From contig NZ_RRCM01000001.1 in the NCBI RefSeq assembly GCF_003862485.1, positions 1 through 42,945 on the forward strand: a stretch of DNA of 42,945 bases, in the 5' to 3' direction. The notes beneath the pieces were generated by a model. That model worked only from the letters and a program-made list of their open reading frames with translations, did no database searches and had not been told where the DNA came from. This document shows, in pieces, positions 1-42,945 of the stretch (its first letter is position 1; each line of letters starts with the position of its first letter). This DNA comes from Lachnoanaerobaculum orale (GTDB lineage Bacteria > Bacillota > Clostridia > Lachnospirales > Lachnospiraceae). The position numbers were made by a program, and so were the translations under genes.

Positions 1-94
1 AAGCGAATTTGAGGTGTACTTTCTCACTAAGGCTTGAGACAAGCTCTTCGCCAAGTGAGAAATGTAGTTTGGTAGGCAGTTTTGAAGACACATC
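1..94. other. Probable trailer of an upstream rRNA operon
   Basis: No gene is visible here. Bases 68-87 are complementary, with two mismatches, to bases 42092-42111 in the spacer just before 23S of the rRNA operon at the other end. Sequences flanking 23S on both sides normally pair to form the RNase III processing stem, so this stretch may be the 3' flank of another rRNA operon lying left of the window. A further inverted repeat pairs about 20-29 with 53-62. The assignment is inference. Confidence 0.35.
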
Positions 95-123
95 TTTACA
101 AGTATTTATTATATTGATATAAT
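95..123 (+). promoter_or_regulatory. tRNA-Gly promoter
   Basis: TTTACA (95-100), a 17-bp spacer and TATAAT (118-123) form a near-consensus vegetative promoter whose expected start is only a few bases before the tRNA at 132. It is host DNA and is left intact by the prophage. Confidence 0.75.
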
Positions 124-131
124 AGTTGTAT

Positions 132-204
132 GCGCGAGTGGCTCAGTTGGTGGAGTACGACCTTGCCAAGGTCGGGGTCGCGGGTTCGAGTCCCGTCTCG
201 CGCT
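132..204 (+). tRNA. tRNA-Gly (GCC), prophage attachment gene
   Basis: A full cloverleaf can be drawn. The acceptor arm GCGCGAG pairs with CTCGCGC, the anticodon stem CGACC/GGTCG encloses the loop TTGCCAA with anticodon GCC, and the T loop is TTCGAGT. The discriminator base is T204 and no CCA is encoded. The 3' 24 bases are repeated at the far end of the prophage, so the phage entered here and rebuilt the 3' end of the gene. Confidence 0.95.
181..204 (+). repeat. attL: attL core (tRNA 3' end)
   Basis: This 24-bp stretch covers the T arm and 3' acceptor strand of the tRNA and is repeated exactly at 39269-39292. The match stops abruptly on both sides. Integrases of this family commonly use the 3' end of a tRNA, and the integrase gene lies immediately inside. 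Confidence 0.92.
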
Positions 205-210
205 TAACTA

Positions 211-239
211 AAACCCTTGAATATTCAAGGGTTCTTTTT
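211..239 (+). terminator. Phage-supplied terminator after tRNA-Gly
   Basis: A perfect 22-bp palindrome (212-233) is followed by TTCTTTTT. It lies inside the prophage just past attL, so it would end the tRNA transcript after integration. On the minus strand it follows the integrase stop and may act in both directions. The original host terminator appears to be the weaker hairpin beyond attR near 39304-39335. Confidence 0.7.
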
Positions 240-1272
240 ATTTGTGTGATATTTCGTGTGATATATTTTTGATGTGTTCAAGCACCTTGCTTGTAAATCT
301 TTCATTGTAGTCGTCCATAACGCCTCTATATATATTCTTTAGTGTGCCGTCTGATGCCCAACCGCCGCGCTGCATGATATACACATCCGGCACACCTATG
401 GCGTGCATCATACTTGCAGCGTAATGCCTTAAGTCGTGAAATCTGAAAGACTGTATCTCTAAATCTCTTAGTATCTTAGCAAAGCGATGTGTAATCTGAT
501 TAGGGTTCAGATCTACAAGCTTGCCGGTCGTGGGCAACTCTTTAATTATGTAGCCAGGCATATCTATATCACGCGTGCTTGATGTTGTCTTTGTGGTCTT
601 GATTGTCCAGTCCTTGCCTTCTGTATATACAAGCGCCTTATTTATATGTATTATACCGCCCTCTACATCCTCTGCAGTCAATGCACACACCTCAGAGCGT
701 CTGAGAGTGCCAAACGCTGCAAGGTATACAGCTATGAGCATGTCTCTGTCCTTTTCTTTGCAGTACTCTATGATAGCCTTTATATCCGCATCTGTAGGCA
801 CATATAGCCGAGGCTTTATTCTTTGTGGCAAGCTTACATTTATATGCATATTCGGATAGTAGGCTTTAAGGACTGCATACAAGAAGCCGTAAGCGTTTTT
901 TACCGTCTTTGGACTTCTACCGACGGCATAAGAATTTACCCACCTTTGTATCAGATCCGGCGTAAATTTGCTTAAAGGAAGTCGCAAGTAGCCTTCAAAA
1001 GCATTATATATAAGTCGCTTGTAATTTACTAAAGTAGTAGGCGACAAGATATTAGATTTCATATTGCAATAATTGAGCATTGCATCTTCAAGCTTTATAT
1101 CTGAATTTTTAGATACATCTACATTATCAAGCTTGTAAGCTGTGGCCATATGCTCTGCTTCCTTTTTTGTTTTTGCCGTGAAGGACTTGTAATGCTTTTT
1201 CCCTTTATCGTCCGTATAATCATAGATTTGGCATCTGTAACTGCCCGACGGTAGTTTCTTTGCTGTAGCCAT
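238..1272 (-). CDS. int: Tyrosine recombinase, phage integrase
   Basis: The 344-aa protein catalyses site-specific integration and excision at the tRNA-Gly site. It has an N-terminal arm-binding region (about 1-60), a SAM-like core-binding domain (about 60-150) and a C-terminal catalytic domain. The catalytic set is visible: Arg191 in GTLRRSEV, a Lys near 225-228, HDLRH (279-283), Trp305 in GGW and Tyr315. A GGAGG sits before the ATG. The last codons encode a repeated ISHE/ISHK because the DNA carries a 9-bp direct repeat (244-264) that looks like an arm-type integrase site. It is the leftmost phage gene, adjacent to attL, as usual for tRNA-integrating prophages. No clear dedicated promoter was found. 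Confidence 0.95.
   Translation of the reverse strand: MATAKKLPSGSYRCQIYDYTDDKGKKHYKSFTAKTKKEAEHMATAYKLDNVDVSKNSDIKLEDAMLNYCNMKSNILSPTTLVNYKRLIYNAFEGYLRLPLSKFTPDLIQRWVNSYAVGRSPKTVKNAYGFLYAVLKAYYPNMHINVSLPQRIKPRLYVPTDADIKAIIEYCKEKDRDMLIAVYLAAFGTLRRSEVCALTAEDVEGGIIHINKALVYTEGKDWTIKTTKTTSSTRDIDMPGYIIKELPTTGKLVDLNPNQITHRFAKILRDLEIQSFRFHDLRHYAASMMHAIGVPDVYIMQRGGWASDGTLKNIYRGVMDDYNERFTSKVLEHIKNISHEISHK
244..264 (+). repeat. Candidate left arm-type integrase sites
   Basis: Two exact copies of GTGTGATAT occur at 244-252 and 256-264, with a 12-bp period. The same arrangement (second copy one base different) is found at 39116-39136 near attR. Paired direct repeats flanking both sides of an attachment core are typical of arm sites bound by the integrase N-terminal domain. 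Here they overlap the end of the integrase gene. Confidence 0.55.
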
Positions 1273-1291
1273 TTAGACCTCCTTTTGAGTA

Positions 1292-1316
1292 TAAAAATAA
1301 CGCCTCTTGCGAGGTG
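1292..1316 (-). terminator. Weak minus-strand terminator before int
   Basis: On the minus strand CCTC-GCAA-GAGG forms a short hairpin followed by a U-rich run (positions falling from 1316 to 1292). It would stop transcripts coming from the lipoprotein gene before they reach the integrase. The stem is only four pairs plus one beyond a mismatch, so read-through is likely. Confidence 0.4.
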
Positions 1317-1335
1317 CCTGCCTAAATGGTATAAT
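1307..1335 (+). promoter_or_regulatory. Promoter of small structured RNA
   Basis: TTGCGA (1307-1312), a 17-bp spacer and a perfect TATAAT (1330-1335) point rightwards. Only about 100 nt lie between it and a strong terminator, and no ORF with a start codon and ribosome site fits, so the product should be a short RNA. Confidence 0.55.
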
Positions 1336-1340
1336 AATAA

Positions 1341-1443
1341 CTGATATTTATTTGCGAATATCGCAGTTGATTTAAGATTAGGCGCGGCCACGCAAGTGGC
1401 TAATCCTTGAGAGCCTCCGTATTGGCGTACGGGGGTTCTTTTT
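1341..1443 (+). ncRNA. Small structured RNA antisense to int leader
   Basis: The predicted transcript of about 100 nt has three hairpins. The first pairs 1339-1343 and atatt with 1364-1368 and aatat. The second (1376-1405) has an outer 5-bp stem, a bulge, then GCCAC closed by a GCAA tetraloop. The third is the terminator. It lies opposite the region between the lipoprotein stop and the integrase start. A short antisense RNA with GC hairpins next to a minus-strand terminator resembles type I antitoxin loci of Firmicutes prophages, but no small hydrophobic toxin ORF is present, so it may be an orphan or may regulate int. The function is inference. Confidence 0.5.
1411..1443 (+). terminator. Terminator of the small RNA
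   Basis: An 11-bp stem (1411-1421 with 1428-1438, including G-U pairs) is followed by a T-rich run to 1443. The T run is on the plus strand, so it serves the plus-strand RNA and not the lipoprotein gene opposite. Confidence 0.8.
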
Positions 1444-1467
1444 AGTTTTAATATTGTTTAAAATAAG

Positions 1468-2328
1468 TTACTTTTGCAAGATATCACCGTCATAAGAGAA
1501 ATATTTACCTGCTGCATTTGCCGCCACATCCGACTTGCTAAAAGTTGCGTGTCCGTACTCTCCAAAATCAAGAGTTATCGTATCCCATGCATTGAAATAT
1601 TCATCACCTAAGTCAAGTATCGGATCTGTTATATCAGACACAGAAGTTTCGGCTATTGCGTCTATAGGCAGTTGTATCTTGCTATTATCATTTACATGAG
1701 TTAGGTCTACTGCTATAGAAAGATTTTTATCATTCATAGTAACGCTTTTTAATTCTGCCCCCGGGGTCATGTGGTCAGGAAGTATCTCATTTACTTTTGC
1801 CACAAGTTCATCGCTTGAGACAGGGGCAACATCACTTGATGCACTTGCCTCATAAGGTTCGCCAGTCTCGGCATTAAAATACTTTTCTTGTAGAAGTGTA
1901 CCTTTTCCGAGTGTTTTTGCGGATACTTCTTCTTTATCTATATGCTCCATAACTCTTACATAAAGCATTCCTGCAGTATTCTGTATACAAGTAGTGGTCT
2001 TTGTCGAAAAGTTGATTATAAAGTGAATTTCGTCGGGCTGCATGAAATTCTTATAGTAGTCAAATGCAAAATCTATAGGATTGGTTGCACTTGTCATTCT
2101 GTTTAGCTTCCACTTACCTGTAGTGTCGTCATTTACACGCATCGGGTCGTCAAGACTGTATTCCTTTTTCATCTCTTCTTTCTTATTTGTAGCCTCTGTG
2201 GTAGCGGCTTCAGAAGTTGCCTCGCTACTTGTTACAGTAGTGTCGGTAGTACTCTCATTAGATGCAGCAGCTCCGCCACATCCTGTAAGCACCATGGCCA
2301 TAGCCACGGCTATCAATTCTTTTTTCAT
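1468..2328 (-). CDS. Prophage-encoded lipoprotein
   Basis: The 286-aa protein begins with a short basic N terminus, a hydrophobic stretch and the lipobox LTGC, so it should be lipid-anchored on the outer face of the membrane. A low-complexity Ser/Thr/Ala/Glu linker (about residues 23-55) follows and then a globular region of no recognised family. The ATG at 2328 is chosen because GGAGG lies just upstream; a TTG four codons earlier would overlap that site. It is transcribed on its own between integrase and immunity genes, the typical place for a cargo gene that changes the lysogen. Its promoter shares -35 bases with the divergent promoter at 2368. Confidence 0.8.
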   Translation of the reverse strand: MKKELIAVAMAMVLTGCGGAAASNESTTDTTVTSSEATSEAATTEATNKKEEMKKEYSLDDPMRVNDDTTGKWKLNRMTSATNPIDFAFDYYKNFMQPDEIHFIINFSTKTTTCIQNTAGMLYVRVMEHIDKEEVSAKTLGKGTLLQEKYFNAETGEPYEASASSDVAPVSSDELVAKVNEILPDHMTPGAELKSVTMNDKNLSIAVDLTHVNDNSKIQLPIDAIAETSVSDITDPILDLGDEYFNAWDTITLDFGEYGHATFSKSDVAANAAGKYFSYDGDILQK

Positions 2329-2343
2329 ATGTTCCTCCAAAAA

Positions 2344-2374
2344 ATTTATAAAATCCTACCCCCCACCTTGACAA
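2344..2374 (-). promoter_or_regulatory. Lipoprotein promoter
   Basis: On the minus strand TTGTCA (2374-2369) is followed by about 18 bp and a TATAAA-like -10. It overlaps the -35 of the plus-strand promoter at 2368-2396, so the two divergent promoters should influence each other. Confidence 0.45.
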
Positions 2375-2396
2375 CCGAACAAACATTCGATATATT
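2368..2396 (+). promoter_or_regulatory. Promoter with LexA-like box in the spacer
   Basis: TTGACA (2368-2373), 17 bp, TATATT (2391-2396). The spacer holds CGAACAAACATTCG (2376-2389), which matches the Gram-positive LexA/DinR palindrome CGAAC-N4-GTTCG at all but one position. A repressor bound there would block both promoter boxes. LexA control is inferred from the match. Confidence 0.6.
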
Positions 2397-2440
2397 TATT
2401 ACATCGCTATTTTAGTTGTGCAGGGTAACAGGAGGGGAAA

Positions 2441-2551
2441 ATGTCTGATAAGGAAGTGTTTAAAGAGCTCTGCAGATTGCTCTTGCTTGCAAATCGTAGA
2501 CAATTAAGATTGATACTCTTATATGTCAAAAATCTGCTTAAGGCTGACTGA
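2441..2551 (+). CDS. 36-aa small protein, possible SOS-controlled antirepressor
   Basis: The ORF has a strong AGGAGGGG site six bases before ATG, its own promoter and its own terminator, so it is very likely expressed despite its size. The protein is acidic at its N terminus and then Leu/Arg-rich (LCRLLLLANRRQLRLILLYV), suggesting one amphipathic helix. It converges on the repressor gene and is preceded by a LexA-like box. In Gifsy-type Salmonella prophages, small LexA-controlled proteins inactivate repressors that cannot self-cleave; the same role is possible here but is inferred from context only. No homologous family is recognised. Confidence 0.6.
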   Translation: MSDKEVFKELCRLLLLANRRQLRLILLYVKNLLKAD

Positions 2552-2570
2552 TGTCGGTCTTTTTTATTGC
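2543..2570 (+). terminator. Terminator of the 36-aa gene
   Basis: GACTG-ATGT-CGGTC overlaps the stop codon and is followed by a run of six T. It separates this gene from the converging repressor gene. Confidence 0.65.
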
Positions 2571-2944
2571 TCTTTTTCTTCTACTTCATTCGCACAAACG
2601 GTAATAATCTTTTCTAAGACCTTCCACTCTTCATCGTTTAATTTTGCGATGGCAGACACAAATCTTTTTTTAAATGTATTAGACGCATCCCACTGAATGT
2701 CGCCGATAAAACTGATAATTTCTTCATCTAAAGTCATATCTTTGAACATCTCGCCTGTGCCATATCTCAACCAATCTTCATTTACATTGAATTCACGGCA
2801 GATGGCCAAGATGTTTGAGTCACTCAGTCCGACAACTCCACTTTCTATCTTAGATATAGCGGCCTTTTTAACACCAATTCTTTCGCCGAATTTTTCTCCT
2901 GACAGACCTAACTCTTTTCTAAGCTCTTTAATTCTGTCGTTCAT
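2564..2944 (-). CDS. CI-type XRE-family repressor
   Basis: The 126-aa protein has an N-terminal helix-turn-helix of the Cro/CI (XRE) family at about residues 4-60, with the usual GEKFGERIGVKKAAISKIESG pattern split over two helices, and a short C-terminal region probably used for dimerisation. It lacks the S24 peptidase domain of LexA/lambda CI, so RecA-stimulated self-cleavage is not expected. It lies opposite the rightward early promoter and its palindromic sites, marking it as the immunity repressor. AAAGGAGG lies before the ATG. Confidence 0.88.
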   Translation of the reverse strand: MNDRIKELRKELGLSGEKFGERIGVKKAAISKIESGVVGLSDSNILAICREFNVNEDWLRYGTGEMFKDMTLDEEIISFIGDIQWDASNTFKKRFVSAIAKLNDEEWKVLEKIITVCANEVEEKEQ

Positions 2945-2981
2945 TACAACCTCCTTTCTTCTCTTCTTTCCCTATGCCTAC

Positions 2982-3010
2982 AGTATATATAGAAGAAGAA
3001 TAAAAGTCAA
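2982..3010 (-). promoter_or_regulatory. Repressor promoter
   Basis: Reading leftwards: TTGACT (3010-3005), 17 bp, TATACT (2987-2982), about 35 bp before the repressor start codon. It is back-to-back with the rightward early promoter. Confidence 0.7.
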
Positions 3011-3026
3011 GAAAAAAGTTGAAAAA

Positions 3027-3084
3027 AGATACTAAAAGACTTGACAAAGTAGAAATCAGATACTATAATGTATCTATAAGATAC
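3027..3084. promoter_or_regulatory. Early operator cluster
   Basis: The half-site AGATAC occurs at 3027, 3058 and 3079, and its complement GTATCT at 3070. Together 3058-3075 form a palindrome (AGATAC, six bases, GTATCT) that wraps the -10 box, and 3070-3084 form a second (GTATCT, three bases, AGATAC). These are the best candidates for CI-type repressor operators. Confidence 0.65.
3041..3069 (+). promoter_or_regulatory. Rightward early promoter
   Basis: Perfect consensus TTGACA (3041-3046), 17-bp spacer, TATAAT (3064-3069), driving the early genes from 3114 onwards. The -10 is enclosed by the palindromic repeats of the operator cluster. Confidence 0.88.
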
Positions 3085-3113
3085 AGATAAAGGAAACACA
3101 AAGGAGAACAAAA

Positions 3114-3386
3114 ATGAAAAAATTTGAAGTAGGAAAGATTTACAGAGAAAGAAAGTACGAAGGAAGAATGGATGTGGAAATCAAGATAGTAAAAAGAACT
3201 GCTAAAACGGTGACTTTTATCTATACAAAGCCAAATTGGTGGGAGGATGACATAACCAAAGAGTACAGAAAAAAGATTAGCGATATGGGACAAGGTGAAG
3301 TTATTTACTTCGGTAGCAACTGGGCTACCCCGACCGTAGACCCTGAGCCTATAGAAGAGATTACAGAAGCTGTGATTGCTTCATAA
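3114..3386 (+). CDS. Hypothetical early protein (90 aa)
   Basis: First gene of the rightward transcript, in the place where Cro is usually found, but no helix-turn-helix is visible. The protein is basic in its N-terminal half and acidic at the C terminus, probably beta-rich. AAAGGAG precedes the ATG. Family not recognised. Confidence 0.75.
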   Translation: MKKFEVGKIYRERKYEGRMDVEIKIVKRTAKTVTFIYTKPNWWEDDITKEYRKKISDMGQGEVIYFGSNWATPTVDPEPIEEITEAVIAS

Positions 3387-3392
3387 ATAACA

Positions 3393-3420
3393 GGGGCATA
3401 AAGCCCCGCCCCTTACGGGG
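3393..3420 (+). other. Tandem GC hairpins between early genes
   Basis: GGGGC-ataaa-GCCCC is followed directly by CCCC-ttac-GGGG, and the ribosome site of the next gene comes right after. There is no T run, so these are not intrinsic terminators; they may protect or process the mRNA. Confidence 0.4.
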
Positions 3421-3437
3421 TAGAAAGGAGTACAGAG

Positions 3438-3590
3438 ATGACAAAGAAGGATACAAAGAAGATTGTAGCAATCTTAAAAGCAACACTGCCAAAGCTTAGC
3501 CAGGAAAAGCAAGAATACTTGCTTGGATTGGCGGAGGGAATGGAGATGGCAAGAGTGATTGCGGAGGATAAAGAGGAAAAGGCAAGCTAA
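3438..3590 (+). CDS. Small hypothetical protein (50 aa)
   Basis: GAAAGGAG lies just upstream. The Lys/Glu-rich helical protein has the pattern LPKLSQEKQEYLLGLAEGME, resembling the short early-region proteins often found next to repressors in clostridial phages. It is followed after ten bases by another small gene. No function can be assigned. Confidence 0.65.
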   Translation: MTKKDTKKIVAILKATLPKLSQEKQEYLLGLAEGMEMARVIAEDKEEKAS

Positions 3591-3600
3591 AGGAGGGTAA

Positions 3601-3759
3601 ATGACTAGAGAGGAAGCAATAGTGCAATTAGAAGATTTAAGAGAGCATTGTAAGGAGTACATAAAAGAAGACGAAGAAGGATTTAGTGTGTGGTCGGATG
3701 ATGTAGAAGCATTGAATATTGCCATTGACGCACTTAGAAAACAGGAGGTAATAATTTGA
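3601..3759 (+). CDS. Small hypothetical protein (52 aa)
   Basis: AAGGAGGG lies three bases before ATG. The acidic protein is predicted to be mostly helical. Its stop overlaps the TTG start of the antirepressor (TTGA), implying translational coupling. Family not recognised. Confidence 0.65.
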   Translation: MTREEAIVQLEDLREHCKEYIKEDEEGFSVWSDDVEALNIAIDALRKQEVII

Positions 3760-4505
3760 ACGAATTAAAACTCATAGAGCAAAGGAAAGTATTGGGAAAA
3801 GAGTTCAGAATATATGGAGATTTTGAAAACCCGCTATTCGTAGCCGTAGATGTTGCAGAGTGGATTGAGCATAGCAACACAACGGAAATGCTAAAAGGGA
3901 TAGATGATGATGAAAAGCTGACTTCAATAATTCTTAGGGCAGGTCAAAGAAGAGCAGTAGCTATGCTGACCGAAGACGGATTGTATGAGGTTCTAATGCA
4001 GAGCAGGAAGCCGATAGCAAAAGAGTTTAAGAGGGAAGTAAAGCAAATTCTTAAAACCATCCGCAAGCACGGTTTATACGCTAAAGAAGAGCTACTGGAT
4101 AATCCGGATATAGCAATAGCAGCTTTCAAGGCGCTAAAAGAAGAGAGGGAAGCAAGGAAAGCATTAGAGGTTGAAAATAACGCAATGAAGCCAAAGGCAT
4201 TATTTGCCGATGCGGTATCGGCAAGCCACACATCAATCCTAATCGGTGAGCTTGCAAAGCTTATCAAGCAGAACGGCATCGACATCGGCCAAAAGCGACT
4301 TTTTGAATGGCTTAGAGAGCAGGGCTTCTTGATGAAATCGGGCAGTAGTAAAAACATGCCCACTCAAAGAAGCATGGAGCAAGGTCTCTTTGAGATAAAG
4401 GAAAGTAGCTATATAAATTCTGAAGGCGTGACCGTGGTCACTAAGACTACAAAGGTCACAGGGAAAGGACAGATATATTTCACAAATAAATTTTTATGTA
4501 AATAG
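3756..4505 (+). CDS. Phage antirepressor, BRO-N plus KilAC
   Basis: The 249-aa protein has a BRO-N domain (about residues 5-110, with FVAVDVAEWI and EDGLYEVLMQSRKPIAKEF), a short coiled segment, and a C-terminal KilAC/ANT domain (about 140-245, with GQKRLFEWLREQGFL). Proteins of this build act as antirepressors or DNA-binding regulators in phages. The TTG start is chosen because CAGGAGG precedes it at normal spacing. It is the largest regulatory gene in the early operon. Confidence 0.9.
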   Translation: MNELKLIEQRKVLGKEFRIYGDFENPLFVAVDVAEWIEHSNTTEMLKGIDDDEKLTSIILRAGQRRAVAMLTEDGLYEVLMQSRKPIAKEFKREVKQILKTIRKHGLYAKEELLDNPDIAIAAFKALKEEREARKALEVENNAMKPKALFADAVSASHTSILIGELAKLIKQNGIDIGQKRLFEWLREQGFLMKSGSSKNMPTQRSMEQGLFEIKESSYINSEGVTVVTKTTKVTGKGQIYFTNKFLCK

Positions 4506-4513
4506 GAGGAAAC

Positions 4514-4795
4514 ATGGAAGGAAGAATGATAAAAGGTGTTGTGATTCCTACATTGGCAAGGGGTACAGCAGAGGAAGAAAATGAAAGGGCTTTGAACGCC
4601 TTGGAGAATATAGTTTTTAAACAAAAAATGGATAGTGAGGATTTAAAGCGCAAATACAGGCTTGTATATGACGCTGCATCTAAGCAGCGAGCGGAGTTAA
4701 GCGCATTTAAAAATAGAATGTATGTAGCCTTCGCGGGGCTTTGCATGGCCGATGTGGTCTTCATCCTGATGCTTGTAAAGATGCTTATCAAATGA
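4514..4795 (+). CDS. Hypothetical protein with C-terminal membrane helix
   Basis: 93 aa. A charged helical region (about 18-65) is followed by one hydrophobic segment near the C terminus (about 70-90, VAFAGLCMADVVFILMLV), so it is probably a tail-anchored membrane protein. AGGAGG lies before the ATG. Family not recognised. Confidence 0.7.
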   Translation: MEGRMIKGVVIPTLARGTAEEENERALNALENIVFKQKMDSEDLKRKYRLVYDAASKQRAELSAFKNRMYVAFAGLCMADVVFILMLVKMLIK

Positions 4796-4968
4796 CTTAC
4801 AAGCATCAATGGATGATAGATTTTTTCAGTAATCTACTTGAAGAAAAGAAAAAAGAAGGAAATGACAGAGATGTGGCAGAAATAAAAAAGGCCATACAGG
4901 TCATAAAAAAACATGAGGAGGAGAAAAATGCCGAGATTAGCACCGTCAAGGACGGAGATAATGGATAG
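4792..4968 (+). CDS. Small hypothetical protein (58 aa)
   Basis: Its ATG overlaps the previous stop (ATGA), so it is probably translated by coupling; no strong ribosome site of its own is seen. Highly charged and helical. The next gene starts inside it in another frame. Confidence 0.55.
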   Translation: MTYKHQWMIDFFSNLLEEKKKEGNDRDVAEIKKAIQVIKKHEEEKNAEISTVKDGDNG

Positions 4969-5170
4969 AAGCTTTAGGGCTGCATATCTGGCAGGCCTTG
5001 AGCTTAAAGGACTGAAGACAAAAAACATTGCAAGCCTTATCGGTAAGTGTGAAAAGACGGTGGCTCATAAAAGAGACCACCCGGCGGATATGACAGTGTT
5101 TGAGTTAAGAGCGATAGCGGATAAGCTGGACTTCACAGCGGAGCAGGTCGCAAGCATGATATTAAAGTAA
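4928..5170 (+). CDS. Small DNA-binding-like early protein
   Basis: 80 aa from the ATG preceded by GAGGAGGAG; an in-frame start five codons earlier would overlap that site. The segment LKTKNIASLIGKCEKTVAHK looks like a helix-turn-helix, and the C-terminal part (ELRAIADKLDFTAEQV) resembles the second half of XRE-like domains. It may be a Cro-like or excisionase-like regulator; the exact role is unknown. Confidence 0.65.
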   Translation: MPRLAPSRTEIMDRSFRAAYLAGLELKGLKTKNIASLIGKCEKTVAHKRDHPADMTVFELRAIADKLDFTAEQVASMILK

Positions 5171-5172
5171 AG

Positions 5173-5820
5173 ATGATAGAAAGAAAGATATTGGCCAATC
5201 GTGAAGAGTGGCTGAAACATAGAAGCAGGATAGGCGGTTCAGATGCCGCCGCAATTGTGGGATTGAATCCCTATAAGACAAATACCGATTTGTACTTAGA
5301 AAAGACGGGGCAAAAAGAAAGCCCTGACATATCCGATAAACCTTATGTGCTGTACGGTACAAAGGCGGAGGAGCATCTAAGAGAGTTGTTCAGATTAGAC
5401 TTTCCGCAGTATCAAGTACAGTACTTTGACAATAATATGTATTTAAACTCTAAGTATCCTTTTGCCCACGCAAGCCTTGACGGTGAGCTTACAGACGAAG
5501 ACGGCAGAAGGGGCATACTTGAGATAAAGACAACAAACATATTACAGAGTATGCAAAAAGAGAAGTGGAAGGATAGGATACCCGATAATTACTTTATACA
5601 AGTACTGCATTATCTGATGGTCACTGAATTTGACTTTGTAGTACTTAAGGCACAGCTAAAGAGTGAATTTGGCGGTCAGATATACCTGCAGACTAAGCAC
5701 TACTTTATCGAAAGAAGTGAGGTTGAAGGAGATATAGAGTATTTAGCGGAGGAAGAAGCGAAGTTTTGGAAGTGCGTGGAGGCTAAAAGGATGCCCGATC
5801 TGATACTTCCTGATATATAA
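5173..5820 (+). CDS. YqaJ-type viral recombinase exonuclease
   Basis: 215 aa with the lambda-exonuclease/YqaJ fold signature: RIGGSDAAAIVGLNPY near residue 20, SLDGE around 103-107 and GILEIKTT around 115-121, the last two supplying the metal-binding Asp, Glu and Lys. It should resect double-stranded DNA ends 5' to 3' and hand single strands to the RecT protein two genes downstream. It starts two bases after the previous stop. Confidence 0.9.
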   Translation: MIERKILANREEWLKHRSRIGGSDAAAIVGLNPYKTNTDLYLEKTGQKESPDISDKPYVLYGTKAEEHLRELFRLDFPQYQVQYFDNNMYLNSKYPFAHASLDGELTDEDGRRGILEIKTTNILQSMQKEKWKDRIPDNYFIQVLHYLMVTEFDFVVLKAQLKSEFGGQIYLQTKHYFIERSEVEGDIEYLAEEEAKFWKCVEAKRMPDLILPDI

Positions 5821-5828
5821 AGATACTA

Positions 5829-5848
5829 TTTTCCCGACATCGGGAAAA
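5829..5848 (+). other. Intergenic hairpin
   Basis: TTTTCCCG-acat-CGGGAAAA is a perfect 8-bp stem in the 49-base gap before the DUF1351 gene. There is no T run after it on either strand, so it is not a clear terminator. Confidence 0.4.
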
Positions 5849-5869
5849 TGGCAAAGAAAAAGGAGAACT

Positions 5870-6694
5870 ATGGAATTAAAGATATACAATCCGAGTGAAG
5901 ATGGATTTATAAAAGCAATTGAATGGAATTATGACGAACTCAAGGCGGAGCTTGTAAAAAAGCTTGAGGACTACAAAGGACTTGTATACACAGAAGAGCA
6001 GATAAAAGAGGCTAAAGCCGACAGAGCAAAACTCAATGCCTTGGCGACCGCGATAGATAGCAAGCGAAAAGAGATAAAAAAGCAGTGCTTACAGCCTTAT
6101 GAGCAATTTGAAGCACAAATAAAAGACCTGCTTGCGGTCATAAAGGAGCCTGTGGCCTTGATAGACTCACAAATCAAAGGCTATGAGGAAGAAAAAAAGC
6201 AAAAGAAGCTTGAAGAGGTCAAGGCGCTGTTTGAGAAGCTGAAGGATGCAGCAGGTGAAGAGCTTGAGTTTGTCGGCTTTGAGCAGATATTTGAAGATAA
6301 GTTTTTAAATGCGAGCTTGTCACTCAAGATGGTTGAGACTGTAATAAGTAATAAATTTAATGCTATCAAGCACGATATCAAGACTATAGCAGAATTAAAA
6401 GAATACAGTTTTGAAGCTACAGAAGTATACAAAGAGACCTTAAATCTTAATACAGCGCTTAAAAAAGCAAAGTATATGGTGGATATAGCTGAAAAGAAAA
6501 AGGTTGAAGAAGAGAGAAAAGAGCAGGAAAAGGAAGAAGCAGTTAAGGGCGCTGCATCGGATCCGCAAGAAGCGGAAGAACCTGCAGATGTAAAAAGAGA
6601 GTGGACCGCATTTGAAGCGTATATAAGCGCTAAAGAAGCGAAAATGTTAGCTGCATGGCTAAAGTTAAATAATATCAAAATCAGGAGGATTTAA
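5870..6694 (+). CDS. DUF1351 family protein
   Basis: 274 aa, mostly charged coiled coil (about 25-130 and 200-230), matching the DUF1351 proteins that lie between a YqaJ/Cas4-like nuclease and RecT in many Firmicutes phages. The conserved context suggests a role in the recombination module, but no activity is established. AAGGAG precedes the ATG and the RecT gene starts two bases after its stop. Confidence 0.82.
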   Translation: MELKIYNPSEDGFIKAIEWNYDELKAELVKKLEDYKGLVYTEEQIKEAKADRAKLNALATAIDSKRKEIKKQCLQPYEQFEAQIKDLLAVIKEPVALIDSQIKGYEEEKKQKKLEEVKALFEKLKDAAGEELEFVGFEQIFEDKFLNASLSLKMVETVISNKFNAIKHDIKTIAELKEYSFEATEVYKETLNLNTALKKAKYMVDIAEKKKVEEERKEQEKEEAVKGAASDPQEAEEPADVKREWTAFEAYISAKEAKMLAAWLKLNNIKIRRI

Positions 6695-6696
6695 AA

Positions 6697-7614
6697 ATGG
6701 TACAAAACAGTTTAGTAGCAAAGAAGAAGGCGACAGGCTTCACAGCATACCTGACAGCGGATGCGGTCAAGGAGCAGATAAATAAGGTTGTGGGAAGCAA
6801 GAACGGCACGCGCTTTATAAGCTCAATAGTGTCGGCGGTAAATAATAATAAGGAACTACAGACCTGCAGTAATTCAAGTATCCTATCTGCTGCATTGCTT
6901 GGAGAGAGTCTTAATCTCTCACCAAGCCCACAGCTTGGCCAATATTACCTCGTACCCTTTAATAACAAGGATGGCAAGGTGGCACAATTCCAACTTGGTT
7001 ACAAAGGATATATACAGCTTGCTATCCGTTCGGGACAGTACAAGAAAATCAATGTCCTTGCAATAAAAGAGGGTGAGCTTGTTCGATACGATCCGCTTAA
7101 TGAAGAGATAGAAGTTAATCTCATAGAGGACGAAGAGGAAAGAGAAAAGGCAAACACAATCGGCTATTATGCAATGTTTGAGTATACAAACGGCTTTAAA
7201 AAGGCGATGTACTGGAGCAAAGCAAAGATGGAGGCTCATGCGATAAAGTACTCTGCCGGATATGCAGCAGATAAAAGGAAAGGCAATCAATATACTTTCT
7301 GGTCGAAAGACTTTGATGGTATGGCCTATAAGACAATGCTCAGACAGCTGATAAGCAAGTGGGGCATCATGAGCATCGACCTTGTAACTGCTATAGATTC
7401 AGATATGGCCGTGATAAATTCAGATGGCAGTAAGTCATATGTGGAGACTGAAGAAGATGTGAATAATTATACAGAAAATAGCAGCGATAAAGTGGTCGAC
7501 AGTGAGACTACAGAGAAGAAGGAAGGTGCAGAAAAGAAAGAGGATACAAGGAAGCAGGAGGAAGCGAAAGAAGAGGGCGAAGACGACAACATAGGCGATG
7601 CGCTTTTTGAGTAA
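6697..7614 (+). CDS. recT: RecT single-strand annealing protein
   Basis: 305 aa. The central part (about 45-215) carries RecT hallmarks: SILSAALLGESLNLSPSPQLGQYYLVPF, shown here in two overlapping halves as SILSAALLGE and LNLSPSPQLGQYYLVPF, then LGYKGYIQLAIRSG and MAYKTMLRQLISKWG. The C-terminal 60 residues are acidic and end in DDNIGDALFE, much like an SSB tail. It anneals complementary single strands produced by the YqaJ nuclease. AGGAGG precedes the ATG. Confidence 0.95.
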   Translation: MVQNSLVAKKKATGFTAYLTADAVKEQINKVVGSKNGTRFISSIVSAVNNNKELQTCSNSSILSAALLGESLNLSPSPQLGQYYLVPFNNKDGKVAQFQLGYKGYIQLAIRSGQYKKINVLAIKEGELVRYDPLNEEIEVNLIEDEEEREKANTIGYYAMFEYTNGFKKAMYWSKAKMEAHAIKYSAGYAADKRKGNQYTFWSKDFDGMAYKTMLRQLISKWGIMSIDLVTAIDSDMAVINSDGSKSYVETEEDVNNYTENSSDKVVDSETTEKKEGAEKKEDTRKQEEAKEEGEDDNIGDALFE

Positions 7615-7922
7615 TCAAGATTAAGAAAAAATCATAGAGATAAAGCCACGGTGCGAAACTAAAATAAAAAATATTTACGCTTAATTATTTAAGGTATCAC
7701 AGTAATGCGACCGGGTCGTAGGGGCTTGCCGTGTTGGCCAACCTCTGCAGTGCGTAGCACAAAGAAGCAGATGGAGGACCGTCCAGTACATTCCCGATAT
7801 GCCGGCTGTATAGAACTTGACCGCAAAATCTTAAAGCTTTAAATACTTCTAAGTTTGGTTATATGTGTCACGACTTAAAAGCGCTGTATGGCTTATCTCT
7901 TTGATGATAAAAAGGAGAAGAT
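7615..7922. ncRNA. Unassigned structured region, 308 bases
   Basis: No convincing gene. Bases 7705-7825 are clearly more GC-rich than their surroundings and contain stacked hairpins: a palindrome GTTGGCCAAC (7732-7741), and TCTGC (7744-7748) pairing with GCAGA (7767-7771) around an inner GTGC-gta-GCAC. A 45-codon ORF (7705-7842) exists but is rich in Pro and CGN arginine codons, unlike the AGA/AGG use of its neighbours, and has only a weak ribosome site. A structured RNA or replication-related DNA site seems more likely than a peptide. Confidence 0.35.
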
Positions 7923-8819
7923 ATGGGCAATAGGATGATAAAAGAAACTATAAGGACAGATTTACAAATAAATAGACTGACTGATTTTCAGTTTAGACTT
8001 TGGACATATCTACTCACTTATGTAGACGATTACGGAAGAGGTAGCGCAGACCCTGACTTGGTAAAAGGGTTTTGCTTTCCAAGGCGAAAGGATGTGACAG
8101 CTAAAAGTATCAGTGCAGGCTTTAAAGAGCTGCAAAACGAAGGCTTAGTGAAAATCTATAGAGTCGACGAAGAGGTGTATTTTTACTTCCCAAGCTGGGA
8201 AAAACATCAAAGGATACAAGCAAAAAGGTCGCTGTATCCGGAGCCACCAAGTTCAGAGGATTGTGACGGTTTTGACAATTCCACCGTGACCCACGGTAAC
8301 CCACCGTTGCCCACCGTGACCCACGGTAACCCACCGTTGCCCACCGTGACTCACGGTAACCCACCGCCTGAAGTAGAAGTAGAAGTAGAAGAAGAAATAG
8401 AATATACATCTACTGACGTAGATGTTTGCGCGGAGCCAAAAAAAGAAAAGCAGGCGACAGATGAAAAAGAGCAGGCAATATTTGAGATACTGACCAATAC
8501 GGGAGAGGGCTATCCCTTCTTTCAAGCAGATATAGACCTGTACAAGAGTCTGTATCCGTCGGTAGATATCGCTCAAGAGATGCGAAAGATGGTGGGATGG
8601 TCGGATGCTAATCCTGCAAAGCGAAAAACGAAAATGGGCATGAAACGCTTTGTAAATGGATGGCTATCAAGAGAGCAAGACAAGTACAAGCCTGCAAGTG
8701 CATCTGCTGCAAAGTCCGCAGGTACAAAATTCAATAACTTTGAGCAAAGAAATGACGACATAGATGCAGATATGCAAGAAGCATTTATGCAGCAACTAAA
8801 AGGAGTAGCAGATGGCTAA
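7923..8819 (+). CDS. DnaD-like replication initiation protein
   Basis: 298 aa. Residues about 1-95 form a winged-helix initiator domain (TDFQFRLWTYLLTYVDDYGRG, split here by nature into two helices; VTAKSISAGFKELQNEGLVK). A proline-rich linker of three near-identical ten-residue repeats (about 120-149) follows, then an acidic stretch and a C-terminal helical region (WLSREQDKY) typical of phage replisome organisers. The repeats come from a 30-bp DNA repeat that may be the replication origin. AAAAGGAG precedes the ATG. Confidence 0.8.
   Translation: MGNRMIKETIRTDLQINRLTDFQFRLWTYLLTYVDDYGRGSADPDLVKGFCFPRRKDVTAKSISAGFKELQNEGLVKIYRVDEEVYFYFPSWEKHQRIQAKRSLYPEPPSSEDCDGFDNSTVTHGNPPLPTVTHGNPPLPTVTHGNPPPEVEVEVEEEIEYTSTDVDVCAEPKKEKQATDEKEQAIFEILTNTGEGYPFFQADIDLYKSLYPSVDIAQEMRKMVGWSDANPAKRKTKMGMKRFVNGWLSREQDKYKPASASAAKSAGTKFNNFEQRNDDIDADMQEAFMQQLKGVADG
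8281..8370 (+). repeat. Three 30-bp iterons, candidate phage origin
   Basis: Three tandem 30-bp units (8281, 8311, 8341): the first two are identical and the third differs at a few bases. Each holds the inverted repeat ACCGTG-acc-CACGGT. Direct repeats inside the initiator gene are the usual origin layout of lambda and several Firmicutes phages, so this is a likely binding site for the initiator. Confidence 0.65.
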
Positions 8820-9237
8820 AGATAAAAGATATATAGCCTTCACGGTGCCGGGCAAGCCTTTAGGCAAGCAAAGGCCGCGTTTTTCACGACAAGGCACAGC
8901 GGTAAGGACATACACGCCGAGGCAGACTGTAGAGTATGAAAGACTTGTAAAAGAGTCATACATAGCAGCAGGCGGAAAGAAGCTGGAAGGTACTATTGGT
9001 GCGACTATACGCGGATATTTCGAGCCGCCAAGGTCGACAAGTAAAAAACAAAGGCAAAAGATGCTTAGTGGAGAAATCGGCTACACAAAAAAGATAGACG
9101 CTGACAATTTGGCCAAAAGCATCTTAGATGCGCTTAACGGCGTAGCCTATGACGATGATGCGCAAGTGTGTTTGCTCTTGGTCTACAAAGCTTACGCAGA
9201 GACGGCAAGAGTAGAGGTGCAACTCAAAGAACTTTAA
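8812..9237 (+). CDS. rusA: RusA-type Holliday junction resolvase
   Basis: 141 aa. It has the RusA signature: PGKPLGKQRPRF near the N terminus, KKIDADNLAKSILDALNG (about 93-110) and YDDDAQV (113-119), providing the acidic metal-binding residues. It resolves four-way junctions during phage recombination and packaging. It overlaps the initiator gene by eight bases. Confidence 0.93.
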   Translation: MAKDKRYIAFTVPGKPLGKQRPRFSRQGTAVRTYTPRQTVEYERLVKESYIAAGGKKLEGTIGATIRGYFEPPRSTSKKQRQKMLSGEIGYTKKIDADNLAKSILDALNGVAYDDDAQVCLLLVYKAYAETARVEVQLKEL

Positions 9238-9395
9238 TAAAATTTGATATTATAAAATTAAATGGCGTTACAAAATGCATTATATGGCGTTTTTATAGTG
9301 CAGTAGATAAAAGTATCACTAAGGCAATAAAAATAGCTTCTAGGCATACTGTGGCTAAAATTATGGGGTATATAAAGCGAATCGAAAGGAGAAAA
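9238..9395. other. AT-rich gap before the PAPS reductase gene
   Basis: 158 bases with no gene assigned. An open frame continues through it into the next gene, but no good ribosome site is seen before 9385. Confidence 0.4.
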
Positions 9396-10328
9396 GTGAA
9401 CGAAGAGAAAATAAATAAGGCTATTGAGGCTTTTAAGACAGCTGAAAAGATAGTAAGAGACTTTTATGATAAGCCTGTAGTCGTCACATACAGTGGCGGA
9501 AAGGATAGTGATGTCTTGCTGGATCTAGCAATAAAATCGGGCATAGACTTTGAAGTATCTCATAGCATTACGACTGTTGATGCACCGCAAACAAATAGAC
9601 ACGTAAACGAGGTTTTTGCGGAGCTGAAAGAAAAAGGCATAAAGGCATATAAGAAAATGCCAATCTACAAAGGTAAGCCAGTAAACATGTTTAGCCTGAT
9701 AGCACAAAAGGGCATACCTCCTACAAGGCTTGTAAGATATTGTTGCGGAGTGTTCAAAGAAGGGACGGAGAGGAATAGAGTAGTCGCATTAGGCGTGCGG
9801 GCTGCTGAATCTTCTAAAAGACAAAATAGAGATACCTTTGCCACGTGGGGCAGTAAAACAAGAGATGCTAAGTATTTTAGCTTATCTCATGTGGATGAAG
9901 TATTCAAAGACGCTAAAGAGCAAAATGAGGTTTGGGATTGCGTGATAGTATCAACCGCAAGAAAACACAAAACTATACTTGTAAATCCAATATATGACTG
10001 GACGTATGCGGAAATCTGGGAATATATACACGAAAATAATATCGCATACAATGAGCTGTACGATATGGGGTACAGTAGAGTGGGCTGTATATTGTGCCCT
10101 TTGGCAAATAAACGAGAAAAACAAAGAGATATACTAACATTTCCCGCATACAAAGAACGATACATAAAAGCTTTTGAAAAAATGCTTGAAGTCAGGAAGG
10201 AAAGAGGAAAAGGCGATGGAAACGGCGGAGTGTGGAAAGATGCTGAATCAGTGTTTAAATGGTGGATTGAAGATAAGACAATAGAAGGGCAAATGAAGTT
10301 TGACTTTGCGGAGGAGAAAAAGGGATGA
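9396..10328 (+). CDS. PAPS reductase-like PP-loop enzyme
   Basis: 310 aa from a GTG preceded by AAAGGAG. It has the ATP-pyrophosphatase loop YSGGKDS (32-38) of the adenine-nucleotide alpha-hydrolase fold and the phosphoadenylyl-sulfate reductase family layout. Cys116-Cys117 and C231-xx-C234 mirror the CC/CxxC set that holds a 4Fe-4S cluster in APS reductases and DndC-like proteins. Phage homologues are common, but their substrates are mostly unknown; DNA modification or an IbrA-like regulatory role are both possible. It overlaps the next gene by four bases (ATGA). Confidence 0.82.
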   Translation: MNEEKINKAIEAFKTAEKIVRDFYDKPVVVTYSGGKDSDVLLDLAIKSGIDFEVSHSITTVDAPQTNRHVNEVFAELKEKGIKAYKKMPIYKGKPVNMFSLIAQKGIPPTRLVRYCCGVFKEGTERNRVVALGVRAAESSKRQNRDTFATWGSKTRDAKYFSLSHVDEVFKDAKEQNEVWDCVIVSTARKHKTILVNPIYDWTYAEIWEYIHENNIAYNELYDMGYSRVGCILCPLANKREKQRDILTFPAYKERYIKAFEKMLEVRKERGKGDGNGGVWKDAESVFKWWIEDKTIEGQMKFDFAEEKKG

Positions 10329-10642
10329 GAATATATTTATCAGGCCCGATTACAGGCGTTGAAAATTATCACTTAAATTTTTTAAAAGCCGAAAATCAAG
10401 TGAGAGATATTTTCAAAAACGACGAGGTAATAAATCCGATGTGGATGGGTAACATGCTGCCGGGCGGTAGTCATGAAGAGTATATGACTCTTTGCTTTGC
10501 ACTGGTCGGCATGGCGGACAAGATGGTCATGCTTGAAGGCTGGCAGCAGTCGCAAGGCGCGCGTATGGAGAAAAGTCTTGCTGAAGAAATGGGTATAGAT
10601 GTGCTTGAGCTTGGAGCAAGCGGAGAGATAAAACATATATAA
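10325..10642 (+). CDS. DUF4406 family protein
   Basis: 105 aa. The start MRIYLSGPITG and later motifs (VINPMWMG, MADKMVMLEGWQQSQGARMEK) match DUF4406, a family related to nucleoside 2-deoxyribosyltransferases. It probably binds or cleaves a nucleotide. Translation is coupled to the PAPS reductase-like gene. Confidence 0.85.
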   Translation: MRIYLSGPITGVENYHLNFLKAENQVRDIFKNDEVINPMWMGNMLPGGSHEEYMTLCFALVGMADKMVMLEGWQQSQGARMEKSLAEEMGIDVLELGASGEIKHI

Positions 10643-10695
10643 AAAAGAGTATATATGCATAAAAATGAAAAAATACTTATATGGAGTAAATAAAA

Positions 10696-11160
10696 ATGCT
10701 AGACTTTGGAAAATTACAGGCGGATGTGATAAAAGACGTTTTCAAGTCAAAATTTACCGGCAAAGTGGCGGATTATAAAGTTTATGGTTTTATCGTAATA
10801 GATGGGAATAGGTATATACCTGTAGTGTATAAAAACATATCAATTTTCTTAATACCTGTGACATATTGCTTATTCAGTCTCGCAATTATAGACGTAGGAA
10901 TTGCAGTAAAAAAGATGTTTGAAAATATAAAAGATGTAGAGGAACTTAAGGACACAAAAACGATAAAACAGGTAGCAGGTGGAATACAACTAAAAGAGCT
11001 TAAGACACCTGACGGAAAAACAATCTTTGTGGATGAGAGTCTATTAAAACCTTTTGGCCAAGGCATAAGATATTACGTAAATAAAGATTGCGATACAGTT
11101 GTCTACGTAAAAGGAGCAAAAGAATATTTAGGCTTAGTAATGGTTACGCGAAAAAGGTAG
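10696..11160 (+). CDS. Hypothetical protein with one hydrophobic segment
   Basis: 154 aa. A hydrophobic stretch (about 48-68, ISIFLIPVTYCLFSLAIIDV) suggests one membrane helix, followed by charged soluble sequence. GGAG lies upstream of the ATG. No family recognised. Confidence 0.65.
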   Translation: MLDFGKLQADVIKDVFKSKFTGKVADYKVYGFIVIDGNRYIPVVYKNISIFLIPVTYCLFSLAIIDVGIAVKKMFENIKDVEELKDTKTIKQVAGGIQLKELKTPDGKTIFVDESLLKPFGQGIRYYVNKDCDTVVYVKGAKEYLGLVMVTRKR

Positions 11161-11209
11161 ATGTTGAAGCAAATTGAAATACAAAAAAATGTTATGTGTG
11201 AGGTGAGAA

Positions 11210-11533
11210 ATGAAAAATGATAAAGCTAAAAAAGTTTGGGAGTTGCTTAGTAAAATTACATTTGAGTTAAACCAAATCGAAGTAACACACTCGGACATAG
11301 AAATACTGGAAGAATGGATGCAAAATGCGAATATTTGTGTCACCTTCAGTGCTGAGGGATGGCAAGGAGGAGAGTTCCGCCCTTGCTTGTCCACTTCCGA
11401 TTTTGTAGATATAGCAAAAATGTCTACAGAGGTGATGCATAAGAGAATAATGCAAAGAAACGCTGAGGCGCTGAAATATGTAAAAGAGATACAGGAAATG
11501 CTGACGGAGGCGGAAGAGGAGGCAAATGAGTAG
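11210..11533 (+). CDS. Hypothetical protein (107 aa)
   Basis: Helical, acidic C terminus (EEEANE). GTGAGGTGAG lies before the ATG. It overlaps the next ORF by eight bases. No family recognised. Confidence 0.65.
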   Translation: MKNDKAKKVWELLSKITFELNQIEVTHSDIEILEEWMQNANICVTFSAEGWQGGEFRPCLSTSDFVDIAKMSTEVMHKRIMQRNAEALKYVKEIQEMLTEAEEEANE

Positions 11534-11741
11534 TGATTTTTACAATGCTGAAGGCTATAAAGATAGCACAGCTTACAAGGCAATTATGGCAATAGAAGAA
11601 ACAAAGAAAAGAAAGATGAAGGAGCAGGCCGAACACGATAAGCTTGTACAGCATATTAAGTACATCGTGGAGCTTGCAGGTTTTAGGCTTGGCGACAGAG
11701 TTAAGCTTGTACATAAAGAGAGTAGGAGGAGGTATGAGTAA
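11526..11741 (+). CDS. Hypothetical protein (71 aa)
   Basis: Lys/Glu-rich with a short basic tail (KLVHKESRRRYE). It overlaps the gene before and ends directly at the TTG of the methyltransferase fragment. GGAGG lies inside the preceding gene's 3' end. Function unknown. Confidence 0.6.
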   Translation: MSSDFYNAEGYKDSTAYKAIMAIEETKKRKMKEQAEHDKLVQHIKYIVELAGFRLGDRVKLVHKESRRRYE

Positions 11742-12254
11742 TTGGAGTTAAGCGAATTAAAGGCAAAAGTGCTAGAGATTTTTGAGATTACAGAAGTAAA
11801 AGACTTAGGATCTGCATTGGCTAAAAATCTTGATAACTATGATAAAATGATGGCCTTTGAGGAGGCTGTAAATGGCGACTTGTCAAAGGATTGGTTACAG
11901 AAGATTTATCAATATCATGAAGCGGACCGCAAAGAAAAGAAACAAGACTACACACCGGCAAGCCTAGGAAAGCTTTTGGCCAAATTATCTGGGAATGGAG
12001 ATACTGTAATAGACCTTTGTGCAGGCAGTGGAGCATTGACTATTCAGAAGTGGAATGAAAATCACAATCAAAGATTTTTGCTATACGAATTAGACGGGAA
12101 TGTAATCCCATATCTGCTGTACAACTTAGCAATAAGAAACATCGAGGCTGCAGTGATGAGAGCGGATGTATTGAAAAATGAAGTATATGAAAGCTGGGAA
12201 GTAAAGAAGGGAGAAAAGTATGGGAAGTGTATTGCTATCAAATCCGCCGTATAA
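11742..12254 (+). pseudogene. N6-adenine DNA methyltransferase, N-terminal part (frameshifted)
   Basis: 170 aa read from a TTG start with GGAGG upstream. It carries a methyltransferase entry signature (DYTPASLG, about 69-76) and motif I for S-adenosylmethionine binding (DLCAGSGALT, 91-100), then stops. The catalytic motif NPPY is in the next ORF in the +1 frame. Removing one G from the GGG at 12221-12223 joins the two as GEKYGSVLLSNPPY, a natural-looking sequence, so this is a broken or error-bearing HsdM-like gene. The stop sits 20 codons after motif-linked residues, with 35 bases of overlap with the second part. Confidence 0.75.
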
Positions 12255-13206
12255 CCTAAAGTGGGAGCCACCAAGTATGGCAGGGTTCGACCAAAGATTT
12301 ATGGGCTATGGTATACCACCGAAAAACAATGCAAATTATGCTTTTATACTTACAGGTGTAAACTTAGCTGATAAGTCTTGCTTTTTACTGCCGCTTTCAG
12401 TGTTGAGTCCAAAGCAATTAGAAAGCGACATAATAAAAATGCTTGTAAGTGAAAATTACCTTGAAACGGTCGTATTACTGCCCGGTGACATGTTTGAGTC
12501 TACAAGTATACCTATTTGCGTCTTGTCTTTTAATAAAAATAAGACTACTACGAAAGTTGTTTTTGTAGACGCGAGAGAAATGGCAGAAAAAGAGATCAGG
12601 GAGCAAAGAGGACAATTTGGCGGAGCTTCACATGAAGGCAGAGTATACAAAAAAGAAGTTAATGTATTAAATGATGAGGCTATAGAGAAGATAGATGACA
12701 TTATAAAAAAATGTAGGGATGTAGAAGGGATATCTAAATGCGTAAGCATAGACGCAATAGCAAGTAAAGGCTACTCAATAAGGCCACAGGACTACATAAC
12801 ATCTGCCGAGGTGGAAGAGGTACACAGAAGTTATAAAGACATAGCAAGCGACTATAACCGCGTAATACAGAACAAAAACGCGCTTAAAATAACGATTAAC
12901 GAAACATTAGCCAAAACTTTAGGACTATATAATGCATACGCAAATAAAAAAGAAAGTGACATTAGTAAAAGCTTCGAAGTAGTGGGCGAAAAAGCGGATA
13001 AAGAAGATTATATATCTCTTACAAAGTCTGCAATTTTTAAAATCGAATGTAGAAGCGACAAAGCGTTTCCCGAATTGCTTACCGTATTTGTATCAATGTG
13101 GAAGCAGCATATAATGTTTTTGAACAACGAAGAAAATAAGATTTTGGCAGAATTTAGAGATGCGCTACTGCCGGATCTAATGCAAGGAAAAATACAAGTC
13201 GAATAG
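12220..13206 (+). pseudogene. N6-adenine DNA methyltransferase, C-terminal part
   Basis: 328 aa beginning GSVLLSNPPYNLKWEPP, with catalytic motif IV (NPPY) at residues 8-11 and the order I-then-IV of gamma-class enzymes such as HsdM. The last residues (EFRDALLPDLMQGKIQV) resemble the tail of type I specificity subunits (HsdS), hinting at a fused specificity region. AAGGGAG lies seven bases before the ATG, so separate translation and function in two chains cannot be excluded. No restriction gene is nearby; a self-protection or orphan role is likely if active. Confidence 0.75.
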
Positions 13207-13229
13207 GATAAGATAGAGGAGAGAGAAAA

Positions 13230-13397
13230 ATGAATGTATTGGTAGCTTGCGAATGTAGTCAGACGGTCTGTAAAGAGTTTAGAGCATTAGGGCACGAAGC
13301 TTACAGCTGTGACATAGAAGACCAATACGGCGGACATCCGGAATGGCATATAAAAGGCGATTGCCTGGAAATTTTGAGGGGGGGGGCAGATGTTTGA
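13230..13397 (+). pseudogene. DNA methyltransferase-like gene, 5' part up to poly-G
   Basis: 55 aa. It starts NVLVACECSQTVCKEFRALG, matching the S-adenosylmethionine-binding start of phage cytosine-type methyltransferase-like proteins, and continues to GDCLEIL. It then enters a run of nine G (13378-13386) and stops six codons on. GAGGAGAG lies before the ATG. With eight G the frame would continue into the next ORF. Confidence 0.7.
13378..13386 (+). repeat. Nine-G homopolymer at the frame break
   Basis: Nine consecutive G in a gene of otherwise modest GC. The reading frame breaks exactly here. Such tracts change length by polymerase slippage and can switch genes on and off, and they are also a common site of sequencing error. 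Confidence 0.8.
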
Positions 13398-13929
13398 GAC
13401 AGAGGACGGAAGCGCTCACAATGTAGATAAGTGGAATTTAATAATTGCACATCCGCCTTGTACTTACTTGAGCAATGCAGCGACAAGAAGCCACAGCTTG
13501 AAGGGCGCCACACTTGAGCAAATCAACGCAAGGACGGCAAAGAGGATACAGGCGCAAGAATTCTTTATGAAATTCGCAAATTCGGATTGCGAAAAGGTAG
13601 CGATAGAAAATCCGGTTGGAGTAATGAACACTGTATACAGAAAACCCGACCAAATAATTGAGCCGTACCAATTTGCCGAAAGTGTAGATGATAAAGAAAA
13701 TTACGTGACAAAAAGGACATGCTTGTGGCTAAAAGGATTGAAACCCTTGCAGGGCAACAACTTAGATAAGCCTAATAATGCCGAATTATACGGCAGATGG
13801 TCAAATGGAAAAGCGGGTTGTTGGCATGAAGTACAGGGGCAGAAGAATAAAGCAGCAGTCAGAAGCAAGACATTTCCGGGCATAGCAAAGGCTATGGCGG
13901 AGCAGTGGGGTGAAAATGATGGAAGATAA
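13390..13929 (+). pseudogene. DNA methyltransferase-like gene, 3' part
   Basis: 179 aa with the catalytic-region motif IIAHPPCTYLSNAA (about 18-31), characteristic of phage DNA cytosine methyltransferase-like proteins (PPC with catalytic Cys), followed by VAIENPVGVMNT. Its ATG overlaps no good ribosome site, so it depends on the 5' part. One G fewer in the preceding run would make a single protein of about 232 aa. Substrate and activity are not known. Confidence 0.72.
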
Positions 13930-14486
13930 TTTAAAAGAACTTATCAAAATACAAAAAAAAGAAATATGAGACTATATCGAAAGCTGAGGAGTTACAAAAG
14001 GTTATAGAACTGATAGAGCGCAGGCGTAATTGCATTATATGCGTGAGGGATCGTGATATTTCAGGAGTTATAGATGCAAAATTTGAAATCGGTAGATGTT
14101 ACGATGAAGATGATGTTCGTAGCGACATAGTTGAAGCGCTCAAGATGATAAGAGACAAGTATATAAAAGCGTTTGAAGATTTAGATGCAGAGGCGAAAAA
14201 AAACATGACTAATCCAGCAGATGGCTTAAAGGATGCAATGTGGCATTTCTTAATGACAAAAGGTCAGAAAACAAATATACCAGCCTTGAAAGAATATGTA
14301 TATAAACTTATAGCTCTGACTACGCAGAAGACTGCGGGTCAGAAAAAAGGCATAAGTTGGAGTGAGCTTGATATGGTGCTGTTTAGTGTGATAGTCGAGG
14401 CCACAGCTTTAGTGCTATCAGGGGAATTGGACAAGATAGAGATAGGAGGAGTAAGAGATGGCGATACAAAAAGACATAGTAATTAA
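13916..14486 (+). pseudogene. Hypothetical gene with frameshift at an A8 run
   Basis: The first frame starts ATGATGGAAG at 13916 and ends after 17 codons, just past a run of eight A (13953-13960). The +1 frame is open from there to 14486 and continues with a compatible helical sequence (ETISKAEELQKVIELIERRR). One A fewer joins them into a protein of about 189 aa. The only in-frame start of the long part alone is GTG at 14043, without a ribosome site. No family recognised; two CxxC-like cysteines (CIIC) lie near 14031-14042. Confidence 0.55.
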
Positions 14487-14712
14487 CCGCAAGGAATATC
14501 AGAACATCAAAAAGAAGGACCATAACCAAATGAATTTATACTTGCAAAACATTTATAAAAATGCCTACATGGATGGTTTTAAAGCCGGTACAGAGTCAGT
14601 GCCGGGGATAGATATAACGGAAATACAAAAGGTTCTTTTAAGTATAAAGGGTCTAGGCAAAAAGAGGGTGGAAGTCATATTGATGGCCTTGGAAAAGGAG
14701 TTGGAATGTTGA
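14458..14712 (+). CDS. Small protein with helix-hairpin-helix-like motif
   Basis: 84 aa. Near the C terminus LLSIKGLGKKRVEVILMALE resembles a helix-hairpin-helix DNA-binding motif. GGAGGAG precedes the ATG, and it overlaps its neighbours on both sides. Role unknown. Confidence 0.65.
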   Translation: MAIQKDIVINRKEYQNIKKKDHNQMNLYLQNIYKNAYMDGFKAGTESVPGIDITEIQKVLLSIKGLGKKRVEVILMALEKELEC

Positions 14713-14978
14713 TACCAAATGTAGATGTGAAAGAGTTTGAAAAATTCGGATTTAAGCTGTGCAGGGGAATTCCTAGAGATTTGCAATGCTATTATTTATG
14801 CGTTGCAAGAGGGTGTGAATTTATTTTTGTCAGTCCGAAATGTTTCGCGATTGAAGAGTGGCGAAAAGACGATTCAAGGATACATGAAAGGCCAAATTGC
14901 AGGTTCAGAAGCGATCGTACAGCTATAGATATTTTGTACGATTTAATAAAAGCAGATATGCTGAAAAAAGAGAGGTGA
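14706..14978 (+). CDS. Hypothetical protein (90 aa)
   Basis: Contains several Cys residues (CRG, CYYLCVARGCE, PKC) and is mixed alpha/beta in character. AAAAGGAG lies upstream and the start overlaps the previous gene by seven bases. No family recognised. Confidence 0.65.
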   Translation: MLIPNVDVKEFEKFGFKLCRGIPRDLQCYYLCVARGCEFIFVSPKCFAIEEWRKDDSRIHERPNCRFRSDRTAIDILYDLIKADMLKKER

Positions 14979-14981
14979 GAG

Positions 14982-15332
14982 ATGGACAAGAATTGCGAGA
15001 CTTGCGCATATCAGACAAGTAGGTGGAAGGTATGCACAAATAAGCGAAAAAATGTGAAAATAAATCAAGAACTATTAAAAGAAAAGGGATTTTGTCACGA
15101 CTATATGGGAAAAAGTGTACTTTTTTCAAATAGAAAAGCGACTAGACACATGTATGAAATTTTTGCATCAAAAGCAATCGAGGAAGGGAAGGATGAAATA
15201 AAAAAAGAAGAAGTAAGAACTAAAGCACGGGCAAAACGGGCAGGGCATATAGAAGAATGGTGTATAAAAGATGTAGAGAACTTTTTTGAGTCTTTAGAAA
15301 AGTGTTTAAATGCCGTATTTGGAGGTTGGTAA
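14982..15332 (+). CDS. Hypothetical Cys-rich protein (116 aa)
   Basis: The N terminus CETCAYQTSRWKVC has two or three closely spaced cysteines that may bind zinc; the rest is charged and helical. GAGGTGAG precedes the ATG. It ends in an overlap with the next start (TAATG). Confidence 0.65.
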   Translation: MDKNCETCAYQTSRWKVCTNKRKNVKINQELLKEKGFCHDYMGKSVLFSNRKATRHMYEIFASKAIEEGKDEIKKEEVRTKARAKRAGHIEEWCIKDVENFFESLEKCLNAVFGGW

Positions 15333-15745
15333 TGACTGCAAAAGAATATCTTAATCAACTTATAAGCATCGAAAAGCTTATACAAGTAAAGACTACAGAG
15401 CGTGAGAGGCTTATGGCACTTGCCACAAAGGTCACAAGTGCTTTGAACGATTGCAAAGTCGAAACAAGCCCCGATAACACTAAGACACAGAACATTATTA
15501 TAAAAATGGCGGAACTTAGAGAAGAAATTGAGGAGCAGGCAAGCAGATACACATCTCTTTATCGTAAGATAGAAGAAGAGATAGACGATATTGAAGACGA
15601 TCGCTATAAGCTTCTTTTAATGATGAGGTACATGAAGGGCGCAAGCTTTAGCGATATCGCTGACAAGCTTGGATATGAAAAAAGGTGGACTTTAGTGCTA
15701 CATAAAAGAGCACTAAAGGATTTTGAAAAAAGGCATTGCATATAA
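15332..15745 (+). CDS. ArpU/DUF1492-like late gene regulator
   Basis: 137 aa. An N-terminal coiled coil (about 5-95) is followed by a sigma-region-4-like helix-turn-helix (about 100-130, MMRYMKGASFSDIADKLGYE). Proteins of this type sit at the end of the early operon and control late transcription in Firmicutes phages. GGAGG precedes the ATG. The predicted late promoter with terminators begins 50 bases downstream. Confidence 0.8.
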   Translation: MTAKEYLNQLISIEKLIQVKTTERERLMALATKVTSALNDCKVETSPDNTKTQNIIIKMAELREEIEEQASRYTSLYRKIEEEIDDIEDDRYKLLLMMRYMKGASFSDIADKLGYEKRWTLVLHKRALKDFEKRHCI

Positions 15746-15795
15746 GATGTGGTATTGCTTTTTTAATTAGAACATCGCAATGCACCGCTTGACAG

Positions 15796-15804
15796 TGCTA
15801 TACT
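15796..15804 (+). promoter_or_regulatory. Candidate late promoter (extended -10)
   Basis: TG-C-TATACT (15796-15804) is an extended -10 element. No consensus -35 is placed at 17 bp, which fits a promoter that needs an activator. It lies between the ArpU-like gene and the packaging genes. Confidence 0.4.
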
Positions 15805-15810
15805 GTAGAC

Positions 15811-15850
15811 GTCAAAGAAGCAAAGCTTTGACTACCTTTTTCTTTTTTTA
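15811..15850 (+). terminator. Hairpin with long T tract after late promoter
   Basis: GTCAAAG (15811-15817) pairs with CTTTGAC (15826-15832) and is followed by a long T-rich tract. It would stop transcription almost at once unless read through. Confidence 0.55.
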
Positions 15851-15887
15851 TTGAGTTACAGTTACATGTTCCCCCTAATGTTTCGAG

Positions 15888-15916
15888 AAAGCGCCCTATG
15901 AGCAAGGGCGCTTTTT
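15888..15916 (+). terminator. Strong terminator before packaging genes
   Basis: AGCGCCC (15890-15896) pairs with GGGCGCT (15906-15912), extended by A-T pairs, and runs into TTTTT. It closes the early operon or gates the late one. Confidence 0.8.
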
Positions 15917-15941
15917 GTTGTATAAAAGTGGAGGTACAAAG

Positions 15942-16331
15942 ATGATATATAAAAGATGCTCGCATTGTGGACAAAGATACGAGGCGGGAAAAAAATGCGG
16001 GTGTAATTTTAAAAGGGACTACCCGCAGCCGACGGGAACAAGGGCGCTATATAAAGGCGGTAGGTGGCAAGCACTACGCAAGGTCATAATAGCAAGGTAT
16101 CAAGGTTTAGATCCTTGGGCTTTTTTGCATGGCCGAATTGAATACGCTACTACTGTACATCATATAGTCACGGCAGAGGACGACCCTACACTCTTCTACG
16201 TAGAAGATAATCTGATACCCTTGTCAAGGTCAAGTCATGATGAAATTCATGCGCTGTACAGAAAGAGTGAGGCAAGCAAGGTAGAGACACAAGCTTTGCT
16301 TAGAAGTTTAGTGAAAAAGATAGCATACTAA
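15942..16331 (+). CDS. HNH endonuclease
   Basis: 129 aa from the ATG preceded by GGAGG. Two Cys pairs near the N terminus (C6xxC9, C19xC21) suggest a structural zinc. The HNH core is VHHI (72-75), Asn90 in EDNLIPL and His99/His103. HNH proteins next to the terminase take part in cos cleavage and packaging in many HK97-type phages, which matches its place directly upstream of TerS. Confidence 0.9.
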   Translation: MIYKRCSHCGQRYEAGKKCGCNFKRDYPQPTGTRALYKGGRWQALRKVIIARYQGLDPWAFLHGRIEYATTVHHIVTAEDDPTLFYVEDNLIPLSRSSHDEIHALYRKSEASKVETQALLRSLVKKIAY

Positions 16332-16488
16332 AGCTTATGAGATGAGATACACCGCGAGGGGTAGGGGGTATCGGGGAAGTTTTCAGACAATTCCCAATGA
16401 CCGCTGCCCCAGTTTTCAACACGTAAATTTCTAAAAAGTCGCCAAAAGTGGACAATTTCGTTCGCGGTAGGAGCAGGAAGGAGGGCGA
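16332..16488. other. Possible cos region
   Basis: 157 bases without a gene between HNH and TerS. It begins with a G-rich block (CCGCGAGGGGTAGGGGGTA, 16351-16369) followed by CGGGG. In HNH/TerS/TerL phages the cohesive-end site often lies here. No cut position can be proved by reading. Confidence 0.35.
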
Positions 16489-16968
16489 ATGGGTAGGCCG
16501 AGAAAAATAATATCGATGCAAACTGGCAATATAAAAAAGGATGTCAGGGCAAAAAGAGAATATGAAGAGTCATTAATTAAGACCGAGGGGGACGAACTTG
16601 ACAAAGTGCCCACTTCGGTCTTTTTAGATGCTACAGCCAAAAAGGAATATGGGCGAATAAAGAAAAATTTGGAGAGCATCGACATAATAGGCAATTTAGA
16701 CCGTAATGCAATGATTGTCTATGCCAATGCTTACTCTATGTACTTGCAGGCGCTAAAGGAGACCAAGAAAAAGGATTTCACTCCGACGGTGAAGACAAGC
16801 TCAGGCGAAAAGCCTAACCCCATCTATGCAATCCTTGAGCAGGCAAAGAAAGATATGGAGACCTCCGGCAATGCCCTTGGAATGTCTGCAAGTTCAAGGC
16901 TGAAGATTGCAGCAGAAAAGGCAAAAGGACAAGAGGAAAACCTCGTGCAGATGTTCGGGGATATATAG
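16489..16968 (+). CDS. terS: Terminase small subunit (P27 family)
   Basis: 159 aa starting MGRPRK, with the central pattern of P27-type small terminases (DATAKKEYGRIKKNLE, GNLDRNAMIVYANAYSMYLQA) and a C-terminal SASSRLKIAAEKAK. It recognises phage DNA and loads the large subunit for packaging. AAGGAGGG precedes the ATG, and TerL begins just after. Confidence 0.92.
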   Translation: MGRPRKIISMQTGNIKKDVRAKREYEESLIKTEGDELDKVPTSVFLDATAKKEYGRIKKNLESIDIIGNLDRNAMIVYANAYSMYLQALKETKKKDFTPTVKTSSGEKPNPIYAILEQAKKDMETSGNALGMSASSRLKIAAEKAKGQEENLVQMFGDI

Positions 16969-16970
16969 AT

Positions 16971-17591
16971 ATGAGTCACTTAGAGGATATAAAGCAATAC
17001 GCAAGGAGCTGTTTAGCGGATGAAATCCCGTCAGGGCAAAAGCACAAGTGGGCATGTCAAAGATTTCTTGACGACTTGGAAAGAGTAGGCACAGCCGACT
17101 TTCCTTATATTTGGAGTGAAGACAATGCAAACAAAATTGTCGCATGGTTCGCTTTGCTGAGACATTCAAAGGGTGCTTTAGCAGGTAAGCCGATAGATTT
17201 AACTATGTGGCAAAAGTTCAGAGCTTGCCAGCTGTATGGTTGGGTACACAGAGAGACGGGAAAGAAGAGATTTAAAAAGAGTTTTACCGAAGTTGGGAGA
17301 AAAAATGCAAAATCTCAAATGGAAGCAGGCGAAGCGCTCTATGAAATAGCCATACAGGCTACAAAAAACATGGAGACATACGAAGTATACACTGCAGGTA
17401 CGAAGAGAGAGCAGTCAAAAATTGTATTTAATGAGTGCAACTTGATGACTAAAGGCTCAATACTGCGGTCAAAATTCAATTTCAAGCGTGACGAAATCGT
17501 GCATATAAAAACAGGTTCCTTCATAAAACCACTATCGAAAGAGGATGGTAAGACGGGAGATGGCACTAACCCTGCATGCTTGATACTCGAT
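16971..17591 (+). CDS. terL: Terminase large subunit, exon 1
   Basis: 207 codons encoding the N-terminal ATPase part of a phage lambda/HK97-type TerL. The Walker A-like loop is GRKNAKS (109-115) and the exon ends LILD, the start of Walker B. Without splicing the frame runs 21 codons into the intron and stops at 17654. Joined to 18798 it reads LILD-EYHQHPTT, restoring the Walker B Asp plus catalytic Glu. The full spliced protein would be 579 aa, normal for the family. Confidence 0.9.
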
Positions 17592-18797
17592 AGAGATTTG
17601 TCGAGTATAAATCGAGGTGCATCGGTGAAGGCTAAAAACCATATATTGAAATAATAGATTGAGAGTGTTATAATATATAAAGAGGTGATTATATGAAATC
17701 TGGAATATATATTATTAAAAACACTTATGACGGAAAAGTTTACATAGGACAAAGCGTTGATGTAAAACGCAGATTAAGGACTCATAAAAGGCTCCTTAAT
17801 TTAGGAATTCATAAAAACACATACTTACAAAATGCATTTAATCTATACAAGGAGCACATAGATTTTCAAACTATTGAATTGTGCGATGTAGATGCTTTAA
17901 ATAAAAGAGAACAGTATTGGATTAGGAAATTCGATTCTACAAACAGAGCAAAGGGATACAACCGTGAGAGCGGTGGCTCAGAAGGCCAGAAATGGTGCGA
18001 AGAGTCGAAAGAAGCAAGAAAAGGCGAAGGAAATCCAATGTTTGGTAAGCATCAGTCGACAGAGTTTATTGAATGGATAAGAATGCACAACAGGGCGAGT
18101 AGTGATAAATTAACCGTAAACGATGTTGAGAATATCAAAGTAGCATTAACCAAGGGAGTTAGACAAGCGGAGCTTGCAAAGGAATACAATGTTACTATTT
18201 CAACGGTAAACAAGATAGCTTCGGCTAAAAATTGGAGTTGGGTTTTACCTGAATTGAATGCTGATATCAAAAAAAACATTGAGGGTGAGAGGAAAAAGAA
18301 AAAAGAAGAGATTGCAGAGAAAAAAGCAATTTTTTTGAAAAACGAAGAGGAGCGAAAAAACATAATAAAAAATGTTAGAAGCGACTTTGAAAAAGGAATT
18401 CCTAAAAATGAAATAATGAAAAAATATGGAATATCTAGTACAAGCTATGTGAGGTATACAACAGACCTTTTTAACAAACATAAAGAAAAACTTGTAAAAT
18501 TGTGCCTTGAAAAAAGGGCTAATGGTATGCAGGTTAAAGACATAGCTAAAGAACTAGGATTACATAGAACTACCGTCACAGAATATTGCAAAATGGTTCA
18601 TGTTAATACCGAGAGTGCAGCAATCAACTGCATTTGTAACGACTAGTAGGTGAGCGTTAAGAGAGCAATAATCCTACCAAGAGCCCTCGACACATTAGAG
18701 CATCCGACAAGGGTGCTTTTTTAATGTGAAAATATAGTCTGAACTTATAGGAAACTATAAGAATTATCGGATAAAGAGCCGATAAGATAACAAATTG
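17592..18797 (+). mobile_element. Group I intron in terL with homing endonuclease
   Basis: The 1206-base insertion has group I features. P1 pairs the 5' exon end (17583-17591) with 17600-17608, finishing in the diagnostic U-G wobble at the splice site. P7 can form between GACTA (18641-18645) and TAGTC (18735-18739). A P9-like hairpin closes with GAAA (18744-18761), and the intron ends in G18797. Removing exactly this segment restores the terL frame. The internal ORF is a GIY-YIG endonuclease. Confidence 0.88.
17693..18646 (+). CDS. GIY-YIG homing endonuclease
   Basis: 317 aa. The GIY-YIG catalytic domain spans about 3-95 (GIYIIKNTYDGKVYIGQS, Arg27 region, Glu near 73, N-containing GYNRESGG), followed by a NUMOD3-type segment (GEGNPMFGKH) and at least two helix-turn-helix units (RQAELAKEYNVTISTVNKIA; MQVKDIAKELGLHRTTVTEY) for long-site DNA recognition. 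It would cut intronless terL and drive intron spread. GAGGTG precedes the ATG. Its stop codon lies inside the intron's P7 strand. Confidence 0.92.
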   Translation: MKSGIYIIKNTYDGKVYIGQSVDVKRRLRTHKRLLNLGIHKNTYLQNAFNLYKEHIDFQTIELCDVDALNKREQYWIRKFDSTNRAKGYNRESGGSEGQKWCEESKEARKGEGNPMFGKHQSTEFIEWIRMHNRASSDKLTVNDVENIKVALTKGVRQAELAKEYNVTISTVNKIASAKNWSWVLPELNADIKKNIEGERKKKKEEIAEKKAIFLKNEEERKNIIKNVRSDFEKGIPKNEIMKKYGISSTSYVRYTTDLFNKHKEKLVKLCLEKRANGMQVKDIAKELGLHRTTVTEYCKMVHVNTESAAINCICND

Positions 18798-19916
18798 GAA
18801 TACCACCAACACCCGACCACCGATTTTTACGACCTTGGACTTGGCTCAAACACCAAGGAGCCAATGCTTACGATAATCACCACAGCGGGTAAGGATTTAA
18901 CTTATCCTTGCTACACGCAAGAGTACGATTATTGCTCAAAGGTCTTAGATCCTGATGTAGACGTAAAAAATGATGAATATTTTATTGATATTTGCGAAGC
19001 TGATAAGGGTGACGATTCTGGAGCATTGGAAACGTGGCAAAAAGCAAACCCGATAAGGGCTTTTTATGAAGAAGGTGTAAAAAAGATAGCTGAAGATTAT
19101 GAGATAGCCAAGCAAATACCTGAAAAAATGATAGCTTTCATGACTAAAGTCTTAAATATTTGGGTATCGGCTGCAAACAACGGCTACATGGATATGAAAA
19201 AATGGAAAGCTTGCGAAGTCAAGGAGTTCCCTATCGACCTAAGAGGGCGACCAGTGTACGTCGGTTTTGATATGTCGTCAAAAATCGACCTTACATCGGT
19301 CGCCTTTGTTGTGCCATTTCAGACCGATAAACTGGACAGTAGTGGCAAGAAGATAGTCAATTATGCAGTGTGGACACATAGCTTTATCCCGACAGTGGAC
19401 AAGCTGAGAGAACACATCATAAAAGATAAGGTACCGTATGACGCTTGGGAGCGTTTGGGATACTTGACGCTGACGAATACGCCGATTGTCGACCAAGCGA
19501 CTGTAATGCGTTACGTCCTTGATGAATGCGAAAAATATCAACTTGATATACAGTGCTTGTGTTTCGACCCCGCAAATGCTTCAAAATTGATGATGGACTT
19601 ATCAGATGAGGGATACACAGTCGAAGAAGTTTATCAAAGCCATAAGAGTTTAAATGAGTCTACTCAAGGATTTAGGGAGCAAGTTTATTCGGGCAATGTG
19701 GTTTACTTACATAACCCTTTATTTAATTATGCGATGTCTAATGCAGTCATAAGGACAAATAACGGCTTGATAAAGATTGACAAAGACGCAACTACTAAGC
19801 GAATCGACCCCGTAGATGCTACTTTGGGAGCGTTTAAATTAGCTTTATATCACGATTTCGAGTCAGAAAGCTATAACGAATACATAGAGAATTTTTTGAA
19901 AGGAATGACAGGTTAA
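18798..19916 (+). CDS. terL: Terminase large subunit, exon 2
   Basis: 372 codons beginning EYHQHPTTDFYDLGLGSN, the motif that follows Walker B in this TerL family, and a coupling motif ITTAG. The C-terminal part carries the RNase-H-like nuclease (GFDMSSKIDLTSVAF with its Asp, FDPANA, and RIDPVDATLGAF), which cuts concatemers during headful or cos packaging. No ribosome site precedes it, so it depends on splicing. The portal gene starts one base after its stop. Confidence 0.92.
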   Translation, partial: EYHQHPTTDFYDLGLGSNTKEPMLTIITTAGKDLTYPCYTQEYDYCSKVLDPDVDVKNDEYFIDICEADKGDDSGALETWQKANPIRAFYEEGVKKIAEDYEIAKQIPEKMIAFMTKVLNIWVSAANNGYMDMKKWKACEVKEFPIDLRGRPVYVGFDMSSKIDLTSVAFVVPFQTDKLDSSGKKIVNYAVWTHSFIPTVDKLREHIIKDKVPYDAWERLGYLTLTNTPIVDQATVMRYVLDECEKYQLDIQCLCFDPANASKLMMDLSDEGYTVEEVYQSHKSLNESTQGFREQVYSGNVVYLHNPLFNYAMSNAVIRTNNGLIKIDKDATTKRIDPVDATLGAFKLALYHDFESESYNEYIENFLKGMTG

Positions 19917-19917
19917 A

Positions 19918-21174
19918 ATGGGATTTTTTAATAGCTTAAAAAATTTACTTATGCCCGAATCGGTGGACACGGCAAGCGAAAGGCTCCTGCAGTGGCTTGG
20001 AATTGATACAGATAAGCCGAAAGCCTTAGCAGAAACAACATACTTTACTTGCTTAAAGGTTTTATCTGAGACTATGGGCAAGATGCCCTTGAAACTCTAT
20101 CAAGAGGATGAGTCAGGTGGCAGGGTAAGAGCTCCGACAGCGGACATATTGCTGTACAGGCCTAATAGCGTAATGACACCGTCGACTTTTTGGTCGACTA
20201 TGGAAGCCAATTGCCAACATTACGGCAACGCTTACGCATGGATACAAAGAGATTATAAAGGTGGACTGCAAAAGGGTGAAATCAAAAAGACGGCTTACTG
20301 GATTATGAAATCCGATTGTGTGACTGTATACATGGATGATGTGGGAGTTTTTGGCGACCGTGGAAAGCTGTACTATAAATTCACAAATCCCCAAAACGGT
20401 GAGACTGCAGTATTTAGGCAAGAAGATGTTCTGCATATAAAAAATTGGCTGTCGTGGGATGGAGTGATGGGAATATCGGTGAGAGACATCCTGAAAAGCA
20501 CGATTGATGGTGCCGGATACTCTCAAAGGTATCTTGAAAAGTTATATGAAAGCGGACTGACTGCTTCAAGTGTCTTACAGTACACGGGCGACTTAGATGA
20601 AAAGCTGAGAAGTCAATTACAGAAGCAATATAATGACTTGCTTACAGGAGCAAAGAACGTAGGCAAGGTGGTAGCGCTTCCTTTAGGCATGAAGTTAGAG
20701 CCACTAACATACACACTTGCAGATGCCCAGTATATGGAGCTAAAGAAGTACAGTGCTTTACAGATTGCGGCGGCTTTCGGAGTTAAGCCAAATCAAATAA
20801 ATGACTATGAAAAGAGCAGTTACTCTAATTCAGAGTCACAACAGCTTAGCTTCTTAGTGGATACAATGATGTACCGACTCAATCAGTACGAGCAGGAAAT
20901 CAATTACAAGTGCTTGACTGATAAGCAGAGAATGGACGGACTTGTATACAAATTTAATGAAAAGGTTTTGCTCAGGGCAAACATGGAAACGCAAATGCAG
21001 TCGATAACATCGGCAGTACAAAATGGCATATATACCCCAAATGAGGGCAGGCATCTTTTAGACTTACCCTCTAAGGACGGCGGTGATGTGCTTATTGTAA
21101 ATGGCAATTATGTACCGCTTACACATGTCGGCGCTGCATACAATATCGGAAAGGAGGGCGAAGATGATACTTAA
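19918..21174 (+). CDS. Portal protein (HK97 family)
   Basis: 418 aa. It has the portal signature ETTYFTCLKVLSETMGKMP, YGNAYAW and GVKPNQIND. Twelve copies form the DNA entry ring at one capsid vertex, where TerL docks. It lies between TerL and the protease in the conserved head order. Confidence 0.94.
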   Translation: MGFFNSLKNLLMPESVDTASERLLQWLGIDTDKPKALAETTYFTCLKVLSETMGKMPLKLYQEDESGGRVRAPTADILLYRPNSVMTPSTFWSTMEANCQHYGNAYAWIQRDYKGGLQKGEIKKTAYWIMKSDCVTVYMDDVGVFGDRGKLYYKFTNPQNGETAVFRQEDVLHIKNWLSWDGVMGISVRDILKSTIDGAGYSQRYLEKLYESGLTASSVLQYTGDLDEKLRSQLQKQYNDLLTGAKNVGKVVALPLGMKLEPLTYTLADAQYMELKKYSALQIAAAFGVKPNQINDYEKSSYSNSESQQLSFLVDTMMYRLNQYEQEINYKCLTDKQRMDGLVYKFNEKVLLRANMETQMQSITSAVQNGIYTPNEGRHLLDLPSKDGGDVLIVNGNYVPLTHVGAAYNIGKEGEDDT

Positions 21175-21820
21175 GATAAAAGGCGACATTGTCAGTAATG
21201 AGATGAAAGAAATATACGACTGGTTCGGCTATGACTGTACAACTCCGAAGGATGTACTTGATGCAATCGAAGAGATGCCAAAGGGCGACAGGTTGCAAGT
21301 TAAGATAAATTCGGGCGGTGGCGATGTCTTAGCAGGTCAGGAGATTTATAGCGTGCTTAGAAGTCGTAGTGATGTAGATATTGAAGTCGAAGGCTTGGCG
21401 GCATCTGCTGCATCCGTCATAGCAATGGCGGGCAAGAGCACAATATCACCCGTGGGAATGCTTATGATACATGATGTTAGCGTAAGCTTTACAAGTGGCA
21501 ATCACGCACAGCTTAGCAAACAGGCTGAGACTTTAAAAGCGTGGGATGAAGCTTTAGCAAGTGCTTATATCGAAAAGACGGGCAAGAGCAAAGACGAAAT
21601 CATTCAGATGATGGACGCTGAAACATGGATAACAGCCGATAAGGCTGTAGAAATGGGATTTATAGATGCTATAAGTCAATCCGGGCAGTCAGTAATTACA
21701 AACAATATGGGAAATTTAAAGATTACTGATGAAATGATACAGCAGTATACAGCCGAGAAGGCTGGTATTGAAGAAGAAAAAAACAACTTGTTAAAAGACC
21801 TTGATAAATTCGGGGCGTGA
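21164..21820 (+). CDS. ClpP-like prohead protease
   Basis: 218 aa from the ATG preceded by AGGAGGG, 63 bases inside the longest open frame. It has the ClpP fold with NSGGGDV (49-55), catalytic Ser81 in GLAASAAS and His103 in MIHD. It processes capsid and scaffold proteins during head maturation. It overlaps the portal gene by 11 bases. Confidence 0.93.
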   Translation: MILKIKGDIVSNEMKEIYDWFGYDCTTPKDVLDAIEEMPKGDRLQVKINSGGGDVLAGQEIYSVLRSRSDVDIEVEGLAASAASVIAMAGKSTISPVGMLMIHDVSVSFTSGNHAQLSKQAETLKAWDEALASAYIEKTGKSKDEIIQMMDAETWITADKAVEMGFIDAISQSGQSVITNNMGNLKITDEMIQQYTAEKAGIEEEKNNLLKDLDKFGA

Positions 21821-21833
21821 AAGGAGCAAAAAT

Positions 21834-22970
21834 ATGAATTTGCAGGAATTACTTAATCAGATAAATGCGAAGAAACTTGAAGTAAAGAACTTGGCAGAGC
21901 AGGGGAAAATAGAGGAAGCGAAGGCAGCAAAAGAGGAGCTTGTAGCACTTCAGGATAAGTATAATATTTTAAAGGATATTATAGAGGGTGAGCAGTCCGG
22001 TATGACCAATGGAGTTGTAAATGCCACAGGTGTGAAGCAGGTTACAAGCGGTACGGGAACAGATCCTATTCATGATTTTGCGGAGGCTGCAAGACATGGA
22101 TTTTATACAAATACAATGACTGAAGGCACCAAGGCTGATGGCGGCTATACAGTACCTGAAGATATTCAGACAAAAATCAATCAGTATAAGAAAGCTACAT
22201 TCTCACTTGAAAGCCTTGTTGACGTGGAGACAGTAAAGACAAGCAGCGGTAGAAGAACCTTTCAGAAGAAGGCGCAGGCCGAGGGCTTTAAAGCTGTGGC
22301 AGAGGCTGGAAAAATTCAGGGCAATAATACACCACAGTTTGAGATCTTAGAGTACGCCGTTAAAAAGTATGCAGGTTACATGCCTGTAACATCTGAATTA
22401 TTGGCTGACTCAGATGCAAATATTACTGCTGTACTTACAAAGTGGCTTGCCGAAGAGGATATTGCGACCAAGAATGCTCAAATCCTTACAGCAATCGCGA
22501 CAAAGGCTGAAACAGATCTGAAGAACATTGACGGCATCAAGAAGGCTGTAAATGTCACCTTAGGTGCTGCATATGCCGGAGGGGTTGCAATCGTGACTAA
22601 CGATGATGGGCTTAATTACCTTGATACTTTAGTAGATAAGAACGGCAGATACTTGCTTAGTCCTGATGTTCAGAACCCAATGCAGATGGTGCTTGCGGTA
22701 GGGGCAAGAAAGATACCTGTAAAGGTTGTACCAAATGCAATTTTGACAACAAAGACCAATAAGATTCCATTCATTATCGGCGATTTGAAGGAAGCTGTAA
22801 AGATTTTTGACAGAGAGAAACTTAGCATCATGACTTCCAACACCGCAGCAGTTGGTCAGCTCAATGCATTTGAGATGGATCTAACACTCTTTAGAGGTAT
22901 CGAAAGATTTGACTGCAAGGTCAAGGATTCCGATGCTTTCGTGAACGGAACTATCACAGTAACACCATAA
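21834..22970 (+). CDS. Major capsid protein (HK97 fold)
   Basis: 378 aa from the ATG with AAAGGAG upstream. Residues about 1-60 form a charged coiled coil, the delta/scaffold domain usually removed by the protease. The rest has HK97 features (GGYTVPEDIQTKINQY, ETVKTSSGRRTF, DLTLFRGIERFD). It makes the head shell. A terminator follows directly. Confidence 0.94.
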   Translation: MNLQELLNQINAKKLEVKNLAEQGKIEEAKAAKEELVALQDKYNILKDIIEGEQSGMTNGVVNATGVKQVTSGTGTDPIHDFAEAARHGFYTNTMTEGTKADGGYTVPEDIQTKINQYKKATFSLESLVDVETVKTSSGRRTFQKKAQAEGFKAVAEAGKIQGNNTPQFEILEYAVKKYAGYMPVTSELLADSDANITAVLTKWLAEEDIATKNAQILTAIATKAETDLKNIDGIKKAVNVTLGAAYAGGVAIVTNDDGLNYLDTLVDKNGRYLLSPDVQNPMQMVLAVGARKIPVKVVPNAILTTKTNKIPFIIGDLKEAVKIFDREKLSIMTSNTAAVGQLNAFEMDLTLFRGIERFDCKVKDSDAFVNGTITVTP

Positions 22971-22972
22971 TT

Positions 22973-23001
22973 TTAGCCCTTGCATCCGCAGGGGCTTTTT
23001 T
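22973..23001 (+). terminator. Terminator after the capsid gene
   Basis: AGCCC pairs with GGGCT around a loop of about ten bases and is followed by six T. It probably reduces expression of the connector genes relative to capsid. Confidence 0.7.
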
Positions 23002-23016
23002 AGGAGGTATTAGCCT

Positions 23017-23304
23017 ATGACGATTGAAACGGTCAAAGACTACTTAAGAGTAGACGGCGACGACGATGACGGACTCATATCTTTGATAATGGAGACGGCG
23101 AAAGAATATATCGTGTCCGCTGTAGGCGAATACGACGAAGAGGATAAGACGGCAAATCTTCTTTTTTGTGCGATAGTGCAAAATATGTATGACAATAGAG
23201 AGCTTATGCAATCTGATATACAGCAACGAAAAAGGATAGAGTACACGTTCGGAAGTATCATCTTACAACTACAGCTTAAAAAAGCGCTTAAGGTGGATGT
23301 ATGA
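23017..23304 (+). CDS. Head-tail connector (gp6-like)
   Basis: 95 aa with the short connector pattern (TIETVKDYLRVDGDDDDGLI; LLFCAIVQNMYDNRE). Connector proteins of this family form a ring under the portal. It overlaps the next start by four bases. Confidence 0.85.
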   Translation: MTIETVKDYLRVDGDDDDGLISLIMETAKEYIVSAVGEYDEEDKTANLLFCAIVQNMYDNRELMQSDIQQRKRIEYTFGSIILQLQLKKALKVDV

Positions 23305-23651
23305 AAGGTATAAACCCTGGAAGGCTTAATAAGAGAGTAAGCATATTAAGATATAAAGAGAGCGAAGATGAGCTTGCAAATATCATAAGTACTCTGAGTT
23401 TGTATAAAAAGGTGTGGGCGGAGATAAGACCACTGAGAGGCAATGAACAATTAGAACATTATAAGACAACAAGCAAGCTTGTATACAAAATTACAATCAG
23501 GAATACGGATATTACTGAAAAAGATGTAATTGAGTATCAAGGAAGGCAGTTTCTTATAAATTATATTGTCAATCCCTTGGAGGCTTCTTATTATTTGGAG
23601 CTTATGTGTACTGAAAGTATGGACCACACGGAAAGGAGTGCGGATGGCTGA
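23301..23651 (+). CDS. Head-tail joining (head closure) protein
   Basis: 116 aa with INPGRLNKRVSILRY and VWAEIRPLRGNE, the signature of the head-tail adaptor/joining family (SPP1 gp16-like). It closes the filled head. It overlaps the next gene by eight bases. Confidence 0.87.
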   Translation: MKGINPGRLNKRVSILRYKESEDELANIISTLSLYKKVWAEIRPLRGNEQLEHYKTTSKLVYKITIRNTDITEKDVIEYQGRQFLINYIVNPLEASYYLELMCTESMDHTERSADG

Positions 23652-24063
23652 GAGTGTAAATTTTATAGGACTTGAAGGGCTCATGTCTGATATGCAAGGC
23701 CTGATAAGTAAAGCACCCGACGAACTCAACAAGGCTGTAGAAAAGACGGCCAGAGAGTGGACAAAAGACTGTAATAGCAAGATGCCTTCCACTTACAAGG
23801 ACGGTAAAAACAGCTTGAAAAAGTGGAAAACAAAGAAAGAGTATACATCCTTGGGCATTATTTCAAGCATTGAGGTCACAAACAAGGCGCCGCACTTCCA
23901 CCTTGTCGAAAACGGCCACAGGAAATTTATACACGGTGTGGATACAGGCGGATTTGTAGAGGGCAAGCACTATGCAGAAAAGACAAGAGCAGAGTACGAA
24001 AGTAAATATCCCGAAAAGATGCAGGAGGCTGCAAACAGGCTTCTAGCAGATAGGGGGTTTTAA
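23644..24063 (+). CDS. HK97 gp10-like tail component
   Basis: 139 aa from the ATG with AAAGGAG upstream. It contains the gp10 hallmarks (APHFHLVENGHRKF and a basic N-terminal helix), a family found at the head-tail interface. It shares one base with the next start. Confidence 0.85.
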   Translation: MAESVNFIGLEGLMSDMQGLISKAPDELNKAVEKTAREWTKDCNSKMPSTYKDGKNSLKKWKTKKEYTSLGIISSIEVTNKAPHFHLVENGHRKFIHGVDTGGFVEGKHYAEKTRAEYESKYPEKMQEAANRLLADRGF

Positions 24064-24503
24064 TGGTTACATATGCCGATATTATCAAAGAAGTAAATTT
24101 AATTTTAAAAAAAGAATATCCGGATGTAAAAAGATACGGGACCGACACTGTAGATAATGCAGTGCCGCCGTATTTTTTCGTTGAGGTCGTGCCGCTTGGC
24201 ATTAGTCGTGAGAGTAAAAACATATTGAAAAAGTCGTGTTCTGTAAAAATTACGTTCGTGCAAAAAACTATAAAACAGGTGGAAGCACTGAGTGCAATAG
24301 AACATATATTTGAAGTCTTAGACATGACTTTGGATGTGGGTGGCAGGAAACTTTTAGTAAGCGACTACTCACATGAATATATAGAAGACCACGGCAATAT
24401 ACCGCAAATTTCTTTTGGTCTTGAGTGGTACGAAAGCACAGAGTATCACGACGGCGACCTTATCACGGATATATCTTTGATTATAGAAAAGAAAGGAAGA
24501 TAA
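24063..24503 (+). CDS. Tail terminator-like protein (DUF6838 type)
   Basis: 146 aa with PPYFFVEVVPL and ISFGLEWYESTEYHDGD, typical of the small protein upstream of the sheath gene in PBSX-like phages. It probably caps the tail tube and joins it to the head. Confidence 0.78.
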   Translation: MVTYADIIKEVNLILKKEYPDVKRYGTDTVDNAVPPYFFVEVVPLGISRESKNILKKSCSVKITFVQKTIKQVEALSAIEHIFEVLDMTLDVGGRKLLVSDYSHEYIEDHGNIPQISFGLEWYESTEYHDGDLITDISLIIEKKGR

Positions 24504-24505
24504 AA

Positions 24506-25612
24506 ATGAGTAAACTCACATCACCAAGTATCACGATTGCTTTTACTGAGCAGGGTGCAAGTGCGGTTACAAGAGGCGAGCGCGGAATTGTAGCCCTTGT
24601 CCTAAAGGGTGCAAGACAGCAGACTTTTAAGGTTATGAGTATTAGCGATATCCCAAGCGGCGTTTTAAGCGCTGAAAATGAGCAGTTTGTTAAGGATGCG
24701 CTAATCGGATACAGTCACGCGCCTAAGTACATTATCGTCTATGTTATGCCTACGGCTGAGGATATGACAAAGTCATACAAGGACATGATGCAGTACTTTG
24801 AGAACGAAAGATTCACATACATGGCCATACCGACCGCGAAAACTGATAACAAGGTGCAGGATATTGTGACATGGGCAAAGAAGCAAAGAAGCGAACACAA
24901 CCTTGTAAAAGTAGTACTGCCGGAGGTGGCAGCAGACAGCGAAGGAATTATAAATTGGTCGTCTACATTGTACAGAACAAAGGAGCAGGCATTAACACCC
25001 GAACAGGGATGCGCAAGAATCGCAGGACTTTTAGCAGGCACAGGCCTTACTGTATCGGGTACATATGCACCCTTGCAGGACTTTGTAGATGTAAGCAGGC
25101 TTACAAAGGCCGAGCAGGACGAGGCAGTCGGAGCAGGTAAGCTTATAGCATTGTGGGACGGGGAGAAAGTCAAGCTTAATCGTGCTGTGACTTCACTTAC
25201 TACCACATCGGCAGATAAGGGTGACAGCTTTAAAAAGATAAAGCTTGTTGAGACTATGGACATGATGGAGGACGACACCAGAAAGACTATAGAGGACAAC
25301 TATATCGGTAAGTTCTCAAACTCATATGATAACAAGTGCTTACTTATAACCGCCATAAATGCTTATTTTATGGGACTTGTAAATGACGGATTGCTTGATG
25401 TTGGACAGTGTCAGATTGATATTGAAGGACAGAAGCAGTGGCTAAAGGCACAGGGCAAGAAGGTAGTTTTGGAAGACGGAAGTGAGAAGGATATTGATGA
25501 TTGTAACGATGCCGAAATAAAGAGAGCGAACACAGGTTCACAGGTCTTTTTAAAAGCTGTAGTGTCCTTAGTTGATGCGATCGAAGATGTGACTTTGAAG
25601 ATTACAGTATAA
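24506..25612 (+). CDS. Tail sheath protein
   Basis: 368 aa from the ATG with AAAGGAAG upstream. It starts LTSPSITIAFTEQGASAVTRGERG and includes GYSHAPKYIIVYV and GTYAPLQDFVDV, which match XkdK-like contractile sheath proteins. Its presence identifies the phage as a myovirus. It is followed by the tube gene, as in PBSX. Confidence 0.92.
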   Translation: MSKLTSPSITIAFTEQGASAVTRGERGIVALVLKGARQQTFKVMSISDIPSGVLSAENEQFVKDALIGYSHAPKYIIVYVMPTAEDMTKSYKDMMQYFENERFTYMAIPTAKTDNKVQDIVTWAKKQRSEHNLVKVVLPEVAADSEGIINWSSTLYRTKEQALTPEQGCARIAGLLAGTGLTVSGTYAPLQDFVDVSRLTKAEQDEAVGAGKLIALWDGEKVKLNRAVTSLTTTSADKGDSFKKIKLVETMDMMEDDTRKTIEDNYIGKFSNSYDNKCLLITAINAYFMGLVNDGLLDVGQCQIDIEGQKQWLKAQGKKVVLEDGSEKDIDDCNDAEIKRANTGSQVFLKAVVSLVDAIEDVTLKITV

Positions 25613-25622
25613 GGAGGTGCAT

Positions 25623-26057
25623 ATGCAGAAGTTTGTATCAAATCAGGTAATAAACGGAACATGGGGTGAAGTATGGCTTGACGATGAGTATATCGGCGAA
25701 GTCGTATCTTGCAAGGGCGAAGTAACTGTGTCTTATACAGATGTCTCTATGGTCAGAAGCCTGACCGCAGGTAAGAAGATGACAAAGCTTGAAGGCAAGG
25801 GAAGCATAAAGCTTCACCATGTCAGAAGCAACATTTCAAAAATGATATCTGACAGGGTAAAGAGAGGACAGACCCCCGACTTTAAAATCATTACAAAGCT
25901 ATCAGATCCGGATGCCCTTGGAGTCGAAAGAGTAGTCTTTTATCACTGCAAATTCGATAAAGCCATTTTAATGGATTGGGAAGTGCAGAAAAATACAGAA
26001 GAATCTTACAGCTTCACTTTTGAAGACTGGGATTACTTAGACAATATAGACGCGTAA
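25623..26057 (+). CDS. Tail tube protein (XkdM-like)
   Basis: 144 aa; ATG follows AAGGAGG. It has NGTWGEVWLDDEYIGEV and TGKKMTKLEGKGS-like sequence (TAGKKMTKLEGKGSIKLHHV), typical of the XkdM/DUF2001 tube family. It polymerises into the inner tail tube inside the sheath. Confidence 0.9.
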   Translation: MQKFVSNQVINGTWGEVWLDDEYIGEVVSCKGEVTVSYTDVSMVRSLTAGKKMTKLEGKGSIKLHHVRSNISKMISDRVKRGQTPDFKIITKLSDPDALGVERVVFYHCKFDKAILMDWEVQKNTEESYSFTFEDWDYLDNIDA

Positions 26058-26070
26058 AGGAGAATAAAAA

Positions 26071-26514
26071 ATGAATAATTCTTTAATGGAAAAGCTTATG
26101 AAGCTTGATAGAAACAAGCTCATGGAGGTACCTACTGAGAAGATAAAGGCGAAAGCCCTATCAAGGATAGCAGGTGAAGATGTGGAGATTACCGTAAAGG
26201 CCTTGTCGGGTTCTTTGTATACCGAACTTATTTCAAGTGCGTCAACGGAGAAGGGCGGAATGGATGGAAGTAAAATCTATGACGCACATGCAATGATAGT
26301 GGTCAAGGGATGTGTAGATCCAAATCTCAAAGATGGAGGATTGCAGAAGTATTATAATGCGGCAAGCCCGAAGGACTTGGCAAAGATATTATTTCCTGGC
26401 GGTGAGCTTACAAAGATTTCTGAGAGAATCGGCGCATTGTCAGGCTTTGGTGCTAACGAAGACGACAAAGAAGATAAAAAGGGCATTGACTACGACGATG
26501 TAAAAAACTCATAG
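26071..26514 (+). CDS. Tail assembly chaperone (XkdN-like)
   Basis: 147 aa. It resembles XkdN-like tail assembly proteins (DVEITVKALSGSLYTEL; AKILFPGGELTKISERIG) and lies between the tube and tape-measure genes. The frame ends at TAG 26512 just after a slippery A-AAA-AAC, so a fraction of ribosomes should produce a longer -1 fusion of about 200 aa. Confidence 0.85.
   Translation: MNNSLMEKLMKLDRNKLMEVPTEKIKAKALSRIAGEDVEITVKALSGSLYTELISSASTEKGGMDGSKIYDAHAMIVVKGCVDPNLKDGGLQKYYNAASPKDLAKILFPGGELTKISERIGALSGFGANEDDKEDKKGIDYDDVKNS
26502..26508 (+). promoter_or_regulatory. Programmed -1 ribosomal frameshift site
   Basis: The heptamer A AAA AAC lies in the correct phase six bases before the zero-frame stop. 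Slipping back one base continues as LIETDADFQAMFYLFVNHH. This kind of frameshift in the gene before the tape measure is conserved in tailed phages. Confidence 0.82.
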
Positions 26515-26672
26515 AGACTGATGCGGATTTTCAGGCGATGTTTTACTTATTTGTAAATCATCACTGGAGCCCTTCAGTCTTTTTTGATGCGCATTTTTCT
26601 GACAAATTGCTTATAAAGCACTTTATCAGAAAAGAAGTAGAAGAAGCTAGAGAAAGAGAGGAGGCGTACTGA
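26508..26672 (+). CDS. Tail assembly chaperone, -1 frame extension
   Basis: About 54 codons open in the -1 frame, with no start codon or ribosome site of their own, ending at TGA 26670-26672, which overlaps the tape-measure ATG (TGATG). The sequence (FYLFVNHHWSPSVFF; IRKEVEEAREREEAY) is compatible with the chaperone domain that binds the tape measure. Confidence 0.78.
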   Translation, partial: LIETDADFQAMFYLFVNHHWSPSVFFDAHFSDKLLIKHFIRKEVEEAREREEAY

Positions 26673-28843
26673 TGGCAAGGCAAGTAGATGTTGAGTTTCG
26701 GTTTTTAGACAATTTTTCAAGCAGTTTCAGGCAGGCTATGGGTACGCTTTCAAGCGGTACTGCTGCAAGTGTTAAAGCGTGGAAGAGTGTCGAAAAGATG
26801 GGCAAGGGCATAAGCGACCTTGGCGCGAAGATTACGGCAGGCGTCACAGTTCCGATAGTGGGACTTGGCGCCACTTCTTTTAAGTCGTTCGGCGAAGTAG
26901 ATAAGACCTTGAAACTCGTGGGAAAAACAATGGGAAGCACGTCCGAAGACGCGAAGATGCTTGAAGGTGCGATAAAGACAGCGGCGTCAAATTCAACTTT
27001 CGGAATGAAGGATGCGGCAGATGCTTCTTTGAATTTTGCAAGACAAGGCTTTAATGCGGCACAGGCGGCGGATATGATTTCGCCTGCTATGAACCTTGCA
27101 GCAGGTACGGCTTCAGACCTTACGATGGTTACGGGCGGTCTTGGAAATACTTTGAAAGCTTTCGGAGCGGATGCAAATGAGGCGACGCATTATGCTGATA
27201 TGATGGCCAAAGCGCAAGCACAGGCCAATACGGATGTTACAGGTTTGTTTGATGCTATGAGTATTGCAGGTTCAACCGCAAATACAGTCGGATGGAGTTT
27301 TTCAGATTTGGCTGTACTTACGGGCGTATTTGGTGACCATAGCATTGGAGCATCTGAGGGTGCTACCGCACTTAATACGGGTCTTATGAGACTTGCAAGC
27401 CCCGCAAAAGAAGGCGCAATATGGATGGAGGCTTTGGGCATAAATGTTTTCAATACAGACGGAAGTCTTAAGTCGATGCCTGAGACGATTGGAACTTTGC
27501 AAAAAGGCTTTGCAGGTCTTAGTGACCAACAGCAGCTTGCCGCTGCAGCCGCTATCTTTGGAAAGAATCAAGCTGCGAAGTGGGTAACCTTGATAAATGG
27601 TCCGGGAACCGAAGCATTGCAAGGCTATAAAGACAGCATAGAAGGTGCGACAGGTGCGTCGAAAGAAATGGCCGATGCACTTATGAGCGGTCCGGGTGGT
27701 GCTATGGAACAACTTAAGTCAACTTTTGACGTATTTAAGTACAGTGCAGGTTCCGCCATAGCCGATGCGGTAGTGCCTTTTATAAATAAAATCACAGAAC
27801 TACTTGATAAATTTAACAAAATGAGTCCTGAACAGCAAAAGCAGATTGCAAAGTGGGCAATGATGGCAGCAGCCGTCGGACCTGCTATTCTATTGTTCGG
27901 TAAAACAGTAAGCACAATCGGCAAAGTCGGTGGTGCTTTCGCAAAGTTGGGAAGATTTGCAAGCATAGCTACAAGAGGATTCCGTGGACTTTCTGCAGGC
28001 GGAAGTATCTTAAGAACCGCAATAGCGGCGATAGCGTCACCCGCGGGCATTGTAATAGCCGCGATAGTTGGCATTACGGTGGTAGTGATTGCAATAATTA
28101 CGCATTTTAATACCTTTAAGGCTGCATTAAATACCACATCTCCGACAATGCAGAAGCTGAAGGCTAATTTTGAAGCTATAAAAGCGAAAATAATGCCACT
28201 AATTCCAATTATTCAAAAGGTCGGAGCGGTGGTACTTGATGTACTTGGACACGGCATAGCAGCGGCGGCAGGTATCGCGATATCGGCATTTGCAGGACTG
28301 ATAAACGGCATTATTGATTATGTTAAAGGCATTATGCAAACATTTAAAGGCCTTATAACTTTTATAAAAGGAGTTTTCACAGGTGACTGGAAGATGGCTT
28401 GGCAAGGTATAAAAGACTTCTTTACAGGTATAGTAAAGATGATTATGGCACCTCTCAATACTTTAAAAAGTGCGATTGGTGGTGTAATCGATGGTGCGAA
28501 AGGTCTTGCAAGCTTTGTGACGGGTGGTGGAAAGTCCTCTGCTGCCAGTGTACCTGCAAAAGCCACAGGTGACCTTAACTGGATGGGCGGATTAGTGCAG
28601 GTAAGCGAAAAAGGTGGAGAGATTATCGACCTTCCACACGGCTCAAGGATATATCCGCACGATGAAAGCGTACGAATGGGCAAGGCAGGCGGTAGTACTA
28701 ATATCAATATTCCAAAGTTGGCCGACCAAATCATTGTAAGGGAAGAGGCAGACATAGAAAAGATAGGCGATGCTGTAGCAAGAAGAGTTGTAGCGTCTAA
28801 GAACAATAGAGGAGGTATGAGTTTCAGTGCAAATATGGCTTAA
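26672..28843 (+). CDS. Tape measure protein
   Basis: 723 aa, the longest gene in the window. A PhageMin_Tail-type domain spans about 60-350 (GATSFKSFGEVDKTL, GMKDAADASLNFARQGF, ASEGATALNTG), followed by hydrophobic stretches (about 430-480) and (505-540) that may form membrane segments during DNA injection. It sets tail length; the short length predicts a short contractile tail. AGAGGAGG precedes the ATG. Confidence 0.93.
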   Translation: MARQVDVEFRFLDNFSSSFRQAMGTLSSGTAASVKAWKSVEKMGKGISDLGAKITAGVTVPIVGLGATSFKSFGEVDKTLKLVGKTMGSTSEDAKMLEGAIKTAASNSTFGMKDAADASLNFARQGFNAAQAADMISPAMNLAAGTASDLTMVTGGLGNTLKAFGADANEATHYADMMAKAQAQANTDVTGLFDAMSIAGSTANTVGWSFSDLAVLTGVFGDHSIGASEGATALNTGLMRLASPAKEGAIWMEALGINVFNTDGSLKSMPETIGTLQKGFAGLSDQQQLAAAAAIFGKNQAAKWVTLINGPGTEALQGYKDSIEGATGASKEMADALMSGPGGAMEQLKSTFDVFKYSAGSAIADAVVPFINKITELLDKFNKMSPEQQKQIAKWAMMAAAVGPAILLFGKTVSTIGKVGGAFAKLGRFASIATRGFRGLSAGGSILRTAIAAIASPAGIVIAAIVGITVVVIAIITHFNTFKAALNTTSPTMQKLKANFEAIKAKIMPLIPIIQKVGAVVLDVLGHGIAAAAGIAISAFAGLINGIIDYVKGIMQTFKGLITFIKGVFTGDWKMAWQGIKDFFTGIVKMIMAPLNTLKSAIGGVIDGAKGLASFVTGGGKSSAASVPAKATGDLNWMGGLVQVSEKGGEIIDLPHGSRIYPHDESVRMGKAGGSTNINIPKLADQIIVREEADIEKIGDAVARRVVASKNNRGGMSFSANMA

Positions 28844-29492
28844 GAGTAGCAGTCCGATACGCTTCCCTGTACTTCCTTCAGAATACAAAATCCAAGGAAG
28901 TAGGGGAGTAGAGACTGTAAATATAAATGCTTTGGGAGAAGTAGACCTTGGCGGAATGAGGGGACTGAGAACAGTCTCCTTTTCTTCCTTTTTTCCAAAG
29001 CGGTATAACTCCGGATACTGCGAATTTAGGAGAATTAAAAATCCTATGCAGTATGTCAAGCAGATAGAAAGAATAATGTCAGGCGGCCCGACAAAAATAA
29101 TAATTACAGGAACGCCTATAAATTTTGCTTGTAGGATAACTTCTTTCGAGTGGGGAGAAGATGACGGCACGGGAGATGTAAGCTTTTCTATAACTTTAAA
29201 AGAGCATAGAAAGATAGCGATAAGTCAGTCAAGTGTGGTGGCCGAATCAGGTGCCACGGGCGGAGATACTTCACAGACTGCAGCTGATACAGCTTCAAAG
29301 GATGCTACAAAAAGAGAGGATACAAGGGAAAAGCCGAAAACCTATACAGTAAAGCGTGGCGACTGTTTAAGCTCAATCGCAAGAAAGCTTACAGGTTCTT
29401 CAGATTGGCACGCTTTGTATGAGCAAAATAAAGGCATTATCGGTAGCAATCCAAATCTTATAAGAGACGGCACAGTCCTAGTAATTCCGTGA
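28827..29492 (+). CDS. LysM tail protein (XkdP-like)
   Basis: 221 aa from a GTG with GAGGAGG upstream. The N-terminal part (about 1-130) matches XkdP-type baseplate hub proteins; a low-complexity Thr/Ala/Asp linker leads to a C-terminal LysM domain (about 170-221, YTVKRGDCLSSIARKLTG), which binds peptidoglycan. It overlaps the tape-measure gene by 17 bases. Confidence 0.9.
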   Translation: MQIWLKSSSPIRFPVLPSEYKIQGSRGVETVNINALGEVDLGGMRGLRTVSFSSFFPKRYNSGYCEFRRIKNPMQYVKQIERIMSGGPTKIIITGTPINFACRITSFEWGEDDGTGDVSFSITLKEHRKIAISQSSVVAESGATGGDTSQTAADTASKDATKREDTREKPKTYTVKRGDCLSSIARKLTGSSDWHALYEQNKGIIGSNPNLIRDGTVLVIP

Positions 29493-29500
29493 GGTTATGC

Positions 29501-30718
29501 ATGAAGATAAATCTTATAAAAGATACAGGAATTATATATAACATCACGAACGCGGTATCTAGGATAGTGTGGAAAGGCTCGGCAAGTGAAGCGGCAAGAA
29601 GTGTAGATTTTGACTATATAAATGCGCCTTACGATAATACTGTAAATTTACCGAGCATTTCTACAGGTGACTACATATCACTTGAGGATGTGAAGGAAGG
29701 TGAAATCTTTTTTGGTCAAATTTTCGGCATAGAAAAATCAAGCCAAACGGGCACGATATCCTTTACAGCTTATGACATGATGAAGCATCTGCTTGAAAGC
29801 ACAGGTCAATATAACTTCAAAAACCTCACAGCCGAGGCGATAGTGGCTCAAGTATGTGCAGATATACAAGTACCGATAAGACACCTGCATTCTACGGGAG
29901 TTAACATCTCAAGTATGATATGCGATAAGATGAAGATGTATGACATCGTGATGGCTGCATATACAAGAGCACATCGCATCACGGGCGATAAGTACTTTGC
30001 GATGATATATAAGCGCGGACTTGGAGTATATAAGACGGAGTGGGCTGTAAAAGGCTTTACGCTTTCTGAAAATTCGAATATTTTTGCGAGTAGTATATCT
30101 GAAACTATGGATGAAATTAAAAATAAAATTCTTATATTCGATGATAAAGGAAAGCAAATCGGAGAGGCGAAAGACGATGAAAGCTTGAAAAAGTTCGGCG
30201 TCTTTCAAGAGATATACTCAAAAGAAGACGGCGTGGATCCAACCACAGGTGCAAATAATCTTTTAAAGATAACGCCGTCTCAGTCTATAAAAATATCGGC
30301 GATAGGCGATATAAATTGCTTGTCTTGCTACTTTGTGGAGGTCAAAGATACGGCAACGGGCTTATCGGGTAAATACTGGATATCTTCAGATACTCACACA
30401 TTTGAAAACGGCACATATAAGATGGAACTTGAACTTAGGTTCGACAGCTTGATGGATACTAAGAGTGCAAAGGATGAGGCTGAAGAGAAGAGAAAAGAAG
30501 AGCTCAAGAAAGAAAAGAGAGAAGAAAAGAATAAGGAAAAGAAGGACTTAAAGTCTCAGACTAAGAGCGGTACACAGCAAAAAGAGAAGAAAGCTACAAA
30601 AGAAAAGAGCAAAAAGAAGGGCAAGGGCATGAAGAGAGGCGAAAAGAAGAGGCAAGAAAAGATTGCAGCTATAAGAAAAGCTGTGGCGGAATCAAGAGCA
30701 AGGAACGGAGGTGGATGA
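29501..30718 (+). CDS. Baseplate hub protein (XkdQ-like)
   Basis: 405 aa. The first 330 residues resemble XkdQ/gpD-type hub proteins (SVDFDYINAP, KEGEIFFGQIFGIEKS). The last 80 residues are an unusually Lys/Glu-rich helical tail (KKEKREEKNKEKKDLK, ending in SRARNGGG), longer than in typical relatives. The ATG at 29501 has TGAGGT at good spacing; a GTG four codons earlier overlaps the previous stop. Confidence 0.87.
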   Translation: MKINLIKDTGIIYNITNAVSRIVWKGSASEAARSVDFDYINAPYDNTVNLPSISTGDYISLEDVKEGEIFFGQIFGIEKSSQTGTISFTAYDMMKHLLESTGQYNFKNLTAEAIVAQVCADIQVPIRHLHSTGVNISSMICDKMKMYDIVMAAYTRAHRITGDKYFAMIYKRGLGVYKTEWAVKGFTLSENSNIFASSISETMDEIKNKILIFDDKGKQIGEAKDDESLKKFGVFQEIYSKEDGVDPTTGANNLLKITPSQSIKISAIGDINCLSCYFVEVKDTATGLSGKYWISSDTHTFENGTYKMELELRFDSLMDTKSAKDEAEEKRKEELKKEKREEKNKEKKDLKSQTKSGTQQKEKKATKEKSKKKGKGMKRGEKKRQEKIAAIRKAVAESRARNGGG

Positions 30719-30719
30719 T

Positions 30720-31049
30720 ATGAGTTGGACTGATGCTTTTTTAGAAAGAGCCGAAGGAGACCCTTCGGCGGGCATACAGCTTGCAGAGATGGTCGGCGAA
30801 AGCTCGTGTAAAATCGGCGACCTTATACTTACATCTGAAGACCTTCTTTTTGATGAGTCCTTAACCGTGAAGCTTGCAAGCGCCGTGGCAGGTCAGTGCC
30901 CTGAGGGTGGTGCTTTGATAGATAAAAGTACATATATAAGCCCGCTTAAGGCAGGTGATAAAGTGGCGGTGATGAAGGTAAAAGGAAGCGACCCGACCGA
31001 CTACACATCAAGTCTTTATCTTGTACTTGGAAAGATGGTGAAGCTATGA
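30720..31049 (+). CDS. DUF2577 baseplate protein (XkdR-like)
   Basis: 109 aa; CGGAGG precedes the ATG. It contains GIQLAEMVGES, KIGDLILTSEDL and LKAGDKVAVMK, matching DUF2577 proteins that follow XkdQ in PBSX-like phages. Part of the inner baseplate. It overlaps the next gene by four bases. Confidence 0.87.
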   Translation: MSWTDAFLERAEGDPSAGIQLAEMVGESSCKIGDLILTSEDLLFDESLTVKLASAVAGQCPEGGALIDKSTYISPLKAGDKVAVMKVKGSDPTDYTSSLYLVLGKMVKL

Positions 31050-31480
31050 GTATCTTACCTTCCTTCTTAGAGGAGCTTAGCAATATAGATATAGCAGAAA
31101 GCGAAGGAAACAAGGTTATAGAGGTACCGCGCGAGTACGGCATAGACTTCACTACAGGACAGCTTACGGGCAAGATAGTGGAAGGGCTTGAAGCTATAAA
31201 AGTATGGGTATGGCTTTGTATGCACACTGAAAGATTCAGGCACGCTATATACTCAAGCGATTACGGTACATCACTGGAACAATATTTCGGGCATGTGCTT
31301 AGTGATGAGTATATAAATACCGATTGCGAAAGCGAAATAACAGACGCGCTTCTTATGAACGACTATATCGAAAGTGTAGAAGATTTTGAAGTTGTCAGAG
31401 ACTCCGACAGCTTGAATATAAAATTCAGAGTATTGACAAAGTTCGGAAGTTTGGAGGTGGATGAGAGTGTACGAAGATAA
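31046..31480 (+). CDS. DUF2634 baseplate wedge protein (XkdS/gp25-like)
   Basis: 144 aa with YGIDFTTGQLTGKIVEGLEAIKVWVWLCMHTER, given here as two parts (YGIDFTTGQLTGKI and LEAIKVWVWLCMHTER), and YSSDYGTSLEQYFG. This is the gp25-type wedge protein that sets off sheath contraction. It overlaps the baseplate J gene by 20 bases. Confidence 0.9.
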   Translation: MSILPSFLEELSNIDIAESEGNKVIEVPREYGIDFTTGQLTGKIVEGLEAIKVWVWLCMHTERFRHAIYSSDYGTSLEQYFGHVLSDEYINTDCESEITDALLMNDYIESVEDFEVVRDSDSLNIKFRVLTKFGSLEVDESVRR

Positions 31481-32534
31481 GACTTACAAAAGTATCTTAG
31501 CAGATACCAAAAGCGACATAGGCGATGAAGTCATAAAGGTAGAAGGCAGTCTTGTATACAATGCCTTATCCGCCTTGGCTTACGAGATTGAAAAGTTGTA
31601 TATACAGCTTGACTATATCATAGAGCAAAGCCACGCCGGCACAGCAGACCTTGAGCATCTTGAGATGATTGCACTTGACAGAGGCATACTCAGAAAAGAG
31701 GCCACTAATGCTTATGTAAAAGCGGAGTTCAATGTGGCGGTGCCGATTGGCAGCAGATACAGCCTGAAGGGATACAACTACAGAGCTGTAGAGGTTATAA
31801 ATGATACTTTGCATCAATATAAGATGATAGTGGAAGAGACGGGAGCAGGCCCGAACGACTTAAGGGGTGACCTTATTCCAATCGACTTTACAGAAGGACT
31901 TGAGAGCGCAAAGGTGACGGAGCTACTTGTCGCAGGCGATGATGACGAAAGCAAAGAGTCTTTATATAAAAGATACATTGAAAGCTTTACATCTCAAAGC
32001 TTTGCAGGCAATATCGCGGCTTACAAGGAGAAATTTGCAAGTATACAAGGCATAGGCGGTTCAAAGATATATCCGACTTGGAAGGGTGCAGGCACGGTAA
32101 AAGCTGTATTGATATCTTCAGATTATACTGCAGTCAGTGATTATCTTATAGGTCAAATAAGAGCGGAAGCGGTACCCGCAAAAGGCAGCGGATACGGTTG
32201 GGCACCGATTGGCCACAATCTGACTATTGAGTCAGTAAAAGAAGTGGTTATAAGTGTAAGTACTCAAATAACTTACGCGGCAGGATACTCAAGCAGTAAT
32301 TTGTCTGAAAAGATAAAAGAAAAAATAAAAGAGTATCTTAAGGGTATCGCAGAGGCTTGGAAGGAAGGCGATGAGCATACCGAAGCAATTATATATATAT
32401 CAAGACTTGAGTCGGCTATATTAGATGTACAGGGTGTGCTTGATGTGAATAATACTTCTTTGAATAAAAACAGCAGTAACTTGACTTTACAAAGTGACGA
32501 AATTCCAAAGCTTGGAGAGGTGGCATTGATATGA
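31461..32534 (+). CDS. Baseplate J-like protein (XkdT-like)
   Basis: 357 aa. It has features of the baseplate J family (LEHLEMIALDRGILRKEAT, ESLYKRYIESFTSQSFAGN, GAGTVKAVLISSDY). It forms the outer wedge of the baseplate. AGGTGG lies close to the ATG within the preceding gene. It overlaps the next gene by four bases. Confidence 0.92.
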   Translation: MRVYEDKTYKSILADTKSDIGDEVIKVEGSLVYNALSALAYEIEKLYIQLDYIIEQSHAGTADLEHLEMIALDRGILRKEATNAYVKAEFNVAVPIGSRYSLKGYNYRAVEVINDTLHQYKMIVEETGAGPNDLRGDLIPIDFTEGLESAKVTELLVAGDDDESKESLYKRYIESFTSQSFAGNIAAYKEKFASIQGIGGSKIYPTWKGAGTVKAVLISSDYTAVSDYLIGQIRAEAVPAKGSGYGWAPIGHNLTIESVKEVVISVSTQITYAAGYSSSNLSEKIKEKIKEYLKGIAEAWKEGDEHTEAIIYISRLESAILDVQGVLDVNNTSLNKNSSNLTLQSDEIPKLGEVALI

Positions 32535-33085
32535 TAGAAGTTGATACGCTTCAATATCTACCGCTTCACATAGCGGAAATAGAGGAGTTTAAAAAGATTG
32601 CAAAGACTTATGATAAGTATTTAAGACTTGCGTGGGCATCTTTGCAAAGAGAAGAACTTAACAGGATTTTAGCCACAATGGACGAGAGTGAGTGCGCACA
32701 GTGGGAAGAGCTGCTACATATAGTAGTAAATCTGGCTGACAGCTTAGAGGATAGAGTCAACCGCATAAGGGGTTATCATGTGTCCGATTTACCGTACACA
32801 ATCAATAAGCTTGATGAAGTATTAAAGGTTGTGTGCGGTGCGGATAACTATAAGTTAAAAGTGGATAACTCAAAGCACCTGATTGATTGCGGTGTAAAAC
32901 TTGTATCAATACCCATGATTGACGTAGTGGCCGACCTGATAAGAAAGAGAGCGCCTGCGAATATGATTGTGAATGTGTATGCACTATTTAACAGATGGGA
33001 GCGTTTTAAACAATTAAGGTGGTCAGAGATTACTACAGAAAAGTGGGGTGGTCTTTATGGCGACAAAAAATGGCAGGAGGAATAA
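32531..33085 (+). CDS. DUF2313/YmfQ-like tail protein (XkdU-like)
   Basis: 184 aa with LPLHIAEIEEFKKIAKTYD and IRGYHVSDLPYTINKLDEV, matching the XkdU/YmfQ family that follows baseplate J and connects it to the tail fibres. Confidence 0.87.
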   Translation: MIEVDTLQYLPLHIAEIEEFKKIAKTYDKYLRLAWASLQREELNRILATMDESECAQWEELLHIVVNLADSLEDRVNRIRGYHVSDLPYTINKLDEVLKVVCGADNYKLKVDNSKHLIDCGVKLVSIPMIDVVADLIRKRAPANMIVNVYALFNRWERFKQLRWSEITTEKWGGLYGDKKWQEE

Positions 33086-33088
33086 AAA

Positions 33089-33646
33089 ATGCAAAAAACG
33101 AGATTTTATCAATTAAATAAGCCACAATTATCCGATTTTGCAAATATAGAAGAAGCGATAAATCCGTCTATGGATATAATCGACTCAAAGTTGAAAGAGC
33201 TATCTGACGGCAAAGTAAGCGCAAATGACGGAGCGATAGCAGATGTGAAGTTACCGCCTGCTTGGGTGGAACAGATGGCCATATCTGACTTAAATCAGAT
33301 TGAGGCAAAAAGAAGCATAAAAGGGATTTTAAGTGCCCTTATTGGAGGCCTTAAATTTGTACATGCTTTTTTTAAGCAGACAAGGACTATAAAAGTGACT
33401 GCTGCAAGCTTTTCAAGTACAGCGCCTTATACTTTGCGTGTAGCCGTGTCGGGCATGAAAGCGACAGATACCCCCGTTATAAGTCACTTTTTGCCGTCAA
33501 ATGTCACAGATATCGGAGTAATAAAAGCTTCCTGGAAAGCTTACAGCTGTATAGATAAGATTGAGACAGATGATGGCGGTATACTTATAAAATGCTTTAG
33601 AAAAAAGCCACAACAGGACATATGGCTGATGGCGAAAGGAGGTTGA
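33089..33646 (+). CDS. Putative tail fibre or fibre-attachment protein
   Basis: 185 aa. The opening YQLNKPQLSDFANIEEAINPS is common in clostridial phage fibre proteins. The C-terminal part is beta-rich (YTLRVAVSGM, ILIKCFRKK). AGGAGG precedes the ATG. Lies between the baseplate and the larger fibre gene, so a role in host attachment is likely. Confidence 0.7.
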   Translation: MQKTRFYQLNKPQLSDFANIEEAINPSMDIIDSKLKELSDGKVSANDGAIADVKLPPAWVEQMAISDLNQIEAKRSIKGILSALIGGLKFVHAFFKQTRTIKVTAASFSSTAPYTLRVAVSGMKATDTPVISHFLPSNVTDIGVIKASWKAYSCIDKIETDDGGILIKCFRKKPQQDIWLMAKGG

Positions 33647-33647
33647 C

Positions 33648-34811
33648 ATGGCTGATGCGATATTGATGTCGGGTGGAGTTGGTGGAGTGACTTCTGATGA
33701 TGTGACAGCAAGAAGAGAACACGTACTGCAGGGATATACAGCACTGACAAGCGACAGTAATGATGAGCCTGTACAGGGATCTATGGTCAACCGCGGAAAT
33801 ATGGTGGATACAGTGAGCTTTGAGAACGCCTATTGGGCTTCAAAGTTTTTGGCACGAATGGAACAAGGCTTTTACTTACAGAATGGTCAATACAAGCCCT
33901 GTGTGGCTATACCTTATGAGGTGCTTGCACAAGTTGTAGGGGTAGACAGGTCAAAAATGCTTGATACTCTTACCATAGCGGGTAAGCAAGGGCAGATAAA
34001 ATCAATTAACACTCAGGACAGCAATTACAGGGCTAATAAATCAACAGCATATGGAATAGATTGGTGGTCCGATACAAACAATCCCGTGTTCTGGATTGAT
34101 TTTCCACATGGAAATGGCTACTACAATCGTCCGGACGGACATCCGCACACATGCATTGACGCGGTGAATTTAGGCGATGTAACTGCAGATAAGGTTATGC
34201 GAGGTTTTACAGCAACAAGCAAACACGGAGTAAAATTCGCAGGCACAATGCCCGATTTGCAGTCGGGTAGAACGGTTTTTAATAGTGCCACTTTCGATAA
34301 TGAATTAGCATCGGGAGTGGCGAATAAGGGTTTTTACTTAAACGGCACGTATTTTGCTTATAGCTTAAATCAAAATTATGGCTATGCAGGCATATATAAC
34401 GGCGGTATGAATTTTAATTTGTCCACTGGCTTTCCTGGGTTGAAATCAAGGCGTATTGGCTGTGTACTGTCGCAATCTATAAATTTAACGCCTTTTAGGC
34501 AAATTGTTATAAGCTACAGAACACTAGCAAATATTCAAGGCAATCCTTATGCGACCTTGGAGGCGTATGTAGCCCGTGTAAGCACAAGAAGGCTGATTGA
34601 CGTAGCAGGAGCAGGCAAGGTTGATGCAATAGATGTTTTGAGGCAAGACACCGCAAGCCCTGCAATAAATCGGACTGGTCAAATTGTACTGAATGTGGCG
34701 GATATAAACGAGCAAACTTTTGTAAGTTTTGGCGCTTACTGTAATAGCGACAGAGGGTCAGATGTCTTTGCAGGCGCTGTCCAAATTACAAAAATAGACT
34801 TTTTAAATTAA
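33648..34811 (+). CDS. Tail fibre / receptor-binding protein
   Basis: 387 aa. The N-terminal SGGVGGVTSDDVTARREHVLQGYTA and the repeated HGVKFAGTMPDLQSG-like motif are typical of fibres in Firmicutes phages; the C-terminal half is beta-rich and probably contacts the host surface. AAAGGAGG precedes the ATG. Ends the tail module. Confidence 0.78.
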   Translation: MADAILMSGGVGGVTSDDVTARREHVLQGYTALTSDSNDEPVQGSMVNRGNMVDTVSFENAYWASKFLARMEQGFYLQNGQYKPCVAIPYEVLAQVVGVDRSKMLDTLTIAGKQGQIKSINTQDSNYRANKSTAYGIDWWSDTNNPVFWIDFPHGNGYYNRPDGHPHTCIDAVNLGDVTADKVMRGFTATSKHGVKFAGTMPDLQSGRTVFNSATFDNELASGVANKGFYLNGTYFAYSLNQNYGYAGIYNGGMNFNLSTGFPGLKSRRIGCVLSQSINLTPFRQIVISYRTLANIQGNPYATLEAYVARVSTRRLIDVAGAGKVDAIDVLRQDTASPAINRTGQIVLNVADINEQTFVSFGAYCNSDRGSDVFAGAVQITKIDFLN

Positions 34812-34825
34812 GAAAGGAGGCAACA

Positions 34826-35170
34826 ATGAAGTACACTATATTATACAGGTCAAACGGTGATGTCTTGGCGGTAGTGTCCGAACAGTCGGACTTGGAAGCT
34901 TTGAAAATCGGTACTTTTGAAGTACCTGACGGCCATATCATAGACAGTATAGACACAAGCAAAGAAGAGCATACGGCAGTATCTCACGCAACTCCGATGG
35001 CCGACATTGCAAAGCTTATGGCAGAGGTGGAAGCGACAAAGCAACATCTTGAAGAGCTTAATCGCAAGCGTTCAGAAGAGACAGAAGAGATGCGAAAGGC
35101 CATACTTGCAAATGCCACCATGATGGCCACACTTGCACCGCCTGAAGAGGGCGAAGAAGATGAAGGTTAA
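34826..35170 (+). CDS. Hypothetical protein after the fibre gene
   Basis: 114 aa with a coiled coil (about 50-90) and an acidic tail. Small proteins of this type usually follow the fibre gene and may be chaperones, but no family is recognised. AAAGGAGG precedes the ATG. Confidence 0.65.
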   Translation: MKYTILYRSNGDVLAVVSEQSDLEALKIGTFEVPDGHIIDSIDTSKEEHTAVSHATPMADIAKLMAEVEATKQHLEELNRKRSEETEEMRKAILANATMMATLAPPEEGEEDEG

Positions 35171-35192
35171 GACTGTTTAAGCAGTCTTTTTT
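35169..35192 (+). terminator. Terminator after tail genes
   Basis: AAGACTG (35169-35175) pairs with CAGTCTT (35182-35188) and runs into T residues. The stem overlaps the preceding stop codon. Confidence 0.8.
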
Positions 35193-35214
35193 AATTTAGA
35201 AAGGAGATACAAAA

Positions 35215-35397
35215 ATGAAAGCAATTTATGACTTATTTGCAACTGCAATTATTAAGGGGGAGACAAGATACAGAGATATCCTGCCGATTTTCAAGAAGGG
35301 TGTTAAGAAGTCTTTAAAAGAAAAAGGACACCCAGAACTTGCTGATGACAATGCGCCACTTGCAACGCCGTCAAATGCTGAGCATATAGAAGAGTAA
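35215..35397 (+). CDS. Small XkdX/CD1375-like protein (60 aa)
   Basis: The pattern MKAIYDLFATAIIKGE ... LKEKGHPELAD matches short proteins found between the fibre and holin genes in clostridial phages (CD1375-like). Function unknown. AAAGGAG precedes the ATG. Confidence 0.7.
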   Translation: MKAIYDLFATAIIKGETRYRDILPIFKKGVKKSLKEKGHPELADDNAPLATPSNAEHIEE

Positions 35398-35417
35398 AAG
35401 AGAAGGGGGATTTTACT

Positions 35418-35903
35418 TTGAGACCTTTAAATGAATGGCTTTTAGCCTTACAAGTGAAAGATATAGCCTCCTTGGTGGCATGGGCAGTCGGTGCGATTAG
35501 CATAATTATAGAATTCAATAAAAAAATCCCCCTGCATCCGCTTAGTCATGTATTCAGGTGGATGGGTTCGATTTTAAATAGAGAAACTTTAGAAAAGCTT
35601 GACGAAATAGCATTACAGAGTGCGCAAGTAAAAGAAGAGGTTAAGGACATAAGCGACAGGCTCACACGCTTTGAGGAAGAGACAAACGACAAAAGGGCGG
35701 TCGATATGCGCAACCAAATAATTGACTTTTCAGAAAATTTGCGACTTGGTAAAGAGTACTCAGTCAAGCAATTTGAGAGTGCTTTGGGAGTGGTCAGTAG
35801 GTATTACGACCATTGTGAAAGGCACAATATAAGAAATCACTATATTGACGGTGAAACGGAGTTTATAAAAGAAAAATTCAGAGAAGTAAAAGAAAGGAAG
35901 TAA
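35418..35903 (+). CDS. Membrane-anchored hypothetical protein
   Basis: 161 aa from a TTG with AAGGGGG upstream. One hydrophobic segment (about 17-33, IASLVAWAVGAISIIIEF) is followed by a long charged helical region. It lies just upstream of the holin and may help control lysis, which is inferred from position. Confidence 0.7.
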   Translation: MRPLNEWLLALQVKDIASLVAWAVGAISIIIEFNKKIPLHPLSHVFRWMGSILNRETLEKLDEIALQSAQVKEEVKDISDRLTRFEEETNDKRAVDMRNQIIDFSENLRLGKEYSVKQFESALGVVSRYYDHCERHNIRNHYIDGETEFIKEKFREVKERK

Positions 35904-35907
35904 TAAG

Positions 35908-36120
35908 ATGAAGTTTAGTAAGAATACTTATGATTTTTTAAAGTGGGTAGCGCAGTTTTTATTGCCTGCAGTCGGAACACTTTACTTTGCGCTTGCAAGC
36001 ATTTGGAACCTGCCACACGGCGAGCAGGTAGTGGGAACGATTACTGCAGTAGATACCTTTTTAGGTGTGCTACTTGGCATAAGCTCAAATGCATATTACA
36101 AGGACTTAAAAAATTTATAA
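35908..36120 (+). CDS. Holin (r1t type)
   Basis: 70 aa with two hydrophobic segments (about 12-32 and 42-60) and the motif FLLPAVGTLYFALASIW ... GTITAVDTFLGVLLGISS, typical of the phage r1t holin family. It makes membrane holes that let the endolysin reach the wall. GAAAGGAAG precedes the ATG. Confidence 0.92.
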   Translation: MKFSKNTYDFLKWVAQFLLPAVGTLYFALASIWNLPHGEQVVGTITAVDTFLGVLLGISSNAYYKDLKNL

Positions 36121-36128
36121 TTGAAGTT

Positions 36129-36153
36129 TGAGGGCTGCAAGGCCCTCTTTTTA
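36129..36153 (+). terminator. Terminator after the holin
   Basis: GAGGGC-tgcaag-GCCCTC followed by five T. It splits the holin from the methyltransferase and endolysin genes, so read-through or another promoter is needed for full lysis. Confidence 0.8.
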
Positions 36154-36177
36154 ATTTGGAAAGGAAATTCAAAAATA

Positions 36178-36996
36178 ATGCCGAAAAGCAAGACATATGA
36201 TGAATTTGTAGAAAAATTTAAGCCAAAAAAGACCACAGACGACTGCTACACTCCGCCTGCAATATATGAGGCGGTAAAAAATTGGGCTGTAAAAGAATAC
36301 GGCCTTGAGGGCAAAGAGGTAGTAAGGCCATTTTATCCGGGTGGTGACTATGAAAGCTATGACTATCCTGCAGATTGTGTCGTGATAGATAATCCGCCAT
36401 TTTCGATATTAACAAAAATTGTTAATTACTATATAGAAAAAGAAGTTAAGTTTTTTTTATTTGCGCCACAACTAACACTTTTTTCAAGCCGCTCAGGATC
36501 CTTTATTGTTACCGACTCAAAAATTATATATGAAAATGGGGCTGAAGTGCGCACTTCTTTCATCACCAACATGGACAAATACAAGATAAGAAGTGCTGAA
36601 GAGTTACGACTTGCTATTATAAAAGCGCAGGAAGTTGAAGAAAAGCCAAGCTTACCAAAATACGAATACCCCCACCACGTAATTACTTCTGCAAGGCTTG
36701 CAAAATTAGTCAATAGAGGTCTTGAATTTTTCTTTGGAGACAAAGATGTATCTTTTACAAGGTCGCTTGATAGTCAAAGACCACTCAAGAAAGCACTTTT
36801 TGGTGCAGGCTTTTTAATATCAGAGCAAAGGGCGCTTGAGCAAAGGGCGCTTGAGCAAAGGGCGCTTGAGCAAAGGGCGCTTGAGCAAAGGGCGAGGGAG
36901 CAAAGGGCGAGGGAGCAAAGGGCGAGGGAGCAGGAGCAAAGAATTTATTGGGAACTTAGCGATAGAGAAAAAGAAATAATAAAAAATCTTGGATAG
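36178..36996 (+). CDS. Adenine-specific DNA methyltransferase-like protein
   Basis: 272 aa. DDCYTPP (21-27) and the catalytic DNPPF (71-75) are hallmarks of amino-methyltransferases; VVRPFYPGGD stands where motif I would be. The order and lengths differ from Dam-like enzymes. From residue 216 to 250 it carries seven tandem five-residue repeats, EQRAL four times then EQRAR three times, forming a charged helix. The ATG with AAAGGA upstream is chosen over longer open sequence. A modification gene inside the lysis cassette is unusual and suggests a late-acquired cargo gene that may protect phage DNA. Confidence 0.78.
   Translation: MPKSKTYDEFVEKFKPKKTTDDCYTPPAIYEAVKNWAVKEYGLEGKEVVRPFYPGGDYESYDYPADCVVIDNPPFSILTKIVNYYIEKEVKFFLFAPQLTLFSSRSGSFIVTDSKIIYENGAEVRTSFITNMDKYKIRSAEELRLAIIKAQEVEEKPSLPKYEYPHHVITSARLAKLVNRGLEFFFGDKDVSFTRSLDSQRPLKKALFGAGFLISEQRALEQRALEQRALEQRALEQRAREQRAREQRAREQEQRIYWELSDREKEIIKNLG
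36823..36927 (+). repeat. Seven 15-bp tandem repeats in the methyltransferase gene
   Basis: The unit GAGCAAAGGGCGCTT occurs four times without change and then three times with AGG instead of CTT at its end. The length is a multiple of three, so gain or loss of units keeps the frame. Confidence 0.95.
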
Positions 36997-37005
36997 GAGG
37001 ACGAT

Positions 37006-37959
37006 ATGGACAATGCATTTACAGCAGGCAAGAAGCTACTTGGTGGAAGCTACTCACAATATACCCCTTCAGGTAAAAGCCTACTTGCCCAAAAGGGCAG
37101 AATGGGGAAAATCCCACATTTTGGGGACAAGGTATATTTTTACAGCCCAAAATTAAAAAGAGTGTCGCACGTGGGTATAGTGGTAAGTGTAAATAAAGAT
37201 AATGATAGATACGACATTGAGACAGTAGAGGGTAATACTTCATCAATCGCATTCGACCGCAACGGCGGTTGCGTGGCAAAGAAAAGATACAGCTTTGCGA
37301 TTGCGGAAGTGGGCGGAGCAAATAGAATTAATTGTTTTTGCAGTCCGTTTTTTAGCGAGGATACTTGCACAGCTGGGGGATTTGTAAAAGTCGCCCTTGA
37401 AGAGGTGGGATACGAAGAGAAGGCAAGCAACACAAATCTTGAGGACAAGCACGGCAATAGAGGGGACAAGAATTATACTAAGTATGGTGCTTGGTATAAA
37501 GAAAAGTGCGGAGGCGACCACCCCGCCTATTGGTGCGAGCAGTATGTCAGTTGGTGCGCATATATGGCTTGCAAGGCATACAATGAAACATCAAGAAGCG
37601 GATGGGTAAAAGTTGCCGACAGATGGCAGTACATCATAACAGGTGGACCGATAAAAGGCCAATGGGCAGAGGTTGACGGGCGTTATTATGTATTTGATAA
37701 TTCGGGCAATATGATAACAGGGTGGTTCAAATCCGAGGACGACTGGTATTATATGAACCCTGCCGACGGCGCTATGCTTTCAGGCCAGTGGCTAAAACTT
37801 GATGGGGTTGACTACTATCTGACTAAATCGGGAGTGATGGCCAAGAATGTGTATATATTGACGGACAGTGTATATTACAAGGTGGACGATAGTGGTAAGC
37901 TTGTAGAAGAGTATAAGAGCGTACCTGCAGATGTTGAGAGTATAGGCATAGCAGAGTAG
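37006..37959 (+). CDS. Endolysin with permuted cysteine peptidase domain
   Basis: 317 aa. The N-terminal segment (about 35-110) has GDKVYFYS, the catalytic-type His55 in SHVGIV, TVEGNTSS and GGCVAKKRYS, which normally form the second half of CHAP/NlpC-type phage lysins. The segment 121-192 has ALEEVGYEEK, NYTKYGAWY and WCEQYVSWC with catalytic-type Cys177, normally the first half. So the two halves are in swapped order. C-terminal repeats (about 200-300, GWVKVADRWQY, GQWAEVDGRYYVFD, GWFKSEDDWYYM) are choline-binding-like wall modules. GGAGG precedes the ATG. It follows the holin module and cuts host peptidoglycan. Confidence 0.85.
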   Translation: MDNAFTAGKKLLGGSYSQYTPSGKSLLAQKGRMGKIPHFGDKVYFYSPKLKRVSHVGIVVSVNKDNDRYDIETVEGNTSSIAFDRNGGCVAKKRYSFAIAEVGGANRINCFCSPFFSEDTCTAGGFVKVALEEVGYEEKASNTNLEDKHGNRGDKNYTKYGAWYKEKCGGDHPAYWCEQYVSWCAYMACKAYNETSRSGWVKVADRWQYIITGGPIKGQWAEVDGRYYVFDNSGNMITGWFKSEDDWYYMNPADGAMLSGQWLKLDGVDYYLTKSGVMAKNVYILTDSVYYKVDDSGKLVEEYKSVPADVESIGIAE

Positions 37960-37964
37960 AAGAA

Positions 37965-38000
37965 AAGGCAAGAGGTTTAATCCCCTTGCCTTATTTTTTT
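37965..38000. terminator. Bidirectional terminator at the end of the late genes
   Basis: AAGGCAAG (37965-37972) pairs with CTTGCCTT (37985-37992), followed by a T run on the plus strand and a U-rich run on the minus strand. It ends the late operon and the converging accessory gene. Confidence 0.8.
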
Positions 38001-38002
38001 GA

Positions 38003-38401
38003 CTACTTCCATGTAAGTGCGTGGATGTCGTCAGAGCTTAGCTTTTTTATGTATTTCTTTCTTTCTTCTTCCATAAGCTCAAACGATCCTTTTGAAAAAT
38101 CTTTATCTTCAAGTTCTTCAACAGTGAAAAAATCCGTCCTATCTCCAACTTCGTTAAAGTGATTTTCAATCTTTTCTGTCAATATTTCAATTGCCCAAGC
38201 CTTGTAGTCAAATTTTGGGTTCTTTAAAATTGTATTTAATGAGAAGAACTCTGAAAAGAAAACCCCTTTAACGCATACGGAGTATAAAATTCCATTCTCA
38301 TAATGTGTGCTATCGTCTTCCGCGTCATGGTGTGCCCAACTAACCGGATTTACCTCTAAATTATCATTCATGTAAGTATTGTATTGAACCTCTGTTAACA
38401 T
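38003..38401 (-). CDS. Hypothetical accessory protein (132 aa)
   Basis: Acidic soluble protein of no recognised family, last of the minus-strand cassette. AGGGGG precedes the ATG. It has its own consensus promoter at 38446-38474, identical to the one upstream of the cassette, so it is probably co-regulated with the other two genes. Right-end position next to attR is typical of lysogeny cargo. Confidence 0.7.
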   Translation of the reverse strand: MLTEVQYNTYMNDNLEVNPVSWAHHDAEDDSTHYENGILYSVCVKGVFFSEFFSLNTILKNPKFDYKAWAIEILTEKIENHFNEVGDRTDFFTVEELEDKDFSKGSFELMEEERKKYIKKLSSDDIHALTWK

Positions 38402-38432
38402 TTTTAAACCCCCTAAAAGCTTGTTTTGTTTT

Positions 38433-38474
38433 CTTAACTGTCTTTATTATACCCTATATATAGGGTAATGTCAA
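38433..38474 (-). promoter_or_regulatory. Operator-promoter, copy 1
   Basis: On the minus strand TTGACA (38474-38469), 17 bp, TATAAT (38451-38446), a perfect consensus promoter. The 18-bp perfect palindrome TACCCTATATATAGGGTA (38450-38467) fills the spacer, a place where a bound repressor would block RNA polymerase. All 42 bases (38433-38474) are repeated exactly at 39041-39082. Confidence 0.85.
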
Positions 38475-38479
38475 GCTTT

Positions 38480-38716
38480 TTATAAATAATTTTGTATTAT
38501 TTTTTCTTTTTCCTCAGGTACCTCTACATACTCAAGAATGTCGCCCGGTTGCAAGCCTGCAAGGCAACAAACCTTGTTGAGCGTATCAAGTGTGATATTC
38601 CCACCGTCCTTAAGCGACTGAACAACACTTTTTGAAAGGATTTCTCTTTGCAGCACTGTTTGAGTGTACCCCGCCTTTTTTAATGCTGCCAAAATATCAA
38701 TTTTAAACCTTATCAT
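38480..38716 (-). CDS. HTH regulator of the accessory cassette
   Basis: 78 aa from the ATG with AAAGGA upstream; ten earlier codons lack a ribosome site. It is a Cro/CI-like helix-turn-helix protein (about 5-60: ILAALKKAGYTQTVLQRE, SVVQSLKDGGNITLDTLNKV, LQPGDILEYVEVP), close to the HTH_26 type. It lies between the two identical operator-promoters and ends only five bases before one of them, so it is the best candidate for the protein that binds the palindrome. Confidence 0.8.
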   Translation of the reverse strand: MIRFKIDILAALKKAGYTQTVLQREILSKSVVQSLKDGGNITLDTLNKVCCLAGLQPGDILEYVEVPEEKEKIIQNYL

Positions 38717-38741
38717 CTTTATATATCCTTTGTCTTTTTGT

Positions 38742-38772
38742 CGCAAGCCACCTTTCGGCGGCTTGCGTTTTT
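38742..38772. other. Hairpin upstream of the HTH gene
   Basis: On the minus strand GCAAGCCGCC-GAAA-GGTGGCTTGC forms a 10-bp stem with a GAAA tetraloop and no U run, 26 bases before the HTH start codon. On the plus strand the same hairpin has one mismatch and is followed by five T, so it may stop read-through from the left. Confidence 0.5.
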
Positions 38773-38781
38773 AAGTTTTAT

Positions 38782-38991
38782 TTATCTTTCTTCTGCTACT
38801 TCCATAAGTCTTTCAAAAACTCCCGGATCCTCGTCATATCCTTCTACTGTCTTAAGTCCTTCGATGTCCTCGTCTGATAACCTGTAAAGGTTTACTTCAA
38901 ATTTTGCTCCGTCGTCCATTGCGATGTAAAACTTGTTGTTTGCCTCGTCCATCTCTACGCTGTTTACCATGTTAACTGTGTACTTCTTCAT
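38782..38991 (-). CDS. Small acidic accessory protein (69 aa)
   Basis: The ATG at 38991 follows GGAGGA; a TTG five codons earlier would overlap this site. The protein is acidic with a beta-type N-terminal half (YTVNMVNSVEMDEANNKFYI) and helical C terminus. First gene behind the outer operator-promoter. No family recognised with confidence. Confidence 0.68.
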   Translation of the reverse strand: MKKYTVNMVNSVEMDEANNKFYIAMDDGAKFEVNLYRLSDEDIEGLKTVEGYDEDPGVFERLMEVAEER

Positions 38992-39040
38992 TTTTAAATC
39001 CTCCAAAATTTGCTTTTCTTTGTTGTTTTCCTGTATCGCT

Positions 39041-39082
39041 CTTAACTGTCTTTATTATACCCTATATATAGGGTAATGTCAA
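39041..39082 (-). promoter_or_regulatory. Operator-promoter, copy 2
   Basis: Identical in all 42 bases to 38433-38474: TTGACA (39082-39077), 17 bp, TATAAT (39059-39054), with the 18-bp palindrome at 39058-39075. It drives the three-gene minus-strand cassette. Confidence 0.85.
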
Positions 39083-39115
39083 TACCTTTTATAGATTTTT
39101 ATAAAAAATTTTTTC

Positions 39116-39136
39116 GTGTGATATATCGTGTGATAC
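39116..39136 (+). repeat. Candidate right arm-type integrase sites
   Basis: GTGTGATAT (39116-39124) and GTGTGATAC (39128-39136) repeat with a 12-bp period, as at 244-264. The pair lies about 130 bp inside attR. Confidence 0.55.
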
Positions 39137-39268
39137 ATCTTAGAAATATATCGGAAAAACAAGAAAAATATTTCTTTTTAAAGATAAAAAACAAAGCTAG
39201 AAATGGCTTAAAATCTAGCGTTTAGCGAAAAAGCTTGATATATCGTGCTTTTTCAAAAACAGCCTTGA
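39137..39268. other. Non-coding right end of the prophage
   Basis: No gene is seen between the arm-type repeats and attR. The sequence is AT-rich; a short direct/inverted element around TCTAGC/GCTAGA (39195-39222) is the only clear structure. Confidence 0.4.
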
Positions 39269-39292
39269 CGGGTTCGAGTCCCGTCTCGCGCT
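39269..39292 (+). repeat. attR: attR core
   Basis: Exact 24-bp copy of 181-204 (tRNA-Gly 3' end). The upstream part of the tRNA is absent, so this is the displaced host 3' end and marks the right boundary of the prophage. Confidence 0.92.
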
Positions 39293-39299
39293 CTTTTTG

Positions 39300-39609
39300 T
39301 TTTAAAGGTCTTGTTTTTACAAGGCTTTTTGTTTTGCAAGGCACTTCTTCTACAAGGTTGATTCATTAGTGGAATATAAGACTCTCTATGTTTTTTGTAA
39401 TCAGGATTCAGATCCTTAGACTTATGGGTTGGTATTTCCTTCGGCACATAAATATCTTTGTTATTAACGCACGCAAACAAAGACCTATCAAATGCCTTGA
39501 TAAGCATAACTTTTGTTCCTTTTCGATAATGGATCTGCACTCCCTTATAATCTATCATATTATAAAACTTTTTCTCAAATTGAATCGCATGTCCGGCATC
39601 AACAGTTCT
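39300..39609 (-). pseudogene. Transposase C-terminal remnant
   Basis: A minus-strand frame is open from 39609 towards attR and reads RTVDAGHAIQFEKKFYNM, then KVMLIKAFD, VPKEIPTHKSKDLNPDYKK and YIPLMNQPCRRSA. This strongly resembles the end of ISNCY-type DDE transposases (AGHAIQF and YIPPMNHPWRR motifs). The catalytic domain is missing and the frame then runs into the attR core, so only the tail of an old insertion sequence remains. Confidence 0.5.
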
Positions 39610-39704
39610 TTAGGCAAGAACCTCTAAAGTAAGATTTATTTTTTCTCTTATAATTCATTCAAAAAAATTAAAAAAGTATAATTTTCAAAAAATTAAAAAA
39701 GTTA
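39610..39704. other. AT-rich upstream element of the rRNA promoters
   Basis: No gene. Several A and T tracts directly upstream of the first rRNA promoter resemble UP elements that bind the RNA polymerase alpha subunit. Confidence 0.45.
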
Positions 39705-39733
39705 TTGACAATAGTAGTAAGGTGCTGTATTAT
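39705..39733 (+). promoter_or_regulatory. rRNA promoter P1
   Basis: TTGACA (39705-39710), 17-bp spacer, TATTAT (39728-39733). Confidence 0.8.
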
Positions 39734-39807
39734 TATACCACTGCCTCTGAGGCAGACAAATTTTTAAAATGAAAACAAGACTTTTGAAATATATAATTAA
39801 AAAGTTG

Positions 39808-39836
39808 TTGACAAAATTTTGAAAGTTTGGTAATAT
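39808..39836 (+). promoter_or_regulatory. rRNA promoter P2
   Basis: TTGACA (39808-39813), 17-bp spacer, TAATAT (39831-39836). Tandem promoters about 100 bp apart are usual for rRNA operons. Confidence 0.8.
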
Positions 39837-40160
39837 ATAAAAGTTGCTTATGAAGAATAAAACTTAGACGACTAAGTGAAATGAGTTTATTCTTTGCAAC
39901 AATGAACCATGATAATTTAAGATTAAACAGTACACACAACCCTGAAAATTCACATATTTTTCTTGATGAGAACAAGCGTAGCGTAGTTCGAATTTAGAAA
40001 AATAGCGCACCTCGTCGAGCGCAGCGAGACGATGGTGTTACATATGATATGTAATGAGATTTCAGAAAACAACGTTTAGATTCGAACAGAATTTAAAACC
40101 TTTAAAAAACAGTAGATCTGTGAAAACAGATGCAAGCTAGCGACAGGCTAGATTAAACTT
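39837..40160 (+). other. 16S rRNA leader
   Basis: 324 bases without an ORF. It contains small palindromes at 39970-39989 and 40012-40032 related to two more after 16S, and a hairpin around CTAGCGACAGGCTAG (40138-40152) just before 16S, likely used in rRNA processing. Confidence 0.6.
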
Positions 40161-41862
<1,702 letters not shown>

Positions 41863-41979
41863 ATTGGTGTCGATGCGTCTAGGGGATACACCCGTTCCCA
41901 TTCCGAACACGATGGTTAAGACCTGGTCGGCCGATGGTACTATACTGGAGACGGTATGGGAGAGTAGGTGGATGCCAAT
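41863..41979 (+). rRNA. rrf: 5S ribosomal RNA
   Basis: About 117 bases with terminal pairing ATTGG/CCAAT and the conserved CCCGTTCCCATTCCGAACAC. It is located between 16S and 23S instead of after 23S, an order known in some Lachnospiraceae and other Clostridia. Confidence 0.88.
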
Positions 41980-41983
41980 TTAT

Positions 41984-42056
41984 GGGGGTGTAGCTCAGTT
42001 GGGAGAGCACCTGCCTTGCAAGCAGGGGGTCAAGAGTTCGAATCTCTCCATCTCCA
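41984..42056 (+). tRNA. tRNA-Ala (TGC)
   Basis: GGGGGTG pairs with CATCTCC and includes the G3-U70 identity pair of alanine tRNA. The anticodon loop CTTGCAA gives TGC. The discriminator is A and no CCA is encoded. It lies in the rRNA spacer. Confidence 0.96.
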
Positions 42057-42261
42057 TAGTTAAAGCTTGAAAGCTTTAACTATAAATGTACCTTGAAAAC
42101 TGCATACCAAACGAGAAATTATATAAATATTTTATAATTAGACATCCGAGGTATCAATTACTTTAAAGTGATTGATATTTAATAACAAAAAATAAATTTT
42201 TAAACATAGTGTATGATACACGCTAGTGTCATACAAAACACTAAATCTAAAAGATTTAAGA
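42057..42261 (+). other. Spacer before 23S rRNA
   Basis: 205 bases with no gene. It starts with a hairpin TTAAAGCTTgaAAGCTTTAA (42060-42079). Bases 42092-42111 can pair with 68-87 at the other end of the window, and a stretch near 42130-42250 is AT-rich. Confidence 0.5.
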
Positions 42262-42945
42262 GGTTAAACATAAAGAGCGTAGGGTGGATGCCTAGGCACT
42301 GACAGCCGAAGAAAGACGTGACAAGCTGCGAAAAGCTGCGGGGAGAAGCACATATTCAGTGATCCGCAGATGTCTGAATGGGGAAACCCACTTGGATAAA
42401 CTCCAAGTATCTGTACGCCAATACATAACGTACAGAGGGGAACCCGGTGAACTGAAACATCTAAGTAGCCGGAGGAAAAGAAAACAACAGTGATTGCGAA
42501 AGTAGCGGCGAGCGAAATCGTAAGAGCCCAAACCGTGGTGCGTGCACTGCGGGGTAGAGGACTGCAATACGAGTAAGATATATTACCTGAACCGTTTTGG
42601 AAAAGCGGGCCAAAGAGCGTGAGAGCCGTGTAAGGGAAAATGTATTGAATCCAGCAGTATCCGGAGTACCACGAGACACGAGAAACCTTGTGGGAAGCAG
42701 GGGGGACCACCCCCCAAGGCTAAATACTAGTCAGTGACCGATAGCGTATAGTACTGTGAAGGAAAGGTGAAAAGAACCCCGGGAGGGGAGTGAAAAAGAA
42801 CCTGAAACCCTATGTTTACAAACTGTGGAACACCGAAAGGTGAACCGCGTACTTTTTGTAGAACGGTCCGGCGAGTTACATGTACAGGCGAGGTTAAGTA
42901 TTAAAGATACGGAGCCGAAGGGAAACCAAGTCTTAATAGGGCGAT
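42262..42945 (+). rRNA. rrl: 23S ribosomal RNA, 5' part
   Basis: It starts at GGTTAAACATAAAGAGCG and contains the conserved GGTGGATGCCTAGGCACT. About 684 bases are present and the gene runs off the right edge. Confidence 0.95.

Follow-up and report, generated by a model that had tools for sequence, protein, structure and literature searches.

Architecture of the interrupted terL gene

The window (the whole stretch of DNA that was analysed, 42,945 nucleotides from Lachnoanaerobaculum orale) carries phage genes that lie inward from a tRNA gene (132-204) at one end and an rRNA operon (40161-42945; 16S, 5S, tRNA, and the start of 23S) at the other. An HNH endonuclease gene (15915-16331) stands directly upstream of the small terminase gene (16489-16968), and an HNH gene beside the small terminase gene is the arrangement of many cos-type phages. 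The large terminase gene, terL, is present in two parts, separated by an insert that holds a gene of its own.

16971-17591, + strand: terL 5' exon, 207 amino acids; ATPase domain with Walker A (GRKNA-KS) and Walker B, ending LILD; Pfam PF03354, E = 5.4e-19
17592-18797, + strand: group I intron, 1206 nt, between the Walker B Asp (GAT) and Glu (GAA) codons, junction 17591/18798
17693-18646, + strand: ORF of a GIY-YIG homing endonuclease, 317 amino acids; Pfam PF01541, E = 2.5e-10
18798-19916, + strand: terL 3' exon, nuclease domain, starting EYHQHPTT with the Walker B Glu as first codon; Pfam PF20441, E = 4.2e-33

On the PHROG profile phrog_9, the 5' exon occupies positions 170-327 and the 3' exon positions 328-677, making the two contiguous at the junction; their Pfam domains are TerL_ATPase and TerL_nuclease. 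Both terL frames are open right up to the exact junction. The original prediction had placed a group I intron here on the basis of exon ends reading LILD and EYHQHPTT and of a terminal G in the intron, and all of these are present as described, the last base being G18797. The GC content of the insert is 34%, compared with 41-42% in the exons.

An insertion at such a position might also be an intein, or a programmed frameshift or bypass instead of RNA splicing, and TerL inteins at both Walker A and Walker B are described in the accessible text of PMC5050341. Against this, the frame leaving the 5' exon meets an in-frame TAA at 17652-17654, 20 codons inside the insert, and the inner ORF begins at a start codon of its own and is joined in frame to neither exon. 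Furthermore, no intein domain is found among the matches listed for the ORF, which cover 25 of 33 Pfam families. We consider this explanation extremely improbable and treat the insert as an intron.

Empty sites and introns at the same site

Scanning viral contigs with the 3' exon yielded 38 loci, in which the two exons were then searched for separately. In 33 of these, terL runs uninterrupted across exactly this junction. The other five comprise two genes interrupted exactly there (L019 and L022), one contig that begins inside the intron (L021), and two that do not extend to the junction (L023 and L037). A pattern scan of genome contigs added one more interrupted gene, L081, from an uncultured Lachnospiraceae bacterium. 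The same-site introns of L019, L022, and L081 are 229 nt long and ORF-less and keep the whole RNA core. The intron of L021 carries the C-terminal part of the ORF, on a contig that shows the 3' junction only.

The exons of L081 and of the intronless locus L018 share 569 of 600 upstream and 565 of 600 downstream bases, indicating that the presence of the intron varies between near-identical genes. Even the nearest sites are only distant relatives of the window exons. A pattern for the 3' splice site matched five viral contigs, three of them those of L019, L022, and L021; the remaining two, L042 and L043, had no terL match and were set aside, as were all but L081 of the 10 matches in genome contigs, the only one with terL.

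Searches with covariance models

A search with the Rfam Intron_gpI model had been suggested as a check of the original prediction. This check was negative: Rfam gave no group I intron match in the whole window at the gathering threshold, nor in the region 17500-18900 at E-values up to 10. We therefore judged the intron by its relatives. For the 3' half, we built a covariance model, R1, from 10 introns, none of them from T4. With R1, the td intron of T4 scores weakly but significantly, at 21.2 bits with an E-value of 0.0021, which is modest and, given a short calibration, rough. Because a model built from relatives finds td, we attribute the Rfam result to the limited reach of its model for IA introns split by an ORF, and not to a failed definition. 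An Rfam search alone overlooks such introns.

R1 also detects introns of Streptococcus thermophilus, S. suis, Listeria, and fecal phages, and finds no match on the intronless loci L016, L018, and L020. In the window, which belongs to the training set, the match spans 18605-18797 at 174.1 bits; elsewhere in the window, R1 returned a chance match alone (E = 1.7). Matches occurred in 5 of 299 genomes of the same family (the own genome, with one copy of the intron, included) and in 9 of 391 genomes of the class.

One fecal phage contig (L094) holds two related introns within 0.75 kb (1385-1563 and 1936-2123). Intron-like matches in three genomes (L099, L100, and L109) are followed by a common downstream sequence, QITQNIKDLLSS (ITQNVKDLLSS), which suggests one common insertion site. 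A related intron also lies at 1506-1681 in the Clostridioides phage pCD1602_4 (L091), a record without annotation, where a different ORF ends 12 bases before the intron 3' half; its 3' exon (EEPLPAGGSCLLGSFNLS) presumably belongs to a ribonucleotide reductase gene, judging by its motif.

Fold of the ribozyme core

The helices P1, P10, P3, P4, P5, P5a, P6, P7, P7.1, P8, P9, and P9.1 were placed by hand.

17583-17591 (exon) with 17600-17608 (guide), + strand: P1, U17591.G17600 at the splice site
17596-17599, + strand: P10 5' half, with its 3' exon partner at 18798-18801; 4 pairs (in L022, all 5 typed pairs form)
17612-17617, + strand: P3 5' strand, pairing with 18685-18690; two-sided changes in 4 of 6 pairs
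17622-17626, + strand: P4 5' strand, pairing with 18608-18612 inside the ORF; invariant in the alignment
17637-17642, + strand: possible P5a 5' strand (tentative), pairing with 18593-18598 inside the ORF
18604-18612, + strand: J5/4 and P4 3' strand, the conserved UAAUACCGA, containing UAA
18613-18620 with 18628-18635, + strand: P6, fold and covariation
18641-18645, + strand: P7 5' strand, pairing with 18735-18739; two-sided changes in 2 of 5 pairs
18646-18650 with 18673-18677, + strand: P7.1, two-sided changes in 5 of 5 pairs
18691-18697 with 18722-18728, + strand: P8, fold and covariation
18744-18761, + strand: P9, fold and covariation
18764-18785, + strand: P9.1, fold and covariation

The P1 helix, claimed earlier with a closing U.G at 17591/17600, forms all nine of its pairs. 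Taken alone, P1 is a weaker signal than it seems: with G.U pairs counted, the guide finds a 9/9 partner at 15 positions on the window's + strand, and 2 of 35 intronless alleles also pair 9/9 with it. The T before the 5' splice site is also found in L019, L022, and L081. Between the window and L022, two pairs in P1, one in P10, and three in P3 differ by two-sided changes; in P1 and P10, differences in the final codons of the 5' exon and in the opening codon of the 3' exon are thus matched by differences in their intron partners.

We aligned the cores of eight introns (the window without the ORF middle, L019, L022, L081, L021, L089, L090, and L077) and took 50 pairs into a covariation test, with P1, P5, P5a, and P10 left out. 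In this alignment, 95.8% of 383 cells are paired, a count that overstates independent events through its close-kin rows (L019/L022/L081 and L089/L090); 31 of the 50 pairs show two-sided changes, and the covariation score is 0.528. Shuffling gave means of 76.9% paired, 15.9 two-sided pairs, and a score of 0.176, with none of 500 shuffles as high on any of the three measures, for alignments made and a structure drawn by the same analyst on these same sequences. Control structures slid along the alignment were only 31.7-43.6% paired. Similarly, 10 aligned 3' halves were 97.0% paired, with two-sided changes in 23 of 34 pairs.

Every alignment cell of P3 and P7 is paired. P4 is invariant throughout, as are three of the five P7 pairs, and covariation thus neither supports nor opposes P4. 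P5 (three pairs) and P5a are weakly supported. The original prediction was to be abandoned if no P3-P8 fold could form around the proposed P7; P3, P7, and P8 all form. Additional helices P7.1 and P7.2 between P7 and P3' are a feature of subgroup IA; of the two, P7.1 alone is supported here, and the intron probably belongs to this subgroup.

These data bear on two further explanations. In the first, a free-standing homing endonuclease gene would have entered terL without a working ribozyme. Such GIY-YIG genes are common in phages, and the absence of an Rfam intron match would fit this picture, but three insertions at the same site have no ORF and yet possess a whole RNA core, and the pairs of that core covary. 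We regard a free-standing gene as extremely improbable as well.

The second explanation accepts a group I intron but holds that it no longer splices, leaving terL simply broken in a decaying prophage. An ORF grown into the core could disturb folding, and a recent loss of function is compatible with the comparison, the window exons being as distant from the nearest sites as they are. The core helices are nonetheless all intact, with pairing kept through two-sided changes, both exon frames remain open to the exact junction, and the nuclease keeps its catalytic residues. A dead intron of this kind is, in our estimation, very unlikely, if somewhat less so than the alternatives above.

The endonuclease gene and its overlap with the core

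The ORF encodes a GIY-YIG domain, a NUMOD3 motif, and helix-turn-helix segments, and its end lies within the ribozyme core. Structures of the I-TevI catalytic domain (1LN0/1MK0) match the protein with an E-value of 1.8e-11. The residues Tyr-6, Tyr-17, Arg-27, Glu-73, and Asn-90 are present, which we take to be the catalytic Tyr, Tyr, Arg, Glu, and Asn with the roles they have in I-TevI. The PHROG relatives of the ORF are homing endonucleases (phrog_7168 and phrog_314). A search of viral contigs for close relatives of the endonuclease gave 48 pattern-matching stretches, of which none was confirmed.

It had been claimed that the endonuclease stop codon lies inside the P7 strand. The stop codon does touch P7: in the TAG at 18644-18646, two bases close the P7 5' strand and the third opens P7.1. 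Gene and core share more sequence than that claim implied, however, as the ORF runs past the UAA of J5/4 via P4', P6, and J6/7. The nuclease ORFs of L021 and of L075, the terL intron of Staphylococcus phage vB_SauS_IMEP5, end at the UAA of the conserved J5/4 and P4' sequence. In the window, the same UAA (18604-18606) is out of the ORF frame, and 13 more codons are read before the stop in P7. From residue 301, the last one aligned to L021, to this UAA there are eight bases in the window versus nine in L021; on these sequences, the extension seems to have come about by a change of frame rather than by loss of the stop codon. The frame-changing base may also be a sequencing error.

Deep overlap of this kind has a precedent in T4, where the UAA stop codon of I-TevI stands directly before the CGACUA of P7. 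According to the accessible text of PMC3073962, the last 20 nt of I-TevI form parts of P6a, P6, and P7, and "core creep", the lengthening of intron genes into the ribozyme after invasion, is described there with other cases of overlap. An ORF that reads on past the J5/4 UAA would agree with the core-creep prediction.

Promoter- and terminator-like sites around the endonuclease gene

Two further sites lie on either side of the endonuclease ORF.

17646-17674, + strand: putative promoter-like site, hexamers TTGAAA and TATAAT 17 bases apart, the second preceded by TG; 11 of 12 bases agree with the consensus
18697-18719, + strand: terminator-like hairpin with T-run, within P8; -11.2 kcal/mol, 0 of 20 shuffles as strong

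The scan for promoter-like sites found seven where 4.3 were expected. The IMEP5 endonuclease gene is preceded by a similar TG-n-TATAAT and a AGAGGTGAT leader. A leader pattern combining both endonuclease genes had no match in the window because the spacing there differs by one base, and TGNTATAAT alone occurs four times versus 2.63 expected, which leaves the promoter as a lead only.

The hairpin is found in the ORF-bearing introns at this site (the window and L021, the latter at -10.0 kcal/mol, a value that 3 of 20 shuffles reach) and is absent from the three ORF-less introns at the same site, which are close kin. Over 20 related introns, a hairpin of -8 kcal/mol or stronger occurs in the 3' half of eight, among them three of seven labelled ORF-bearing and four of 10 labelled ORF-less, and the td intron has no terminator-like hairpin. 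A general link between hairpin and ORF was thus not borne out. We consider it unlikely that the endonuclease gene is a complete transcription unit inside the ribozyme, with its own promoter, a coding end serving as P4', P6, and part of P7, and a terminator in P8. If it were, core folding would be in competition with transcript termination for shared bases, and the intron might yield nuclease RNA in the lysogen and undergo splicing in the late operon.

A probable mobile intron in the packaging motor gene

Together, the empty sites, the related introns at the same site, and the compensatory changes bear out a group I intron that separates the Asp codon of the terL Walker B motif from the Glu codon. 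Our main reading is that a mobile group I intron sits in the Walker B codons of a prophage terL, to which we assign a probability of roughly 0.94. Its insertion site, the empty sites, the same-site introns with and without an ORF, the conserved core, and the nuclease's catalytic residues are established at the level of sequence comparison; from them we infer splicing, cutting, homing, and a need for splicing in phage growth.

In the mechanism we propose, the intron RNA would fold in the late transcript and take up guanosine at P7, the RNA would be cut after U17591 in the U.G pair of P1, and the exons would be joined at G18797 with the aid of P10, restoring a continuous terL message. The ORF in the P5/P5a loop supplies the GIY-YIG protein, which would cleave terL alleles that lack the intron close to this junction; during repair, the intron would be copied into the cut allele.

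The unchangeable Asp-Glu codon pair of the motor is a dependable target. As the intron occupies this catalytic pair of the packaging motor, there would be no working motor without exact splicing. terL is regarded as an essential gene, and precise removal of the intron would presumably be required for phage growth, as the original prediction also held. Where phage records annotate terL in separate pieces, the cause can be an intron.

Comparison with known systems

Among the closest known systems is td/I-TevI of T4 (group IA), where a conserved phage gene likewise harbors a group I intron with a GIY-YIG nuclease of related catalytic domain. The host gene differs, and the ORF leaves the core at P6 in td, whereas it does so at P5/P5a here. 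In addition, the DNA-binding part in the window has NUMOD3 and helix-turn-helix matches, and the overlap with the core extends from P5a to P7.

Group I introns in terL are known from Bastillevirinae. The accessible text of PMC11878797 reports splicing of SIOphi TerL in vitro and splicing in vivo for all tested fragments, the phiAGATE terminase included. These phages belong to another group, and the four terL intron genes listed there are of HNH/VSR type (PMC11878797).

Another parallel is the terL intron of phage IMEP5, which has a related core (139.4 bits with R1, as a member of the model's training set) and a GIY-YIG protein with 30.6% identity to that of the window over 78%. It too interrupts a catalytic motif of terL, but at Walker A (ARKQG|KS) instead of Walker B. 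S. thermophilus phages 2972 and P4761 have a related core (R1, 86-87 bits) and a terL annotated in two pieces; their introns lie farther downstream, about 196 codons before the end of TerL, and the intron end region has no ORF of at least 60 codons. A further related intron, L105 (3' half at 1501-1720, minus strand), is apparently located in terL just after Walker A, as judged by the motifs GKKNGKS and TKKDQA on its two sides.

The mycobacteriophage TerL inteins, mobile and self-splicing at Walker A (Lys|Thr) and Walker B in the accessible text of PMC5050341, differ in using protein splicing rather than RNA splicing and in residing in other phages. A review, in its accessible text, notes that residues critical for function are often encoded at homing sites, and it counts terminases among phage targets (PMC3984707). 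The choice of a Walker B site is not unusual for such elements.

A full-text search of a licence-limited library found no published Walker B intron in phage terL; the texts cited do already describe terL introns of group I as well as inteins at Walker motifs of TerL. In view of the TerL inteins and the introns of IMEP5, the S. thermophilus phages, and L105, the kind of element and the choice of gene are known or nearby. The new detail is the overlap of gene and core in the window relative to L021 and L075, which together offer a natural comparison for core creep.
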